Shown here piece after piece: positions 1 through 64,000 of a DNA stretch of 64,000 bases. The stretch's first letter is position 1, and every line of letters begins with the position of its first letter. A model generated the notes under the pieces. The model was not told where the DNA came from. It made no database searches and saw only the letters and a list, made by a program, of their open reading frames with translations. The translations under genes and the position numbers were made by a program. This DNA is from Paracoccus litorisediminis (GTDB lineage Bacteria; Pseudomonadota; Alphaproteobacteria; Rhodobacterales; Rhodobacteraceae), in NCBI RefSeq assembly GCF_009711205.1, contig NZ_WMIG01000001.1:558001-622000 (forward strand). The letters run 5' to 3'.

Positions 1-1714
1 TCTGCTTTTCCAGCAGCTTCTTCTTACGCGTGGCGTCGCCGCCATAGCATTTCGCGGTCACGTCCTTGCGCATCGCGCTCAGCGTTTCGCGGGCGATCAC
101 GCGCGAGCCGATGGCAGCTTGGATTGGGATCTTGAACATGTGGCGGGGGATCAGCTCTTTCAGCTTTTCCACCATCACACGGCCACGGCTTTCAGCACGG
201 TCGCGGTGAACCATGATCGACAGCGCATCGACCGGCTCATCGTTCACAAGGATCGACATCTTGACCAGGAAATCCTCGCGGTATTCGCTGATCTGATAGT
301 CGAAGCTGGCATAGCCCTTGGTCACCGATTTCAACCGGTCGTAGAAGTCGAAGACCACCTCGGCCAGCGGCAGGTCATAGACCACCATGGCGCGGTTGCC
401 AGCATAGGTCAGGTCCATCTGGATGCCGCGGCGATCCTGGCACAGCTTCAGCACGTCGCCCAGATATTCGTCCGGGACCATGATCGTGGCCTTGATCCGC
501 GGTTCCTGGATATGGTCGACATAGGTCAGGTCGGGCATGTCGGCGGGATTGTGCAGATCGCGCACTTCGCCGTCCTTCATGTGCAGCTTGAAGACCACCG
601 AAGGCGCGGTGGTGATCAGGTCCAGATCGTATTCGCGTTCCAGACGGTCGCGGATCACCTCAAGGTGCAGCAGACCAAGGAAGCCACAACGGAAGCCAAA
701 GCCAAGCGCGGCCGAGGTTTCCATCTCGTAGCTGAAGGAGGCGTCGTTCAGCGCCAGCTTCTCGATGGCGTCGCGAAGCGCCTCGAAGTCATTGGCGTCG
801 ACCGGGAAGAGGCCGCAGAACACCACCGGCTGGGCAGGTTTGAAGCCCGGCAGCGGCGTGTCAGTGCCCTTCTTCTCATGCGTGATGGTATCGCCGACGC
901 GGGTGTCGCGGACCTGCTTGATGGAGGCGGTCAGCACGCCGATCTCGCCCGGCCCAAGCTCAGCAATATCGACCATCGCCGGCTTCAGCACGGCCAGCTT
1001 GTCGATGCCGTAAAGCGCGCCGGTCTGCATCATCTTGATGCGGTCGCCTTTGCGAACCACGCCGTCCATGACGCGGATCATGACGACAACGCCCAGATAG
1101 GCGTCATACCAGCTGTCGACCAGCATGGCCTTCAGGGGCGCGTTGCGGTCGCCTTTCGGCGCGGGCAGGCGCGTCACGATGGCTTCCAGCACGTCCGGGA
1201 TGCCAAGGCCGGTCTTGGCCGAGATTTCGATGGCGTCATGGGCGTCGATGCCGATCACGTCCTCGATGTTTTCCTTGACCCGCTCGGGTTCGGCAGCGGG
1301 CAGGTCGATCTTGTTCAGAACCGGCACGATGTCGTGACCTGCGTCGATCGCCTGATAGACGTTGGCCAGCGTCTGCGCCTCGACACCTTGTGAGGCATCG
1401 ACGACCAGCAACGAGCCCTCGACCGCGCGCATCGAGCGGCTGACCTCATAGGCGAAGTCGACGTGGCCGGGGGTGTCGATCAGGTTCAACACGTATCTGC
1501 GCCCGTCCTTGGCCGGATATTCGATGCGCACGGTGTTCGCCTTGATGGTGATGCCACGTTCGCGTTCGATATCCATGCTGTCGAGCAGCTGGGCTTTCAT
1601 GTCCCGTTCGGCGACCGTGCCCGTCATCTGGATCAGGCGGTCGGCCAGAGTGGATTTACCGTGGTCGATATGCGCCACGATCGAGAAGTTGCGGATGAGG
1701 TCAAGGTCGGTCAT
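1..1714 (-). CDS. lepA: Elongation factor 4 (LepA), 3' end cut off by the window edge
   Basis: Membrane-associated translational GTPase that back-translocates or remodels stalled ribosomes. Reading the minus strand from the ATG at 1714 gives 571 uninterrupted codons, leaving roughly 28 residues outside the window for a family length near 600. The G1 motif AHIDHGKST lies at residues 14-22, followed by DTPGH and NKID. The EF4-specific C-terminal part is visible as [10 protein letters not shown] and, close to the edge, the basic segment [15 protein letters not shown]. The next gene upstream on the same strand is the EamA transporter, whose start is oriented the same way about 50 bases away from this start, so the two could share transcripts. 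Identity is very secure. Confidence 0.97.
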
Positions 1715-1765
1715 GGCGCGGCTATACTGGGGAAATGGGTTTGCGGGAAGGGGGAACGCGATGGC

Positions 1766-2674
1766 CTAGCCACGCAGCGGCTCAAACCCTGCGGCACGAA
1801 GCTGGCGGCGGCGCAGGATCGCCTCGCGCCACATGGCGTAACAGCCCGAGGCGACGATCAATCCGGCACCGCTCAGCGTCAGCGCATCGGGGCGCTCGCC
1901 AAAGACGATGACGGCCAGCGTCAGGGCAAAAACCAGCCGGGCGTAGCGGAAGGGGGCAAGCGCCGCGGCCTCGCCCAGACGGGTGGCGGTGACCAGCAGC
2001 GAATAGCCGGCGACGCCGACCGCCATGCAGCCGGCAAACAGCAGCCACTGCCGCAGGCTGGGCATGACGAATTCCTGCCCCAGCACCACGCCCATCGCGA
2101 TCGAGGCCAGCAGGATCGCGAAAAAGGCCGAGGCCGCCAGTTGCAGCGAATGGATCTGCGCGGGAATGCGGCGGGTGGCGATGTCGCGTGCGGCAAGGCC
2201 GATCACCGCGACCAGCGCCATCAGCGAGGCGGGCTGGAAATCCCCAAGACCGGGGCGCAGCACCAGCAGCACGCCAAGGAAACCGACACCGATGGCCGTC
2301 CAGCGCCGCCAGCCGACCGGCTCGCCCAGGAAAACCGCCGCCCCCAGCACGATGGCCAGCGGCAACGCCTGCATGATCGCCGAGGTCGAGGAAAGTTCGG
2401 TCAGCGCCAGGGCGACGACGATACCGATCGAGCCCACCGCCTCGGCCAGGTTGCGTAGCACCACCAGCGGGCGCGCCAGATCGCGCGTCCACATATGCCC
2501 GCCCTGCAGCTTGAGCATGCCCCAGAAGCACAGCCAGCCAAGCAGGCCGATCATGCCCAAAACCTCGGCAAAGGGCAGCTCCTGGGACAGAAGCTTGATG
2601 AACATGTCCTCGACGGCGAACAGCACCATCGAGACGAGCATCAGCATCGCCGCACGAAAATTCTCGCCGCCCAT
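1766..2674 (-). CDS. EamA/DMT-family membrane transporter
   Basis: Predicted inner-membrane exporter of the drug/metabolite transporter superfamily; substrate unknown. The 302-residue product has about ten hydrophobic segments, the standard size for two EamA repeats, with repeat one starting at MLMLVSMVLFAVEDMF and repeat two near residue 155. The open frame extends further upstream, but I chose the ATG at 2674 because it is preceded by GAGGTC at a good spacing and because the longer N-terminus has no membrane character. It stops about 50 bases before the lepA start on the same strand. A divergent small metal-binding protein gene begins 80 bases away on the other strand. Confidence 0.85.
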   Translation of the reverse strand: MGGENFRAAMLMLVSMVLFAVEDMFIKLLSQELPFAEVLGMIGLLGWLCFWGMLKLQGGHMWTRDLARPLVVLRNLAEAVGSIGIVVALALTELSSTSAIMQALPLAIVLGAAVFLGEPVGWRRWTAIGVGFLGVLLVLRPGLGDFQPASLMALVAVIGLAARDIATRRIPAQIHSLQLAASAFFAILLASIAMGVVLGQEFVMPSLRQWLLFAGCMAVGVAGYSLLVTATRLGEAAALAPFRYARLVFALTLAVIVFGERPDALTLSGAGLIVASGCYAMWREAILRRRQLRAAGFEPLRG

Positions 2675-2755
2675 GGCCCAGGACCTCAATTGTAGGAATT
2701 GCAGGCCATGGCATATGCCGCGATGATCGGGGGGTCCAGCCGGAAAGGGACCCAG

Positions 2756-2941
2756 ATGCGCTTCCATGTCGAAGATATGAGCTGCGGCCATTGCACCGCC
2801 ACCATCGAAAAGGCGGTGGCCGATGCGGGCGGCCATGCCCGCACCGATCTGACCACCCATATCGTCGAGGTCGAGGGGCTGGATGCCACCCGCGCCGAGG
2901 CGGTGATTCGTCAGGCCGGATACACGCCCAAAGCCGCCTGA
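2756..2941 (+). CDS. Small heavy-metal-associated (HMA) domain protein, CopZ-like
   Basis: A 61-residue single-domain protein likely to bind Cu(I) in the cytoplasm and hand it to an exporter or buffer it. The metal site MSCGHC sits at residues 8-13 and the rest fits one beta-alpha-beta-beta-alpha-beta HMA fold. The ATG at 2756 is preceded by AAAGGGA, so the longer reading from 2699 is not needed. No P-type ATPase or copper regulator lies next to it, so the partner is elsewhere. Divergent from the EamA transporter. Metal preference is inferred from the family only. Confidence 0.82.
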   Translation: MRFHVEDMSCGHCTATIEKAVADAGGHARTDLTTHIVEVEGLDATRAEAVIRQAGYTPKAA

Positions 2942-3028
2942 GCGCATATCTTGCGGCCATTTTCCGCCAGTCCTCCAGAACTGGTCGGACCAGTGCGATT
3001 GAGCGATGAGGCGGTTTCTGTTAATCTC

Positions 3029-3037
3029 TGTGGATAA
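3029..3037. promoter_or_regulatory. Single perfect DnaA-box sequence (TTATCCACA on the minus strand)
   Basis: The sequence TGTGGATAA, the complement of the strong DnaA box TTATCCACA, lies in the 156-bp gap before the small secreted protein gene at 3098. It is alone, with no second box nearby and no replication genes, so it is not an origin. It could be a DnaA titration or regulatory site, or chance. Confidence 0.3.
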
Positions 3038-3097
3038 TTTGCGGCCTTGTGAGGGTGTTCAGCCCCGCCGCGCCTTGCCCGATCCGAGGAGACAGTG

Positions 3098-3403
3098 ATG
3101 TTGAACCGCCTGATCATCGCCGCGGCGGCGGTGGCTTTGACGACGCCGCTTGCCGTAGCCGGCCCCATAGATTCCGCATGTGCCAAATCCCCCCGCCGCT
3201 CGACCGACCGCGGCCTTTGCGGCTGCATCCAGCAGGTTGCGGACCAGACCTTGTCGCGTTCCGATCAGCGCCGTGCCGCCCGCTTCTTCAGCGATGCGGA
3301 CGAGGCGCAATCGGTGCGCATGTCCAAGACCGACGCCGACAACGCCTTCTGGCGGCGCTACGAACGCTTTGCCTCGACCGCCGAGGCCTATTGCTCACGC
3401 TAA
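3098..3403 (+). CDS. Small conserved secreted protein of Rhodobacterales, unknown function
   Basis: A 101-residue protein with a clear signal peptide (hydrophobic run LIIAAAAVALTTPLAVAG, cleavage near residue 22). The mature part holds four cysteines (in SACAK, LCGC and AYCSR) that could form two disulfides in the periplasm. I chose the ATG at 3098, with GAGGAG upstream, over the GTG one codon earlier. I recognise the pattern, including the FWRRYERF-like end, from short Rhodobacterales proteins that are sometimes labelled arginine transporter without evidence; I would not use that name. The cobB start follows 7 bases after the stop, suggesting cotranscription. Confidence 0.7.
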   Translation: MLNRLIIAAAAVALTTPLAVAGPIDSACAKSPRRSTDRGLCGCIQQVADQTLSRSDQRRAARFFSDADEAQSVRMSKTDADNAFWRRYERFASTAEAYCSR

Positions 3404-3410
3404 GACCAGA

Positions 3411-4091
3411 ATGCGCATCGCTGTCCTGACCGGGGCCGGTATCTCGGCGGAAAGTGGAATCAGGACCTTCCGCGCCAGCAATGGTCTGTGGGAGGATCAT
3501 TGCATCGAAGACGTGGCCTCGGTCGAGGGGTTCATGCGTGACCCGGTGCTGGTCCATCGTTTCTACAACATGCGCCGCGCCGATGCCGCCCGCGCCCAGC
3601 CCAATGCCGCGCATAAGGCGCTGGCGCGGCTGGCCCAGCATCACGAATTGACCCTGATCACCCAGAATGTCGACGACCTGCATGAGCGCGGCGGCTCGGA
3701 TGATGTCATCCACATGCATGGCAGCCTGCTGGGCGCGCTTTGCGCGGAATGCGGCCACCGCTGGCCCGCGCCGCTGGCCATGCGCTCGCTGGACCTGTGC
3801 CCGAATTGCGGCAAGCCGCAGACCCGCCCCGATATCGTCTGGTTCGGAGAGGTGCCCCATCATCTGGAGCGGATCTTCAACGCCGTCGAGCAGGCGCAGC
3901 TTTTTGCCGCCATCGGCACCTCGGGTCAGGTCTATCCCGCGGCGGGACTGGCCCGGCATGCGCGCCGCGCCGGCGTGCGCACAATCGAGATGAATATGGC
4001 CAACACGGTCATTGGCCGTGATTTCCACGAAAAGCGCTCCGGCCCGGCCTCGCAGGTGGTGCCGGAATGGGTGGCGGAACTTTGCCCCTGA
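3411..4091 (+). CDS. cobB: NAD-dependent protein deacylase (sirtuin, CobB type)
   Basis: Removes acyl groups from lysines of metabolic enzymes using NAD+. The 226-residue protein has the NAD-binding GAGISAESGIRTFR stretch (residues 8-21), the TQNVDDLHE motif (84-92), the catalytic His103 in HMHGS, and a zinc ribbon with Cys111, Cys114, Cys130 and Cys133. Tyr52 and Arg55 in FYNMRR match the pair that in SIRT5-type enzymes recognises succinyl and malonyl groups, so desuccinylase activity is expected from family knowledge. The start at 3411 is the first ATG directly before the fold and lacks the longer N-terminus of the E. coli enzyme. It sits between the small secreted protein gene and phnM. 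Confidence 0.93.
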   Translation: MRIAVLTGAGISAESGIRTFRASNGLWEDHCIEDVASVEGFMRDPVLVHRFYNMRRADAARAQPNAAHKALARLAQHHELTLITQNVDDLHERGGSDDVIHMHGSLLGALCAECGHRWPAPLAMRSLDLCPNCGKPQTRPDIVWFGEVPHHLERIFNAVEQAQLFAAIGTSGQVYPAAGLARHARRAGVRTIEMNMANTVIGRDFHEKRSGPASQVVPEWVAELCP

Positions 4092-4171
4092 CCCTGCGGC
4101 GCGGCGCTGCCCGTGCTTGACGAGGCAGCCGCAATCCTCCACCCCTTGCCTTCCCGAACGGAAAGCCGTCC

Positions 4172-5314
4172 ATGCCCCAGACCATTCTTGCCAATGCCCG
4201 CCTGATCCTGCCCGATAATGTCCTGACCGGATCACTGGTCATCGAGGACGGGGTGATCGCCGATATCCGCGCCGGTGCGGATGTCCCCCAGGGCGCGCTG
4301 GACATGGCGGGCGACTTCCTTGCCCCCGGCATGGTCGAATTGCATACCGACAATCTGGAACGCCACATGCGCCCGCGCCCCGGCGTGGACTGGCCCCATG
4401 CGGCGGCGATCATCGCCCATGACGCCGAGCTGGCCGGCTGCGGCATCACCACCGTTTTCGACGCCATGCGCGTGGGTTCCGTGGTCAGCGACGGACCGGA
4501 TCAGGACTACGAAAAATACGCGCGAGAACTGGCACATGAGTTGATTGATCTGCGCAACGAGGGCGCGTTGCGGATCAGTCACCTGTTGCATTTGCGGGCT
4601 GAAGTCTGCTCGGAAACCCTGATCGCAGAGCTGGACGAGTTCGGTCCGGACGACCGCGTCGGCATCATCAGCCTGATGGACCACACCCCCGGCCAGCGGC
4701 AGTTCCGCGACCTGTCGAAACTCGCGCAATATGTGCAGGGCAAGTACAAGCTGGACGATGCCGCGTTCGACGAGCATGTCTCGCGGATGAAGGCGCTGCG
4801 CGACCGCTACGGCGACGCGCATGAGGCGGCGGCGGTCGAGGTCGCCCACCGTCTGGGCGCCGTGCTGGCCAGCCATGACGATACCACCCCGGAACACGTC
4901 GCCCGTTCCGCAGGCTACGGCGTGCGACTGGCCGAGTTTCCGACCACGCCCGAGGCGGCCTCGGCCTGCCACGATCACGGGATCATGGTGATGATGGGCG
5001 CGCCGAACCTGATCCGGGGCGGCTCGCATTCGGGCAATGTCTCGGCCGCCGAACTGGCCCGCGCGGGGCATCTGGATATTCTGTCGTCGGATTACGTGCC
5101 CGCCGGGCTGATCGGCGGCGCAATGATCTTGGCCGATCTGTGGAACGACCTGCCCCGCGCCATCGCCACCGTCACCGCCAATCCGGCCACTGCCGCCGGA
5201 CTGGCGGATCGCGGAAGGCTGCAGCCGGGCCTGCGCGCCGACCTGATGCGCTTCCGCATGGTCGCCGACCGGCCTGTCATACGTGAAACATGGGTGCGCG
5301 GCAGCCGCGTCTGA
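4172..5314 (+). CDS. phnM: Alpha-D-ribose 1-methylphosphonate 5-triphosphate diphosphatase
   Basis: Amidohydrolase-superfamily enzyme of the C-P lyase pathway that releases pyrophosphate from the ribose triphosphate methylphosphonate intermediate. The 380-residue product carries the PhnM signature around residues 57-70, HTDNLERHMRPRPG, the later ASHDDTT and the SSDYVPAGL segment with the conserved Asp. All expected metal ligands appear present. No other C-P lyase genes (phnG to phnL) adjoin it; the neighbours are cobB upstream and a terminator downstream. A second, degenerate PhnM-like gene lies at 40585-41697 in this same window. Identity is secure, while its role in this isolated setting is inferred. 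Confidence 0.93.
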   Translation: MPQTILANARLILPDNVLTGSLVIEDGVIADIRAGADVPQGALDMAGDFLAPGMVELHTDNLERHMRPRPGVDWPHAAAIIAHDAELAGCGITTVFDAMRVGSVVSDGPDQDYEKYARELAHELIDLRNEGALRISHLLHLRAEVCSETLIAELDEFGPDDRVGIISLMDHTPGQRQFRDLSKLAQYVQGKYKLDDAAFDEHVSRMKALRDRYGDAHEAAAVEVAHRLGAVLASHDDTTPEHVARSAGYGVRLAEFPTTPEAASACHDHGIMVMMGAPNLIRGGSHSGNVSAAELARAGHLDILSSDYVPAGLIGGAMILADLWNDLPRAIATVTANPATAAGLADRGRLQPGLRADLMRFRMVADRPVIRETWVRGSRV

Positions 5315-5440
5315 AAACCGGCCCGGATTTGATCTGAATCAAGGGAATCACCCGCATTTCCGGGCAAAAAGCCCTCATGCCGCAAACTGGTGAACATTAT
5401 TCACCCGGCCGGTCGCAGATCTGAGGGGGTCTGACGACAG

Positions 5441-5466
5441 GGGGGCGGGGTCCAAACCCCGCCCCC
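5441..5466. terminator. Strong hairpin between phnM and yqeY
   Basis: A perfect 11-bp stem (GGGGGCGGGGT with ACCCCGCCCCC) and a 4-base CCAA loop lie between two convergent genes. There is no long T run on either side, but a stem this GC-rich at a convergent junction most likely stops transcription in both directions. Confidence 0.7.
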
Positions 5467-5498
5467 GGCATTTTCCCAGCAATCAGCCGACCCGCAGG

Positions 5499-5963
5499 TC
5501 AGGCCATCAGCCGGTCCTTGATGATCGGGCCGACGGCACCGAAATCCATCTGCCCGGCATGGCGGGCGCGCAGCTCGGCCATGACCCGGCCCATGTCGCG
5601 GATCGAGGCCGCGCCCAGATCGGTGATGACCTTATCGATGGCGGCGCGGGCCTCTTCATCCGTCAGTTGGCGCGGCAGGTAGGACTGGATCACCTTGATC
5701 TCGTCCTGCTCGCGCTCGGCCAGTTCCAGACGACCACCCTCTTCATAGGCCTTCGCCGATTCCTGACGCTGCTTGACCATCTTGGACAGGATGGCGGTCA
5801 GATCGGCGTCAGACAGGCCGTTTTCGTCCCCGCCCTCACCGCGCGCGGCGATTTCGCGGTCCTTGATCGCGGCCGAGATCAGCCGCAGGGTCGACAGCCG
5901 GGCCGTTTCCTTGGCCTTCATCGCCTCTTTGGTGTCTGCCGAGATACGTTCGCGCAATCCCAT
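5499..5963 (-). CDS. GatB/YqeY domain protein
   Basis: A 154-residue soluble protein of the YqeY family, related to the tail domain of the GatB amidotransferase subunit; its cellular role is not settled. It shows the family opening LRERISADTKEAMKAKE, the middle LSKMVKQRQESAKAYEEGGR-like helix pair, and the GRVMAELRARHAGQMDFG end. The frame opens five codons earlier, but the ATG at 5963 has GAGGATC just upstream and is the better start. It is divergent from carA, with about 160 bases between the starts. Confidence 0.88.
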   Translation of the reverse strand: MGLRERISADTKEAMKAKETARLSTLRLISAAIKDREIAARGEGGDENGLSDADLTAILSKMVKQRQESAKAYEEGGRLELAEREQDEIKVIQSYLPRQLTDEEARAAIDKVITDLGAASIRDMGRVMAELRARHAGQMDFGAVGPIIKDRLMA

Positions 5964-6069
5964 GTGATCCTCGCTCAATGAATTGACCGGCGCTTGTCCT
6001 AGGCTTCGCGTCCGGCGTCAACCCGCCCTGCGCTGTCGCGGTTCCCGGACAAAACGAGCCTTTCCTGCC

Positions 6070-6098
6070 TTGACGCGACGGGACGCTAACTCTAGGTT
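6070..6098 (+). promoter_or_regulatory. Probable sigma-70 promoter of carA
   Basis: TTGACG, 17 bases, then TAGGTT, ending 27 bases before the carA start. The same TTGAC-N17-TAGGTT arrangement occurs before ilvI, which supports the reading. Confidence 0.6.
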
Positions 6099-6125
6099 CC
6101 CGCCGATTTACCCGGAGAGATGACG

Positions 6126-7271
6126 ATGGCCCATAAACCGACTGCATGTCTTGCGCTTGCCGACGGAACCGTTTTCTACGGACAGGGCTTCGGCGCGACC
6201 GGAGAAGTGGTTGCCGAGCTGGTCTTCAACACCGCGATGACCGGCTATCAGGAAATCATGACCGATCCCTCCTATGCAAGCCAGATCGTGACCTTCACCT
6301 TCCCGCATGTCGGAAATACCGGCGTGACCGAACAGGACGACGAAGCGCCTGAACCGGTTGCATCCGGCATCGTGGTGAAATGGGACCCGACTGAGCCCTC
6401 GAACTGGCGCGCGAACAGCAATCTGGTCGAGTGGATGGAAAAGCGCGGCCGCATCGGCATCGGCGGCATCGATACCCGCCGCCTGACCCGCGCCATCCGC
6501 CAGCAGGGCTCGCCGCATGTCGTGCTGAGCCACGACCCCGAGGGCAACTTCGACATCGCCAAGATGGTCGCCAAGGCGCGTGACTGGAAAGGCCTTGTCG
6601 GTCTGGATCTGGCCAAGGAGGTCAGCTGCACCCAAAGCTATCGCTGGGATGAGGGCCTGTGGGCCTGGCCGGGCGAGTTCGGCAAGTCGGAAGAGCAGAG
6701 GCCCTTCCGCGTCGTCGCACTGGATTACGGCGCGAAACGCAACATCCTGCGCTCGCTGGCGCAAAGCGGTGCCGAAGTGACGGTTCTGCCCGCCACCGCC
6801 ACCGCCGAGGACGTTCTGGCCCATGACCCCGAGGGCGTGTTCCTGTCGAACGGTCCGGGCGACCCGGCCGCGACCGGCGCCTATGCCGTGCCGATGATTC
6901 AGGAACTGCTGAAAAAGGACCTGCCGATCTTTGGCATCTGCCTTGGCCACCAGATGCTGGCTCTGGCGCTGGGTGCAAAGACCGTCAAGATGGGCCACGG
7001 CCATCACGGCGCGAACCATCCGGTGCGCGACGTGGAAACCGGCAAGGTCGAAATCACCTCGATGAACCACGGTTTCGCGGTTGACGCGCAGACCCTGCCG
7101 GAAGGCGTGATCGAGACCCATGTCAGCCTGTTCGACGGCTCGAACTGCGGCTTGCGCATGACTGATCGCCCGGTCTTCTCGGTGCAGTATCACCCCGAGG
7201 CCAGCCCCGGCCCGCAGGACAGCGCCTATCTGTTCGACCGCTTTGCCGAGGCGATGCGCACCCGCCGCTGA
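6126..7271 (+). CDS. carA: Carbamoyl-phosphate synthase small (glutaminase) subunit
   Basis: Hydrolyses glutamine and delivers ammonia to CarB for carbamoyl phosphate, feeding arginine and pyrimidine synthesis. The 381-residue product has the CPSase small-chain N-domain (from CLALADGTVFYGQGFG) and a class I glutamine amidotransferase domain with the nucleophile in GICLGHQM and the His-Glu pair in QYHPEASPGP. Another ATG lies two codons upstream at 6120, but GGAGAG sits at the right distance only for 6126. carB is not in the window. It is transcribed from the TTGACG-N17-TAGGTT promoter upstream. Confidence 0.97.
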   Translation: MAHKPTACLALADGTVFYGQGFGATGEVVAELVFNTAMTGYQEIMTDPSYASQIVTFTFPHVGNTGVTEQDDEAPEPVASGIVVKWDPTEPSNWRANSNLVEWMEKRGRIGIGGIDTRRLTRAIRQQGSPHVVLSHDPEGNFDIAKMVAKARDWKGLVGLDLAKEVSCTQSYRWDEGLWAWPGEFGKSEEQRPFRVVALDYGAKRNILRSLAQSGAEVTVLPATATAEDVLAHDPEGVFLSNGPGDPAATGAYAVPMIQELLKKDLPIFGICLGHQMLALALGAKTVKMGHGHHGANHPVRDVETGKVEITSMNHGFAVDAQTLPEGVIETHVSLFDGSNCGLRMTDRPVFSVQYHPEASPGPQDSAYLFDRFAEAMRTRR

Positions 7272-7291
7272 TCCGACTGCCGGGCTTATGC

Positions 7292-7306
7292 TTAACCCGT
7301 CCTTAA
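7292..7306 (+). promoter_or_regulatory. Perfect CtrA-type box TTAA-N7-TTAA
   Basis: TTAACCCGTCCTTAA, followed by C, matches the alphaproteobacterial CtrA consensus TTAA-N7-TTAAC exactly. It lies 44 bases before the start of the GspE-N/GT2 glycosyltransferase gene, where a regulator would overlap the -35 region, so CtrA control of that gene is plausible. Confidence 0.6.
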
Positions 7307-7349
7307 CCATCTTTGCTGCAAAGAGGGGTGAACAGGACGGGAATCACCC

Positions 7350-9386
7350 ATGGCCGGCAACTCTGCGCTTGCGACCAACCTGAAGTTTTCGGCAATCGCG
7401 GAATCACCCGCGATTGCCGCATTTGATTCCGCCCCGTCGCTGGTCCCGCCACGTGACTTGCGCCCCTTGGGCCAGATCCTGATCGAGGATGACGCGGTCG
7501 ACCCCGCGAACCTGCTCAGGGCGCTGGTCATGCGTCAGCGCCAAAGCGCCCGGCTGGGCGAAATCCTGCTCTCGAATGGCTGGGTCGACGAACGCGCGCT
7601 GATCCGCGCGCTGTGCCGACAATGGCGCACGACCACCATCGATCTTGTCGCCACGCCCCCCGATACCCGCCTGATCGATATGGTGGGGGCCGGGCTTTGC
7701 CTTGCCGAAGGGATCGTGCCTTGGCGGCAGATCGGCGGCGTCACCTTTGTCGCGACCGCCCGCCCCGATGCGTTCGACGCCCTGCGCGCGCGCCTGCCGC
7801 AGGGGCTGGGCGATCTGCGCATGCTGCTGTGTTCGGAAAACGCGGTGCGCGAGGCGCTACTGTCGACCCGGCGCATCGCGCTGATCCGCCATGCCGAACT
7901 GCGCGTCCCGGCGCAGCTCAGCTGCCGCACCCGCGACGAGCGCCGCGTGGGCCGCATCGCCCTTGCGATCGGCGCGGTCGGCGCCGCTGCCCTGCTGCTG
8001 GCGCCGATCGCGGTCATCGCGGTTCTGACCTTCTGGGCGGTGCTGACGCTGCTAGCCTCGATGGTGCTGAAGGCGCTGTCCTTCCACGCCATCCTGCGCG
8101 ATCGGGCCGAGGCGCGCGGGCTGGAACTGGCCATCGCCTCGGGCCGGGCGATTCCTTCGGAAATGAAGGCCCCGCTGCCCCTGATCTCGGTCATGGTGCC
8201 CCTGTTCGCCGAGGCCGACATTGCCGACCGCCTGATCGGGCGGCTGGCGCGGCTGGACTACCCGCGCGAGTTGATGGACATCCTGATCGTGGTCGAGGAA
8301 ACCGACCGCGTCACCTGCGGGGCGCTTGAGGGCGTCGCACTGCCGCGCTGGATGCGGGTCATCAAGGTTCCCGACGGCCCGGTGCAGACCAAGCCCCGTG
8401 CCCTGAACTATGCGCTGAATTTCTGCCGCGGCCAGATCGTTGGCGTCTGGGACGCCGAGGACCGCCCCGAGCCCGACCAACTGCACAAGGTCGCGCGCGG
8501 TTTTCATTTCGCCGCCCCTGACGTGGCCTGCCTGCAAGGCGTGCTGGATTACTACAACCCCCGCACCAACTGGCTCGCCCGCGCCTTTACCATTGAATAT
8601 GCGGCATGGTTCCGGGGCACTCTGGCGGGTGCTGCGGCGCTGCGACTGGTGGTGCCGCTGGGGGGCACGACGCTGTTTTTCCGACGCGAGTTGCTGGAGA
8701 ATGCGGGCGGCTGGGACGCGTGGAACGTGACCGAGGATGCCGATCTGGGCGTGCGGCTGGCGCGACACGGCTACCGGACCGAGATGCTGGACACCGTCAC
8801 CCACGAAGAGGCCAATTGCCGGCTGATCCCCTGGGTCAAGCAGCGCTCGCGCTGGCTCAAGGGTTTCGCGATGACCTGGGGCGTGCATATGCGCGACCCG
8901 CAGGCGCTGTGGCGCGATCTGGGACCGCGCCGCTTCATCGGGTTGCAGGTGCAGCTGGCGGCCTCGGTCTCGCAATATCTGCTGGCCCCGGTGCTGTGGA
9001 GCTTCTGGCTGCTCAGCCTTGGCCTGCCGCATCCGATGCGCGACTTGCTGGAAGGAAGGCTGGGTGGGCATGCCGTCCCGGCGCTGTTCGGGCTGTTCGT
9101 GGCCTCAGAACTGCTGAACATGGCTGTCGCCGCCTGGGCAACACGTGGGTCGGACCACCGTCATCTGTGGCCATGGGTTCCGACCATGCATCTTTACTTT
9201 CCGCTGGGCTGCCTTGCCGCGTGGAAGGCAATCTACGAGGTCGTCCGCCGCCCCTTCTACTGGGACAAGACCCAGCACGGGCTATACGATACGGTGCCTG
9301 ATGAAGCACCTGCCGCGCCGCCGCAGCAGCAAGACGCGACGGCACCTGCCCCCCGGCAGGTGCCGCTGATCGGGTCGATCGGCTAG
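7350..9386 (+). CDS. GspE-N domain fused to a membrane family 2 glycosyltransferase
   Basis: A 678-residue protein likely making or exporting a polysaccharide at the inner membrane. Residues about 38-165 resemble the N-terminal domain of type II secretion ATPases (GspE-N/MshEN-like: LGQILIEDDAVD, LGEILLSNGWVDE, then ALCRQW). One or two membrane helices follow at about 201-240. A GT2 catalytic domain starts near 277 with DAED at 368-371, TEDAD near 460 and the QRSRW motif near 498, the cellulose-synthase-like set. More membrane helices lie from about 525 to 640. The secretion ATPase part itself is absent. It overlaps the convergent glnE stop by 4 bases, and a CtrA box lies upstream. The polymer made is unknown. 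Confidence 0.85.
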   Translation: MAGNSALATNLKFSAIAESPAIAAFDSAPSLVPPRDLRPLGQILIEDDAVDPANLLRALVMRQRQSARLGEILLSNGWVDERALIRALCRQWRTTTIDLVATPPDTRLIDMVGAGLCLAEGIVPWRQIGGVTFVATARPDAFDALRARLPQGLGDLRMLLCSENAVREALLSTRRIALIRHAELRVPAQLSCRTRDERRVGRIALAIGAVGAAALLLAPIAVIAVLTFWAVLTLLASMVLKALSFHAILRDRAEARGLELAIASGRAIPSEMKAPLPLISVMVPLFAEADIADRLIGRLARLDYPRELMDILIVVEETDRVTCGALEGVALPRWMRVIKVPDGPVQTKPRALNYALNFCRGQIVGVWDAEDRPEPDQLHKVARGFHFAAPDVACLQGVLDYYNPRTNWLARAFTIEYAAWFRGTLAGAAALRLVVPLGGTTLFFRRELLENAGGWDAWNVTEDADLGVRLARHGYRTEMLDTVTHEEANCRLIPWVKQRSRWLKGFAMTWGVHMRDPQALWRDLGPRRFIGLQVQLAASVSQYLLAPVLWSFWLLSLGLPHPMRDLLEGRLGGHAVPALFGLFVASELLNMAVAAWATRGSDHRHLWPWVPTMHLYFPLGCLAAWKAIYEVVRRPFYWDKTQHGLYDTVPDEAPAAPPQQQDATAPAPRQVPLIGSIG

Positions 9387-12196
9387 GCGGTCGCGGGCTG
9401 TTCGGACAGCGCCGCGTCGATGATCCCGCCTGCGGCGTTAACGGTTTCTTCCAGCCGTTGCGAAAGCTCGGCAAGGCTTCCCATGCCGGTCTCGCGCAGC
9501 AGGAAGGCCTGACCGCCATCGCCCAAGGCCTCCATGTCCAGCGGTCGATCGGTCAGCAGCCGCCCCGAACCTTGCAGCGCCCACAGGAAACGCCGGGCCG
9601 TGGCCAGCGTCTCGGCATCGGCTCGCGCGATCAGACCGGCGCGCGGACCGGCCCGCAATTGCGCCGCCACCGCCCGCGCAGGAATGCCCGCACGCAGCGC
9701 GAAGGACTGGGCCAGCAACTCGATATCCTGCAAGCGACCGCGACCGATCTTGGCCTCCCATGCGCCATCCGGGGCCTTGGCGGCAAAGATCCGGGCCCGC
9801 ATCTCGGCCAGATCGGGCAGGACGCGCGGATTCTGGCCCTGCGTCTGCAGGACTTCCTGCCGCAGCGCCTCGACCTCATGGCCCAGATCATGGCCAGACG
9901 GGCCGCAGGACCCGATGACGCGGGCTCGGGTCAGGGCCAGATGCTCCCATGTCCAGGCCTCGGTCATCTGGTAATCGCGGAAACTTTGCACCGAGGTCGC
10001 GACCGGCCCCTGCCGCCCCGAGGGGCGCAGCCGCATGTCCACCTCATAGAGGCGCCCGGCCGAGGTCGGCGCGGACAAAGCAGTAATCATCGCCTGCGTC
10101 AGTCGCGCGTAATAGGCGCGCGGCGCCAGCGGCTTCGGGCCGTCCGAACTGTCCTGCCCACCGGCGTCATAGATCACGATCAGGTCCAGATCCGAGGCCG
10201 CGTTCAACTGCCGTGCCCCCAGCGAGCCCATACCCAGCACCACGGCGCCGCGTCCGGGCGGCGGGCCATGGCGGCGGGCGAACTCGGCGGTGACGACGGG
10301 GAACAGCGCGGCCACCGTCGCATCGGCGATATCGGCATATTGGCCGCCCGCCTCCTCGGCCCCGATCAGGGCGCGCAGGTGATGGACGCCGGTGCGGAAC
10401 TGCCATTCATGCGCCCAACGCCGCGCATCGTCCAGCGCCCGCTCATAGCCGCCATCCCGCGCCGCAAGCCCCTGTTCCAGCACGCTTTCGATCTGACGAT
10501 GCAGACCCGCAACGCCGGGCCATTCGGCAAAGAAGCTGCCGCCCAATACCGCGTCCAGCACCTCGGGGTGGCGGGCCAGATAGGCGGCCAACCCCGGCGC
10601 GGTGCCGCAGATATCGGCGATCAGGTCGATCAGCTGGGGATTGGCCTCGAACAACGAGAAAAGCTGCACGCCCGAGGGCAGCCCGGCCAGAAAGGCGTCG
10701 AAACGCGCCAGCGCATCCTGCCCGTGATCGCTGCCGGTCAGCCGCGCCAGAAGCTCGGGCTCGATCCGCACAAAGACCTGCCGGGCACGTTCGGTGCGCA
10801 GCGCCGGATAGGCGCGCCAGCCATCGACCATGGCCTGCGCCTCGGGCGAAAGCCGGGGCCGTTCGCGTTTCTCGGCGGGGGTGAAGAAGCTGGCGGTCAG
10901 GGTCTCGACCCGTTCCAGACGCCCGGTCAGACGCTTTGACCAGACCGCGCTGTCGCCCTCGCCCATCATCTGCGCGATGGTGGCGATGCCCTCGGGCGAG
11001 GTGGGGACCAGATGGGTCTGGGCGTCATTGACCATCTGGATGCGATGCTCGATCTCGCGGTGTTCGCGGTAATGATCGGTCAGTTCGGCGGCGACTTCGG
11101 GCGGAATCCAGCCCTTATCGGCCAGCCGCGCCAGCCCTTCAACGGTGCCGCGCACGCGCAGGTCGGGGTCACGGCCCCCGGCGATCAACTGACGGGTCTG
11201 GGTGAAGAACTCGATCTCGCGGATGCCGCCCTGACCCAGCTTCATATTGTGGCCGGGCACACCGATGCGGCCATGCAAGCCCTTGTGATCGCGGATGCGG
11301 CGACGCATGTCGTCGGTGTCCTGAATGGTCGCGAAATCCAGATGCCTGCGCCAGACAAAGGGGCGCAATTCGCGCAAAAAGCGTTCGCCCACCTCAAGAT
11401 TGCCGCCGCAGGGCCGCGCCTTGATATAGGCCCCGCGTTCCCATGTGCGGCCCTCGGCCTCGTAATAGGCCAGCGCCGCCGAGACCGACATGCAGACCGG
11501 CGTCACCGCCGCATCGGGGCGCAGACGCAGGTCGGTGCGGAAGACGTAGCCCTGATCGGTATTGTCCGAGATGGTCGCCGCCGCCTTGCGGGTGGCGCGG
11601 ATCAGGGCGGCGCGGGCATCGAACTGGTCGTCGCGGGCATAGGCGCTGTCGTCGTAAAGCACGATCAGGTCGATATCCGAGGAATAGTTCAGCTCCCCCG
11701 CGCCCATCTTGCCCATGGCCAGCGCGGTGATGCCGCCCGCATCGCTCTGGGTCGCGGGCAGTTTGCCGCGCGCCTGCTCATGCGCGACATGGACGCGCAG
11801 CGCCAGGTCGGTGGCCCGGTCGGCCAGCCGGGTCAGCGCGCCGGTCACCTGCTCAAGCGTCCAGACCCCGCCCAGATCGGCCAGCCCCGTCCACAGCGCC
11901 ACCCGCCGCTTGGCACGGCGCAGCGCCGGTCCCAGCGCCTCGGCGGACAGCGCGTCGAAGCCTTCGGTTTCGCGTTGGACAATATCCAGGCCCTCGGCAT
12001 CCGGCTGGGTCAGCATGGCCGTCAGCCACCCCGCCTCAAGCTGGATCAACCCCGACAGATAGGGGCTGCACCCGGCCGCGCCGCGGATCAGCTCGGCAAG
12101 GCGGTCATCAAGCGGCCCCAGCAGGTCGACAGCGACCTGCCCCCGCGCGGGGTCATGGGGAATCGGAAGGCGGGAGATGCGGTCATGGAATGTCAT
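9383..12196 (-). CDS. glnE: Glutamine synthetase adenylyltransferase/deadenylylase
   Basis: Adds AMP to glutamine synthetase under nitrogen sufficiency and removes it under starvation, in response to PII proteins. The 937-residue product has two nucleotidyltransferase domains, each with the Asp pair: SSDIDLIVLYDD in the N-terminal half (deadenylylase) and ASDLDLIVIYDA in the C-terminal half (adenylylase). Both catalytic halves look intact and the length is normal. The gene stops inside the stop codon of the convergent glycosyltransferase gene. A TTGACC-N16-TAGGGT promoter precedes it. Confidence 0.97.
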   Translation of the reverse strand: MTFHDRISRLPIPHDPARGQVAVDLLGPLDDRLAELIRGAAGCSPYLSGLIQLEAGWLTAMLTQPDAEGLDIVQRETEGFDALSAEALGPALRRAKRRVALWTGLADLGGVWTLEQVTGALTRLADRATDLALRVHVAHEQARGKLPATQSDAGGITALAMGKMGAGELNYSSDIDLIVLYDDSAYARDDQFDARAALIRATRKAAATISDNTDQGYVFRTDLRLRPDAAVTPVCMSVSAALAYYEAEGRTWERGAYIKARPCGGNLEVGERFLRELRPFVWRRHLDFATIQDTDDMRRRIRDHKGLHGRIGVPGHNMKLGQGGIREIEFFTQTRQLIAGGRDPDLRVRGTVEGLARLADKGWIPPEVAAELTDHYREHREIEHRIQMVNDAQTHLVPTSPEGIATIAQMMGEGDSAVWSKRLTGRLERVETLTASFFTPAEKRERPRLSPEAQAMVDGWRAYPALRTERARQVFVRIEPELLARLTGSDHGQDALARFDAFLAGLPSGVQLFSLFEANPQLIDLIADICGTAPGLAAYLARHPEVLDAVLGGSFFAEWPGVAGLHRQIESVLEQGLAARDGGYERALDDARRWAHEWQFRTGVHHLRALIGAEEAGGQYADIADATVAALFPVVTAEFARRHGPPPGRGAVVLGMGSLGARQLNAASDLDLIVIYDAGGQDSSDGPKPLAPRAYYARLTQAMITALSAPTSAGRLYEVDMRLRPSGRQGPVATSVQSFRDYQMTEAWTWEHLALTRARVIGSCGPSGHDLGHEVEALRQEVLQTQGQNPRVLPDLAEMRARIFAAKAPDGAWEAKIGRGRLQDIELLAQSFALRAGIPARAVAAQLRAGPRAGLIARADAETLATARRFLWALQGSGRLLTDRPLDMEALGDGGQAFLLRETGMGSLAELSQRLEETVNAAGGIIDAALSEQPATA

Positions 12197-12202
12197 GGCC
12201 CG

Positions 12203-12230
12203 ACCCTATCCGGGGCCAAGCCAAGGTCAA
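12203..12230 (-). promoter_or_regulatory. Probable sigma-70 promoter of glnE
   Basis: Read on the minus strand: TTGACC, 16 bases, TAGGGT, immediately before the glnE start with only a short leader. It resembles the carA and ilvI promoters. No sigma-54 (GG-N10-GC) pattern was noticed here. Confidence 0.5.
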
Positions 12231-12469
12231 TGTCACCGGCGCAGGCAGTTGCCCGATCCTCGACACGAAAATGTCACGGCCGCCGCGGCGGATCGGCGCA
12301 GATGGCCTTTTCGGCGCTTGGACTCGGGCGGATCTGTTGCTACGCTTCCGCCATTCCTTGACCCGAAAAAGCTGGTTGGCCGTCCCTTGTCGAGATGCGC
12401 AGATCTGATCAGGTTGCAATTGCCCCGGCGCGCACGCGGCCCCGGCCCGGCTAAGGCAGGGCACGGCTG

Positions 12470-13303
12470 ATGCGGCACACCCTGCCCCATGCCCCCCAGT
12501 TCTATGTCACCGCTCCGCAACCTTGCCCCTATCTGCATGGCCGGGCCGAGCGGAAGCTGTTCACGGCACTGGCCGGGGATTCCGCCAATGAGCTGAACAA
12601 TGCGCTGTCGCGGCAGGGCTTCCGGCGGTCGCAGAACGTGCTTTATCGCCCCAGCTGCGAAAGCTGCGTGGCCTGCATGTCGGCGCGCATCCGCATTTCC
12701 GAGTTCTCGCCCTCGCGCACCCAGCGCCGGGTGCAGAAGCGCAACGAATCCCTGCGCCGCATGGCCACCAGCGCCTGGGCCACCGAGGAACAGTATGAAC
12801 TGTTCCGCCGCTATCTGGACCAGCGCCATGCCGATGGCGGCATGGCCGATATGGATATCTTTGAATTCGCCGCGATGATCGAGGAAACCCCGGTCCGCAC
12901 GCGCGTCATCGAATACCGCCTGACCCAGCCGGGCTGTGCCCCCTCGCAGGACGATCCGCTGATCGCGGTCTGCCTGACGGATGTGCTGGATGACGGGCTG
13001 AGCCTTGTCTACAGCTTCTACGACCCGCGCTATGAGGCGGCGAGCCTTGGCACCTATGTGATCCTCGATCATATAGAACTGGCGCGCAGCGCGGGCCTGC
13101 CCTTCATCTATCTGGGCTACTGGGTCCCCGGCAGCCGCAAGATGGATTACAAGGCCCGCTTCGCCGCGCTGGAGATCTACAAGGGCGGAGTCTGGCAGCC
13201 GATCGGCGATCCGGCGCAGCACAGTTCCGACATCCATCCCCTGTCCGTCGATCCGATTGTCGAGCAAGTCGCACGGATCGATCTGCCGCAACGCGCCCGC
13301 TAG
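12470..13303 (+). CDS. bpt: Aspartate/glutamate leucyltransferase of the N-end rule pathway
   Basis: Transfers leucine from Leu-tRNA to proteins with N-terminal Asp or Glu, marking them for ClpS/ClpAP degradation. The 277-residue protein has the family N-terminal cysteine cluster (CPYLHGR, then [12 protein letters not shown]) and the C-terminal acyl-transfer half with [16 protein letters not shown] and [18 protein letters not shown]. The length matches bacterial Bpt. It stands alone between glnE (divergent) and ilvI (same strand). The 273 bases before it hold the glnE promoter and otherwise nothing I can name. Confidence 0.95.
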
Positions 13304-13369
13304 GCGCTGATTTCGGCAATAAAATTACAATTAGCAGCCATTTGCGGTCATTTTCTTGGATTTGGCCCA

Positions 13370-13398
13370 TTGACCCTGCCGTGCCGCCCCCATAGGTT
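13370..13398 (+). promoter_or_regulatory. Probable sigma-70 promoter of ilvI-ilvH
   Basis: TTGACC, 17 bases, TAGGTT, 65 bases before the ilvI start, within a locally AT-rich gap that begins after bpt. No convincing leader peptide or attenuator hairpin was seen between promoter and gene. Confidence 0.55.
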
Positions 13399-13463
13399 CC
13401 GGCGGCGCGACGGCGGAGGACCACGAATGAGCCGCCCGCGAGGAACACATAAGGAGAATGGGC

Positions 13464-15221
13464 ATGTCCCGAACCATGACGGGTGCAAGGATGGTTATCG
13501 AAGCTCTGCGCGATCAGGGCGTCGACACCGTATTCGGCTATCCGGGTGGTGCGGTACTACCCATCTACGACGAGATCTTTCAGCAGAATGATATCAAGCA
13601 CATCCTGGTTCGCCACGAGCAGGGTGCGGTCCACATGGCCGAGGGCTATGCGCGTTCCACCGGCAAGCCGGGCGTCGTTCTGGTGACCTCGGGTCCGGGC
13701 GCGACCAATGCGGTCACCGGCCTGACCGATGCGCTGCTGGATTCGATTCCGCTGGTCGTGCTGTCGGGTCAGGTCCCGACCTTCCTGATCGGCACGGATG
13801 GCTTCCAAGAGGCCGATACCGTCGGCATCACCCGCCCCTGCACCAAGCATAACTGGCTGGTCAAGGAAACGGACGACCTGTCCGCGACCATCCACAAGGC
13901 GTTCCACGTGGCCACCTCGGGCCGTCCGGGCCCGGTTCTGGTCGATATCCCCAAGGACGTGCAATTCGCCACCGGCGAATATGTCGGCCCCAAACAGATC
14001 GACACGCCCAGCTACCAGCCCGCGAAAAAGGGCGATCTGGAGGCGATCACCCGTCTGGTCGAGCTGATGGAAAAGGCCGAGCGCCCGATCCTTTACACCG
14101 GCGGCGGCGTCATCAACTCGGGGCCTGCTGCGGCGCAATTGCTGCGCGAACTGGCCGATGCGACCGGTTTCCCGCTGACCTCGACCCTGATGGGTCTGGG
14201 CGCCTATCCGGCCTCGGGCAAGAACTGGATCGGTATGCTGGGCATGCACGGGCTGTATGAAGCCAACATGGCCATGCATGATTGCGACCTGATGATCGCG
14301 GTCGGCGCACGTTTCGACGACCGCATCACCGGTCGGGTCAAGGATTTCAGCCCCGGCTCGGTCAAGGTGCAGATCGACATCGATTCCAGCTCGATCAACA
14401 AGGTCATCCATGTCGACCTGCCGATCGTCGGCGATGTCGGCCATGTGCTGGAAGATATGCTGAAGATCTGGAAGGCCCGCGGCCGCAAGACCAATGCCGA
14501 AGGCGTCCGCAAATGGTGGACCCAGATCGAGCAGTGGAAGGCGGTGAAATGCCTGACCTATCGCAACTCGGACAAGGTCATCAAACCTCAGCACGCGCTG
14601 GAGCGTTTGCAGGCCCTGACCGCGCATCGCAAGGATCGCTACATCACCACCGAGGTCGGCCAGCACCAGATGTGGGCCGCGCAGTTCCTGCATTTCGAGG
14701 ACCCGAACCGCTGGATGACCAGCGGCGGGCTGGGGACGATGGGCTACGGCCTGCCCGCGTCCATCGGCGTGCAAGTCGCCCATCCCGAGGCGCTGGTCGT
14801 CAACGTCGCGGGTGAGGCCAGCTGGCTGATGAACATGCAGGAAATGGGCACGGCCGTGCAGTTCCGCGCCCCGGTCAAGCAGTTCATCCTGAACAATGAA
14901 CGGCTGGGCATGGTTCGCCAGTGGCAGCAATTGCTGCATGGCGAGCGTTACAGCCAAAGCTGGTCGGAAAGCCTGCCCGATTTCGTGAAACTGGCCGAAG
15001 CCTTTGGTTGCAAGGGCCGGTTGGTCAGCGACCCGGCGGAATTGGACGACGCGATTCAGGAAATGCTGGATTACGACGGGCCCTTCATCCTCGACGTGAT
15101 GGTCGAGAAGCACGAGAACTGCTTCCCGATGATCCCCTCGGGCAAGCCGCATAATGAGATGATTCTGGGCGAAGCCTCGACCGAAGACGCCATTACCGGC
15201 GTCGGCGGGGCACTGGTCTGA
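13464..15221 (+). CDS. ilvI: Acetolactate synthase large subunit
   Basis: Thiamine-diphosphate enzyme that condenses pyruvate to acetolactate (valine/leucine) or with 2-ketobutyrate (isoleucine). The 585-residue protein has the N-terminal ThDP region with the catalytic Glu in VRHEQGAVHMAEGYAR, the central FAD-binding domain, and a C-terminal ThDP-binding half with MTSGGLGTMGYGLPAS. In the Mg/ThDP motif region it reads NVAGEASWLMN, where many homologues have GDG-S; this gives Gly-Glu-Ala. The ATG at 13464 is spaced correctly from AAGGAG, unlike the ATG at 13458. ilvH follows after 25 bases. Confidence 0.96.
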   Translation: MSRTMTGARMVIEALRDQGVDTVFGYPGGAVLPIYDEIFQQNDIKHILVRHEQGAVHMAEGYARSTGKPGVVLVTSGPGATNAVTGLTDALLDSIPLVVLSGQVPTFLIGTDGFQEADTVGITRPCTKHNWLVKETDDLSATIHKAFHVATSGRPGPVLVDIPKDVQFATGEYVGPKQIDTPSYQPAKKGDLEAITRLVELMEKAERPILYTGGGVINSGPAAAQLLRELADATGFPLTSTLMGLGAYPASGKNWIGMLGMHGLYEANMAMHDCDLMIAVGARFDDRITGRVKDFSPGSVKVQIDIDSSSINKVIHVDLPIVGDVGHVLEDMLKIWKARGRKTNAEGVRKWWTQIEQWKAVKCLTYRNSDKVIKPQHALERLQALTAHRKDRYITTEVGQHQMWAAQFLHFEDPNRWMTSGGLGTMGYGLPASIGVQVAHPEALVVNVAGEASWLMNMQEMGTAVQFRAPVKQFILNNERLGMVRQWQQLLHGERYSQSWSESLPDFVKLAEAFGCKGRLVSDPAELDDAIQEMLDYDGPFILDVMVEKHENCFPMIPSGKPHNEMILGEASTEDAITGVGGALV

Positions 15222-15246
15222 TCATCATTACAGGGAAGACAAGAAC

Positions 15247-15807
15247 ATGGCGGCACTGAAGATCGAAAAGGGCGCGTCGAGCCATTCGGCTTATGACCTG
15301 CGCGACCCCAACGCCCAGACCATCGAAAGCCACACCCTTGCGGTGCTGGTCGATAACGAGGCGGGCGTCCTTGCCCGCGTCATCGGCCTGTTCTCGGGGC
15401 GTGGTTTCAACATCGACAGCCTGACCGTGGCCGAGGTGGACCATCTGGGCCACCGCTCGCGCATCACCATCGTGACCCGCGGCACGCCCGCGGTGATCGA
15501 GCAGATCAAGGCGCAGTTGGGCCGCATCATCCCGGTCCACGAGGTTCATGACCTGACCGTCGAGGGACCCAGCGTGGAACGCGAACTGGGCCTGTTCAAG
15601 GTTTCGGGCAAGGGCGACAAGCGCGTCGAGGCGCTGCGCATCGCGGAAATCTTCCGCGCCAACGTGGTCGACTCGACGCTGGAAAGCTTTGTCTTCGAGA
15701 TGACCGGCACGCCCGAAAAACTGGACGCCTTTGCCGAACTGATGCGCCCCCTGGGCCTGTCGGATCTGGCCCGCACCGGGGTCGCTGCGCTGGCGCGCGG
15801 CGCCTGA
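15247..15807 (+). CDS. ilvH: Acetolactate synthase small regulatory subunit
   Basis: Regulatory partner of IlvI that activates the enzyme and confers valine feedback inhibition. The 186-residue protein opens with a 25-residue extension, then an ACT domain (HTLAVLVDNEAGVLARVIGLFS, split by GRGFNIDSLTV) and a C-terminal ALS small-subunit domain beginning near ELGLFKV. The length is slightly above the usual 160-170 because of the extension, as is common in Rhodobacterales. It is in an operon with ilvI and ends 3 bases before a convergent small gene. Confidence 0.96.
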   Translation: MAALKIEKGASSHSAYDLRDPNAQTIESHTLAVLVDNEAGVLARVIGLFSGRGFNIDSLTVAEVDHLGHRSRITIVTRGTPAVIEQIKAQLGRIIPVHEVHDLTVEGPSVERELGLFKVSGKGDKRVEALRIAEIFRANVVDSTLESFVFEMTGTPEKLDAFAELMRPLGLSDLARTGVAALARGA

Positions 15808-15810
15808 AGC

Positions 15811-16158
15811 CTAGCCCGCCGCCGCGATCCGGCAGGATCGCGGCGCGGCATCGTAATCGTCATTCGAGATCACGCGCAGCGGTGGCGGAGGTGTGTCGGC
15901 CATCTTGCGCAGGATGCCCGGCAGTTGCGACTTTCCCGGCGCTGACAGCAGACTGACCCGCCGCGCCAAGCGATGCTGGCCCACATCCTCGCAGTCAAGT
16001 TCGACAAGATCGCCTGCTTCGGGCCATTTCTCGGCCAGCAGGTTGTCGCGGCCCTGCAAATAGGCCAACGCGGCGTGATCCTCGCACCAGATGATCGCCT
16101 TTTCTCTGGGCGGATCGCTCCACAGAACGACACCGATCATCAAAATCCCCCCAAGCAT
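15811..16158 (-). CDS. Small hypothetical protein with one N-terminal membrane segment
   Basis: A product of about 115 residues with a short hydrophobic start (MLGGILMIGVVLW) that may be a signal anchor, then a soluble part containing IIWCEDHAALAYLQ and VELDCEDVGQHRLARR with two cysteines. I do not recognise a named family, though the segment around WCEDH looks conserved rather than random. The start is uncertain: the ATG at 16158 and the ATG at 16140 (GGGGGG upstream) are both possible. It ends 3 bases from the ilvH stop. The 235 bases upstream hold an imperfect CtrA-like site at 16303-16317 and an imperfect palindrome at 16351-16370. Confidence 0.55.
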   Translation of the reverse strand: MLGGILMIGVVLWSDPPREKAIIWCEDHAALAYLQGRDNLLAEKWPEAGDLVELDCEDVGQHRLARRVSLLSAPGKSQLPGILRKMADTPPPPLRVISNDDYDAAPRSCRIAAAG

Positions 16159-16393
16159 TCCCCGACATATGGCGGGACCCGGACTCAATCTGTAGGCGAA
16201 CGTATTGGCGAACTATCGCCTATGGAAGAAGAAACATCGGCAAGGGCTTGCCTATGCTTTCAGGCAAGTGGAACCCCTTGCACAGCGCTTCCTCAACCAT
16301 TGTTAAGGATCTGCTAAAATTATTGGATATAAATGGGTTAACAGGCCAATCAGCGGATTCGAATCTGCTGCATCTGTGCCACAGGGTCAGAAA

Positions 16394-17131
16394 TTATCGC
16401 ACCCTTCCAGCACGATAATCTGCGACAGCCCTGCTGACCTGCTGCATCCGCGCAGCGTTCGACGGATGGGTGCCCAGAATTCGATCACCCGGATCGGGGA
16501 TGCGGGCAAAGAACTGGGCGCCATGTTCCGGGTCAAATCCCGCGTTCAAGGTGATGATCGCGCCCAGATAGTCGGCCTCCAGTTCCCAGTCCTTGGAATA
16601 GTAGCGCGCGCCGAACTGCGCCCCCATCTGCTGGGCGTTCTGGATCGCCTCATCGGTGCCGCCATAGGCGCTGGCCAGCCCGCCCAGGATCACCGCGCCC
16701 ATGCTGGCGGCGGTGGATTTGCGGTCGATATGCCCAAGGATATGGTGGCTGGCCTCATGGCCGACGACGAAGGCCAGCTCATCGGCATTGCGCGCCTCTC
16801 CGATCAGGGACAGGGTGAAGCCGATCACCGGGCGGCCCTTGTCGTCGATGGTCTGGAAGGCATTCGGCTCCAGCCCCGAGCGGTCATCGACGACGAACTG
16901 GAAATCGCAATTGATCGGCTGGGTGCGGCGCTGCACGCATTCGCGTTCAACCGCCGGCTCCATCCGGTTGATCACGCTGATAAAGGACCGGGCCGAGGCG
17001 CGCGCGCCCATCGCCAGATCAGGCGAGGGTGCGATCTGCGGCGCTGGTTGGACCTGGGGCTGCGACACCGGCTGGATGGCGCAACCCGCCAATGCCAATG
17101 CCGACACCACCGCTGCCTGCCAAGCCTTCAT
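16394..17131 (-). CDS. M48-family metalloprotease, lipoprotein
   Basis: Probable outer-membrane or periplasmic zinc protease of the BepA/LoiP kind, with a role in envelope protein quality control. The 245-residue product has a lipobox LAGC with Cys17, a proline/glutamine-rich linker, and a compact M48 domain with the zinc motif HEASH at residues 125-129 and the third ligand in WELEADYLG near 187. The C-terminal THPSNAARMQ is typical of the family. No TPR repeats follow, unlike BepA. It is divergent from the small gene at 17280. Confidence 0.9.
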   Translation of the reverse strand: MKAWQAAVVSALALAGCAIQPVSQPQVQPAPQIAPSPDLAMGARASARSFISVINRMEPAVERECVQRRTQPINCDFQFVVDDRSGLEPNAFQTIDDKGRPVIGFTLSLIGEARNADELAFVVGHEASHHILGHIDRKSTAASMGAVILGGLASAYGGTDEAIQNAQQMGAQFGARYYSKDWELEADYLGAIITLNAGFDPEHGAQFFARIPDPGDRILGTHPSNAARMQQVSRAVADYRAGRVR

Positions 17132-17279
17132 GATCGCTGTCTCCCGCCTTCTATTCCGGCGGAGCCGTCCGCACGTCGCGCCACCTTATCCGGCCTTGCG
17201 CATCCGCGCCAACCCCCGCCCTTGCCGAGACGCGAAACTCACGCGAATGTTGCAGTGTAACCGCCCAGAAAGGCCCGCA

Positions 17280-17534
17280 ATGTTCACCATCGAACATGAA
17301 TTCGACGCCACGGTCATCACGCTTGTCGACGAGCTGCCCGAAGGTTCGCCTCTGGGGGCACGGCCCTTGAACGAGGATGTCGTGATCCAAAGCTTCGACG
17401 ACCGCATCATCGTCGAGCAATACGATCCCGACACCGGCGAGCTGGCCCAGATCGTCTTCACCATCGAGCAGCTCGAAGAGCTGCGCGCCGCCCTGAACCT
17501 GCCCGAGGGCAACTACCGGCTGGAACGGCGCTAA
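17280..17534 (+). CDS. Conserved hypothetical protein, 84 residues
   Basis: Small, strongly acidic soluble protein beginning MFTIEHEFDATVITLVDE and ending with a helix around TIEQLEELRAALNLP. It has no signal peptide, membrane segment or metal motif. GAAAGG lies just before the ATG. I recognise it only as a conserved Rhodobacterales unknown. It is convergent with the DUF167 gene, and the two stop codons share the 4 bases CTAA. Confidence 0.72.
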   Translation: MFTIEHEFDATVITLVDELPEGSPLGARPLNEDVVIQSFDDRIIVEQYDPDTGELAQIVFTIEQLEELRAALNLPEGNYRLERR

Positions 17535-17779
17535 TCGATCCGGAACACCTTGTCGCGCGAGGTCGCCCCGCGCGTCAGGACCAGCCGCGACTTGGCTACG
17601 CCCAGTGCCTTGGCCAACAGCTTGACCACGGCGGCATTGGCCTTGCCGTCCTCGGGGACGGTGGTGACATGGACGCGGATGGTGGCGCCGTCCACGGTCA
17701 CAGCGTTGCGCGACGCTTTGGGCGTCACCCGCACCGCGATCTCGGTACCGGGGAGGGCAAGGTGGCTGAGGTCGGTCAT
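17531..17779 (-). CDS. DUF167 (YggU) family protein
   Basis: An 82-residue protein of the DUF167 fold, function unknown. It shows the signature VRVTPKASRNAV followed by VHVTTVPEDGKANAAVVKLLA and the TRGATSRDK end. The frame continues upstream, but the ATG at 17779 (MTDLSHLAL) gives the normal family length; an ATG at 17800 is an alternative. It ends overlapping the stop of the 84-residue gene by 4 bases. Confidence 0.85.
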   Translation of the reverse strand: MTDLSHLALPGTEIAVRVTPKASRNAVTVDGATIRVHVTTVPEDGKANAAVVKLLAKALGVAKSRLVLTRGATSRDKVFRID

Positions 17780-17901
17780 GGCGTCCGTTGCTCTGGTCAT
17801 TTTCTGCCTTATATGGCCATCTGCGCCCATCCCGCCACCGCGCGTCACCACGCCGGAAACCCGCGCCTGCCTGTCAGGTGCCACGACCTTCGAGGCCCGC
17901 C

Positions 17902-18468
17902 TTGCAACATACCGATCCCGCGACGCTGTCTTTCCTGCGCCACCGCCGCTCGCATCCCCCGAAACTGCTCAGCGGCCCGCCGCCCGCCCGCGCCGAGCTG
18001 ATGGACCTGCTGGAGCTGGCCGCGCGCGTCCCCGATCATGGCAAGCTGGAGCCGTGGCGTTTTGCCGTGCTGGAGCGGGCGACGCTGGACCGACTGGCCC
18101 CGGTTCTGGCCGATTTCGTGGCCGCAAACGGCGGCGATGAGACGGCGGTGGAAAAGGCGCGTTCGGCCTTTGCCTCGCCGGTGATCATCGCTGTGATCTC
18201 GACCCCGGTGGACAGCCCCAAGATCCCCGAATGGGAGCAGTTCCTGTCTGCGGGCGCGGTCTGTCTTGAGCTGCTGAACGCGGCACTGGCGGCAGGCTAC
18301 GGCGCGGCCTGGCTGACCGGCCCGGCGACCCAGCCGGAATTTGCGCAGACACATCTGGGCATTGCCCCCGGTGAGCGTATCGTCGGCCTGATCCATATCG
18401 GTCAGCGCGGCAATCCGCCCCCGGATCGTCCCCGCCCCGACATCGCGTCCAAGACGGTGTTTCTGTGA
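17902..18468 (+). CDS. Nitroreductase-family flavoprotein
   Basis: FMN-dependent oxidoreductase of the compact YdjA type, probably NAD(P)H-linked; substrate unknown. With the TTG start at 17902, preceded by GAGG, the product is 188 residues, the usual YdjA size. An ATG-initiated reading from 17788 would add a proline/arginine-rich tail that looks non-coding. The family N-terminal RRSHPPKLLSGPPP, the FMN contact region PDHGKLEPWRF and the GAAWLTGPA loop are present. Its stop overlaps the ATG of the next gene as TGATG, so the two are translationally coupled. Confidence 0.88.
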   Translation: MQHTDPATLSFLRHRRSHPPKLLSGPPPARAELMDLLELAARVPDHGKLEPWRFAVLERATLDRLAPVLADFVAANGGDETAVEKARSAFASPVIIAVISTPVDSPKIPEWEQFLSAGAVCLELLNAALAAGYGAAWLTGPATQPEFAQTHLGIAPGERIVGLIHIGQRGNPPPDRPRPDIASKTVFL

Positions 18469-19151
18469 TGGTCCTGACGGCCCTGACCCGCGCGTGGGGT
18501 GATCTGCTGCGCCCGCGCATCTTTGGCGTCGTGGTGCTGGGCGTTGCGCTGACGCTGGTCCTGTTCGTGGCGCTGCAGGCCGCCGCCTTCTGGGCGGTCC
18601 GCCTCTTTGCCCCCGAGACCCTCAGCCTGCCCTGGATCGGGGAAGTCACGCTTGGCCCGGCGCTTTCATGGGGCACGCTGCTGCTGTTCCCGATCATGTC
18701 GATCTTTCTGATGGCCCCGGTGACCGCAGGCTTTGCCGGGCTGTTCGCCGAGCGCGTCGCCGACGCGGTCGAGGAAACCCATTACCCCGGCATCAAGGGC
18801 CTGCCCGTCAATTTCATGGACGGGCTGTGGGAATCGCTGGCGGTGATGGGCGCGGTAATCGGGGTCACCTTGCTGACGCTGGTGCTGACGCCCTTTATCG
18901 GTCCCTTTGCCAGCATCCTGTTCTATCTGGCGAACGGTTGGCTGCTGGGGCGCGAGTTCTTTCAGATGGCGGCGCGTCGTCACCTTCACGCCCCGCAAGC
19001 CAATGCGCTGCGCCAGCGGATGCTACGTCAGTCAACCACGCTGGGCGTGTTGCTGACGCTGCTGGTCACGATCCCCTTCGTGAACGTGCTGGTCCCGGTG
19101 CTGGCGGCGGCGGGCTTCACCCACCTTTATCACCTCAGCACGCGGCGCTAG
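18468..19151 (+). CDS. EI24-domain (CysZ-like) membrane protein
   Basis: A 227-residue inner-membrane protein with about four long hydrophobic segments (for example GVVVLGVALTLVLFVALQAA near residue 22 and GAVIGVTLLTLVLTPFIGP in the middle) and the EI24 pattern LANGWLLGREFFQMAARRH. CysZ members import sulfate, but many alphaproteobacterial EI24 proteins have no known substrate, so transport is only inferred. The start overlaps the nitroreductase stop. It ends in CTAG, shared with the convergent DUF1467 gene. Confidence 0.85.
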   Translation: MVLTALTRAWGDLLRPRIFGVVVLGVALTLVLFVALQAAAFWAVRLFAPETLSLPWIGEVTLGPALSWGTLLLFPIMSIFLMAPVTAGFAGLFAERVADAVEETHYPGIKGLPVNFMDGLWESLAVMGAVIGVTLLTLVLTPFIGPFASILFYLANGWLLGREFFQMAARRHLHAPQANALRQRMLRQSTTLGVLLTLLVTIPFVNVLVPVLAAAGFTHLYHLSTRR

Positions 19152-19408
19152 CTGGTCCAGCCCTCGATATCCGAACGGGTGATGACGCCGCCAAGGATGA
19201 CCCAGGCAATCCCCGCCCAGATCAGGGCCGCGATCAACGTGGCCCAGATCATCTTCTTTTTCAGCTTCGGCTCATGCGGGGCGCCTGCGGGCGTGCCGGG
19301 GGTCACCCGACCGACATCGGCCTGACTTTGCTGGCCGATCGGCAGCAGCACGAACAGCACCAGAAACCACAGCACGGCATAAAGGACGATGCCTCCGGTC
19401 AGGTTCAT
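19148..19408 (-). CDS. DUF1467 family membrane protein
   Basis: An 86-residue protein with two membrane helices: LYAVLWFLVLFVLLPIG near the N-terminus and ATLIAALIWAGIAWVILG near the C-terminus, joined by a basic loop PKLKKK. The function is unknown; the family is common in alphaproteobacteria. It overlaps the EI24 gene stop by 4 bases. The 190-base gap before it also carries the control region of the response regulator gene. Confidence 0.85.
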   Translation of the reverse strand: MNLTGGIVLYAVLWFLVLFVLLPIGQQSQADVGRVTPGTPAGAPHEPKLKKKMIWATLIAALIWAGIAWVILGGVITRSDIEGWTS

Positions 19409-19536
19409 TGAGCCTGCCCCCGCTCGCGTTCTGTTCCGTGAATGACTGCCTGCATCTTCCCCTCCCGTCCTGCTGCCGCAGTTTTAGGCTGCGGACCGCA
19501 CACGGAAAAGCGGAATCGGCCTCAGACATATCGCCG

Positions 19537-19551
19537 TTAACCGGTTCTTAG
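19537..19551 (+). promoter_or_regulatory. CtrA-like box TTAA-N7-TTAG
   Basis: TTAACCGGTTCTTAG differs from the CtrA consensus half-sites by one base and lies 50 bases before the response regulator start. Spacing and distance closely match the perfect box at 7292-7306. Confidence 0.45.
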
Positions 19552-19601
19552 GGGAATCGGGCGAATTTGATTCAACGAAGCCATTCATTTGAAGGATTCT
19601 G

Positions 19602-20336
19602 ATGATGACAGACGATCTGACGAGGAATCTTGACGAATACCCCGCGTGGCGCGCCACCCTGCCCCAGCGCCCCTTGGCCGGACTGACCGTGCTGGTGGTC
19701 GAAGATTCCCGTTTTGCGTCCGAAGCGGTGCGGCTGTTGTGTCTGCGATCCGGGGCGCGCATCCGCCGCGCCGATACCATCCGCGCAGCGCTGCGCCATC
19801 TGCAGACCTATCGCCCCGGCGCGATCATCATCGACATGGGCCTACCCGATGGCGACGGGGCCGAGGTGATCCGCACCATTTCTCGGACCCGGCCACGCGC
19901 GCCGGTGATCCTTGGGATTTCCGGAAATCCCGAAAATCGTGATGCGGCGCTGGCTGCCGGGGCGGACGGCTTTCTGGCCAAGCCGATCGAAAGCCTTGGC
20001 CAGTTCCAACACGCGATCCTTGCCGCCCTGCCACCCGAGGCACGTCCCACCGGGCTGCGCGCCGTCCCCGATGACGTGATCGTCCCTGATCAGGCCGCGC
20101 TGCGCGACGATCTGGCCCATGTCGCCGAGGTGCTGGATCTGGCCGATGACATCGCCGCCATCGAATATATCGCCCGGTTTCTGGCCGGGGTGGCGCGCTC
20201 GGCCCATGACCGGCCGCTTGAGGATGCGGCGACGGCCCTGGCGCGCAATCGCGACGGCGGCACGGCACTGGCAATGGACATGGCCCGGATCAGCAGCATG
20301 GTGCAGGACCGCCTGACCGCCGTTCAGCGCTGCTGA
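19602..20336 (+). CDS. Single-domain-type response regulator with an uncharacterised C-terminal extension
   Basis: Phosphorelay receiver of 244 residues. A REC domain spans about residues 25-150: VVEDS acidic site, the phospho-acceptor Asp in IIIDMGLPDGDG, and the conserved Lys in GFLAKPIE. The last 80 residues are helical and contain no DNA-binding motif or enzymatic domain that I recognise, so output is probably by protein-protein contact. No sensor kinase is adjacent. A CtrA-like box precedes it. A second ATG one codon downstream has equally good spacing. Its end overlaps the convergent acetyltransferase gene by 13 bases. Confidence 0.88.
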   Translation: MMTDDLTRNLDEYPAWRATLPQRPLAGLTVLVVEDSRFASEAVRLLCLRSGARIRRADTIRAALRHLQTYRPGAIIIDMGLPDGDGAEVIRTISRTRPRAPVILGISGNPENRDAALAAGADGFLAKPIESLGQFQHAILAALPPEARPTGLRAVPDDVIVPDQAALRDDLAHVAEVLDLADDIAAIEYIARFLAGVARSAHDRPLEDAATALARNRDGGTALAMDMARISSMVQDRLTAVQRC

Positions 20337-21019
20337 AGCGCCGCCTCGGTCAATTCCGACAGCCGCGTGATCTGGCCGCCATCCGGCGCGAAATTCTCGG
20401 GCGCCAGCCATTGATCATAGGCATCCCGCAGCGCCGGCCATTCCCCGTCGAGGATCGAGAACCACGCGCTGTCGCGGTTCTGCCCCTTGACGATCAGGTG
20501 CTGGCGGAACGTGCCCTCATAGGTGAAACCGTAGCGCCTTGCCGCGACCATCGACGGGGCGTTCAGCGCATTGCATTTCCATTCGACCCGGCGATAGCCC
20601 GCCTCGAACGCCCAGCGGATCATCAGCAGGATCGCCTCGCTGGCGGCGGCGCTGCGCTGCAGGACGGGGGCAATCTGGATATGCCCGATCTCGATCACGC
20701 CATTGCCACGGTCGATGCGCAGGTACGAGGCGACGCCGCCGATCTTGCCGGTCGCGCTATCGCGCAGGGCAAAGAAATAGGGATCAGGCTTGCCCGCAAC
20801 CTCGGCCTGCCAGTCGCGATAGGTGGTCAGATCCGCGAAGGGGCCGTAGGGCAGGTAATCCCAAACCCAGTCCTGCCCCTGATTGGCCAGGAACAGGTCA
20901 TCGGCATGAAGCGCGGGGTCCAGCGGCTCCAGCGTGACATAGCGCCCCGGCAGGGCCTGGCCCGGCGCGGGTGGCGTGGTGAAACCCTGAACAATTGGGC
21001 CGGTCGGTCGCTCGGTCAT
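20324..21019 (-). CDS. GNAT-family N-acetyltransferase (RimJ/RimL type)
   Basis: A 231-residue acetyl-CoA-dependent transferase; the substrate may be a protein N-terminus or a small molecule. Family features are YVTLEPLDP, GKIGGVASYLRID, the EIGHIQIAP strand with its acyl-CoA loop, and VEWKCNALNAPSMVAARRYGF split over the fourth strand and helix. The frame is open upstream but the ATG at 21019 with AGGAA before it gives the normal start. The DUF1501 gene ends 22 bases upstream on the same strand, so cotranscription is possible. Confidence 0.88.
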   Translation of the reverse strand: MTERPTGPIVQGFTTPPAPGQALPGRYVTLEPLDPALHADDLFLANQGQDWVWDYLPYGPFADLTTYRDWQAEVAGKPDPYFFALRDSATGKIGGVASYLRIDRGNGVIEIGHIQIAPVLQRSAAASEAILLMIRWAFEAGYRRVEWKCNALNAPSMVAARRYGFTYEGTFRQHLIVKGQNRDSAWFSILDGEWPALRDAYDQWLAPENFAPDGGQITRLSELTEAALQQR

Positions 21020-21041
21020 TCCAGTTCCTGACAGATTGAGG

Positions 21042-22223
21042 TCAGGCCAGAATCCCCGGATCGCGGCCAAGATCAAGGCCCGGAAAGATGATCCGCTCCA
21101 GCATGTCCTGTTCGATACCGAACTGGCCGCGCAGCGCCCAAGCGGCATAAGCGCGGATGTCGCGCGTCGGCATCAGGTCGCGATCGGCGTAAAGCTGTCC
21201 CTCGCCCAGTCCCGGCCAATCGCCATAGGCGCGCCGTCCCTTGATCGCGCCGCCCGCCATGATCAGCGCGCCGCCAGTGCCGTGATCGGTCCCGGCCGAG
21301 CCATTCTCGCGCACGGTGCGGCCAAACTCGGTCATGGCCAGCACGGTGGTACTGCCCCAGTTCGCGCCCAGACCATCGCGCAGCGCAAGGATGGCAGCCG
21401 CCAGATTGTCCAGTGCCCGGCCCAGCACTGCGGTCTGGTTGGCATGGCTGTCCCAGCCTGCCAGCGAAAACGCCGCGATCCGCGATTCTGCATTCAGCCG
21501 CGAGGCGGCAAAGGCCCCCAGCGCCGCCGCATCCGCCGTCGGTCCCTTGCCCATCTCGGATTGCGAGGTCTCGGACGCGATGCGGAAGGCATCCCGCGCC
21601 GATTCGCGAAACAGCGCGTCCTCGTGATAGACATGGTCCAGCAGCGATTGCGCTTGCGGCGACATGGTCAGCGCGGCGCGCGGCGCCCAGCCCAGATGCG
21701 CGGCCTCGCCACTGAGGATGCGCATCGGCTCGACCCCGACGGAATAGGCGGTCTCGGCCTTGGCCTGCGGCATAGCCTGCAGCAGCCGGTTCAGCCAGCC
21801 ACCCGCGCGCCAGTCGATCGGCAGGTCATTGCCCGACCCGGCCTCAAGCAGGTCCTGCCCGTCGAAATGGCTGCGCTTGTCGCGGTAGGGCGTCGAGACG
21901 GCATGGGCAAAGGCCAGCTCGCCCTTTTGCCACAAGGGCATCAGCGGGGCCAGTCGCGAGTGCAGCGCATAGAACCCGTCCAGATCCATCGCGCCATTGT
22001 CCGGCCCGGTCGAGATCTTGCTGCGCAGCTTGGCCAGCATCGGGTCGCCGTAAGGCTGGATCGCGTCCAGCCCGTCCATGGCGCCGCGCAGGATGATGAC
22101 GACCAGCCGGCTGTCGGCTGGCAGCGCCGCAAAGGTGATGGTGCTCGTCAGCGGATGCGCCGCCGCCGAGCAGCCGATCAGGGCCGCGGATTTCAGGAAC
22201 AGGCGCCGGTTCAGAAGGATCAT
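21042..22223 (-). CDS. DUF1501 family protein with Tat signal
   Basis: A 393-residue exported protein. The N-terminus NRRLFLKSAALIG is a twin-arginine signal, so it is exported folded, probably with a bound metal. The body has the DUF1501 pattern, related to the alkaline phosphatase/sulfatase fold: VVIILRGAMDGLDAI, SHFDGQDLLEAG, GWDSHANQ and MTEFGRTVRENGSAGTDHG in two parts, giving Asp and His candidates for metal binding. The function of the family is unknown. It follows the DUF1800 gene after 8 bases with its own AGGAG. Confidence 0.88.
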   Translation of the reverse strand: MILLNRRLFLKSAALIGCSAAAHPLTSTITFAALPADSRLVVIILRGAMDGLDAIQPYGDPMLAKLRSKISTGPDNGAMDLDGFYALHSRLAPLMPLWQKGELAFAHAVSTPYRDKRSHFDGQDLLEAGSGNDLPIDWRAGGWLNRLLQAMPQAKAETAYSVGVEPMRILSGEAAHLGWAPRAALTMSPQAQSLLDHVYHEDALFRESARDAFRIASETSQSEMGKGPTADAAALGAFAASRLNAESRIAAFSLAGWDSHANQTAVLGRALDNLAAAILALRDGLGANWGSTTVLAMTEFGRTVRENGSAGTDHGTGGALIMAGGAIKGRRAYGDWPGLGEGQLYADRDLMPTRDIRAYAAWALRGQFGIEQDMLERIIFPGLDLGRDPGILA

Positions 22224-22231
22224 GGTTGCTC

Positions 22232-23599
22232 CTATCGGCGGTTGAAATCACTGGAGGCGAGGATCAGTGCCACGCCCTCGGCGCGGTTCTCGGCTTTGGG
22301 CACGGCCCAGTCCAGCTCGGGCGACTGGGTGCCGCCAAGTGCGGTTTGCAGCATGTCGCGCGGATCGGGCAATGGCTTGACGAATTTGCGCGGGGTCTGC
22401 AGCGCCCAAGAGATCCTTGCCGCCAGCAACTGTGGCGCGATCCAGGCCTCGGGGGCCTCGGGCCAGCCATCGGGACCGACAGGACGCATCCAGCGCTGCC
22501 CCATCCCGGCCAGCGGCTGGAACAGTATCGCTGGAAGCTGAGGAAAATCCAGCGCCATCACCTGCTTGCCGGTGACGCCAAGCGCGCGCAGCGCGGCGAC
22601 CATATAGTCGAAGGGCTGTCGCACCTTCTGGCGGAAGGTGGCCTCCAGTTCAGGATGGGTCATCATGACGCGGTAAACCTGCGGCAGATGGCCGTCGGTC
22701 TCGCGCCATTTCGCGGCCATCTGATCGACCAGATCGGCCGAGGGGCTGTCCGAAACGAAATGTATCGCCAGCTTGCGCGAGACATGCTGCGCCGTTTCGG
22801 CGCGGCGCGCGATGTCGCGCAAGGCCAGACGAATGTCGCGCAGGGTCGCCTTATTCTCGCCGCCATAGCTGACGCCCAACACCGTCTCGGCCCCCGGTTC
22901 GGCGATCTGGGGCAGGTATTCGAAGCCCTTCTGCAGGTTGTAGCTGAGGCCGGTCAGCAACTCGGCCAGCTGGCGTACATCGGCCTGCGTATAGGGCGCA
23001 CCAACGCCCAGCGAGTGCAGCTCCATCGCCTCGCGGGCAAGGTTCTCGTTCAGGCCAAGCGCCTTGTCGGGCTGGCGCCGCGCCGCCATGGAATTCGGCC
23101 CGCGGCTGGTATTTTGGTTCAGGTAGACCAGCATCATCGGATGCGTGTCAGCGGCAAAGAACATATCCTCGAAGCGGCCACCGATATGCGGGCGGATCGC
23201 CTCGTTGACATAAGCAGAGCCAAGCGGGTTATTGGCCAGACCGGTCGGCACTGCAGTGAAGTGATCTGACCAGAACTGCACCAATCGCTCACCGAAGCCG
23301 AAAGGGTCATCGACGGCCCGTGCGATACGGCCCTGCAGGTCGCGCGCCAGTTGGCGGCCCATCAGCTTATTCTGGACGCTGTATTCCTTTTCAGCAGCTT
23401 CGCTATCGTACCTCGCCCTGCGCAGACGAGTGCGAAGCTTGGTCATTTCGCGCGCCTGCTCGCTGGTCATCGAACCCGGTTCAGGCGCGGCCAGACCAAG
23501 ACCCGCCAAAAGTTCGGCCGGATCCTGTGGCGGCGGCATCAGCGGTGACAGGCCGAAGCCCAGCCGGATGGCTGCAAGCTGGGGAAAATCGACATTCAT
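22232..23599 (-). CDS. DUF1800 family protein, operon partner of DUF1501
   Basis: A 455-residue largely helical protein with the DUF1800 core: FWSDHFTAV, NENLAREAMELHSLGVG, YTQADVRQLAELLTG and RKLAIHFVSD. There is no evident signal peptide, whereas its partner has a Tat signal. The pair DUF1800-DUF1501 is found together in many bacteria with unknown function, from family knowledge. The start is uncertain: ATG at 23599 is taken, with a GTG at 23614 possible; neither has a strong ribosome binding site. Confidence 0.87.
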   Translation of the reverse strand: MNVDFPQLAAIRLGFGLSPLMPPPQDPAELLAGLGLAAPEPGSMTSEQAREMTKLRTRLRRARYDSEAAEKEYSVQNKLMGRQLARDLQGRIARAVDDPFGFGERLVQFWSDHFTAVPTGLANNPLGSAYVNEAIRPHIGGRFEDMFFAADTHPMMLVYLNQNTSRGPNSMAARRQPDKALGLNENLAREAMELHSLGVGAPYTQADVRQLAELLTGLSYNLQKGFEYLPQIAEPGAETVLGVSYGGENKATLRDIRLALRDIARRAETAQHVSRKLAIHFVSDSPSADLVDQMAAKWRETDGHLPQVYRVMMTHPELEATFRQKVRQPFDYMVAALRALGVTGKQVMALDFPQLPAILFQPLAGMGQRWMRPVGPDGWPEAPEAWIAPQLLAARISWALQTPRKFVKPLPDPRDMLQTALGGTQSPELDWAVPKAENRAEGVALILASSDFNRR

Positions 23600-23709
23600 G
23601 CGGGCGACCGTCACTTCAAGATAAGCTCAATTCCCTCAAGCTTATGCCACGGTGGGGCGGAAAGGTCAGTTCACGCTTTTGGCAGGCCCGCGCAATGGCG
23701 CGGGAAATC

Positions 23710-23733
23710 GCCGAAAGCCCGAAGGCTTTCGGC
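23710..23733 (-). terminator. Terminator hairpin after aspS
   Basis: A perfect 10-bp stem GCCGAAAGCC/GGCTTTCGGC with a 4-base loop lies 25 bases past the aspS stop; a short T-containing tail (GATTTCCC) follows on the minus strand. Confidence 0.65.
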
Positions 23734-23757
23734 AGGTTTTCAGGCAGTTGCCGGAAT

Positions 23758-25533
23758 TTACTCTTTCGGCAGACTGCGCAGGCGCAATTCGCGCATTTGT
23801 TCGTTGGTGGGCTCGGACGGCGCGCCCATCATCAGGTCTTCGGCGCGCTGGTTCATCGGGAACATGATGACCTCGCGGATGTTCTGTTCATCCGCCAGCA
23901 GCATCACGATCCGGTCGATGCCAGCCGCGCAGCCACCGTGGGGCGGCGCGCCATAGCGGAAAGCCTTGACCATGCCGCCGAAACGCTTCTCGACCTCGTC
24001 ATGGCCATAGCCGGCCAGCTCAAAGGCTTTGAACATGATTTCCGGCTTGTGGTTGCGGATCGCGCCCGAGATCAGCTCATAGCCGTTGCAGGCCAGGTCA
24101 TACTGGTAGCCCAGCACCTGCAGCGGATCGCCATTCAGCGCCTCCATCCCGCCTTGCGGCATCGAGAAGGGGTTGTGGCTGAAGTCGATCTTGCCGTCGT
24201 CGGATTTCTCATACATCGGGAAATCGACGATCCAGGCGAATTTGAACTGGTTTTCCTGCGTCAGGCCCAGCTCGCGACCGATCTCGTTGCGGGCGCGACC
24301 GGCGACCGCCTCGAAGTTCTCGGGCTTGCCGCCAAGGAAGAAGGCGGCGTCGCCCTCGCCCAGGCCCAGCTGGACGCGGATCGCTTCGGTCTTTTCTGCA
24401 CCCAGCGCCTTGGCGATGGGACCGGCAGCCTCGGTCGAGCCATCCTCGGCCTTGCGCCAGAAGATGTAACCCATGCCCGGCAGGCCCTGTTGCTGGGCGA
24501 AGGCGTTCATGCGGTCGGCGAATTTGCGCGAGCCACCGGTCGGCGCGGGAATGGCGCGAACCTCGGTCCCGTCCTGCTCCAGCAGTTTCGCAAAGATCGC
24601 AAAGCCGGAATCGCGGAAATGGTCCGAGACAATCTGCATCTCGATCGGGTTGCGCAGGTCGGGCTTGTCGCTGCCGTATTTCAGCAGCGATTCCGCGTAA
24701 GGGATGCGCGGCCATTCGGCATCGACCGGGCGGCCCTTGCCGAATTCCTCGAACAGGCCCTGAATGACCGGCTGGACGGTGTTGAAGACGTCCTCTTGCT
24801 CGATGAAGGACATCTCAAGGTCAAGCTGGTAGAAATCCGTCGGCGAGCGGTCGGCGCGCGGGTCTTCGTCACGGAAGCAGGGCGCGATCTGGAAATACTT
24901 GTCGAAGCCCGCGACCATGATCAGCTGCTTGAACTGCTGAGGGGCCTGCGGCAGCGCGTAGAACTTGCCCGGATGCAGGCGCGACGGCACGAGGAAGTCG
25001 CGCGCGCCTTCGGGGCTGGACGCGGTGATGATCGGGGTCTGGAACTCGGTGAAGTCCTGATCCCACATGCGGTTGCGGATCGAGCGGATGACCTTCGAAC
25101 GCAGCATGATGTTGTTGTGCAGGCTGTCGCGGCGCAGATCGAGGAAGCGGTACGCCAGACGGGTTTCCTCGGGGTAGTCCTGATCGCCAAAGACCGGCAG
25201 CGGCAGGTCGTCCGACGGCCCCAGCACCTCGGTCGCGGTCGCATAGACCTCGATCTCGCCGGTGGGAAGCTTCGGGTTGATCAGCGAGGCGTCACGCAGC
25301 TTCACGCGGCCGTCGATGCGGATCACGGTCTCGGCGCGCAGCTTTTCCAGCGCGGCAAAGGCCGGGCTGTCGCTGTCGGCGATGACCTGAGTGATGCCGT
25401 AATGATCGCGCAGGTCGATGAACAGCACGCCGCCGTGATCCCGGACCCTGTGGACCCAGCCGGACAGACGGATTTCGGACCCGGCATTCGCGGCGGTCAG
25501 CTCGCCGCAGGTATGGCTGCGATAGACGCTCAT
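23758..25533 (-). CDS. aspS: Aspartate-tRNA ligase
   Basis: Class IIb synthetase that charges tRNA-Asp. The 591-residue bacterial-type enzyme shows the OB-fold anticodon domain (residues 1-110), motif 2 around [13 protein letters not shown], the GAD insertion in the middle, and motif 3 [18 protein letters not shown] near the end. His33 in RDHGGVLF is the residue type found in non-discriminating AspRS, which also charge tRNA-Asn for later amidation by GatCAB; this is inference, since the second diagnostic position is not clear. GGGGAAA precedes the ATG. A weak TTGACT-N17-TTGATG promoter is possible at 25562-25590. Confidence 0.97.
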
Positions 25534-25593
25534 CTTGTTTTCCCCTTGGTTTCAGCGCACGCATCAAGCGCGACAGGCCGGGGAAGTCAAGTT

Positions 25594-26259
25594 CTAGAAG
25601 GGTCGCACGACATTGCCCGAGTAGAAATAGGCCCCCATTCCCACCGTGAACAGCACGTTTCCGGCCACCGCGTGCAGCAACCATGCCGCCGGAAAGCCGT
25701 GGCGCAGATAGGCGCGAGCAAAGAACCAGCCGCCGACAAAGGTCAGGATGGCGACGATCCACGACCAGTACATCAGATGGGCGAATGAAAAGATCGCCGC
25801 GTTCAGCGCCAGCGCCCCCCGGCCATGCGGCAGCAGCGCGCCGTAGCGGTGAAAGAACAGCGGGCGAAAGATCAGCTCTTGCGGCAGTGCCGACAGGAAC
25901 GGGTAAAAGACCCAGACCACCGGCAGGAAACCGGGCCGGTTCAGCAGCATGTTGAACAGCGCGCCGGGGCGCGAGAACCACAGGATGGCGACGCCAAGGC
26001 CAAAGGTCACGACCGCCATGCCGGCGATCTCGGCCCATGGCAGGCGCGACCAGCCGCGGATCAGGCCGCGCCAGTCAAAGCCCCCGGTCCGCCACAGCAG
26101 CGCCAGCCCGGCAAGGCAGAAGACGCCCAGCGCCTCGAACAGCATGTGACCGGGCATGAACAGCGCAATGACAAGTGGCGCCCCGATATAGAGCGCCACG
26201 AATTCAAGCCATAGCAGGCGGCGGTTTATTGCAGCCTCCGGCCCAGCCAGACGCGCCAT
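25594..26259 (-). CDS. CPBP-family intramembrane protease homologue
   Basis: A 221-residue protein with about six membrane helices of the CAAX protease/bacteriocin-processing family. Motif 1 reads QELIFR (Gln127-Glu128...Arg132) instead of EExxxR, so the first Glu, usually the catalytic base, is Gln. Motif 2 is FSFAH (His161) and the last motif contains His196 and Asn201. Activity is therefore uncertain. The gene overlaps the end of the upstream GH25 gene by 34 bases in the same direction, implying coupled expression. Confidence 0.85.
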   Translation of the reverse strand: MARLAGPEAAINRRLLWLEFVALYIGAPLVIALFMPGHMLFEALGVFCLAGLALLWRTGGFDWRGLIRGWSRLPWAEIAGMAVVTFGLGVAILWFSRPGALFNMLLNRPGFLPVVWVFYPFLSALPQELIFRPLFFHRYGALLPHGRGALALNAAIFSFAHLMYWSWIVAILTFVGGWFFARAYLRHGFPAAWLLHAVAGNVLFTVGMGAYFYSGNVVRPF

Positions 26260-27014
26260 TGCGCCGGGCTGCCGTCAAAGACGTTCAAATCGACATTGCC
26301 GCCGATGCCCGGCACCCGGCCCGTCCCGGTATATTGCCAGAAGCTGTAGCGCTGGCCCGGATAGACGATGCGCGGATGGCCCGCGACCGAGCGCAGCCAG
26401 AATTCCTCGGGCCAGCTGCCAAGGTTGTTGTCACGGTAGAAATCGACCGTGGTGTAGATGATCGGCCGCTGCCCGTAATGGCGATGCAGGATGTCCTTGA
26501 AGATCTTGGCCTCGCGCAGCACTTCGCCGCTGGGCGGACGGCGCGGACAGGTTTTGGAAGCCGTCCATTCCAGATCGATGACCGGCGGCATCGCGCCACG
26601 TTCGCGCGGGACATTGGCGATGAACCACGCCGCCTGCTGCGCGCCCGAGCGGCAGAAGTAGAAATAGTGATACGCGCCGCGCGGAATGCGGGCCTGTCCG
26701 GCCTCATACCAGTAGCGGCGGAAATTCGGGTCGGCGTGGTCGCCGCCCTCGGTCGCCTTGATAAAGGCAAAGCTGATCCCCGAGCCGCGCACCGCCGCCC
26801 AGTTGATGTCGCCCTGATAGCGCGAGATGTCGATGCCATGCACCATGTGGTCATAGGGATGGCCCCCGACCCATGCATGCGGCGCGGAATCCCCAAATTG
26901 CGGCCCCGCCCCCGCGCCCGAGACGACGGCATGCGGCGCCCGCCGCCCACCGCCGCCACAGGCCGCCAATGAGACGACCAATAAGATGCCCAGTATTCTG
27001 CCCAGAAGTTTCAT
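26226..27014 (-). CDS. GH25 lysozyme-family lipoprotein
   Basis: Probable muramidase attached to the envelope by lipid. The 262-residue product begins with a lipoprotein signal ending in LAACGGGG (Cys near residue 19), then a linker and a GH25 barrel: HGIDISRYQGDINW with the first catalytic Asp, FIKATEGGDH, AYHYFYFC, VIDLEW with the DxE pair, and the final WQYTGTG. In family terms it cleaves MurNAc-GlcNAc bonds in peptidoglycan, whether for remodelling or turnover is unknown. It is first in a two-gene unit with the CPBP homologue. An inverted repeat of GTCACG half-sites lies upstream. Confidence 0.92.
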   Translation of the reverse strand: MKLLGRILGILLVVSLAACGGGGRRAPHAVVSGAGAGPQFGDSAPHAWVGGHPYDHMVHGIDISRYQGDINWAAVRGSGISFAFIKATEGGDHADPNFRRYWYEAGQARIPRGAYHYFYFCRSGAQQAAWFIANVPRERGAMPPVIDLEWTASKTCPRRPPSGEVLREAKIFKDILHRHYGQRPIIYTTVDFYRDNNLGSWPEEFWLRSVAGHPRIVYPGQRYSFWQYTGTGRVPGIGGNVDLNVFDGSPAQWRVWLGRRLQ

Positions 27015-27078
27015 GACTGCCCCTTGCCCATGCCCGTGTGTCCGGCGCTTCGGGCCTTTATCGCAAAGGTGCAGGTTT

Positions 27079-27102
27079 CTGTCACGATGGCGTGACAGTC
27101 AC
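27079..27102. repeat. Inverted repeat CTGTCACG-N4-CGTGACAG with a third half-site
   Basis: Two perfect 8-base arms (27079-27086 and 27091-27098) with 4 bases between, followed directly by another GTCACG. It lies about 65 bases before the GH25 start and 25 bases after the flavoprotein gene. It has no T tract, so an operator is likelier than a terminator. Confidence 0.45.
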
Positions 27103-27126
27103 GAAAACGTCAGGGTTGAATTTAGG

Positions 27127-28506
27127 TCAATTTGCATCAGGGATCAGCTTACCGGGGTTCATGATATTCAGCGGATCAAGCGCCGCCTTGATCGCGGCCA
27201 TGGCCCCGATCGCCTCGCCATGCTGGGCGCGCATCAGGGGGCGCTTGCCGATGCCCACGCCATGCTCGCCGGTGATGGTGCCGCCGACCGCAATGGCACG
27301 TTCGGCCATGCGGGTAGCGACACGCTTGGCGGCGGCCAATTCCGCCTCATCCCCCGGCATCACCAGCAATTGCGAATGGAAATTGCCGTCACCGACATGG
27401 CCGACCATCGGGCCGATCAGACCTTCGGCCTTGATGTCGGCAGCGGCGGCGGCCACGGCCTCGGCCAGATAAGACATCGGCACGCAGACATCAGTCACCA
27501 CTGCCGTCGCACCGGGGCGCAGCGCAAGACAGGCGCGATAGGCACCGTGGCGCATCTTCCACAGGGCGGCGCGGTCCTCGGGCGTCGTCGCCCAGTCGAA
27601 ACCCTGCCCGCCGAAATCGGCGGCAAGCTCACCAAACTTCCGGGCATCGTCCTGAACCGAGGCGGGCGAGCCGTGGAATTCCACCATCAGATGCGGCTGA
27701 TCGCGCAGATGACCGCCGGAAAACTGGTTGAAGGCCTGCGCCGCATCGCCATCGACGAACTCGATCCGCGCCATCGGGATGCCCGACTGGATCGTCGCGG
27801 TCACGCATTCGACGGCTTCCTCCAGCGTGGCAAAGGCGCAGACAGCGCTTGCGACCTCCTCGGGTTGGCCGTGCAAGCGCAGAGTCAGTTCGGTGATGAT
27901 GCCAAGCGTGCCCTCGCTGCCGACGAACAGCGCGGTCAGGTCATAGCCCGCGCTGGATTTCGCCGCCCGCGTGCCGGTGCGGATCACCGTGCCATCGGCC
28001 AGGACCACTTCCAGCGCCAGAACATTGTCGCGCATGGTGCCGTAGCGCACGGCGGCGGTGCCGCTGGCCCGGGTCGCGGCCATGCCGCCAAGGCTCGCGT
28101 TCGCGCCCGGATCGACCGGGAAGAACAGGCCGGTCGCGCGCAATTCGGTATTCAGCGCCTCGCGGGTGACGCCGGGCTGAACGGAGGCCTGCAGATCGCC
28201 CGCCCTTACCTCCAGCACGCGGTCCATCTTCATCAGGTCCATGACGATGCCGCCTTGGGTCGCCAAAGCATGCCCCTCAAGCGAGGTGCCCGTGCCCCAG
28301 CCGATCACCGGGATGCGGTGTTCGTGGCAGATGCGCATGATCGCCGAGACTTCCTCGGTCGAGACCGGCCAGACCACCGCATCGGGCGGCGGCGCGCGGT
28401 GAAACGTCTCGGATGCGCCATGCAACTCGCGGTCGGCTTGCGATTGGGAAAAGCGCGCGCCCAGAAGCTGGCTCAGCGACTCGGCGGCCTGAATATCGAT
28501 CTGCAT
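27127..28506 (-). CDS. FAD-linked oxidase, D-lactate dehydrogenase (cytochrome)/glycolate oxidase type
   Basis: A 459-residue flavoprotein of the VAO/PCMH family, likely oxidising a D-2-hydroxy acid and passing electrons to the respiratory chain. The PCMH FAD domain contains PVIGWGTGTSLEGHA and VDPGANASLGGMAATRASGT in pieces, and the C-terminal FAD-oxidase_C domain contains MVGHVGDGNFH and TGEHGVGIGKR. The ATG at 28506 follows AGGAGG. It is divergent from the chloride channel gene. D-lactate is the best substrate guess by similarity to mitochondrial LDHD; glycolate or 2-hydroxyglutarate are possible. Confidence 0.9.
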   Translation of the reverse strand: MQIDIQAAESLSQLLGARFSQSQADRELHGASETFHRAPPPDAVVWPVSTEEVSAIMRICHEHRIPVIGWGTGTSLEGHALATQGGIVMDLMKMDRVLEVRAGDLQASVQPGVTREALNTELRATGLFFPVDPGANASLGGMAATRASGTAAVRYGTMRDNVLALEVVLADGTVIRTGTRAAKSSAGYDLTALFVGSEGTLGIITELTLRLHGQPEEVASAVCAFATLEEAVECVTATIQSGIPMARIEFVDGDAAQAFNQFSGGHLRDQPHLMVEFHGSPASVQDDARKFGELAADFGGQGFDWATTPEDRAALWKMRHGAYRACLALRPGATAVVTDVCVPMSYLAEAVAAAAADIKAEGLIGPMVGHVGDGNFHSQLLVMPGDEAELAAAKRVATRMAERAIAVGGTITGEHGVGIGKRPLMRAQHGEAIGAMAAIKAALDPLNIMNPGKLIPDAN

Positions 28507-28638
28507 GGGTGTCCTCCTACGGTCGGGCCGAATTAATCGCGCTGTTGCGCAAAGGGCAAGCGAGGCCGGAAAATGTCGCCGCGACAATGGACCGCGGCCC
28601 GCGGCCCATGTTTCCATTCGGCAAGATCAGGGTCGGGG

Positions 28639-30333
28639 ATGATGAAGCGCGACGCCAAGGATCAACCGAAGGGCTGGGGTCGGCAAGGCCTGCGCCATCT
28701 GCGCCAACATCTGACGCGTGGCTGGCAGGTGCTGGTCACGCGCGGGCCGGGTCAGGTCGAATTCTGGGTGATCGCGCTGCTGATCGGCATCTGCGCCGGG
28801 CTGGCGGCGCTGACCTTCCGGTTGGCGATCGGGGCGCTGCAGCGGCTGGTCTATGGCACCGATGACCTGACCATGGCCTCGGTCGCGGGGCATCTGCCGT
28901 GGTGGTGGGTGATGGTCGTGCCGGTCGTGGGCGGGCTGGTGGTCGGCCTGATCCTTGACCGCTACACCCCGGACGGGCGGGTCCGCACCGTGGCCGACGT
29001 GATCGAGGGCGCGGCGCTGCAAGGCGGAAGGGTCGAGATCCGCGAGGGGCTGGCCTCGGCCGCGGCCTCGGTCATCACGCTGGGCACCGGCGGGTCATCG
29101 GGGCGCGAGGGGCCGGTGGTGCATCTGGCGGGCGTCATCTCGACACTCGTGGCCGACCGGATCAAGGCCAGCCCGGTCACCGGGCGCGAGCTGCTGGGCT
29201 GCGCCGTCGCCGGTGCGGTCGCGGCCAGCTTCAACGCGCCCATCGCCGGGGCGCTGTTCGCGCATGAGGTGGTGCTGCGCAATTTCGCCATCCGCGCCTT
29301 TGCCTCGATCGCGATTTCCGCCGTGGCCGGGACGGTCATCAACCGCCTGCGCTATGGCGGCGTGACCGAATTCCATCTGCCCGAGGCCGGGGGCCTTGGA
29401 TTCTATGTCGAACTGCCCGCCTTCATGATCCTTGGCCTGATCTGCGCCTTGGTCGCGGCGGGGCTGATGGCTGCGATCTTTCGCGCCGAGATCATCGCAA
29501 ATCGCGTCATGGCCCACACCGGCTGGCCGCGCTGGCTGCGCCCCACCATCGCCGGGCTGCTTTTGGGCCTGATCGCCATCCCCTATCCCCATATCATCGG
29601 CGTCGGCTACGAGGCGACATCCGCCGCGCTGACCGGCAGGTTGGATGTCTGGACCGCCATCATCTTTGCCGTGGTCAAGGCGCTGGCCGTGGCGATCACC
29701 TTGGGCGGGCGCATGGGCGGCGGGGTGTTTTCACCGGCGCTGGTGATGGGGGCACTGACGGGACTGGCCTTTGGCATCCTCGCCACCGGGATCTTTCCGC
29801 ATTATTCGGGGAATGAGACGCTATATGCGCTGGCGGGCATGGGCGCGGTCGGCGCGGCGGTGCTGGGCGCGCCGATCTCGACCGCGATGATCGTCTTCGA
29901 GATGACCGGGGACTGGCAGACCGGAATCGCGGTGATGACCTCGGTGTCGCTGTCCTCGGCGCTGGCCTCGCGCATGGTGGACCGGTCGTTCTTCCTGACC
30001 CAGCTGAAGCGGCGCGGGGTACATATCGCCGAGGGGCCGCAGGTCTGGTTGCCGCGCAAGATGCGGGTGACGGCGGTGATGCGGTCCTTGGGCGGCAAAG
30101 AGACCCCCTCGCCCGACCTGCTGCGCAACATGGCGGCGGCTGGGCAGGCGATGTCGGATCAGATGACGCTGGGACAGGCCCTGCGCCAGTTCGACGCCTC
30201 GGGCGCGGCCTTCTGCCCGGTGGTCCGCGGCGAAGGCCCCGACCCCGAGATCCTTGGCGCGGTCTATCACGTCGATGCCCTGCGGGCGCTGAATGCGGCG
30301 CTTGGCGCGGTCGCCGCCGAGCAGCACGGTTAG
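28639..30333 (+). CDS. ClC-family chloride channel or H+/Cl- antiporter
   Basis: A 564-residue inner-membrane protein with the ClC selectivity motifs: GTGGSSGREGP (GxxGREGP) and GGGVFSPALVMG (GxFxP), followed by a cytoplasmic C-terminal part of about 100 residues that looks like a degenerate CBS pair (MRVTAVMRSL, TLGQALRQFDASG, GAVYHVDALR). Ion coupling cannot be decided with certainty from the sequence. Two adjacent ATGs (28639 and 28642) are possible starts. It ends TTAG, sharing 4 bases with the convergent DUF808 gene. Confidence 0.92.
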   Translation: MMKRDAKDQPKGWGRQGLRHLRQHLTRGWQVLVTRGPGQVEFWVIALLIGICAGLAALTFRLAIGALQRLVYGTDDLTMASVAGHLPWWWVMVVPVVGGLVVGLILDRYTPDGRVRTVADVIEGAALQGGRVEIREGLASAAASVITLGTGGSSGREGPVVHLAGVISTLVADRIKASPVTGRELLGCAVAGAVAASFNAPIAGALFAHEVVLRNFAIRAFASIAISAVAGTVINRLRYGGVTEFHLPEAGGLGFYVELPAFMILGLICALVAAGLMAAIFRAEIIANRVMAHTGWPRWLRPTIAGLLLGLIAIPYPHIIGVGYEATSAALTGRLDVWTAIIFAVVKALAVAITLGGRMGGGVFSPALVMGALTGLAFGILATGIFPHYSGNETLYALAGMGAVGAAVLGAPISTAMIVFEMTGDWQTGIAVMTSVSLSSALASRMVDRSFFLTQLKRRGVHIAEGPQVWLPRKMRVTAVMRSLGGKETPSPDLLRNMAAAGQAMSDQMTLGQALRQFDASGAAFCPVVRGEGPDPEILGAVYHVDALRALNAALGAVAAEQHG

Positions 30334-31295
30334 GCGTTGGCCCCGAACAGCCCCTTCACCGCCCCGATTGCCGGAGAGATCAGGTAACTCGCCACCGGAA
30401 TCACGATGAAGCCCAGAACCAGCCCAAAGATGCCGTCGAAAAATGCCGTGGTCGCCCAAGCGGCCAGACCCGGCGCGGCAGGCAAAGCATGGGCCGCGGC
30501 CTCGGACATGTGATGGACCCATTCATAGGGCTGATGCTGGCCCAGTTCGTGCAGGCCGTGGACGACGATCTGACCGCCAACCCAGATCATCGCGGCAGTA
30601 CCGACGACGGTCAGGACCTTCATGAAGCCCGGCATGACACGCACGATGCCACGCCCCAAGGGCGCCAGCACCCCGCCGCGTTCATGCAGATGCAGGCCGA
30701 AATCGTCGGCCTTCACGATCAGCGCGACAAAGCCGTAAACGGCGACGGTGATGCCGACGGCGACGATGGCCAGAATCAGCGCCTCTTTCCAGATCGGGTC
30801 GCCATCGGGGATCGCGGCCAGCGCGATGGTCATGATTTCCGCCGACAGGATGAAATCGGTCTTGATCGCGCCCTTGACGCGCTCCTCCTCAAGGCCTGCG
30901 CCATCGGGCGTGGCCTTCAGATGCGGCTCATTGACCTGATGATGGGACAGCGCATGCAGGACCTTTTCGGCGCCCTCGAAGCACAGATAGGCCCCGCCCA
31001 GCATCAGCAATGGCGAAATCAGCCATGGCGCAAAGGCCGACAGCAGCAGCGCCACCGGCAAGAGGATCACCAGCTTGTTGAACAGTGACCCTCGCGCGAT
31101 CTTCAAAACGATCGGCAGTTCGCGTCTGGCATCGAAACCGTGGACATATTTCGGCGTCACCGCCGCATCGTCGATCACCGCACCCGCAGCCTTGGCCCCG
31201 GCCTTGACCGCCTGCCCCGCCACATCATCGACCGAGGCGGCCGCGATCTTGGCAATCCCCGCCACGTCATCCAGCAGCGCCAGCAATCCGGTCAT
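30330..31295 (-). CDS. DUF808 (YedI) family membrane protein
   Basis: A 321-residue inner-membrane protein of unknown function. It starts with the DUF808 helix LLALLDDVAGIAKIAAASVDD, then has KYVHGFDARRELPIV, and six or so hydrophobic segments such as LVILLPVALLLSAFAPWLISP (interrupted) and VMPGFMKVLTVVGTAAM. It is convergent with the ClC gene with a 4-base stop overlap. The anti-sigma gene ends 116 bases upstream on the same strand. Confidence 0.9.
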   Translation of the reverse strand: MTGLLALLDDVAGIAKIAAASVDDVAGQAVKAGAKAAGAVIDDAAVTPKYVHGFDARRELPIVLKIARGSLFNKLVILLPVALLLSAFAPWLISPLLMLGGAYLCFEGAEKVLHALSHHQVNEPHLKATPDGAGLEEERVKGAIKTDFILSAEIMTIALAAIPDGDPIWKEALILAIVAVGITVAVYGFVALIVKADDFGLHLHERGGVLAPLGRGIVRVMPGFMKVLTVVGTAAMIWVGGQIVVHGLHELGQHQPYEWVHHMSEAAAHALPAAPGLAAWATTAFFDGIFGLVLGFIVIPVASYLISPAIGAVKGLFGANA

Positions 31296-31411
31296 ATGTC
31301 CCTCATTCTTCCTGATCGGGTCACGGGTCCGTGATCCCTTTTGACGCGCAGTTCTGGGTCACGAACGCCGCTGCCGCAAGTCGGGTTCACCCGCCCCGCC
31401 GCAGAAAGCCG

Positions 31412-31774
31412 CTACAGCAGCCAGATCGCGGCCAGAATGGCGATGACTGCAACCAGAACCGCCAGCAGCGCGCCGGGCCGCTGCCACCAATGGATGCGGC
31501 TGTCGAGGGTTTCGCTAAGCGGTGCCGTGGCAAGGCCCAGTTCCTCGCGGATGCGCTGACGGGCGCGGGCCGGAGGCATGACCGGGGTCAGCTCCTCGGC
31601 AATGCCGGCGGTGCGGCTCTGCCAGTCGCGCAGACGCTCGGCAAAACCCGCATCCGTGGCCAGCCGGGCCATCAGCTCTTGCGCCTCATCGCCCTCGATC
31701 AGGCCAAGGGCCAGTTCCGCGGCCAGTAGCTCGTCCTGTTCCTCGGGCGATAGCGGAGGTTTTTCGTCGCTCAT
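31412..31774 (-). CDS. Membrane anti-sigma factor of the adjacent ECF sigma
   Basis: A 120-residue single-pass protein. The cytoplasmic N-terminal region (LAAELALGLIEGDEAQEL, then LATDAGFAERLRDWQSR) resembles the RskA-type anti-sigma domain, and one membrane helix (ALLAVLVAVIAILAAIWLL) ends the protein, so there is almost no periplasmic sensor part. It lacks the zinc motif HxxxCxxC of ZAS anti-sigmas. The start overlaps the sigma gene end as ATGA. Its function as a negative regulator is inferred from position and domain. Confidence 0.82.
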   Translation of the reverse strand: MSDEKPPLSPEEQDELLAAELALGLIEGDEAQELMARLATDAGFAERLRDWQSRTAGIAEELTPVMPPARARQRIREELGLATAPLSETLDSRIHWWQRPGALLAVLVAVIAILAAIWLL

Positions 31775-32301
31775 GCGGCGGTCTCCCCGCGCAGGTTCAG
31801 CAGTCCCGGCCGCAACCAGTCCCGCAATTCCTCGACGCTGACCGACATGGCCGAGGCCAGATCGGCATAGCTCAGCCCCTCGAAATAGATCATCCGCAGG
31901 GCATCGGCCTGCTCGGCGTCCAGTTTTGCCAGACAGGGCGCGGTGGCCTTGCGTTCCGGGACGTGGACGGCAGCAATCTCGGGGCGATGATTGGCCCGCA
32001 TCTGGCCACGGGCTGCGCGGTTCCGCAGCCGCTCCAGCGCCATGTCCCGCGTCATCGTCACCAGCCATTCCATGACCGGACCCTTGGCCGCGCCCTGCCC
32101 GGCTTCACGCCAGACCGAGACATAGACGCGCTGCAACACATCTTCGGCCTCGGGGCGGTCCTTCAGCAGCGACAGGCACAGCGCATGCAGCCGCGCCGAA
32201 GTGGAATCGTACAGCGCACCGAAGGCGGTCTTGTCGCCCTGCGCCACGCGCCCGAGAAGGTCCTGAAGTGCGGATCGTTGCTGCTCCGTCAAGGCGGTCA
32301 C
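31771..32301 (-). CDS. ECF-type RNA polymerase sigma factor
   Basis: A 176-residue sigma factor with region 2 (FGALYDSTSARLHALCLSLL, DRPEAEDVLQRVYVSVW) and region 4 (LDAEQADALRMIYFEGLSYADLA, then SVEELRDWLRPGLLNLR). It lacks regions 1 and 3, as expected for the extracytoplasmic function class. It forms a translationally coupled unit with the downstream anti-sigma gene. The upstream promoter candidate is of sigma-70 form, so autoregulation is not obvious. Confidence 0.9.
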   Translation of the reverse strand: MTALTEQQRSALQDLLGRVAQGDKTAFGALYDSTSARLHALCLSLLKDRPEAEDVLQRVYVSVWREAGQGAAKGPVMEWLVTMTRDMALERLRNRAARGQMRANHRPEIAAVHVPERKATAPCLAKLDAEQADALRMIYFEGLSYADLASAMSVSVEELRDWLRPGLLNLRGETAA

Positions 32302-32325
32302 GTCCTTTCATTGCCGGCTGCGGCG

Positions 32326-32354
32326 AACTTAGGAACCTGCCCGGCCTGCGTCAA
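32326..32354 (-). promoter_or_regulatory. Probable sigma-70 promoter of the ECF sigma/anti-sigma unit
   Basis: Read on the minus strand: TTGACG, 17 bases, TAAGTT, 25 bases before the sigma start. It fits the local promoter pattern. Confidence 0.55.
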
Positions 32355-32450
32355 CGAAGCCACTGGGCGAAGATCCGCCCATGCGCGAGAGCTTGCACGT
32401 CTCCGCCGAATGCGCGATCAAGTCACCGTTGCGACAAAAGGGCCTGACCG

Positions 32451-33425
32451 ATGCTGGACGTGAACGCGAAACCCACCGAAGAAATCGACCTGCGCGAGGT
32501 GTTCGGCCTCGACAGCGACATGAAGGTCAAGGGCTTTGCCGAACGAACAGGCCGCGTCCCCGAGATCGACCCGACCTACAAGTTCGATCCCGACACCACC
32601 ATGGCGATTCTGGCGGGCTTTGCCTATAACCGCCGCGTCATGATCCAAGGCTATCACGGCACCGGGAAATCGACGCATATCGAACAAGTCGCCGCGCGCC
32701 TGAACTGGCCCTGCGTCCGCGTCAACCTTGACAGCCATGTCAGCCGGATCGACCTGATCGGCAAGGACGCGATCAAGCTGGTCGATGGCAAGCAGGTAAC
32801 CGTGTTCCATGAAGGCATCCTGCCTTGGGCGCTGCGCAACCCGACCGCCATCGTCTTCGACGAATACGATGCCGGCCGCGCCGACGTGATGTTCGTGATC
32901 CAGCGCGTGCTGGAGGCCGACGGCAAGCTGACCCTGCTGGACCAGAACGAGGTCATCACGCCGAACCCCTATTTCCGCCTGTTCGCCACCGCGAACACCG
33001 TGGGTCTGGGCGACACGACCGGTCTGTACCACGGCACCCAGCAGATCAACCAAGGCCAGATGGACCGCTGGTCGCTTGTCTCGACGCTGAACTACCTGTC
33101 GCATGACGCCGAAGCCGCGATCGTGCTGGCCAAGAACCCGGCCTATAACACCGACAAGGGCCGCAAGGTCGTCAGCCAGATGGTGACGCTGGCCGACCTG
33201 ACCCGTACCGCCTTCATGCAGGGCGATCTGTCCACGGTGATGTCGCCGCGCACGGTGATCTCATGGGCCCAGAACGCCCGCATCTTTGGCGACAATGTCG
33301 GCTATGCCTTCCGCCTGACCTTCCTGAACAAATGCGACGAGCTGGAACGCCAGACCGTGGCCGAGTTCTATCAGCGCCTGTTCGACGAGGAACTGCCGGA
33401 AAGCGCGGCGGTCAAGGCGGGGTGA
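32451..33425 (+). CDS. cobS: Aerobic cobaltochelatase subunit CobS
   Basis: AAA+ ATPase subunit of the CobNST complex that inserts cobalt into hydrogenobyrinic acid a,c-diamide for cobalamin. The 324-residue protein has Walker [10 protein letters not shown], Walker [10 protein letters not shown], sensor and [10 protein letters not shown] segments. AAAAGGG lies before the ATG. cobT follows 73 bases later. cobN is not in the window and no cobalamin riboswitch is recognisable upstream of the start. Confidence 0.96.
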
Positions 33426-33443
33426 TCCCCTTACGCGAGATCA

Positions 33444-33463
33444 GAGGCGGGTCCGCCCGCCTC
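33444..33463 (+). terminator. Intercistronic hairpin between cobS and cobT
   Basis: A perfect 8-bp stem GAGGCGGG/CCCGCCTC with a TCCG loop, followed by TTC. It may attenuate read-through into cobT or protect the cobS 3' end; it has no real T tract. Confidence 0.4.
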
Positions 33464-33498
33464 TTCACGAACAGTCTGCGCACTTTTGGTGGGACGAC

Positions 33499-35367
33499 AT
33501 GAAAAAATCCGACAACCCCGCCGATCCGTTCAAGAAAGCTCTGACCGAGGCGACCCGCGCCCTGGCCGAAGAGCATGAGCTGAACGTCACCTTCAGCGCC
33601 GATCCTTCGGGCGTGTCGGGCGACACGATGCGCCTGCCGCAGGTCAGCCGCCGCCTGACCCGCGACGAGGTGCTGCTGGCGCGGGGCACGGCGGATGCTC
33701 TGGCGATGAAGCTGCGCCACCACAACCCGGCGACCCACGCGAAATACGTTCCCGCTGGTCCCATGGCCCGCGATCTGTATGAGGCCATGGAAACCGCCCG
33801 CTGCGAGGCGCTTGGTGCCCGTGACATGCCCGGCGCGCTGTCGAATATCGACGCCAAGCTGGGTCAGGAAGCCGATCGCAAGGGCTATGGCCAGATCAAA
33901 TCCCCCGCCGATGCGCCATTGTCGGTCGCGGCGGGCTATATTCTGCGCCAGTTGGCGACCGGACGTCCCCTGCCCGCCTCGGCCCAGCATGTCGCCGACT
34001 TGTGGCGGCCCTTTGTCGAACAACAGGCCGGTGGCGACTTGCAGGACCTGTCCGCCGCCCTTGCCGATCAGGCCGGTTTCGCGCGGCTGGCGCGCAAGGT
34101 CATCGCCGATCTGGGCTATGGCGACCAGTTGGGCGAGGACCCCGACGAGCCGCAAGAGGACGAAGCCGAGGACAATGCCGAGCAGGACGAGGAATCGGGC
34201 GACAACCAGTCGCGCGACCAGTCCGAGGATGATGAGGCCGAGGCCAGCCCCGAACGCAGTCAGGAACAGCAGCAGGACGAACGTCAGGCTCAGGTCAGCA
34301 TGGACGACCAGTCGGACGAGGAAATGGCCGACGAGGCCGAGATGACCGAGGCCGACAGCCCGCCCGACCTGCCGCCTCCGGTCAGCGACGCCAATCCCGA
34401 ATACCGCGTCTATGCGCAGGAATTCGATGAGGAAATCCGCGCCGAGGATCTGGCCGACCCGCAGGAACTGGAACGGCTGCGCGCCTATCTGGACAAGCAG
34501 CTGGAGCCCCTGCGCGGGGCTGTCAGCCGCCTTGCCAACAAGCTGCAGCGTCGGCTTCAGGCCCAGCAAAGCCGCAGTTGGGAGTTCGACAAGGAAGAGG
34601 GTGTGCTGGATGCTGGCCGCCTTGCCCGCGTCGTCGCCAACCCGACCATGCCGCTGTCCTTCAAGGTCGAGAAGGACACCGAATTCCGCGATACCGTGGT
34701 GACGCTGCTTCTGGACAATTCCGGATCGATGCGCGGTCGCCCGATCAGCATTGCCGCGATCTGTGCCGATGTGCTGGCCCGCACGCTAGAGCGGTCGCAG
34801 GTCAAGGTGGAAATCCTTGGCTTCACCACCCGCGCGTGGAAGGGCGGCCAAAGCCGCGAGCAATGGCTGAGCAATGGCCGTCCGGCCCATCCGGGGCGGC
34901 TGAACGATCTGCGCCACATCATCTACAAATCCGCCGACGCGCCGTGGCGGCGGGTGCGCCCGAACCTTGGGCTGATGATGAAGGAAGGTCTGCTCAAGGA
35001 AAACATCGACGGCGAGGCGCTGGAATGGGCGCATCGGCGTCTGGCCCGCCGCCCCGAGGCCCGGCGCATCCTGATGGTGATCTCGGATGGCGCACCGGTC
35101 GATGATTCGACCCTTTCGGTGAACCCGGCCAACTATCTGGAAAAGCACCTGCGCGACGTGATCGCCATGATCGAGAAGCGCCGGCAGGTCGAACTGCTGG
35201 CCATCGGCATCGGCCATGACGTGACCCGCTATTACCAGCGCGCCGTCACCATCACCGATGCCGAGCAACTGGCGGGCGCGATCACCGAACAACTGGCCGC
35301 TTTGTTCGAGGCCGATCCGCGCAAGCGCGCCCGCGTCCTTGGCATGAGCGCCGCGCGTCGCGCCTGA
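33499..35367 (+). CDS. cobT: Aerobic cobaltochelatase subunit CobT
   Basis: Partner of CobS in the cobalt chelatase. The 622-residue protein has a family N-terminal helical part, an extremely acidic middle region at about residues 210-310 (runs of Glu, Asp and Gln), and a C-terminal von Willebrand A domain with the MIDAS motif [11 protein letters not shown], then the conserved [11 protein letters not shown]. The length is normal. It is cotranscribed with cobS subject to the hairpin between them. Confidence 0.96.
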
Positions 35368-35455
35368 GGGCGTGCCGCGACCGGCTTGATTTGCGCGCGC
35401 GCCTCATGCGACCAAGGCTGGCGGGCGGGGCATTCCGGGCCGGTGGAGGCATGAT

Positions 35456-36724
35456 TTGCTGCGAATTGGTTTCTTCATTCCCGAATTTCCGGGCCAGACC
35501 CATATCTTCCTGTGGCGAGAGCGGCAGGCGCTGGCCGAGCTTGGCGTTCAGGCCGGGCTGATTTCGACCCGGCCGCCGCCGCGCGCCATCGCCTCGCATT
35601 CCTGGGCGGCGGGCGCACAGCGCGAGACGCTTTACCTGACGCCGCTGCCGCCGCGCGACATGCTGGGCGCGGGACTCGAGGCACTGCGCAATCCCGCCGG
35701 GCTGGCCCGCGGGATCGGCGCGGCGCTGAGCGCCGAGACCAAGGGCGGCGCGAAGCAGCGCTTGCGGATGCTGGGCCTGCTGGCGATGGGCGCGCGGTTG
35801 AAACGCATGGCGCGCGATCAGGGCTGGGACCATATTCACGTCCATTCCTGCGCCGACAGCGCCAATGTCGCCATGCTGGCCGAACGTCTGGGCGGCCCCA
35901 GCTACAGCCTGACCCTGCATGGCCCGACGCTGGACGGCTATGGCCCGAACCAGCGCCAGAAATGGCGGCATGCACGCTTCGCCACCATCATCTCAAGACT
36001 TCTGGAAGGCGTCGCCCGGCGCGAGATCGGGGACGACCTTCCGCCGGTGATCCGGGTCGCGCCGATGGGCGTGGATCTGTCGCAGATCCGCCGCAGCGCG
36101 CCCTGGCAGCCCCCGGCCCCGGGTCAGGCGCTGCGCATCTTCAGCTGCGGTCGCCTGAATGCGGTCAAGGGCCATGACCGACTGATCGAGACAGTGGCCC
36201 TGCTGCATGCCCGTGGCATCGACGCAAAGCTGGAAATCGCGGGCGAGGACGAACAGGGCGGCAGCGGCTATCGCCGTGAGTTGCAGGCCCTGATCGACGC
36301 CAAGGGGCTGGCCGAATCCGTCACCCTGCTGGGCGCGGTCAGCGAGGACCGGGTGCGCGAGGGGCTGGAAAATGCCCATGTTTTTGCCTTGGCCAGCCTG
36401 AACGAGGGAATTTCCGTCGCGATCATGGAGGCGATGGCGATGGAAATGCCGGTCGTCGTCACCGATGTCGGCGGCAATCACGAATTGATCACCTCGGGGC
36501 GCGATGCTGTGCTGGTCCCGCCCGAACGCCCCGACCTGATGGCCGACGCGATTGCGGACCTGTTGGGCGATCCCGCCCATGCGCTGGAACTGGCCCATGC
36601 CTCGCGCGCAAGGGTCGCCGCCGATTTCCACCATCGCCGCAGCGCCGAGGCCGTGGCGCTTGGCCTTGCCGATACCCTTCCCGGTGCCGCATCGAAACTG
36701 CGGCTGCCGGTGAAAACCACCTGA
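35456..36724 (+). CDS. Family 4 (GT-B) glycosyltransferase
   Basis: A 422-residue enzyme of the GT4 type used for cell-surface polysaccharides. It begins IGFFIPEFPGQTHIFLWRE, a start common in colanic acid WcaL-like enzymes, continues with HVHSCADSANVA and LHGPTLDGYG, and ends with the nucleotide-sugar site SCGRLNAVKGHDRLI and EGISVAIMEAMAMEMPVV. The start is TTG at 35456, with GGTGGAGG at proper spacing; the nearby ATG is in another frame. It lies between cobT and pepP, 21 bases from the latter. Confidence 0.9.
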   Translation: MLRIGFFIPEFPGQTHIFLWRERQALAELGVQAGLISTRPPPRAIASHSWAAGAQRETLYLTPLPPRDMLGAGLEALRNPAGLARGIGAALSAETKGGAKQRLRMLGLLAMGARLKRMARDQGWDHIHVHSCADSANVAMLAERLGGPSYSLTLHGPTLDGYGPNQRQKWRHARFATIISRLLEGVARREIGDDLPPVIRVAPMGVDLSQIRRSAPWQPPAPGQALRIFSCGRLNAVKGHDRLIETVALLHARGIDAKLEIAGEDEQGGSGYRRELQALIDAKGLAESVTLLGAVSEDRVREGLENAHVFALASLNEGISVAIMEAMAMEMPVVVTDVGGNHELITSGRDAVLVPPERPDLMADAIADLLGDPAHALELAHASRARVAADFHHRRSAEAVALGLADTLPGAASKLRLPVKTT

Positions 36725-36745
36725 GAACAAGAACAAGAGGTGCCC

Positions 36746-38560
36746 ATGTTCCAGAGTTTCGAAAGCCATTCCAATCCCCCACAGCATGTGCCGCGACTGG
36801 CCGCCCTGCGGGCCGAGCTGGCCGCGCGCGGGCTTGATGGTTTCATTGTTCCGCGCACGGACGCGCATCAAAGCGAATATGTCAGCGCGCATGACGCACG
36901 TCTTGGCTGGCTGACCGGCTTTACCGGCAGTGCCGGTTTCGCCATCGTCACGCCCGAAAAGGCGGGCGTCTTCATCGACGGGCGCTACCGCGTGCAGGTC
37001 AAGTCCGAGATCGATCTGGCGCATTTCACCCCCGTCCACTGGCCCGAGATCAAGGCGGCGCAATGGCTGCGCGAGGCCCTGCCCGAGGGTGGCCGCATCG
37101 GCTATGACCCCTGGCTGCAAAGCCGCCGCGAGATCCGCGAGATCGAGAAGGGGCTGGCTGGCTCGGGCATCGCGCTGCATCCGCTGGAGACGAACCCGCT
37201 TGACGCGATCTGGAAGGATCAGCCTGCGCCTCCGGTCGGTGTGGTGCGGCTGTGGCCCGACGACATTGCCGGCGAAACGGCTGCGGCGAAGCGCGAACGG
37301 ATCAGCGCCCATCTGCGCGAGGTCAAGGCGCAGGCCGCGGTGCTGACCCTGCCCGACTCGATCTCGTGGTTGCTGAACGTCCGTGGCGCGGATGTGCCCA
37401 AGAACCCGGTGGTGCTGTCCTTTGCCATCATCGAGGATGACGGGCATGTCGCGGTCTTTACCGATCCGGCCAAGTTCCCCTCGGAAATCCGTGCCGCGCT
37501 TGGCAATGAGGTGACGGTGCTGCCGCTGGTCTCGCTGACGCCGGCGCTGACCAATATCGGCGGGCCGGTCATCGTCGATCCGGGCACCGCGCCCGATCAG
37601 GTCTTCCGCCTGATCGAGAGCATGGGGACCGACATCCTTGAGGCCGCCGATCCGGTGATCCTGCCCAAGGCTTGCAAGAACGACGCCGAGATCGCGGGCA
37701 TGCGTGCGGCCCATCTGCGCGACGGCGCCGCCGTGGCCGAGTTGCTGTGCTGGCTGGACGGGCGCGCTGCGACGCTGGACAGCGACCCGCTGACCGAAAT
37801 CGACGTCTGCCGCAAGCTTGAGGAATTGCGGATGCCGCGCGGCATCATCGATATCAGCTTCGACACCATCCTTGGCTCGGGGCCGAATGGCGCGATCAAC
37901 CACTACCATGTGAGCGAGGACAGCAACCGCCGCATCCTTCCCGGAGAGGTCGTGCTGATCGATTCGGGCGGGCAGTATAATGACGGCACGACCGATATCA
38001 CCCGCACCCTGCCGATGGGCGATTTCGACCCGGCGATCCGCCGTCCCTATACCCGCGTGCTGCAAGGCATGATCGCGATTTCCCGCGCGCGCTTCCCGCG
38101 TGGGCTGGCGGGGGCGCATATCGACGCGCTGGCACGCGCGCCGCTTTGGGCCGAGGGCATGGATTACGACCACGGCACCGGCCACGGCGTCGGCGCGGGT
38201 CTGTCCGTGCATGAGGGACCGGTCAGGATCTCTCGCGTGTCGGACATTCCGCTGCGGCCCGGCATGATCCTGTCGAACGAGCCCGGCTATTACCGCGAGG
38301 GCGAATACGGCATCCGCATCGAGAACCTGATCGTGGTCGAACCGGCCGAGAGCCCGGACGGGCGCGACATGCTGGGCTTCGAGACGCTGACCTTCTGTCC
38401 GATCGACCGGCGGATGATCGATGTGGCGCTGATGTCACCTGCCGAGATCGACTGGCTGGACGCCTATCACGCGCAGGTGCGCAAGCTGATCGGGCCGCTG
38501 GTCGCACCCGAGGTGCTGGGTTGGCTGGAAGCGGCCACCCAGCCCCTGGCACGGGCCTGA
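36746..38560 (+). CDS. Aminopeptidase P family Xaa-Pro aminopeptidase
   Basis: Dinuclear metallopeptidase (M24B) that removes N-terminal residues preceding proline. The 604-residue product is of the long three-domain type (two creatinase-like N-domains, then the catalytic domain from about residue 320). Metal ligands are in LIDSGGQYNDGTTDITRT (two Asp), GTGHGVGAG (His) and the two Glu of NEPGYY and GIRIEN. The ATG at 36746 has AAGAGG upstream; a GTG two codons earlier is less likely. It is probably cytoplasmic as no signal peptide is present. Confidence 0.93.
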   Translation: MFQSFESHSNPPQHVPRLAALRAELAARGLDGFIVPRTDAHQSEYVSAHDARLGWLTGFTGSAGFAIVTPEKAGVFIDGRYRVQVKSEIDLAHFTPVHWPEIKAAQWLREALPEGGRIGYDPWLQSRREIREIEKGLAGSGIALHPLETNPLDAIWKDQPAPPVGVVRLWPDDIAGETAAAKRERISAHLREVKAQAAVLTLPDSISWLLNVRGADVPKNPVVLSFAIIEDDGHVAVFTDPAKFPSEIRAALGNEVTVLPLVSLTPALTNIGGPVIVDPGTAPDQVFRLIESMGTDILEAADPVILPKACKNDAEIAGMRAAHLRDGAAVAELLCWLDGRAATLDSDPLTEIDVCRKLEELRMPRGIIDISFDTILGSGPNGAINHYHVSEDSNRRILPGEVVLIDSGGQYNDGTTDITRTLPMGDFDPAIRRPYTRVLQGMIAISRARFPRGLAGAHIDALARAPLWAEGMDYDHGTGHGVGAGLSVHEGPVRISRVSDIPLRPGMILSNEPGYYREGEYGIRIENLIVVEPAESPDGRDMLGFETLTFCPIDRRMIDVALMSPAEIDWLDAYHAQVRKLIGPLVAPEVLGWLEAATQPLARA

Positions 38561-38628
38561 CCGGATCGGGGCCGTCGCGACGGTGGCGGCCCTTGCTGTC
38601 TGGGTATTTGAGAAACGAAGAAACCGAG

Positions 38629-38656
38629 AAGGCGCGGCGCGAAAGGGCCGCGCCTT
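38629..38656. terminator. Bidirectional terminator between pepP-like gene and DUF475 gene
   Basis: A perfect 10-bp stem AAGGCGCGGC/GCCGCGCCTT with an 8-base loop. On the minus strand it is followed by a T-rich tail, so it mainly ends the DUF475 transcript. A weaker hairpin (GGGCCG...CGGCCC) at 38569-38592 follows the peptidase stop. Confidence 0.65.
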
Positions 38657-38658
38657 GG

Positions 38659-39738
38659 TCATTCGGTCCGGGCTTCGCCTTCGGCCTCGAAGCGGTCGGG
38701 ATGGCGGCGGCGCCAGGACAGCGAGTTCACGAAGGCCACCGCGATGAAGCAGGCCCCCAGCAGCCCGGTGATCAGTTCCGGGATCTGGCGCAGGGTCTGG
38801 ACGAACATGATGATCGACAGCACAAAGATCGACCAGAAGGCCCCGTGTTCAAGGTAGCGGAACTGGGCCAGCGTGCCCTTTTCGACCAGCATCACCGTCA
38901 TCGAGCGCACATACATCGCCCCGATCCCCAGACCGATGGCGATCAGGAACAGGTTCTGGGTCAGGGCAAAGGCCCCTATCACCCCGTCGAAGCTGAATGA
39001 GGCATCGAGCACTTCAAGATAGAGGAAGGCGCCGAAGCCGCCGCGCGCCATGTCGCCCGTGCCGATCGAGCCGCCGCCCCATCGGTCAAGGATATGCCCC
39101 AGCGCATCGACCAGCAGATAGGTGATGACGCCCCAGATGGCCGCGATGACGAAGGTATGTTCCTTCTCCGCCGGCAGGAAATGCAAGACCACCATCATCG
39201 AGACGAGGACGAGGCCGACTTCCATGCCGCGGATCTCACCGATCTTGCGCAGGCCGGCTTCCACCCCGGCGATCCAGTCCACATCCTTGCTTTGGTCAAA
39301 GAAGTAGTTCAGCGCCACCAGCATCAGGAAGGCACCGCCGAAGCCCGCGATGGGCAGATGCGCCTCGTGGATGATGCGGGCATATTCGGCGGGCTGGGTG
39401 GCGGCAAGGCGCACCGCCTCGAACGGGTTCAGCCGGGCGGCGATGACCACGACCAGCAGCGGAAAGATCACCCGCATCCCGAAGACCGCGATGATGATGC
39501 CCCAGGTCAGGAACCGGCGCTGCCATTTCGGCGTCATCTGCTTGAGCTTGTTGGCGTTGACGATCGCATTGTCGAAGCTGAGCGAGATTTCCAGCACCGC
39601 CAGCACCGCCGCGATCAGGAAGAAGGACAGCGTTCCCGTCCCGGTGCCCGAATATTGCCAGCCGATCAATGCAGCAAGCGCCAGTCCGATGGCCGTCACG
39701 ACGAAGGGCCAGGTCATGTAGCGGATCGTGGATTTCAT
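38659..39738 (-). CDS. DUF475 (TerC-like) membrane protein
   Basis: A 359-residue inner-membrane protein with about nine hydrophobic segments. Two acidic membrane motifs, SFDNAIVNANKLKQM near residue 55 and SFDGVIGAFALTQN near 245, match the TerC/DUF475 family, whose members are linked to metal export or tellurite resistance. Mn2+ or other divalent metal efflux is an inference from family only. No yybP-ykoY riboswitch is recognisable in the short leader. It is divergent from the DUF1045 gene. Confidence 0.88.
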   Translation of the reverse strand: MKSTIRYMTWPFVVTAIGLALAALIGWQYSGTGTGTLSFFLIAAVLAVLEISLSFDNAIVNANKLKQMTPKWQRRFLTWGIIIAVFGMRVIFPLLVVVIAARLNPFEAVRLAATQPAEYARIIHEAHLPIAGFGGAFLMLVALNYFFDQSKDVDWIAGVEAGLRKIGEIRGMEVGLVLVSMMVVLHFLPAEKEHTFVIAAIWGVITYLLVDALGHILDRWGGGSIGTGDMARGGFGAFLYLEVLDASFSFDGVIGAFALTQNLFLIAIGLGIGAMYVRSMTVMLVEKGTLAQFRYLEHGAFWSIFVLSIIMFVQTLRQIPELITGLLGACFIAVAFVNSLSWRRRHPDRFEAEGEARTE

Positions 39739-39837
39739 ACGGCGTCCTCGATTGTGGACATGCCCTTGCAGCCATAAGCTTGCCCGCGAAAGCGATCAAC
39801 CCCGTCCCGTATCTGAGCCCGCGCAGGAAAAACCCCG

Positions 39838-40518
39838 ATGAGCCATGCCCGATTTGCGATCTATCACCTGCCCGACGGCCCCCTGGCCGACATGGGAAGC
39901 GCCTGGCTGGGCTGGGACGCGCGTCAGGGGATGGCACCGCCGCGGCCCGATGTCGCCGAAGTGGCGGGTGATGCCGGGGCGCTGACCTCGGTTCCAATGC
40001 GCTATGGATTTCACGCGACGCTGAAGGCTCCGTTCCGCCTGCGCGAAGGCCATGACGTGCAAGATCTGGCCCGGCGCACCGCGCTGGTCTGCGATCAGCT
40101 TGCGCCCTTTGCGCTGGAACTGGAGCTGCGCTGCGACTGGGGCTTCGTGATGCTGCGCCCGTGCGTCCAGACCCCCGCCCTGCAGGCGCTGGAGCAGGCG
40201 CTGGTCACCCGCCTGGACGATCTGCGCGCGCCCCTTACCCCGGCGGAATATGCCCGCAGGCAGCCCGAACTGCTGCCGGAACGCGCCCGCGCGCATCTGG
40301 ACCATTGGGGATATCCCTTTGTTCTGGACCAGTTCAACTACCACCTGACCCTGTCGAACGGCCTGCCCAAACCCGAGGCCGAGGCGCTGCGGGACGCGCT
40401 GGCCCCGACCTTTGCGCCGCTGATCGCACAGCCGATGCAGGTGCATTCGGTGGCGCTGCTGGCCGAGGAAGGCGACGGCCGGATGCGCATGATCCGCGAG
40501 TTTCCGCTGCGCGGCTAG
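39838..40518 (+). CDS. DUF1045 phosphonate-operon protein, 2H phosphoesterase-like
   Basis: A 226-residue cytoplasmic protein of the family annotated as a putative phosphonate metabolism protein. It has the two H-x-T motifs of the 2H phosphoesterase superfamily: FHATLK (His59, Thr61) and YHLTLS near residue 168, about 105 residues apart. Family members sit in C-P lyase clusters and may act on ribose cyclic phosphate, the job of PhnP elsewhere; that role is inference here. CAGGAAA precedes the ATG. The PhnM-like gene follows 66 bases later on the same strand. Confidence 0.85.
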   Translation: MSHARFAIYHLPDGPLADMGSAWLGWDARQGMAPPRPDVAEVAGDAGALTSVPMRYGFHATLKAPFRLREGHDVQDLARRTALVCDQLAPFALELELRCDWGFVMLRPCVQTPALQALEQALVTRLDDLRAPLTPAEYARRQPELLPERARAHLDHWGYPFVLDQFNYHLTLSNGLPKPEAEALRDALAPTFAPLIAQPMQVHSVALLAEEGDGRMRMIREFPLRG

Positions 40519-40584
40519 CCGCATGTCACGCGGATTTCACAACCAAAGGGCATGATTTGCAGGACCAACTGGCCGGGACATGCC

Positions 40585-41697
40585 ATGCCGCTTCTGCCTT
40601 CTCTACGCCTTGTCGGTGCGACCATCCTGCGCGATGGCGAGTTGCGGCAGCGCTCGGTCGCGATCGCGCGGGGCAGGATCAGCAAAGGTCCGTTGCCGGC
40701 GGTCGATCTGGATGGCTACCTGATCCTGCCGGGGATCATCGACCTGCTTTTGCGCCCGCAGCCCGTCCGGGCCGAGACAGCCCGCCGCGCCGTCAGCGCG
40801 GGCATCACCACCGCATGGCTAACCCCCGGCTGGTCCTGGCAGGCCGGGCATGACGCGCCGTGGCGGGATCAGGCGACACTGCGCGACGCCATCGGGCCGG
40901 GACTGCCCGACCTGCATCCGGCGATCAGCATCGAAAGCCACCGCACCGACAGCACCGCGGAACTGATCGAGCTGTGCCGGACCCTGAAGGTGGAGCTGGC
41001 CTGGTTCGAAAGCAGCTTTGCCCGGTTGCAGGACCTGCGCCAGCACGACACCCCCGCCTATGCGCATGAGGCACTGCGGCTGGGCATGGACCATGCCGAT
41101 CTGTCGCGGATGCTGGACGATGCCGCCGGGCGGCGGCGCGAGGTGCCGCGCCACCTGTGCCGGTTGGCCGAGGCCTTTGACGACATGGCCCTGCGCTATG
41201 GCAGCGTCGGCGATACCGGCGGCGCCATGCGAGAGACCCATTCCATGATCGGGGCTGGGCTGGCCGCCTGCCCCGCCGCCCATTCCGCCGCCGCCGCCGC
41301 CCGCGCCATGGGCGATCCGGTGCTGCTTTCCGCCGCCGATGAGGATCGGTTGCGCGACCTGCTGCGCGGGGGGTTGGGCGATGTGATCGTCTCGGACGGC
41401 GCACCCGACCGTCTGGTGCCCCTGGCCCTGTCGCTGGCCGGGCCGGATCTGGCCGAGTTGCCGCGCATCTGGGCCATGCTCTCCTCGCGTCCCGCCGAGA
41501 TCATGCGGCTGGCCGACCGTGGGCGGCTGGATCACGGTTGCCGCGCGGATGTCACCGTGGTCTCGCGCCGATCATGCCGGGTCGAGGCGACGATCTGCGC
41601 CGGTCGCCTTGCCTATCTCTCGGGCGAGGCAAGGCAACGCTTTGCCGATGCCGGGATCGTGCCGGGCAGCGAAGGCCCGGCCATCGCCGCCGAATAG
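40585..41697 (+). CDS. Divergent PhnM-like amidohydrolase lacking the metal-ligand motif
   Basis: A 370-residue protein that aligns over its whole length with PhnM (compare 4172-5314): the opening ATILRDGELRQRSVAI, the DGYLILPGIIDL strand, SAGITTAWLT, and the closing PAEIMRLADRGRLDHGCRAD. Yet where PhnM has HTDNLERHMRPRPG it reads LLLRPQPV, and where PhnM has ASHDDTT it reads GSVGDTGG; an Asp remains in IVSDGAPD. So most metal ligands are gone and ordinary diphosphatase activity is unlikely. The frame is intact with normal codon use, which argues against a pseudogene. An in-frame ATG at 40552 is an alternative start. Confidence 0.75.
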   Translation: MPLLPSLRLVGATILRDGELRQRSVAIARGRISKGPLPAVDLDGYLILPGIIDLLLRPQPVRAETARRAVSAGITTAWLTPGWSWQAGHDAPWRDQATLRDAIGPGLPDLHPAISIESHRTDSTAELIELCRTLKVELAWFESSFARLQDLRQHDTPAYAHEALRLGMDHADLSRMLDDAAGRRREVPRHLCRLAEAFDDMALRYGSVGDTGGAMRETHSMIGAGLAACPAAHSAAAAARAMGDPVLLSAADEDRLRDLLRGGLGDVIVSDGAPDRLVPLALSLAGPDLAELPRIWAMLSSRPAEIMRLADRGRLDHGCRADVTVVSRRSCRVEATICAGRLAYLSGEARQRFADAGIVPGSEGPAIAAE

Positions 41698-41700
41698 GCG

Positions 41701-42927
41701 CTAGGCCCGGACCAGCACCGCCAGATCGGCGACATTGGTGCCGGTCGCCCCGGTGACCACCAGCGCATCACCCGCCAGCAATGCGGGGGTCGAATCGTTG
41801 CGGGAAAGCGCTGCGACCGGATCGACATCCGCCGTGCGGACCTTTGCCACCGTATCCGGTCCAACCAGCCCGCCCGCTGCCTCACCCGGCCCGTCGCGCC
41901 CGTCGCTGCCAACCGAGGCAAAGGCCCAGTCGAAGGGCACGGGATCGCCCTCGGCCAGCAGGGCAAGGCGCAGGGCCAGTTCCTGATTGCGCCCGCCCAT
42001 GCCATCACCGACCAGCCGCACCGTGGTTTCACCACCGAAGGCCAGCGCCTGACCGGGGGCAAGGTCGCGGGCCAGTGCCCAGATGGCTTGCGCGCAATCC
42101 TGCACGTCGCCTTCAAGCGGAAACGCTGCCGTATCGGCCCCCGCCGTCACCATCGCCGCCACGGAAATCGCATTCGACCCGACGAGGATATTGCGCGCCT
42201 GCGGCAACGGGCGCGGATCGTCCGGGCGCGACAAGGCGGCACGGGCGGGCTCGGGCATCCGGTCCCAGATGCCCAGCCGCTTGGCCAGCGCCACCGCATC
42301 GGCCCGCGTGCCGACCGGCGCGACCGTCGGACCCGAGGCGATCACCCGCAGGTCATCCCCCGGCACATCCGACAGGATCAGCGCCACCACTGGTGCCGCC
42401 GACAGCCGCAGCCAGCCGCCGCCCTTCAGCCGTGACAGGCCCTGACGGATCAGGTTCACCTGCGCAATATCCGCGCCCGAGGCCAGCAGCAGCGCATTGA
42501 CCGCCTGCTTGTCAGCCAAGGTCATCCCCTCAGCGGGCGCGGGCAGCATGGCCGAGCCACCACCCGAGATCAGCGCCAGAACCCGATCGTTCGGACCCAC
42601 TGACTGCAACAACCGCTCGACCTCATCGGCGGCGGCAGCGCCTTGGGCATCGGGCTGGGGATGGCCTGCCCGCATGACCCGTGCGCCCGGCAGGGCGGCG
42701 TCATTGCCCGCATTGGTGACGACCAGCGCATCGCCCCCCGGCAGCGCCTGCAAGGCCGCCTTGGCCATTGCGCGCGCAGCCTTGCCCAAGGCGATGATCT
42801 GCCAGCGCCCGCCCTGCTCCGGCGGATTGGCCAGCACCTCGGCCATGCCGCGGCGCACGGCCTCGGCGGGATCGGCGGCGTTGATCCCCGCTTGGATCAG
42901 TGCCATGGCCCGGTCAGCGGGTCGCAT
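41701..42927 (-). CDS. Glycerate 2-kinase (MOFRL family, GckA/TtuD type)
   Basis: Phosphorylates D-glycerate to 2-phosphoglycerate, draining glyoxylate or hydroxypyruvate carbon into glycolysis. The 408-residue protein has the DUF4147 N-domain (IIALGKAARAMAKAAL, ISGGGSAMLPAP, RQGLSRLKGGG) and the C-terminal MOFRL domain (FGGETTVRLVGDGMGGRNQELAL). Family members are sometimes named hydroxypyruvate reductase TtuD; kinase function is the better-supported reading. Its start overlaps the dehydrogenase stop as TGATG, making it the last gene of the operon. Confidence 0.9.
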   Translation of the reverse strand: MRPADRAMALIQAGINAADPAEAVRRGMAEVLANPPEQGGRWQIIALGKAARAMAKAALQALPGGDALVVTNAGNDAALPGARVMRAGHPQPDAQGAAAADEVERLLQSVGPNDRVLALISGGGSAMLPAPAEGMTLADKQAVNALLLASGADIAQVNLIRQGLSRLKGGGWLRLSAAPVVALILSDVPGDDLRVIASGPTVAPVGTRADAVALAKRLGIWDRMPEPARAALSRPDDPRPLPQARNILVGSNAISVAAMVTAGADTAAFPLEGDVQDCAQAIWALARDLAPGQALAFGGETTVRLVGDGMGGRNQELALRLALLAEGDPVPFDWAFASVGSDGRDGPGEAAGGLVGPDTVAKVRTADVDPVAALSRNDSTPALLAGDALVVTGATGTNVADLAVLVRA

Positions 42928-43877
42928 CAGCCGACCCGGTCGGGCAAGGGCCGCCCCTCGGCATGGGCGACCAGATTGTTCAGCGCCCGCATGGCCATGG
43001 CGGTGCGCACTTCCTCGGCGGCAGTGCCCAGATGCGGCAGCAGGGTCACGTTCTCCATCGCGCAAAGCTCGGGCGAGACCTGCGGTTCGCGCTCATAGAC
43101 GTCCAGACCCGCGCCCGCGATGGTGCCGCGCTGAAGCGCAGCAACCAGTGCCGCCTCATCGACGACATCGCCGCGCGCGATATTGATCAGGGTCGCGCCC
43201 GGCCCCATCAGCGCCAGTTCCCGCGCCCCGATCAGGTGGCGGGTGCCCGCCCCGCCCGGCACGGCGATCACCACGAAATCGCTGCCGCGCAGCAGCTCGT
43301 CCAGCCCCTCGACCTGCCGGGCCGGAAAATCCAGCGCCGAGACCAGCGAGCGGTTGTGGAACAGCACCTCCATGCCAAAGCCGAAATGGCAGCGCCGGGC
43401 GATGGCCTTGCCGATCCGGCCCATGCCGATGATGCCGACCGTCGCGCCGGTGACATGGCGGCCCAGCAATTGCGTCGGCTGCCAGCCGCGCCATTCGCCC
43501 CGGCGCAGCAGGCGTTCCCCCTCGCCCGCACGCCGCGCGGTCATCAGGATCAGGGTCAGGGCAATATCGGCCGTGGCCTCGGTCACCGCATCGGGGGTGT
43601 TCGACACCGCGATCCCTGCATCCGCCGCCGCGGCCACGTCGATATGATTGTAGCCCGCGCCGAAATTCGCGATCAGCTTGCAGCGCAGGTCCGCACCAAA
43701 GGCCGAGGCCGCAAAGCGGTCGCCCAGGGTCGGCATCACCGCATCGAAATCGCGCATGGCTTGCCCGGCCTCATCCGGGGTCAGCCCCTGTTCGCGGTCA
43801 AGGAACACCACCTCGAAACGCTCGCTCAGCGCGCGTTCCGCCGCATCGGTCATGCGGCGCGTCACCAGAAGCCGCAT
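42927..43877 (-). CDS. D-isomer-specific 2-hydroxyacid dehydrogenase (glyoxylate/hydroxypyruvate reductase type)
   Basis: A 316-residue NAD(P)H enzyme. The Rossmann motif VGIIGMGRIGKAIA, the catalytic Arg in NIARGDVVDE, the Glu in DVYEREP and the His in LLPHLGTA are all present. With glycerate kinase immediately downstream, reduction of hydroxypyruvate or glyoxylate is the likely reaction. It is translationally coupled on both sides (TGATG at each end). The residue after GRIGKAIARRCHF does not show clearly whether NADH or NADPH is preferred. Confidence 0.92.
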   Translation of the reverse strand: MRLLVTRRMTDAAERALSERFEVVFLDREQGLTPDEAGQAMRDFDAVMPTLGDRFAASAFGADLRCKLIANFGAGYNHIDVAAAADAGIAVSNTPDAVTEATADIALTLILMTARRAGEGERLLRRGEWRGWQPTQLLGRHVTGATVGIIGMGRIGKAIARRCHFGFGMEVLFHNRSLVSALDFPARQVEGLDELLRGSDFVVIAVPGGAGTRHLIGARELALMGPGATLINIARGDVVDEAALVAALQRGTIAGAGLDVYEREPQVSPELCAMENVTLLPHLGTAAEEVRTAMAMRALNNLVAHAEGRPLPDRVG

Positions 43878-44230
43878 CAATACATCCTTCCCCCGATCGG
43901 CACCGGCTTGTCCGGCGTGATCAGGACGACCTCGCCGGTCTCGTCGGGCAGGCCCAGCACCAGCACCTCGGACCGGAACGGCCCGATCTGGCGCGGCGGG
44001 AAGTTCACCACCGCCAGCACCTGCTTGCCGATCAAAGTCTCGGGGTCGTAATGCCGGGTGATCTGGGCCGAGGATTTGCGCTCGCCGATCTCGGGGCCGA
44101 AATCCAGCCACAGCTTGATCGCGGGCTTCTTCGCCTCGGGGAAAGGCTCGGCGCGGATGATCCGCCCGGTGCGGATGTCCACGGCGGCGAAATCATCCCA
44201 TGCAATCTCGGTGCTTGCTGCCTTGCTCAT
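43877..44230 (-). CDS. tRNA-binding domain protein, CsaA-like
   Basis: A 117-residue OB-fold protein of the EMAP/Trbp type (residues 13-110: [28 protein letters not shown] in two parts, then [23 protein letters not shown]). CsaA in Bacillus has been described as a chaperone or export factor, and related proteins bind tRNA. It carries no enzymatic domain. It lies within the proC-dehydrogenase operon, with a 4-base ATGA overlap with proC and TGATG with the dehydrogenase. Confidence 0.88.
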
Positions 44231-45033
44231 TTGCCCAACTCCCGTCCCCGCGCCGCCGCCGCCGCAATCGTGCGCCGCATCAAAGGCGGCAGCCCGGTTT
44301 CCCCGTCCATCAACTCGCGCAGACCCGCCGCCGTCGTCCCGCCGGGAGAGGTGACATTCTCGCGCAATACCGCCGGATCGGCATCCTCATGCACGGCCAA
44401 GGCTCCGGCCCCCGCGACAGTCGCCCGCGCCAAGGCCAGCGACAGTTCCGGCGCCAGCCCTTCGGCCACACCCGCCGCCGTCATCGCTTCGATCATGTGG
44501 AACACATAGGCCGGGCCCGAGCCGGACAGCGCCGTCACCGCATCCATCTGATCCTCGGAGTCCAGTCGCACGACGCGACCGACGGCAGACAGCAGTGCCT
44601 CGGCCAGACCCATCTCGGCCTCACCTGCGCGGGAGTTGCCGATGATCGCGGAAATCCCCTGCCCGATCGCGGCTGGCGTATTGGGCATGGACCGCACGAT
44701 CGGCGATTGCGGGAAAGCGGCCTCATAGGCGGCAATGGTCACGCCCGCGGCCACCGACAACACCAGCGTATCCGCCCCGAAACCCGCCAGCTGCGGCAGC
44801 ACCCCCGCCATCATCTGAGGCTTCACGGCAATGACCAGCACCGCAGGCGACTTCGGCAATTCACCGTTTACTGAAATACCCAGATCCGACAGTTCCGCAC
44901 GCGGATTGGGATCGACCACATGCACCGCACTGGCCAGCAGCCCGTTCTTCAGCCAGCCGTCCAGAAGCGCACCGCCCATGCGGCCACAACCGATCAGCAC
45001 CAGCCCGCGGGCGTTCAACGCCGAGATATCCAT
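44227..45033 (-). CDS. proC: Pyrroline-5-carboxylate reductase
   Basis: Last step of proline synthesis, reducing pyrroline-5-carboxylate with NAD(P)H. The 268-residue product has the N-terminal dinucleotide fold [18 protein letters not shown], the [14 protein letters not shown] motif and the C-terminal signature [16 protein letters not shown]. The gene lies 46 bases after the YbjN gene and overlaps the tRNA-binding protein gene by 4 bases. No regulation by proline is apparent from the sequence. Confidence 0.95.
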
Positions 45034-45079
45034 TGCATTCCCCCTGCTTCGCCGCCCGAACCGGTTTCAGGGGCGGCTC

Positions 45080-45580
45080 TCAGGCCCGTCCGTAGGCCTC
45101 GGACATGGCGATGTCCAGAGCCGCTTCGGGCGTGGCATCGCCCCAGCAGGCCAGCTGGAAGCAGGGATAGAAACGCTCGCAGGATTCGATGGCGTTGCGG
45201 ATCATCTGGTCGATCTGCTCGGGTGCCGCGATGGCATCGCCCGACAGCACCAGACCGTAGCGCCAGACCATCAGCTTCTGCGGCCCCCAGAAAGTGAAGC
45301 CGCCATCCCAGACCTGATCATTGGTCAGGTTCAGCACCTCATAAAGCGAGGGCAGCTTGTCCACCGGAGGGTCCATGTCGAAGGTGCAGATCAGGCGCAG
45401 CACCTCTTCGCGGGGCGACCATGCCAAGGTCACCGAATAATTGCGCCACAACCCTTCGACGGACATCGCGATCTGATCTTCGGCGAGCCGGTCGAAATCC
45501 CATTCGTGATGGGCGGCGACACATTCGACGATGTCGATCGGGTGGATCTCGTCACTATGGATGAAGTCTACCTGCGCCAT
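45080..45580 (-). CDS. YbjN domain protein
   Basis: A 166-residue soluble protein of the YbjN/bacterial sensory transduction regulator family, whose fold resembles type III secretion chaperones. It shows DIVECVAAHHEWDFDRLAED, then WSPREEVLRLICTFDM and YEVLNLTNDQVWDGGF. The role is unknown; in alphaproteobacteria it commonly precedes proC, as here. The ATG at 45580 has GGGGGAAG upstream. It is first in the proC operon; the 240-base gap before it holds the purK terminator and an inverted repeat. Confidence 0.88.
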   Translation of the reverse strand: MAQVDFIHSDEIHPIDIVECVAAHHEWDFDRLAEDQIAMSVEGLWRNYSVTLAWSPREEVLRLICTFDMDPPVDKLPSLYEVLNLTNDQVWDGGFTFWGPQKLMVWRYGLVLSGDAIAAPEQIDQMIRNAIESCERFYPCFQLACWGDATPEAALDIAMSEAYGRA

Positions 45581-45727
45581 CTTCCCCCTGCCTTTCCAGA
45601 GTGGCCAATCCCCAGCCTTTGGAGACCGCAACTACACCCGGCGTTTCCCTAAGGTCTGCCTACCAGATATCGTGTTACCAATCCACGAGGGTGTAAAGCG
45701 AAAATTCGGTTACCGCCCCGGTTTTGC

Positions 45728-45766
45728 TGCATCTGCATCGTCGCGCAAAATCACCGTGCAGATGCA
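45728..45766. repeat. Inverted repeat TGCATCTGCA-N19-TGCAGATGCA upstream of ybjN-proC operon
   Basis: Two perfect 10-base arms (45728-45737 and 45757-45766) separated by 19 bases, about 150 bases before the ybjN start. It touches the T tract of the purK terminator. It could be an operator, or a second hairpin. Confidence 0.45.
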
Positions 45767-45795
45767 AAAACGGCGCAAGGTTTCCCCCGCGCCGT
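45766..45795 (-). terminator. Rho-independent terminator after purE-purK
   Basis: On the minus strand, the perfect 7-bp stem ACGGCGC/GCGCCGT with a 12-base loop is followed by TTTTTGC, 28 bases past the purK stop. Confidence 0.8.
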
Positions 45796-45822
45796 CCAGA
45801 AAATCCGGATGCCCGCCCCTGG

Positions 45823-46866
45823 TTACAGGACGCGGTTCACATGCCCCATCTTGCGGCCGGGCCGGGCCTCACCCTTGCCGTACAGATGCACCTGCGTGCG
45901 GGCCTGCGACAGCAGCGCGGGCAGACGGTCCATGTCGTCGCCGATCAGGTTCTCCATCTCGACATCGGCATAGCGCTGACCGTCGCCCAGCGGCAGGCCG
46001 ACCACGGCGCGGATATGCTGCTCGAACTGGTCGACGGCGCAGCCCGCCTGCGTCCAATGGCCCGAATTATGGACCCGAGGCGCGATTTCGTTGACGAACA
46101 GCCCTTCGCGGGTGACGAACAGTTCGACCCCCATGACGCCGATATAATCCAGCGCATTGACGATACGCGCCGCGATCAGCACCGCATCGGTCAGCAGCGA
46201 TTGCGACAGACCGCAAGGCACGGTCGTAGTGCGCAGGATGCCTTCGCGATGGACATTCAGGCCGGGGTCAAAGGCCGAGACCTGACCATCCGCGCCGCGT
46301 GCGACGATGACGCTGATCTCGGCGGAAAACTCGACAAACCCTTCCAGAACCGAAGGCGCGCCGGTCCATTCCCGCTGGTCCTGATCCTTGAAGCGGATCT
46401 GGCCCTTGCCGTCATAGCCCATGCGCCGGGTCTTCAGGATCGCGGGCGCACCCAGATCCTGCAGCGCGGCGGGCAGGTCGGCTTCGGTTTCCACATTGCG
46501 ATAGGGCGCGGTGCGCAGCCCGATTCCCGACAGGAAATCCTTTTCCGTCAGCCGGTCCTGCGACACGGCCAGCGCCCGGCGGTTCGGACGGATCGGCCGG
46601 ATCGATTCCAGCAGGTCCAAGGCCGCCGTCGGCACGTTTTCAAACTCATAGGTGATGACATCGACCGACTCGGCAAAGGCGCGCAGGGCGGCCTCATCCT
46701 CGTAAGGGGCATTGGTCACGGCATGGGCGACATCGGCGGCAGGTGCGGCACCCGGCTCATAGACATGGCAGCGATAGCCCAGACGGCTGGCGGCCACGGA
46801 CAGCATCCGGCCCAACTGCCCACCGCCAAGAATGCCGATGGTGGAACCCGGTTTCAGCTCAGTCAT
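45823..46866 (-). CDS. purK: N5-carboxyaminoimidazole ribonucleotide synthase
   Basis: ATP-grasp enzyme of purine synthesis that makes N5-CAIR from AIR, bicarbonate and ATP. The 347-residue protein shows [13 protein letters not shown], the ATP-grasp core [14 protein letters not shown] and [16 protein letters not shown], and the family ending [16 protein letters not shown]. The start at 46866 overlaps the purE end by 8 bases, and an 11-base-spaced terminator region follows. The product is passed to PurE. Confidence 0.96.
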
Positions 46867-47344
46867 CCTTCGGCTCCTCGGGGATCGAGGCCGACAGCGC
46901 CTCACGCCACGCATCCAGACGCGCGGCCAGTTCGGGATCGTTGATGGCCAGAATGCCCGCGGCCATCAGCCCGGCATTGGCCGCACCGGCAGCACCGATG
47001 GCCATGGTGGCGACCGGATAGCCCTTGGGCATCTGCAGGATGGAATACAGCGAATCGACGCCCGACAGCGCCTTGGTCTGGACCGGCACGCCGATCACCG
47101 GCACGCGGGTCTTTGACGCCATCATGCCGGGCAGATGGGCCGCGCCCCCCGCCCCCGCGATGATGACCTGAAGGCCCCGCGACACGGCGGTCTTGCCATA
47201 ATCCCACAGCCGGTCCGGCGTGCGATGGGCGCTGACGATCTTGGTCTCGTAGCCAATCCCCAGCTCATCCAGAATGGTCGCGGCCTCGCGCATGGTGGGC
47301 CAGTCGGACTGGCTGCCCATGATGATTCCGACGGGTTTTTCCAT
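46859..47344 (-). CDS. purE: N5-carboxyaminoimidazole ribonucleotide mutase
   Basis: Converts N5-CAIR to CAIR in purine synthesis. The 161-residue class I PurE has the signature [13 protein letters not shown], the [12 protein letters not shown] loop with the catalytic His, and [12 protein letters not shown]. It is first in the purE-purK unit and overlaps purK by 8 bases. It is likely driven by the TTGCAT-N17-TAGGGC promoter upstream. No PUR box or guanine riboswitch is recognisable. Confidence 0.97.
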
Positions 47345-47375
47345 AGGCTTGCCCCCTTTCGCGCGCGTTTCCCAC

Positions 47376-47404
47376 GCCCTAATGCGGGCGCGGCCCGGAT
47401 GCAA
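47376..47404 (-). promoter_or_regulatory. Probable sigma-70 promoter of purE-purK
   Basis: Read on the minus strand: TTGCAT, 17 bases, TAGGGC, 31 bases before the purE start. The same TTGCAT -35 appears before trxB. Confidence 0.5.
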
Positions 47405-47417
47405 TCAGACGATGATG

Positions 47418-47636
47418 TCAGGCGATGATGTCGGGCAGCAGCTCATCTTCCAGCCGGGCGATCCGATCCTTCAGCGACAGCTTCTGCTTTTTCAGCCGCT
47501 GGAGCGTCAGCGAATGGGTCAGCACCTGATCCGACAGCGCCGCAATCGCCTCGTCCAGGTCCCTATGCTCGCGCTTCAGCACGGCCAGCCGCGTGCGGGC
47601 GATTTCTTCGTGGGACATCTCGTGCTGGGCGTTCAT
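47418..47636 (-). CDS. YdcH (DUF465) family protein
   Basis: A 72-residue, wholly helical, charged protein with the DUF465 pattern: VLKREHRDLDEAIAAL, then TLQRLKKQKLSLKDRIARLED. It probably forms a coiled-coil dimer; its function is unknown. GAGG lies 6 bases before the ATG at 47636; a second ATG six codons in (MSHEEI) is possible. It lies upstream of purE on the same strand, but purE has its own promoter. Confidence 0.88.
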   Translation of the reverse strand: MNAQHEMSHEEIARTRLAVLKREHRDLDEAIAALSDQVLTHSLTLQRLKKQKLSLKDRIARLEDELLPDIIA

Positions 47637-47709
47637 TTCGGGCCTCGGGCTGGACTGCGCCCGTTATAACCCAGCGCAACCGCAGTGTTAATGGGCAAGC
47701 GGGCCGCCC

Positions 47710-47738
47710 TTGCACAGCCGCAACCCGACCCACATATT
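47710..47738 (+). promoter_or_regulatory. Candidate promoter of the Hsp20 gene
   Basis: CTTGCAC with TTGCAC as -35, 17 bases, and CATATT as -10, 66 bases before the Hsp20 start. The CTTG start is shared by sigma-32 promoters, but the -10 is a poor match to the RpoH form, so sigma-70 is equally possible. Confidence 0.35.
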
Positions 47739-47804
47739 GAGGCTTGCCGGATCGCCATCCTGGGGTCCGGCCGACAGTCGCTTTGATGCAAAGGGCTTGG
47801 GAAC

Positions 47805-48215
47805 ATGACCAAGATCAGTCTGGCCGCTCATCCGTTCCTGCTGGGATTCGATCAGCTTGAACGTCTGGCCGAGCGTGCCGCCAAGGGTGCCGAAGGCTAT
47901 CCGCCCTATAATATCGAACATCAGGGCCCGAACGGCTTTCGTATCACTCTGGCCGTGGCTGGGTTTTCGGACGACGATCTGGCCATCACGCTTGAGGACC
48001 GCCAGCTGGTGATTCGCGGACGACAGGCGGAACCCGACGAGGGCCGCGTCTTCCTGCATCGCGGCATCGCCGCCCGTGCCTTCCAGCGCAGTTTCGTGCT
48101 GGCCGACGGGGTCGAGGTGATGTCTGCGGGTCTGGAAAACGGCCTTCTGAACATCGACCTGCGCCGCTCGGTTCCCGACAGCATCGTGCAAAGCATTCCG
48201 ATCAGCCGCAAATGA
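47805..48215 (+). CDS. Hsp20/alpha-crystallin small heat-shock protein
   Basis: ATP-independent holdase that binds unfolding proteins as an oligomer. The 136-residue IbpA-like protein has the class A opening HPFLLGFDQLERL, PPYNIEHQGPNGFRITLAVAGF split over the first strands, the alpha-crystallin core HRGIAARAFQRSFVLADGV, and the GLENGLLNIDL strand. The C-terminal IPIS matches the IxI/V motif used for oligomer formation. It forms a unit with the DUF1150 gene 13 bases downstream. rpoH is in this window at 60835. Confidence 0.94.
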   Translation: MTKISLAAHPFLLGFDQLERLAERAAKGAEGYPPYNIEHQGPNGFRITLAVAGFSDDDLAITLEDRQLVIRGRQAEPDEGRVFLHRGIAARAFQRSFVLADGVEVMSAGLENGLLNIDLRRSVPDSIVQSIPISRK

Positions 48216-48228
48216 AAGGGGATCGCCA

Positions 48229-48456
48229 ATGAACGAGAAATTCGATTTCGGCCCGGATAGTTCGGGCAACACCGTCTACATCCGCCGTGTCGAGCTGGCC
48301 TCCCTGCCCGACGAGGTGCGCGAACAGGTTGAGGGCGTCGAGGCGCTTTATGCCGTCCATGGCGTCGACGGGGAACGTCTGGCACTGGTCAAGGATCGCA
48401 GCATGGCCTTCATGCTGGCCCGCCAGAATGAGTTGGAGCCGGTCAGCGTCCACTGA
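48229..48456 (+). CDS. DUF1150 family protein
   Basis: A 75-residue small protein, YIRRVELASLPDEVREQ and ALYAVHGVDGERLALVKDR being the DUF1150 core. The function is unknown; in Rhodobacterales it regularly follows Hsp20, suggesting a heat-stress link. AAAGGGGA precedes the ATG. A strong terminator follows. Confidence 0.9.
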   Translation: MNEKFDFGPDSSGNTVYIRRVELASLPDEVREQVEGVEALYAVHGVDGERLALVKDRSMAFMLARQNELEPVSVH

Positions 48457-48475
48457 CCCTCAGCCCCTGCAATAG

Positions 48476-48506
48476 CGCGCCGTCCTTCCGACCGAAGGGC
48501 GGCGCG
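48476..48506 (+). terminator. Rho-independent terminator after Hsp20-DUF1150
   Basis: A 13-bp stem (one G-T pair), CGCGCCGTCCTTC with GAAGGGCGGCGCG, a 5-base loop, and TTTCGCTTT after it. It probably also serves the convergent lipoprotein gene. Confidence 0.85.
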
Positions 48507-48513
48507 TTTCGCT

Positions 48514-48996
48514 TTATGGCAGCGAGCGACCGCCTTCCGGGCGGCGCATTTCCAGCAGCGTCATCGGCGTGGTCCCGGCCCGGTCCGTCGCGGCCGCAGC
48601 CGCTGCGACTTCGGCCGAGGCCGCCTCGGTCGGCGTCGCAGGCGTGGTCGCCTTGCGCTGATAGGTGACGGTCCCGGTCGCCTGCTTGGTCCCGCCGTCG
48701 CAGGTCGCGGTAAAGGCCATCAGCCCGTCATCGCCCGGTGCCTCGCTATATGTCGCGACCTTGCCCCCGTTGCAATTCAGACCCAGCGACTGCTTGACGG
48801 TCTCGGCGTTGAAGCTGGCCGGGTTGTAGACGCCGGTCAGGTTGCCATCGGCGATGTTCACGGTCAGGTGGTCAGGGTTGGCGACGGTCTTTTCCTCGGT
48901 CGAGGCGCAGCCCGCCAGCAGCGCGATGGCGACAATCCCGCCCAGCGCCGAAATTCTGCGGTAAGAAACAATTCCATCGAAGATCTTGGTCGGCAT
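48514..48996 (-). CDS. Hypothetical lipoprotein
   Basis: A 160-residue exported lipoprotein with lipobox LAGC (Cys near residue 30) after the hydrophobic SALGGIVAIALLAG. The mature part has LTVNIADGNLTGVYNP, two cysteines in LNCNGG and ATCDGG that may pair, and an Ala/Thr-rich C-terminal stretch. I know no function; the pattern resembles conserved Rhodobacterales lipoproteins. Three ATGs (49032, 49002, 48996) are in frame; GGGGGA fits 48996 best. Confidence 0.7.
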   Translation of the reverse strand: MPTKIFDGIVSYRRISALGGIVAIALLAGCASTEEKTVANPDHLTVNIADGNLTGVYNPASFNAETVKQSLGLNCNGGKVATYSEAPGDDGLMAFTATCDGGTKQATGTVTYQRKATTPATPTEAASAEVAAAAAATDRAGTTPMTLLEMRRPEGGRSLP

Positions 48997-49152
48997 TTTC
49001 ATCCCCCAGACGATGACGTTGCTGCGTGACAACGACAGCAGGGGGAAGCGGTTCCCGTGACGTTGACAATTGCGTGATCAAAACAGAGGAAATCCGTTTG
49101 CTTCGACCAATTGGCCCGTCCAGACTGCGCAAAGTTGTACCCGGAGGACCCC

Positions 49153-49359
49153 ATGAAAATCAGCGCGCGCAATATCCTTGACGGCACCATCGTCGAAATC
49201 ACCAAGGGCGCCGTCACCAGCCACATCAAGCTGGATATCGGCGGCAAGACCGTCACCGCCTCGATCACCAACGAATCCGCAGCCGAACTGGGGCTGGAGG
49301 TTGGCGGCAAGGCCTCGGCGGTGATCAAGGCCTCGGACGTGATGATCGGGGTGAAGTAA
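49153..49359 (+). CDS. TOBE-domain (Mop) molybdate-binding protein
   Basis: A 68-residue molbindin-like protein consisting of one Mop/TOBE domain: KISARNILDGTIVEITKGAV, then TNESAAELGLEVGGKASAVIKASDVMIGV in pieces. The family binds molybdate or tungstate oxyanions as a hexamer for storage or homeostasis. GGAGG precedes the ATG at 49153. No molybdate transport genes adjoin. The convergent glycosyltransferase gene ends 2 bases away. Confidence 0.9.
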   Translation: MKISARNILDGTIVEITKGAVTSHIKLDIGGKTVTASITNESAAELGLEVGGKASAVIKASDVMIGVK

Positions 49360-49361
49360 AC

Positions 49362-50171
49362 CTAGCCGGGAAAACCGTAGCGGGCGACCATCGCCTGCAC
49401 GGCCCGGTCATTGCCGTCGCCCACCAGATTGCCGCCACGCAGGTTTTGCGCCTGCGTGCCCGGCCATTCGGTGATGCGGAAGCGCCCGCCGATCTTGGCG
49501 GGCTGCGATCCCGCCAGACGGTGCATGAAATACAGCCAGACATCATCGGCCGAGGGGGCAAGCTGCTGAAACAGCGCCGCATTCGTCACATCTGGATGAA
49601 ACACACCCGGCGCATAGAGCACGCCCCCGACACCGGTCGGAAAGATCAGCGCGGATGCATCCGGTGCTGCGATATTCCTTTGCCAGTCGCCATAGCTGCG
49701 CGGCATGCCGTCCGCCCCCAGCGTCACCCGATGCGCGCGGTGGCAGACGACGCCCGCATCCGCATGAGCGACCAGCTTTTCCAGCCAGTCGGCGGGATAA
49801 TAGACATCGTCATCGGCGGTGACGATATAGGCCCCCGGTGCCTCCAGCAGCGCAGGCACGATCTTCTTGTAGCTGCGCCAGTTCGGGCAAATCTGCCATT
49901 CGACGCTCGAGGCACGGATTTCCGGGGTCAGGCGGTGCTGATCGCCCTCATCCAGCCACAGGATCACCCGGTCGGGGCGCACCGTCTGGCGCATCAGCGA
50001 TTGCAGCACCAGATGCAGGCTGGCGAAACGCGCGTGATAGCTGGTCAGGCTGACCACCAGTTCCGCCCCCAGCCCATGCGGGCGTGGCGTGATCTGGCGG
50101 GCGGCGATCTCGGCCTCGGCGGCACGAATGCGGCGGGATTGCTTCCAGCGCCGGAACGCGTCGGCGATCAT
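49362..50171 (-). CDS. Glycosyltransferase family 2-like protein
   Basis: A 269-residue cytoplasmic enzyme with a GT-A-like fold: VVSLTSYHARFASLHLVLQSL, PDRVILWLDEGD, then YIVTADDDVYYPADWLEKLV where ADDD is the metal/nucleotide-sugar site. It contains no membrane helix. It is probably a surface-glycan glycosyltransferase; the sugar is unknown. The start overlaps the preceding gene end as ATGA, so it is last in an operon after the PAPS synthase and the next glycosyltransferase. Confidence 0.82.
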   Translation of the reverse strand: MIADAFRRWKQSRRIRAAEAEIAARQITPRPHGLGAELVVSLTSYHARFASLHLVLQSLMRQTVRPDRVILWLDEGDQHRLTPEIRASSVEWQICPNWRSYKKIVPALLEAPGAYIVTADDDVYYPADWLEKLVAHADAGVVCHRAHRVTLGADGMPRSYGDWQRNIAAPDASALIFPTGVGGVLYAPGVFHPDVTNAALFQQLAPSADDVWLYFMHRLAGSQPAKIGGRFRITEWPGTQAQNLRGGNLVGDGNDRAVQAMVARYGFPG

Positions 50172-50947
50172 CCCTGCCAGGCCTTGCGCAGCCAGTCGAT
50201 CTTGCCGATGCGGCGGTACCATTTATGGCCGCGCCCGGCAAAGACGTCCTCCATCTTGGGCGCGCCCGCGAACAGCACGATCTTGGCCCCTTCGGGCAGG
50301 GTCGGATCGCTGAAATAGCTTAGCACGTTCCACGGCACGCAATCGTTCTTGAAGCTGACGCACCAGCCACGGGGCCAGTAATGCAGGTTTTCCTGCTCGG
50401 CCAGCTGCGCGGATTGGAACTGCTGGCTGATCTCATAATTGCCGGTCGCGGCCTTGGGATCGTCCAGATAGGCGTCCAGAATGTAGGAATGCGCGCCGAT
50501 CTCGTAGCGAAAGACCGAGGAATTGCCGACCGAATTCAGGAAGCGGTCGCGTTCCGGGTTGATCTTGCGCAGCGGCTTCGAGCGGAACAGGTCGTCGTCG
50601 CGGATGATGAAGAACTCGCCCGGCAGGTCGAAGAAGGGCTGCAGGTCATCGACAACCACCAGATCCAGATCCAGAAACAGCGCCGTCATCCCGGTGAAGC
50701 CGCCCAGATCATGGCGGAACAGCGCGAGCTTCCTCCAGCGGGTATCGCCATGCCCCGGCGGCAGGCCCAGTTCGGGCAAGGCCAGCGCCTCGACCCCCGG
50801 ATCGATGCCTTTGGCGTCGTCGGTGAAGCAGATGAAGCGATGCGGCCGGGCCAGATGACGCTTCACCTGCCGGTACAGGCGGTTCACATCCTCGGCGCCA
50901 TAGATCGTGCCCCATTTCATGGTCAGGATCAGGACGGGTTCGGTCAT
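50168..50947 (-). CDS. Glycosyltransferase, uncharacterised
   Basis: A 259-residue soluble protein starting VLILTMKWGTIYGAEDVNRL, with FICFTDD, TALFLDLDLVVVDDL carrying a DxD metal site, and FFIIRDDDLFR. The layout resembles GT8-like LPS glycosyltransferases, but I cannot name the family with certainty. It lies 64 bases after the PAPS synthase gene in the same direction and overlaps the next glycosyltransferase by 4 bases. Confidence 0.78.
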   Translation of the reverse strand: MTEPVLILTMKWGTIYGAEDVNRLYRQVKRHLARPHRFICFTDDAKGIDPGVEALALPELGLPPGHGDTRWRKLALFRHDLGGFTGMTALFLDLDLVVVDDLQPFFDLPGEFFIIRDDDLFRSKPLRKINPERDRFLNSVGNSSVFRYEIGAHSYILDAYLDDPKAATGNYEISQQFQSAQLAEQENLHYWPRGWCVSFKNDCVPWNVLSYFSDPTLPEGAKIVLFAGAPKMEDVFAGRGHKWYRRIGKIDWLRKAWQG

Positions 50948-51011
50948 CTGCACACCTTTGGCTCTTTCCCCCGCGATAGGCGAAGCCCGTGCCCCGGTCA
51001 ACGTCGGCACC

Positions 51012-52721
51012 CTAATCAGCCCCGATCAGCCCCATCTGTTCCAGCTTCAGCAGCACCTGCTGGGCGGCGTAATCGACATCATAGCCTTCGGTCTGGATGC
51101 GCAATTCCGGGGCTTCGGGTACTTCGTAAGGGTCCGAGATCCCGGTGAATTCCGCGATCTTGCCCGCCCGCGCCAAGGCATACAGCCCCTTGCGGTCCCG
51201 CCTTTCGCATTCCTCGACCGAGGTCGCCACATGCACCTCGATAAAGGCTCCGTGATCCTCGATCATGTCGCGCACGGCGCGGCGCGTGGCGGCATAGGGC
51301 GCGATCGGGGCGCAGATGGCGATGCCACCATTCTTGGTGATCTCGGACGCGACATAGCCGATGCGCTTGATGTTGATGTCGCGATGTTCCTTGGAAAAGC
51401 CCAGCTCGCTCGACAGGTGCTTGCGCACCACATCACCGTCCAGCAGCGTGACCGGCCGCCCGCCCAGTTCCATCAGCTTGACCAGCAGCGCATTGGCGAT
51501 GGTCGACTTGCCCGACCCCGACAGCCCGGTGAAGAACACCGTAAAGCCCTGCCGCGAGCGGGCCGGAGAGGTGCGGCGCAGCTGTTCGACCACCTCGGGA
51601 AAGCTGAACCATTCGGGAATGTCCAACCCCTCGCGCAGGCGGCGGCGCAACTCGGTGCCGGAAATGGTCAGCACCGTCTCATCCGCCGAGACCTCGGATT
51701 CGGGATGATACTGGGCGCGTTCCTGCACATAGACCATGTGCTGGAAATCGACCATCTCGACGCCGATCTCATCCTGATGCTGGCGGAACAGGTCCTGCGC
51801 CTCGTAGGGGCCGTAGAAATCCTGCCCCTTGCTGTTCTTGCCCGGCCCGGCATGGTCGCGCCCGACGATCATATGGGTCAGCCCGTGATTACGGCGGATG
51901 ATGCCATGCCAGACCGCCTCGCGCGGGCCGGCCATGCGCATGGCAAGGTTCAGCAAGGACAGATGCGTGGTGGCATGGGGGTATTTGTCCAAGACCGCCT
52001 CATAGCAGCGGACGCGGGTGAAATGGTCGACATCGCCGGGCTTGGTCATGCCGACCACCGGATGGATCAGCAGGTTCGCCTGCGCCTCTCGCGCGGCGCG
52101 GAAGGTCAGTTCCTGATGGGCGCGGTGCAGCGGGTTGCGGGTCTGAAAGGCGACGACGCGCCGCCAGCCCATCTTGCGGAAATGCGCGCGCAATTCGTTG
52201 GGGGAATCGCGCCTGCCGCGGAAATCGTAATGCATCGGCGGCTGGATGCCCTTGATCGGGCCGCCCAGATAGACCGGCCCCGCGACATGATGCAGGTAAT
52301 GGACCGAAGGATGCGCCTGATCATCCGCGCCATAGACCTGCACCGCCTCGCGCGATTTGTCGGGGCTGAACTTGTCGGTGACCGACATGATGGCAAGGAC
52401 GACACCCTCGGCATCGCGCAGCGCGATATCCTGCCCCGGCTCGACACCATCGGCAAAGTCGTGGCTGACATCCAGCGTGATCGGCATCGGCCACAGATAG
52501 CCAGCCGACAGCCGCATATCGTCCAGCACGCCGTCGTAATCGGCCTGCGTCATGAAGCCCCGCAGCGGAAAGAAGCCGCCGTTCATCAGCAGCTCCAGAT
52601 CGCAGGCCTGCCGGGGCGTCAGGTCCCATGAGGGCATCCGGCCCGCATCGGCTTTCAGCGTCTCGGCGGCTTCCGGGCTGACGTAAAGCTCGCGGATCGG
52701 GGCGTGGTTGGGCTGGGTCAT
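51012..52721 (-). CDS. Bifunctional sulfate adenylyltransferase/adenylylsulfate kinase (PAPS synthase)
   Basis: Activates sulfate to APS and then PAPS for assimilation or sulfotransfer. The 569-residue product has an N-terminal PUA-like and ATP sulfurylase region (QTRNPLHRAH with His199 and His202, then GRDHAGPG) and a C-terminal APS kinase domain with the P-loop GLSGSGKST near residue 393 and DGDVVRKHLSSELGFS. I chose the ATG at 52721, giving the usual length; ATG 52760 is possible. Two glycosyltransferase genes follow on the same strand, which may hint at a sulfated glycan. Confidence 0.95.
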   Translation of the reverse strand: MTQPNHAPIRELYVSPEAAETLKADAGRMPSWDLTPRQACDLELLMNGGFFPLRGFMTQADYDGVLDDMRLSAGYLWPMPITLDVSHDFADGVEPGQDIALRDAEGVVLAIMSVTDKFSPDKSREAVQVYGADDQAHPSVHYLHHVAGPVYLGGPIKGIQPPMHYDFRGRRDSPNELRAHFRKMGWRRVVAFQTRNPLHRAHQELTFRAAREAQANLLIHPVVGMTKPGDVDHFTRVRCYEAVLDKYPHATTHLSLLNLAMRMAGPREAVWHGIIRRNHGLTHMIVGRDHAGPGKNSKGQDFYGPYEAQDLFRQHQDEIGVEMVDFQHMVYVQERAQYHPESEVSADETVLTISGTELRRRLREGLDIPEWFSFPEVVEQLRRTSPARSRQGFTVFFTGLSGSGKSTIANALLVKLMELGGRPVTLLDGDVVRKHLSSELGFSKEHRDINIKRIGYVASEITKNGGIAICAPIAPYAATRRAVRDMIEDHGAFIEVHVATSVEECERRDRKGLYALARAGKIAEFTGISDPYEVPEAPELRIQTEGYDVDYAAQQVLLKLEQMGLIGAD

Positions 52722-52810
52722 CGGCACTCTCGGCTGGGTCACCGGCGCAATCTTGGCCATCCGCCGCCGTCCCGCAATCGCCGGAAGGTCGGAAATCGCG
52801 CCAGCTTGCG

Positions 52811-52837
52811 AAAAAGGGCTGCCCCTGCGGACAGCCC
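52811..52837 (-). terminator. Rho-independent terminator after trxB
   Basis: On the minus strand, the 9-bp stem GGGCTGTCC/GGGCAGCCC (one G-T pair) with loop GCAG is followed by TTTTTCG, 10 bases beyond the trxB stop. Confidence 0.88.
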
Positions 52838-52846
52838 CTCATCAGG

Positions 52847-53918
<1,072 letters not shown>

Positions 53919-54025
53919 TCCGCCGCAGGGGCCCGCCCGCGGGCGGAAAGAATATTGCGCAGCCCAGCCCGGCAAGATAGCTTCCGGCAAGATTTTCGGG
54001 CGATGAAAGGCCCAAGAGGAAAAGA

Positions 54026-54523
54026 ATGAGCGCCGCCCGACTGGACGAGATCGACCGGAAAATCCTTGCCGAGCTTCAAGCCGATGGCCGCATGACCAAT
54101 GTGGAACTGGCCCGGCGCGTCGGCATCTCTGCGCCGCCCTGCCTGCGCCGGGTCCGCGCGCTTGAGGAGGCCGGCTTCATCCGTGGCTATCACGCCGACA
54201 TCAACCCGTCGGAACTGGGCTTCGACGTGCATGTCTTTGCGCTGGTCCGCCTTGTCAGCCAGTCCGAGCGCGACCTTGCCGCCTTTGAAGCGCTGGCCCG
54301 CGAATTGCCGCTGGTCCGCGAATGCCACATGCTGAACGGCGAGATCGACTTCATCCTGAAATGCGTCTCGCCGGATCTGCCGACCTTCCAGCGCTTCCTG
54401 ACCGAAAGCCTGACCTCGGCCCCCAATGTCGCCTCGGTCAAGACCAGCCTTGTGATCCGCTGCGCCAAGGACGAACCCGGCGTCCCCTTCGAGATCGTCG
54501 AACTGCGCGCCGCCGCGGGCTAA
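54026..54523 (+). CDS. Lrp/AsnC family transcriptional regulator
   Basis: A 165-residue feast/famine regulator. The N-terminal winged helix-turn-helix spans about residues 5-65 (LDEIDRKILAELQADGRMTNVELARRVG in parts, then PPCLRRVRALEEAGFI) and the RAM ligand/oligomer domain follows (HVFALVRLVSQSERDLAAFE, ECHMLNGEIDFILKC). Its position next to divergent trxB suggests it regulates trxB or itself. GAGGAAAAGA lies before the ATG. Its stop shares CTAA with the convergent membrane protein gene. Confidence 0.94.
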   Translation: MSAARLDEIDRKILAELQADGRMTNVELARRVGISAPPCLRRVRALEEAGFIRGYHADINPSELGFDVHVFALVRLVSQSERDLAAFEALARELPLVRECHMLNGEIDFILKCVSPDLPTFQRFLTESLTSAPNVASVKTSLVIRCAKDEPGVPFEIVELRAAAG

Positions 54524-55488
54524 TCCGCGCCTGCCGCCTCGCGAAAGGTGAAATCCTCGGTCGCTTCGCGGCGCGCATTCAGCGCCGCCAGCAGGCCCTG
54601 CTTCACCTCGGCCCGGTTCTCGTCGATCATCATGCGCAGGTCGGCCTCGAATTCATCGCGGTTGAAATACTCGTCGATATTGACGATGGCCGCATCGGTT
54701 CCGAACCAGATCACCGCCGCAGCCCCCGCACCGCACAGCACGCTGGCAATCGGCCCGCCGGGCGAACAGATCGCGGCACCACTGGCCGCGCCGCCGCCCA
54801 CGCCGGTCGCCTTGACCGCGCCCTTGGCGGCAGCTTTACCGGCAATTTTCGTGGCCATCTTCTTGGCCATCAGCGCGGCAGCCGCCTTGACCGCAGGCTG
54901 CGCCGTCAGGGTGATCGCCACCGCGACCGGGGCGGTCACCGCGATGCGGGACACCGCGTCCTGCTGGATATGCTGCGTCATCTCGCCCAAGGTGACCTTC
55001 GCGCCTGATGCGGCCAGTTCGTCGCTGATCTGCCCCTCCAGATGGTCGCGGAAGGTCGCGACAAAGCCCTGATCCAGATCGGCGGCGACACGCTCCAGCC
55101 CGGCGCCAAGCTGGGGAAACAGCCGCGTCTCCATCCCCTCGCCCATCTGGCCAAGGGCTGCGGCGCCCAGTTCGCTGTATTCGCCCAGCACGCTGTAATG
55201 GAAATCGGCATAGGCCGGGATGCCCGCATAGACCGGCGCAAAGGCAGCCTCCAGCAGCCCGTCCAGCCGCGAGGTCTGCGCGGCATAGGCGGCCTCTCCG
55301 GCGTCGTGGATCATCTGGCCCAGCCGGGTCTCCGGGATCTCATGCGTCACCGGCGCGGGCGGAGGCAGGATGCGGGCAACAATCGGATGGTCGCGCATCA
55401 TGGCCATCACCGACAGCCCGATGACCAGCGCCGCCATCAGCAAAATCGCCACCCAGAAGCTGCGGATGAACAGCCCGCCCCGCTTCAT
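54520..55488 (-). CDS. Hypothetical membrane protein, second gene of a two-gene unit
   Basis: A 322-residue protein. An N-terminal membrane helix (FWVAILLMAALVIGLSVMAMM) is followed by a long extracytoplasmic-like region of about 130 residues, then a hydrophobic Ala/Gly-rich stretch (PVAVAITLTAQPAVKAAAALMA and KMATKIAGKAAAKGAVKATG, then a GAAAVIWFGTDAAIV helix) and an acidic helical tail. No family was recognised. The glycine/alanine-rich centre with KxxxK spacing could insert in membranes. It is coupled to the upstream gene through an ATGA overlap. Confidence 0.72.
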   Translation of the reverse strand: MKRGGLFIRSFWVAILLMAALVIGLSVMAMMRDHPIVARILPPPAPVTHEIPETRLGQMIHDAGEAAYAAQTSRLDGLLEAAFAPVYAGIPAYADFHYSVLGEYSELGAAALGQMGEGMETRLFPQLGAGLERVAADLDQGFVATFRDHLEGQISDELAASGAKVTLGEMTQHIQQDAVSRIAVTAPVAVAITLTAQPAVKAAAALMAKKMATKIAGKAAAKGAVKATGVGGGAASGAAICSPGGPIASVLCGAGAAAVIWFGTDAAIVNIDEYFNRDEFEADLRMMIDENRAEVKQGLLAALNARREATEDFTFREAAGAD

Positions 55489-56243
55489 GTCGCGCCGTCC
55501 TGCCGGGTGAAGTCCAGCACCGCGACGAAGGACCGCGCCGTGACAAAGGCGACCAGCGCCGCATCAAGGCTGAAGACCAGCCCGACCCATGCCGCGCCGC
55601 GATACTGCGCCGCCAGCCAAAGCTTCGCCGTGTCCAGCGCGGCGAAACCGCCCAGCGCCTCATCCAGCCATGTGCCCCGCGCCGGCAATTGCGCGATGAC
55701 GGCAGAGACCGCCTCGGGCAGGCCCATGCCGGTAATGCCATGCGGGACCGGGATCACCGCCCAGTTCAGCCAGACCAGAGGAATCAGCCCGATCATCGCC
55801 GCCGCGCCGCTGCCGATGCGCTGACCCATCACCCGCGCATAAGGCGCGGTCAGTGATCGGCCCAGTCCCCGCTCGGCCATGATTGCCAGCAACCCGGACA
55901 ACACGCATAGCGCCAGCAGCAGCCCCAGCACCAGGCCTTGGCTGCGCAACCCCGCCCAGGCCAGCACCGGCAGCCCGATCACCACCCCGGCCGTCGCGCC
56001 AAGCGCAGCCCCCAGCCGCCCGGTCAGCCAGAAACCCAGCCGCGATTCCGGCCGGATCGCCACTGCAAGTTCGGCCCGTCTGCGGCCCAAAAGCGGGCGA
56101 TAAAACCCCAGCCAGATCGCCGCGCCCAAGGGGATCAGCGCCAGCGCGGCCCAGTCCGTCAAAGGATAGGCCAGCCGCCACAGCGCCAGCGGCACGGCCA
56201 TGACCAGCAGCGCCCGGACCAGCCACAGCGCCATCCGCGTCAT
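55485..56243 (-). CDS. Hypothetical integral membrane protein, first gene of a two-gene unit
   Basis: A 252-residue protein with about five membrane helices: three in the first half (ALWLVRALLVMAVPLALW, WAALALIPLGAAIWLGF, AALGATAGVVIGLPVLAWAG), then LVLGLLLALCVLSGLLAIMA and AAAMIGLIPLVWLNWAVIPV. No family was recognised. It is probably expressed with the downstream 322-residue protein, with which it may form a complex. The start is at 56243 or 56234. The 112-base gap to pgeF holds no clear signal. Confidence 0.7.
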   Translation of the reverse strand: MTRMALWLVRALLVMAVPLALWRLAYPLTDWAALALIPLGAAIWLGFYRPLLGRRRAELAVAIRPESRLGFWLTGRLGAALGATAGVVIGLPVLAWAGLRSQGLVLGLLLALCVLSGLLAIMAERGLGRSLTAPYARVMGQRIGSGAAAMIGLIPLVWLNWAVIPVPHGITGMGLPEAVSAVIAQLPARGTWLDEALGGFAALDTAKLWLAAQYRGAAWVGLVFSLDAALVAFVTARSFVAVLDFTRQDGAT

Positions 56244-56355
56244 ACGCCCCGCGTACAGGCGGCGTACGCCCTGCGCATGCATGTCACAGGGCAAATGTCA
56301 GCAAAATCAAACCGATGCTGGCCGCACTGCGCGACCAGCGCAGGCCGCCATTGCG

Positions 56356-57120
56356 TCACAGCGCAATGACCGAGATCAGTCGCCCGTAATCGGCCTCGTG
56401 CTGATGGGTGCTGCGCCGATAGGAATAAAAGCGCCCCGGATCGGCATAGGTGCAATGGCGGGTCCATTCGGCCTCGACCCCGGCCTCGCGCAGCCGCATC
56501 AGCCCGAATCCCGGCAGGTCGAACATCGGGCGGCCATTCGGCCCCTCGACGAAGAAACGATGATGATCATGGTCTTCGGCCAGAACCTCATCCATGAATT
56601 CCTGCCCGACTTCGTAATTGGCCTGACTGATGCAGGGGCCGATGACGGCGCGGATGCGGGTCGCGCCCAGATCGGCCATCGCGCCCACCGTCGCCTCGAT
56701 CACGCCCGAAAGCGCGCCGCGCCATCCGGCATGAACCGCGCCGATGACGCCGGCCTGCGCATCCGCCAGCAGGATCGGCTGGCAATCGGCGGTCAGCACC
56801 GCCAAGGCCGTACCCGGCTGATCGGTGACGATCCCATCCGCACGGATCTTGGCAAAATCAGCCGGTTGATCGCCATTGCGCAGCACAGCAACATCCGGCG
56901 AATGGACCTGATGCACCGTGGTCAGCCGGTTCAGGGGCACGCCCATCGCCTCGGCGACGCGACCGCGGTTGATCGTGACGATCTCGCCCTGATCGCTGGA
57001 GCCGTAGCCGCAGTTCAGCCCCGAGAACAGCCCCGAGGACGCGCCGCCCTTGCGGGTGAAAAAGCCATGCCGCACGGGTTCGAGCAGCGGATGAGTCAGG
57101 ATCTCAAGCGTCGTGTGCAT
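56356..57120 (-). CDS. pgeF: PgeF/YfiH-family multicopper oxidase-like protein (peptidoglycan editing or purine nucleoside enzyme)
   Basis: A 254-residue DUF152 protein. It has the laccase-like pattern: HGFFTRKGGASSGLFSGLN, VHQVHSPDV, LTADCQPILLAD, GAVHAGWRGALSG with the conserved His-Cys-His set, and IGPCISQANYEVG. In E. coli and other bacteria the family has been given peptidoglycan editing (PgeF) and purine nucleoside phosphorylase/adenosine deaminase roles; which applies here is not shown. It overlaps the midA gene end by 17 bases and completes the lgt-midA-pgeF operon. Confidence 0.92.
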   Translation of the reverse strand: MHTTLEILTHPLLEPVRHGFFTRKGGASSGLFSGLNCGYGSSDQGEIVTINRGRVAEAMGVPLNRLTTVHQVHSPDVAVLRNGDQPADFAKIRADGIVTDQPGTALAVLTADCQPILLADAQAGVIGAVHAGWRGALSGVIEATVGAMADLGATRIRAVIGPCISQANYEVGQEFMDEVLAEDHDHHRFFVEGPNGRPMFDLPGFGLMRLREAGVEAEWTRHCTYADPGRFYSYRRSTHQHEADYGRLISVIAL

Positions 57121-58162
57121 AAGGCTCCAAGGGTTCGAAACCGGGCGGCACCGGGGCGCGGGACGCCCAGAACGCCAGAACTTTGAACAGGTGACCCATT
57201 TCCTCGGGCGCGGTCAAGCGATGAAGCGCGGCCCCTGCGCCGGCATCCCCCGCTTGCGTCAGCCGCTCGGCGCGGGCGGCAATCCCCAGCCGCGCCAGCC
57301 ATTCGCCCTGTGTGACCATGCGCGAGGCCTGCGCCCCCGCCGCGATCGCGGCCATCGCCAAAGGTTGGAAATCGACATGGGCGGTCAGGTCGGCCTCGCC
57401 CGGATTTTCCAAGGGATCCTCGGGCTTATGAGCGCGCAAGGCCTGAAAAGTGTCGCCATGCCCGGCCCAGTTTCCATAGTCGATCACGATCGCGCAGCCG
57501 CCATGTTCGGCAATCCGCCGCGCCACTTCCTGCGCCGCCGGAATGGCCGCTGGGCAGGTCTCGCGGATCTGACCCAAGGGCGCATCCGGTCCCGGCACCG
57601 CCGGACCCAGTGCCAAGGCCAACCGCCCCTGATCGTCCAGCGTCACCATCCGCTTGGCCCAGCCATCCGACACGCGCTGGAACTGGTTGATCGGCAAGGC
57701 GTCGAAAAACTCGTTCGCGACCAGAAACAGCGGCTGCCGCGGCAGTTGCGCGGCGCTGTCCAGATGGGCGATGTCGCCCAACTTCTCGCGCTGGACCCGA
57801 CGCAGATGGGCGGATGCCTCGATCAGCGTGACCTGCGCCGCATCCAGCATACCCGGCACAACACGGATGGTGCGCAGGATATCGGCCATCAGCGTGCCCC
57901 GGCCCGGCCCGATCTCGGCCAGCGTAAAGGGCGTGGGTGCGCCTTGGTCCAGCCAAGCCTGCGCCAAGGCCAGCCCGATCATCTCGCCGAACATCTGGCT
58001 GATTTCGGGCGCGGTGGTGAAGTCGCCCTGCGCGCCAAAGGGATCGCGGGTCGCGTAATAGCCATGTTCAGGATGCAGCAGGCAAAGCTGCATGTATTCA
58101 TCCAGAGGCATCGGCCCCGACAGCCGGATCTGCGCCGCGATCAGGCGGCCCAGAGGCGTCAT
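57104..58162 (-). CDS. SAM-dependent methyltransferase of the MidA/NDUFAF7 family
   Basis: A 352-residue protein, bacterial homologue of the mitochondrial protein arginine methyltransferase that modifies the complex I subunit NDUFS2. The family pattern is present: [52 protein letters not shown] (SAM motif I), and [14 protein letters not shown] role in complex I assembly is inferred from the family; nuo genes are not nearby. It overlaps lgt (ATGA) and pgeF. Confidence 0.93.
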
Positions 58163-59046
58163 GCGACTTGTGCGACCGCCGGTCGCATCCGCGCGCGCAG
58201 GAAGAACGCCAAGCCGATCAGGATCATCGGCAGCGACAGCACCTGTCCCATGCTGAGGCCCCAGACCGGCCCGCCGATGACATGGCCCAGAGGATTGTCG
58301 GGCGTGATGAACTGTGCATCGGCCTGACGGAAGAACTCGACCACAAAGCGCGACAGCCCGTAGCCCATGACAAAGACGCCCAGCACCAGCCCCGGACGCC
58401 GCAGCGCGCCGCGACGGACCAGCGCGAACAGCACCAGCGCCAGCACCACGCCCTCAAGTGCCGCCTCATAAAGCTGGCTGGGATGGCGGGCGCATAGCCC
58501 GGTCACGCCGAAGCAGGCCTGCGCGGCCTCGCCCGGAAAGATCACGCCCCAGGGCAAATCGGTCGGACGGCCCCACAGCTCGGCATTGATGAAATTCGCG
58601 ATCCGCCCCAGCCCCAGACCGATCGGGGTGGCCAGCGCCAGCGCATCGGCCAGCCGCAGCGGGACAATGGCGTGCTTGCGGCAATAGAGCCAGGCGGCCA
58701 ATACGACGCCAAGAAAGCCGCCATGGAAGGACATGCCGCCATTCCACAATTGCAGGATCTGGCCCGGATTGGACAGGTAATAGCCCGGCTCATAGAACAG
58801 GATGAATCCCAGCCGCCCGCCAAGGACGACGCCCAGCACCACCCAGGTCAGCAATTCCTCGGCCTGTTCGGGACGCATCGGCGCACGGTCGCCCCATAGC
58901 GCGGGACGCCGCATCAGCCAGACCAGAATGCGCCAGCCAAGGATCAGCCCGACCAGATAGGCCAGTGCATACCAGCGCAGCGAAAAGGCCATGCCGAACA
59001 GGTGGATGGTAAAAATCTCGGGCGTAATGTCGGGAAAGGGGATCAT
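58159..59046 (-). CDS. lgt: Prolipoprotein diacylglyceryl transferase
   Basis: Inner-membrane enzyme that attaches diacylglycerol from phosphatidylglycerol to the lipobox cysteine of prelipoproteins. The 295-residue protein has seven membrane helices, the HGGFLG motif (in [10 protein letters not shown]), [19 protein letters not shown] in part as the Lgt signature, and [13 protein letters not shown]. The ATG at 59046 has GAGGAG upstream. It is the head of the lgt-midA-pgeF operon, with a TTGACA-N16-TAGCCT promoter. Several predicted lipoproteins in this window depend on it. Confidence 0.97.
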
Positions 59047-59068
59047 GGGCTCCTCGGCATCCGGGCGC

Positions 59069-59096
59069 AGGCTAGCCGCGCGGGTGGGGGTGTCAA
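59069..59096 (-). promoter_or_regulatory. Probable sigma-70 promoter of lgt-midA-pgeF
   Basis: Read on the minus strand: TTGACA, 16 bases, TAGCCT, 22 bases before the lgt start. Confidence 0.5.
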
Positions 59097-59110
59097 CATG
59101 CGCCGCCCGA

Positions 59111-59139
59111 TTGAACCGCGGCCCTGCCGGGGCCATATA
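59111..59139 (+). promoter_or_regulatory. Probable sigma-70 promoter of ubiK
   Basis: TTGAAC, 17 bases, CATATA, 29 bases before the ubiK start and back-to-back with the lgt promoter. Confidence 0.45.
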
Positions 59140-59168
59140 GGGCGCAACCGGATTACGAAAGGCCCGCC

Positions 59169-59441
59169 ATGACCGCCAATAACCGTTTCTTCGACGATCT
59201 CTCGAAATTGATGACCAATGCCATGGGCGTGGCCCACGGTGCCAAGGATGAGGCCCAGACCGCCTTCAATAGCTGGATCGACCGCTGGCTGGCCGATCGC
59301 GATTTCGTCACCCGCGAGGAATTCGAGGCCGTGCGCGAAATGGCGATCAAGGCCCGCGCCGAGAATGCCGCCCTGCAAGCCCGTCTGGACGCGCTGGAGG
59401 GCAAGGGCGTTCAGGGTGCGGCCACGGGCGCCGACGCCTGA
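59169..59441 (+). CDS. ubiK: Ubiquinone biosynthesis accessory factor UbiK family protein
   Basis: A 90-residue coiled-coil protein of the BMFP/UbiK family: an amphipathic N-terminal part ([19 protein letters not shown]) and a C-terminal leucine-type coil ([20 protein letters not shown], then LDALEG). UbiK aids assembly of the UbiJ-containing complex for aerobic ubiquinone synthesis in enterobacteria; the role here is inferred. It is divergent from lgt, and its end overlaps the convergent DUF6476 gene by 31 bases. Confidence 0.9.
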
Positions 59442-59731
59442 TCCTTCAGCTGGCCCTGCTTGTCGTAAAGCAGGACCTCTCCCGCGTCCGTCACCACCAC
59501 GATCCAGTCGTGGGCAAAGGTGACGGCGGCGGGTTTCGCCCCCTCGGGCAGTGCGATCTGGTCTGGCAGTTCAGGCAGCGGTGCCTCGGACAGGCGCAGC
59601 CACAGCAGACCCACGATCGCCAGAACCCCGATTCCCATCACTGCGGCCAATGAGGTCACAAGGATTCGCAGCCAGCGCAGCATCGGCAGCATTTCCTCGG
59701 CCCCCGGTTCCGCCCTATCATCCCGTGCCAT
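59411..59731 (-). CDS. DUF6476 family small membrane protein
   Basis: A 106-residue Rhodobacterales-type protein: a short cytoplasmic start, one helix (LRILVTSLAAVMGIGVLAIVG), and a periplasmic part with LPDQIALPEGAKPAAVTFA and WIVVVTDAGEVLLYD. Its function is unknown. GAGGATA precedes the ATG on the minus strand. The start codon lies in the same CATG as the divergent pseudouridine synthase start, so the two start codons overlap by 2 bases. Confidence 0.8.
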   Translation of the reverse strand: MARDDRAEPGAEEMLPMLRWLRILVTSLAAVMGIGVLAIVGLLWLRLSEAPLPELPDQIALPEGAKPAAVTFAHDWIVVVTDAGEVLLYDKQGQLKDQASAPVAAP

Positions 59732-60788
59732 GCCCGATATCCTCATCCACGTCCCCGAGGGACTTTCCGACCGGCTAGATAAAGCCCTTGCCAGCCTCGC
59801 GCCAGAGGAGGCCGCGTTGTCGCGCTCTCGTCTGTCGAAACTGATTGCCGAAGGGGCGGTCAACGGCCCGCTGGGGCCCGTCACCGACGGCAAGGCGAAA
59901 TCCGAGCCGGGCGAATACCGCGTCACCGTCGGCGAGCCCGAACCGCTGGAAGCCCAACCCGAGGCGATTCCCCTGACCATCGCCTATGAGGATGACGACC
60001 TGATCGTGGTCGACAAGCCCGCGGGCATGGTCGTCCACCCCGCCCCCGGCGCGCCGAATGGCACGCTGGTCAACGCGCTGCTGGCGCATTGCGCCGACAG
60101 CCTGTCGGGCATCGGCGGCGCGGCGCGTCCCGGCATCGTCCATCGCATCGACAAGGAGACCTCGGGTCTGCTGGTCGTGGCCAAGACCGACCGCGCGCAT
60201 CAGGGGCTGGCCGCGCAATTCGCCGATCACTCGGCGCATCGCCGTTACCTTGCCATCGCGCATGGCATGATCGACCCGGCCGACGCCCGGCTGCGCGGGT
60301 TGAAGGGGCTGGTCTTTGAGCCCGGAGGTGTCCTGCGCATCACCACCATGCTGGGCCGCCATCCCAGCGACCGCCAGCGTCAGGCCGTCAGTTTCGACCG
60401 TGGCCGCCATGCGGTGACACGGGCGCGGCTGCTGGAAGCCTTTGGCACGCCGCCCTCGGTCATGCTGGTCGAGTGTCGGCTTGAGACCGGCCGCACCCAT
60501 CAAATCCGCGTGCATATGGCCCATGCCGGGCTGGGGCTAGTCGGGGACCCGGTCTATGGTGGGGCGCGCAAGCCCTCGACCAAGGCGCTGGGGGCGGATG
60601 CGGTGGCGGCATTGACCGCATTCCCGCGCCAGGCCCTGCATGCCGCCGAACTGGGCTTCGTCCACCCGGTCACCGGCGAGACGCTGGCCTTCTCCAGCCC
60701 ATTGCCGCCAGACATGGCCGCGCTGCTGGACATGCTGCGAGACGGGACTGCGCAAGGCTCTTCCCCGAGGGAACCCGGCGCGTCATGA
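59730..60788 (+). CDS. RluA-family pseudouridine synthase, RluD-like
   Basis: Modifies uridines of 23S rRNA (by RluD homology the helix 69 positions). The 352-residue protein has an N-terminal S4 RNA-binding domain (SDRLDKALASLAPEEAALSRSRLSKLI in parts), the catalytic region VHRIDKETSGLLVVAKT with the conserved Asp, and the ending TGRTHQIRVHMAHAGLGLVGD in parts. The ATG at 59730 lacks a Shine-Dalgarno and lies against the opposing gene start, so leaderless translation is possible. rpoH follows after 46 bases. Confidence 0.9.
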   Translation: MPDILIHVPEGLSDRLDKALASLAPEEAALSRSRLSKLIAEGAVNGPLGPVTDGKAKSEPGEYRVTVGEPEPLEAQPEAIPLTIAYEDDDLIVVDKPAGMVVHPAPGAPNGTLVNALLAHCADSLSGIGGAARPGIVHRIDKETSGLLVVAKTDRAHQGLAAQFADHSAHRRYLAIAHGMIDPADARLRGLKGLVFEPGGVLRITTMLGRHPSDRQRQAVSFDRGRHAVTRARLLEAFGTPPSVMLVECRLETGRTHQIRVHMAHAGLGLVGDPVYGGARKPSTKALGADAVAALTAFPRQALHAAELGFVHPVTGETLAFSSPLPPDMAALLDMLRDGTAQGSSPREPGAS

Positions 60789-60834
60789 TAGCGTTCACAC
60801 AGACCCGCCCGCGTGCGGGACAAGGGAATTTCAA

Positions 60835-61740
60835 ATGGCCAATTACGAGAACCTTCCAGCTCCCAGCCCCGAACAGGGCCTGAACCGCTACCTGCAGGAA
60901 ATCCGCAAGTTTCCCCTGCTGGAGCCGGAGGAGGAATACATGCTGGCCAAGGCCTGGGTGGATCATGAGGACCCTCAGGCCGCGAAACGGCTGGTGACCA
61001 GCCACCTGCGTCTGGCCGCCAAGATCGCCATGGGCTATCGCGGCTATGGCCTGCCGCAAGCCGAAGTGATTTCCGAGGCCAATGTCGGCCTGATGCAGGC
61101 GGTCAAGCGCTTCGACCCGGAAAAGGGCTTCCGCCTTGCCACCTATGCGATGTGGTGGATTCGCGCCTCGATCCAGGAATATATCCTGCGGTCCTGGTCG
61201 CTGGTCAAAATGGGCACGACCAGCGCCCAGAAAAAACTGTTCTTCAACCTGCGCAAGGCCAAGTCCAAACTGGGCGCGCTGGAAGAAGGCGACCTGCGCC
61301 CCGAAAACGTCACCAAGATCGCGACCGACCTGAACGTGTCGGAACAGGAAGTCATCGACATGAACCGCCGCCTGTCGGGGGGCGATGCCTCGCTGAACGC
61401 GACGGTCGGGGCGGGCGATGGCGAATCCACCGCGCAATGGCAGGACTGGCTGGAGGACGACACGGCCAATCAGGCCGAGGCCTTTGCCGAAGCTGATGAG
61501 CTTTCGGCGCGGCGCGAGCTGCTGATCTCGGCCATGGATGTGCTGAACGACCGCGAGAAAGACATCCTGATGGAGCGCCGCCTGCGCGACAACCCGATGA
61601 CGCTCGAGGACCTGTCGACCCGCTACGACGTCTCGCGTGAGCGCATCCGCCAGATCGAGGTCCGCGCCTTCGAGAAGCTGCAGAACCGCATCCGCGATCT
61701 GGCCCGCGAACGCGGCATCCCAGTGCCGGGGAACGCCTGA
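60835..61740 (+). CDS. rpoH: RNA polymerase sigma-32 (heat shock) factor
   Basis: Directs transcription of heat-shock and envelope-repair genes. The 301-residue protein has region 1.2/2 (RYLQEIRKFPLLEPEEEYMLA, EANVGLMQAVKRFDPEKGFRLATYAMWWIRASIQEYIL in parts), the RpoH box AQKKLFFNLRK, and region 4 with TLEDLSTRYDVSRERIRQIE in part. Rhodobacterales commonly carry two RpoH proteins, and I cannot say which this is. AAGGGAA lies before the ATG. It may be cotranscribed with the RluD-like gene. The Hsp20-DUF1150 unit in this window is a plausible target. Confidence 0.96.
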   Translation: MANYENLPAPSPEQGLNRYLQEIRKFPLLEPEEEYMLAKAWVDHEDPQAAKRLVTSHLRLAAKIAMGYRGYGLPQAEVISEANVGLMQAVKRFDPEKGFRLATYAMWWIRASIQEYILRSWSLVKMGTTSAQKKLFFNLRKAKSKLGALEEGDLRPENVTKIATDLNVSEQEVIDMNRRLSGGDASLNATVGAGDGESTAQWQDWLEDDTANQAEAFAEADELSARRELLISAMDVLNDREKDILMERRLRDNPMTLEDLSTRYDVSRERIRQIEVRAFEKLQNRIRDLARERGIPVPGNA

Positions 61741-62613
61741 TCCCATCGAGACTCAGGAGTTGCCCTGCCCTGCCGCGCCGTCCAAGCCCTGCCCTGCCCG
61801 AACCGGGCGGGGCCGTCACCCGTCCCGCGATATTATCGGCAAGACCGGCGACGCATCCCCGACAGCCGGACATTGCATGAGGGATGAGCGGTTCGGCGAA
61901 CCTGCGCTGGCCATAGGGGGACACCCCGCCCCACGCCAAATCGCGGATCGCAGACCCTGTGATGCCGCGAACAGCCGGGAACTGGCATCTGGCTTTGTTT
62001 CGATCCACCCCCTCGAGTTTCGTTCAGAATCATCGAATGACGTGGGGCGTCGTTGCATCGGAGCCGTAGGGCGGGACTCTTCGCGCTGCTTGACGCTCTC
62101 GAACGTTCCCCTGCCGACGGTCGAACACAGTTCGGAGCACCCATGGCTGGCATCGTCGCCGAATCGGTGGGTCGCGGCGAATAGGGAAGCGCGGCCTTTA
62201 TCTCGATCCAGCCAGCAATCGATCCGTAAGATTGGCAGTGTCATTAGGGTCAGAGGAAGGGCCGTCATTTCTCGTACCTCGCCCCGACACCCTCCCGTGT
62301 TGAGCGATCTAACTGGCGGGGATTTCCGCAAGCCACATCCGACCGGTTCACCCGATCTGATCAACGTGTGGTGCAGACAAACCCTTCTTGTCAGGGGCAG
62401 CACTGCTACCCTCGCCCGCCCGGTGCTTTCAGGCATCGCCAAAGCCTCTCGCCCATCAGAACCCGATCGCACCCGCCCCCTGCCGGGACATCAGACACGC
62501 AATCGCCGCGTGGCTTTGATGCTGATCGCAAGCCTGCCCCCGATAGCCCATGTTGACCGCCGCAACGGCTTGCCTATGCTCGGCATCATGCAGCGGAGTT
62601 CCGTGACGCAGGC
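61741..62613. other. 873-bp interval without a convincing gene
   Basis: Long open frames exist on both strands (for example 61637-62617 plus and 61816-62472 minus), but their translations are serine/arginine/proline-rich, lack recognisable domains, and look like shadows. By eye the stretch is less GC-rich than the flanking genes. It holds a hairpin at 61791-61813, a repeat of CCCTGCC units near 61763-61800, and nothing else that I can name. It may contain a small RNA, a decayed gene, or long regulatory DNA for the following gene. Confidence 0.5.
61791..61813 (+). terminator. Hairpin after rpoH
   Basis: A 10-bp stem GCCCTGCCCG/CGGGCGGGGC (one G-T pair) with a 3-base AAC loop, 50 bases past the rpoH stop. 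No T tract follows, so termination strength is doubtful. Confidence 0.4.
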
Positions 62614-63630
62614 ATGACGGCGCTAGACAAATATCAACGGCTTGAAGCCGCAGGACGCTGGCGCGGGTCGGCCGAAGCCGAGTTGCGCGACGTGATCGTC
62701 TCGTTCGGCGACGCGACCATCGTGCTGACGGACCTTCGCACCGAAATTCCCCTGTCGCATTGGTCCCTGCCTGCGGTCATGCGGCTTAATCCGGGCAAGA
62801 TTCCGGCGCAATATGCCCCCGGCCCCGACGATGCCGAAATGGTCGAGGTCGACGATGAGCTGATGATCGCCGCCATCGAAAAGGTGCATGACGTGATCGA
62901 GGCGAACCGGCCTCATCGCGGCAGGCTGCGCGGCTGGATGGTGCTGCTGGGTCTGCTGATCGCGGCGGGGGCCGGGGCGGCCTGGGGGCCATCCGCGCTG
63001 CTGCGACATGCCGCCGATATCGCGCCCCCAGCCCAGCGCGCCGAGATCGGGCGGCTGGTTTTGGCCGATCTTGAAAAGACCGCCGGAACCGCGTGTTCCC
63101 GTCCGGCAGGCGACATGGTGCGCCACAAGCTGGCGGCCCGCCTGCTTGGCCCCGAGGCCGATATCGTCGTCCTGCCCACTGCCCAGCAGGGCGCGCGACG
63201 GCTGCCGGGTCCGATTACCGTGATCGGCACCGATCTGATCGGCGAAGGCGCGACGCCCGAGATTCTGGCCGGTCACCTTCTGGCCGCACAGGCCCGCGCG
63301 GCTGAAAGCGACCCGATGCTGGAGGCGTTGCGTCAAGTCGGTCCGCGCGGCACCGTGCAATTGCTGACCAATGGCTCCCTGCCGCCCGCGGCGCTTTCTG
63401 GCTATGCCGAAAAGCTTCTGGCAGGGCCACCGCCCCGCCCCGAGGACGAGCCGCTCCTGGGGTTCTTTGCCCGTGCCGGCGTCTCAAGCGAGCCCTATGC
63501 CCGCGCGCTGGACCCAACCGGAGAGGCCGTGCTGGGCCTGATCGAGGCCGACCCGTTCCGCACGGCCACGCCCAAACCGGTGTTGGGCGAGCGCGACTGG
63601 GCGGCGCTGCGCCAGATCTGCGACCAGTAG
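62614..63630 (+). CDS. Hypothetical membrane protein, 338 residues
   Basis: Residues 1-105 form a soluble domain (LDKYQRLEAAGRWRGSAEAELRDVIV in parts) that resembles a small beta domain with EIPLSHWSLPAVMRLN; a single membrane helix follows at about 110-128 (WMVLLGLLIAAGAGAAWG), then a mainly helical periplasmic region with VVLPTAQQGARRLPG, IGTDLIGEGATPEIL and AGHLLAAQARA. The C-terminal half faintly recalls a protease-like fold with an HLLAA helix but no HExxH motif is seen. I do not recognise the family, but codon use and length look like a real gene. It starts 873 bases from rpoH. Confidence 0.78.
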   Translation: MTALDKYQRLEAAGRWRGSAEAELRDVIVSFGDATIVLTDLRTEIPLSHWSLPAVMRLNPGKIPAQYAPGPDDAEMVEVDDELMIAAIEKVHDVIEANRPHRGRLRGWMVLLGLLIAAGAGAAWGPSALLRHAADIAPPAQRAEIGRLVLADLEKTAGTACSRPAGDMVRHKLAARLLGPEADIVVLPTAQQGARRLPGPITVIGTDLIGEGATPEILAGHLLAAQARAAESDPMLEALRQVGPRGTVQLLTNGSLPPAALSGYAEKLLAGPPPRPEDEPLLGFFARAGVSSEPYARALDPTGEAVLGLIEADPFRTATPKPVLGERDWAALRQICDQ

Positions 63631-63631
63631 C

Positions 63632-64000
63632 CTAACGCGGCACGGCTTGCGCAAAGCCTGCCTTGCGCAGTTTTGCCAGCGCTTGTGACAGCGCGTCAGG
63701 GCTTGCAAATGGCCCGGCCAGCAGGATCTGCGTATCCGCCCCGCGCTCGGCCAAACGCGCGCGCAGGACGGGATAGCCCAGCATCGCGACACGGCGGGCC
63801 AGTTCCGCAGCCTCGGCGCTGGTCTTGAAACTGGTGATCTGGACGTGGCGCGCGCCCTTGGGCACGGCTGGGGCCTGCGGCTTTGCCGGTGCTTTTTCAG
63901 GTTCCTTGGGAGGCTCCTTTGCCGCTGCTGGTTTTGCCTGCGCCGCGATGGGCTGCTTGACCGGTTGAACCTTGGCCGGACTCTGAGCTTGGGTGGATTT
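63632..64000 (-). CDS. SPOR-domain protein, C-terminal part (5' end beyond the window)
   Basis: The visible 123 codons give a Lys/Pro/Ala-rich linker (KPAAAKEPPKEPEKAPAK) and then a SPOR domain of about 70 residues: ARHVQITSFKTSAEAAELAR, then ILLAGPFASPDALSQALAKL. SPOR domains bind glycan strands lacking stem peptides at the septum, so a role in envelope or division is likely. The N-terminal part, which would decide the protein identity, lies to the right of the window. It ends 1 base after the stop of the convergent gene. Confidence 0.85.
   Translation of the reverse strand, partial: KSTQAQSPAKVQPVKQPIAAQAKPAAAKEPPKEPEKAPAKPQAPAVPKGARHVQITSFKTSAEAAELARRVAMLGYPVLRARLAERGADTQILLAGPFASPDALSQALAKLRKAGFAQAVPR

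Follow-up and report, generated by a model that had tools for sequence, protein, structure and literature searches.

A probable Pho-regulated PhnM2 pseudoenzyme in Paracoccus, apparently left behind by a collapsed phn cluster

What is a homologue of PhnM kept for once most of its metal site has gone? The gene that raises this question lies in a 64,000-nucleotide stretch of Paracoccus litorisediminis DNA (G000:C1:558001-622000; genome size 5.37 Mb), which was analysed as a whole and is called the window here (Table 1). An earlier note on this DNA had described the gene as an intact paralogue of PhnM without the metal-binding motif. Its observation, an intact PhnM homologue that has lost this motif, is confirmed. 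The open reading frame (40552-41697) has two candidate ATG starts, and the orthologues favour the one at 40585. The frame is open in all 14 full-length Paracoccus orthologues, so the claim of an intact frame stands. The nearest orthologue found in a scan of genome contigs, from Paracoccus aestuariivivens (L033), is 79% identical.

Table 1. Positions of the degenerate PhnM2 gene and of the other features discussed, in window coordinates
Feature	Position	Strand	Remarks
Canonical PhnM (PhnM1)	4172..5314	+	all metal motifs; ~35 kb from DUF1045
DUF475/TerC-type membrane protein	38659..39738	-	frequent locus flank
DUF1045 2H phosphoesterase	39838..40518	+	both HxTL motifs; member of presumed relic cluster
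PHO-box-like direct repeat ATGTCAC-gcgg-ATTTCAC	40523..40540	+	11-bp period; 44 bp before ATG
Degenerate PhnM2 (pseudoenzyme) gene, 370 aa	40585..41697	+	open frame; orthologue-supported start; 3/4 metal ligands lost
Glycerate 2-kinase-like (DUF4147/MOFRL)	41701..43065	-	convergent; frequent locus flank

With the window protein, no Pfam model scored above its cut-off. The NCBIfam models that matched were of the PhnM type, and among the PhnM models listed none reached its cut-off; the best was NF011987 with 126.9 bits (cut-off 253), and TIGR02318 gave 71 bits (cut-off 390). On sequence, the closest relatives of the protein are not the PhnM at 4172-5314 but the second PhnM proteins of Rhodobacteraceae C-P lyase clusters (NF011987), hereafter PhnM2. 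This bears on two further claims of the earlier note. The alignment with PhnM had been called end to end, which holds only loosely. With the PhnM of the window, BLASTP gave a single significant segment (111 columns, 37%), and a profile of the 14 orthologues aligned over residues 36-325 of 370 (98% probability, E 2e-14). With the PhnM2 relatives, in contrast, the alignment is near full-length at 43-46% identity. The protein is a PhnM homologue, yet to call it a paralogue of the PhnM at 4172 is imprecise, since it belongs to a separate subfamily. AlphaFold2, run on the window protein, L033 and PhnM1, gave a pLDDT of 40 and a pTM of 0.26.

With L016 as query, 345 genomes of the family were searched. 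The best 75 matches, down to about 2e-54, were examined and five weaker ones were added by choice (G428, the second copy of G333, G402, G149 and G362), which gave 80 rows from other genera; a partial second match of G309 (C61) was left out. Rows with all four metal ligands present were called intact and all others degenerate. Two PhnM1 outgroup rows split from all 94 PhnM2 rows (100/100), and the Paracoccus clade falls among the latter. When the ligand-motif columns are left out, the tree unites the 14 Paracoccus rows in a single clade (100/94), which is nested among 25 degenerate rows that group together (89/95, not starred). The three longest terminal branches all belong to degenerate rows (L112, L103 and L092).

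Which ligands have been lost can be read from the alignment with PhnM1 and the 80 relatives. By the amidohydrolase superfamily, we take the metal ligands of PhnM to be the His of HxD, the His of DH, the His of SHDD and the Asp of SDY. At these positions the window protein has L, S, V and D: the three His are gone and the Asp is kept. Much of the pocket has disappeared as well. HTDNLERH has shrunk to one Leu followed by a 7-column gap, the His of DHTPGQ has become Ser, SHDD reads SVGD, and the Asp of SSDY survives as SDG. The replacement of the HTDNLERH and SHDD motifs was thus correctly described. A takeover of the metal sites by new residues is not supported: the ligand positions drift even within Paracoccus (L-SVGD, MERLDR, FEMHGG, HDVHGA). 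Altogether 60 of the 94 PhnM2-type rows are intact, of which six make up a subgroup farther off; the other 34 are degenerate. The latter include all 14 Paracoccus rows and 20 of the 80 relatives examined from other genera; 19 of these 20 lie away from phnG-J. One row classed as intact, L046 (G244), is without the ERH stretch.

In 54 intact PhnM2 proteins, 81 columns are invariant at 98% or more. Of these columns, 40 are retained by 13 or 14 of the 14 Paracoccus proteins, and 22 have gone from 12 or more. Among those lost are the metal ligands and a G-P-N-R-G-S-G loop; those kept are mostly glycine, alanine, proline and framework residues, plus the C-terminal AA. Both this AA tail and the DRG..RAD framework are present in 14/14. 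An AA(E/Q) tail is kept in the intact and most degenerate PhnM2 proteins and is absent from the PhnM1 of the window. Polar residues invariant in the 14 orthologues are D53, D109, H190, C192, S207, D210, R216, E217, D311, R312, D322 and E334. R21, Q22 and C229 are the main residues that Paracoccus has fixed and intact PhnM2 seldom shows; C229 occurs in 13 of the 14, where intact PhnM2 has a Phe (98% conserved). The window protein is probably a catalytically dead PhnM2.

The surroundings of the gene point to where it came from. Intact PhnM2 genes mostly lie directly after phnF and divergent from phnGHIJKL. The full order, seen in L141 and L143, is phnM1< DUF1045> phnN< phnL< corA< phnK..phnG< phnF> PhnM2>. 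The Paracoccus loci read DUF475< [phnM1<] DUF1045> [corA<] PhnM2> GlyK<, where phnM1 remains in two loci (L116 and L117, in which it adjoins DUF1045) and corA in seven; no locus has all four of phnM1, DUF1045, corA and PhnM2. Order and orientation are those of the L141/L143 cluster, minus phnN, phnL, phnK-G and phnF, and therefore the collapse of an ancestral phn cluster would be the simplest account of the Paracoccus locus. A CorA-type metal transporter gene lies between phnK and phnL at L141:11167-12102 and L143:3975-4931. Degenerate PhnM2 has a relative of this gene next to it in L068, L089 and L101 as well as in the seven Paracoccus loci; the window locus is without corA, and a 40% relative is found on contig C13.

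Among the rows counted, detachment from the cluster and loss of the metal site mostly coincide: where phnG-J are absent from the stretch read, 33 of 39 rows are degenerate, and where they are present, 1 of 46. This count covers 85 of the 94 rows (six distant rows and three on cut contigs were left out, and L044 was set as attached from its coordinates). Six intact rows have no phnG-J; two of them, L054 and L082, are near phnC and phnD. A sign test of detachment against degeneracy found six independent pairs, on average 2.7 of them pointing the same way and 0.0 the opposite way, which is too few for a decision. By parsimony the metal-site state changes six times, and the starred branches force at least three changes for the intact label. 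However, a single clade of all 34 degenerate rows was not rejected by the AU test (p 0.18), the bootstrap is unsettled and some of the rows are on long branches; for these reasons we dropped the claim of repeated independent loss of the metal site.

Do the genomes that carry a degenerate PhnM2 degrade phosphonates by C-P lyase? Within the window, phnF-L and phnN gave no match, and the PhnM1 at 4172-5314 stands there without C-P lyase genes. The phn operon of the genome is on contig C21 (L124) and is without a PhnM2 match. In this operon PhnN and PhnM are apparently fused in one 556-aa frame (L124:9267-10937), and a PhnM match of G006 is likewise situated in a 600-aa open frame. Another Paracoccus genome, G070, has three PhnJ matches. 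All 54 genomes with an intact PhnM2 have PhnJ, as do 15 of the 20 other-genus genomes in which PhnM2 is degenerate and 108 of 269 others. The difference between the last two (Fisher p 0.004) is not corrected for relatedness, and the 269 may hold weaker relatives and include the genomes of the distant rows L105, L107, L108, L111 and L113. Within Paracoccus, PhnJ is present in 12 of the 16 genomes with the PhnM2 gene vs 45 of the 109 without it (p 0.015). In the PhnJ-lacking genomes examined, PhnM2 is degenerate in five of five from other genera and in three of four from Paracoccus, the copy of the fourth (G121) being split. A degenerate PhnM2 is commoner where C-P lyase exists, which fits a phosphonate-related role; shared history would give the same pattern. 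A role tied to C-P lyase is moreover weakened by the four Paracoccus genomes that carry the gene without PhnJ (G043, G120, G091 and, with its split copy, G121).

A direct repeat upstream of the gene offers a clue to its regulation. The PHO-box consensus, as we presume it, consists of two 7-bp repeats 4 bp apart, and the 7-4-7 score built on it was devised after five Paracoccus upstream regions had been viewed. Each of the 14 Paracoccus copies has such a repeat, 42-59 bp in front of its ATG. The best upstream site scores 18-21 of 22 in 14/14 and at least 20 in 12/14; among 20,000 random 150-bp stretches from Paracoccus loci 0.8% reach at least 18 and 0.36% at least 20. The repeat at 40523-40540 is the sole site of the window, on either strand, that scores at least 20, and a CATGAT 10 bp downstream of it is a possible -10. 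No such site belongs to the DUF1045 gene of the window, where the best score is 15. In the 10 kb around the pst operon of the same genome, the only site of at least 18 lies about 66 bp before the pstS ORF. This operon was found via PstB; the PstS model TIGR00975 had no match in the genome and the PstS family model reached 148 bits (below its cut-off of 206.6), while PstC, PstB and PhoB were above their cut-offs. Before phnG (200-bp windows, 49 rows, 46 genomes), 47 of 49 rows reach 17 and 35 reach 18; in the phn operon of G000 itself the scores before phnG and phnC go no higher than 17. Upstream of PhnM2 elsewhere, a score of at least 18 is found in 5 of the 20 other degenerate and 17 of the 60 intact rows. 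Repeat structure and the pst and phn settings suggest that the repeats may be PhoB sites. In Phaeobacter, phosphate stress raises the levels of PhnI, PhnJ, PhnL, a DUF1045 protein and PhnM, which are given as not detected in a phoB mutant (PMC10132767).

Before PhnM2 in other genera stands a related element with another second half, TGTCAY-N5-CGAYACA; a score of at least 12 of 13 is reached by 27 of the 54 intact and by 10 of the 20 degenerate rows (background 0.16%). In L034-L104 it is often followed, about 9 bp on, by TTATCCAC. Two further patterns were tried and rejected. A symmetric PHO-box pattern with three mismatches gave six matches in the window against 3.4 expected and missed the PhnM2 site, which the 7-4-7 score picked up with its relaxed second half. 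The stricter pattern MTGTCAYNNNNRTKTCAY, with two matches in the genome, was given no weight because it had been written from the window site and fails on the pstS box. Elsewhere in G000, a PHO-box-like repeat (L149:1501-1518; G000:C3:102124) followed by TTAATGAT precedes an unannotated stretch, possibly a small RNA, that ends before an HNH-type gene (type by eye).

Is the gene maintained? The PhnM2 gene is carried by 16 of 125 Paracoccus genomes and absent from 109, hence it is dispensable in the genus. In two of the 16 (G121 and G023) the PhnM2 matches are split. These splits look like sequence errors because DUF1045 is split in both genomes and DUF475 in G023 as well; both copies are counted in the 16 and were left out of the alignments and of the 14. 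Apart from these two, a search for decay in the relatives found no stops in the 14 full-length orthologues. The 34 degenerate rows examined have diverged widely, and each has an open frame of 340-408 aa; this is partly a matter of sampling because broken copies are less likely among full-length matches. In three close pairs dN/dS is 0.21 (G000-G006), 0.24 and 0.24; the neighbours give 0.18 (DUF1045), 0.16 (GlyK) and 0.10 (DUF475) for G000-G006. Four further pairs range from 0.23 to 0.37, and two deeper pairs, with synonymous sites near saturation, reach 0.50 and 0.56.

The constraint is spread unequally along the protein. Pooled over 21 pairs from seven close species (pS 0.45-0.57), pN/pS is 0.22 for residues 1-50, 0.60 for 51-180, 0.27 for 181-299, 0.36 for 300-345 and 0.64 for the tail. 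Conservation in Paracoccus minus that in intact PhnM2 is +0.20 (1-50), -0.18 (51-180), -0.05 (181-299) and +0.08 (300-345). The two 20-residue blocks of residues 1-40 score 0.76 and 0.83 in Paracoccus vs 0.62 and 0.52 in intact PhnM2. In amidohydrolases the N- and C-terminal segments make a small beta-sandwich domain. Selection seems to keep the gene, with the constraint moved away from residues 51-180. The proposal of a maintained pseudoenzyme agrees with the frames open in 14/14, the dN/dS of the three close pairs and the conserved PHO-box-like element, and the pseudoenzyme reading of the gene is well supported.

Taken jointly, we consider it probable (roughly 0.7) that the gene encodes a Pho-regulated PhnM2 pseudoenzyme and is a relic of a collapsed phn cluster. 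The protein would be made under phosphate starvation through PhoB. PhnM converts RPnTP to PRPn and pyrophosphate (PMC10574752); the window protein, in which the metal site for this reaction is missing, would not hydrolyse ribose-1-alkylphosphonate-5-triphosphate. PhnM2 may instead be kept for another, non-catalytic role that residues 1-50 and 181-345 would carry, most likely that of a binding partner that tunes an active enzyme. As partners, PhnM1 and the PhnN-PhnM frame would come first, being the active PhnM proteins of the same cell; the places to look at are R21, Q22, the AA tail that has been retained and the conserved residues 181-240. This specific partner role of the window protein we regard as doubtful. 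Somewhat less doubtful, though tentative, is a wider reading: PhnM2 would have a second, non-catalytic function, and cluster collapse would have produced a class of Pho-regulated PhnM2 pseudoenzymes that modulate the remaining phosphonate or ribose-phosphate enzymes. The same tentative reading extends the erasure of the active site, with protein and TGTCAY-type promoter kept, from Paracoccus to up to 20 other Rhodobacteraceae genera.

The gene could also be in slow decay, its function lost after the phn collapse and the frame persisting by inertia before deletion. Its absence from most Paracoccus genomes, the relaxed residues 51-180 and tail, the drifting ligand positions, the high dN/dS of the deeper pairs (near-saturated at synonymous sites) and the long end branches of L112, L103 and L092 would all be expected then. 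Yet the dN/dS of the three close pairs is like that of the motif-intact neighbour DUF1045, the upstream element is there in 14/14, residues 1-40 are better conserved than in intact PhnM2, and the 34 degenerate rows are open, though broken copies may have escaped the search; decay is thus unlikely in our view. An enzyme with new chemistry, metal-independent or re-sited, would account for the polar residues invariant in the 14 orthologues and for C229 in place of a conserved Phe. However, most of these polar residues are inherited from intact PhnM2, R21, Q22 and C229 make no evident catalytic set, and the old pocket has eroded differently between species, which leaves this idea quite improbable.

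The neighbouring gene suggests a further alternative, namely that the protein is a dedicated non-catalytic subunit of the adjoining DUF1045 2H phosphoesterase. The gene sits after DUF1045, as the earlier note had it, and lies 66 bp from it in the same direction. Of the 13 Paracoccus DUF1045 copies read, 12 have both HxT motifs (G091 the second only, by the pattern used), and DUF1045-type proteins are proposed as PhnP stand-ins (PMC10574752, PMC8235418, PMC3840354). DUF1045 and PhnM2 share the genome in 16 of 16 and the locus in 15 of 16 Paracoccus cases, and 7 of the 20 other-genus degenerate rows have DUF1045 in the stretch read. The pairing holds at the level of the locus and not as adjacency: the two genes are direct neighbours in only 4 of 14 full-length cases, and an oppositely oriented corA stands between them in seven. 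Moreover, in at least five Paracoccus loci (L130-L134, drawn from nine fetched DUF1045 loci without PhnM2) DUF1045 lies beside an unchanged DUF475 flank without PhnM2; a hidden PhnM2 was sought in the gap after DUF1045 of these five, and none was found, a corA-type gene on the other strand being there instead. Since 13 of the 20 other-genus degenerate rows are also without DUF1045 in the stretch read, and the DUF1045 gene of the window lacks a PHO-box-like site, we hold a dedicated subunit to be improbable. A pseudoenzyme that outlived its phn cluster remains our preferred reading.

Beyond the earlier note, the analysis adds the subfamily, the probable origin from a collapsed cluster, the candidate promoter and the pattern across the family. 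Where lineages have lost the active site and kept the protein, they point to a role of PhnM2 other than RPnTP hydrolysis. In practice, the metal motifs of Rhodobacteraceae matches to ribose-methylphosphonate triphosphate diphosphatase models should be checked before such matches are counted as phosphonate degradation capacity. Among the literature matches listed (titles and abstract starts), there is no description of a degenerate PhnM or PhnM2. PMC3840354 notes a second phnM-like gene with an undefined role in the C-P lyase cluster of a marine member of the Rhodobacteraceae, which probably belongs to the same subfamily as PhnM2.

With PhnM, the alpha-D-ribose 1-methylphosphonate 5-triphosphate diphosphatase of the amidohydrolase superfamily, the window protein shares homology over most of its length and the glycine, proline and DRG/RAD framework residues. 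Unlike PhnM, it keeps only one metal ligand of the four and no substrate-side loop, and its gene has no C-P lyase genes beside it. PhnM2 (NF011987, PRK15446.2-3) is nearer, by the tree, by the AA(E) C-terminal tail and by a TGTCAY-type upstream element. Compared with intact PhnM2, however, the active site is erased and the gene lies away from phnF and phnGHIJKL; with NF011987 the protein scores 127 bits (cut-off 253), two intact members tested 377 and 395. A parallel outside this family is offered by regulatory pseudoenzyme paralogues such as the trypanosome AdoMetDC prozyme (PMC5201418). Unlike the prozyme, the window protein belongs to a separate subfamily and is no recent duplicate of the active PhnM. 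Like the prozyme, it is a seemingly catalytically dead relative that stands beside active homologues in the same genome.
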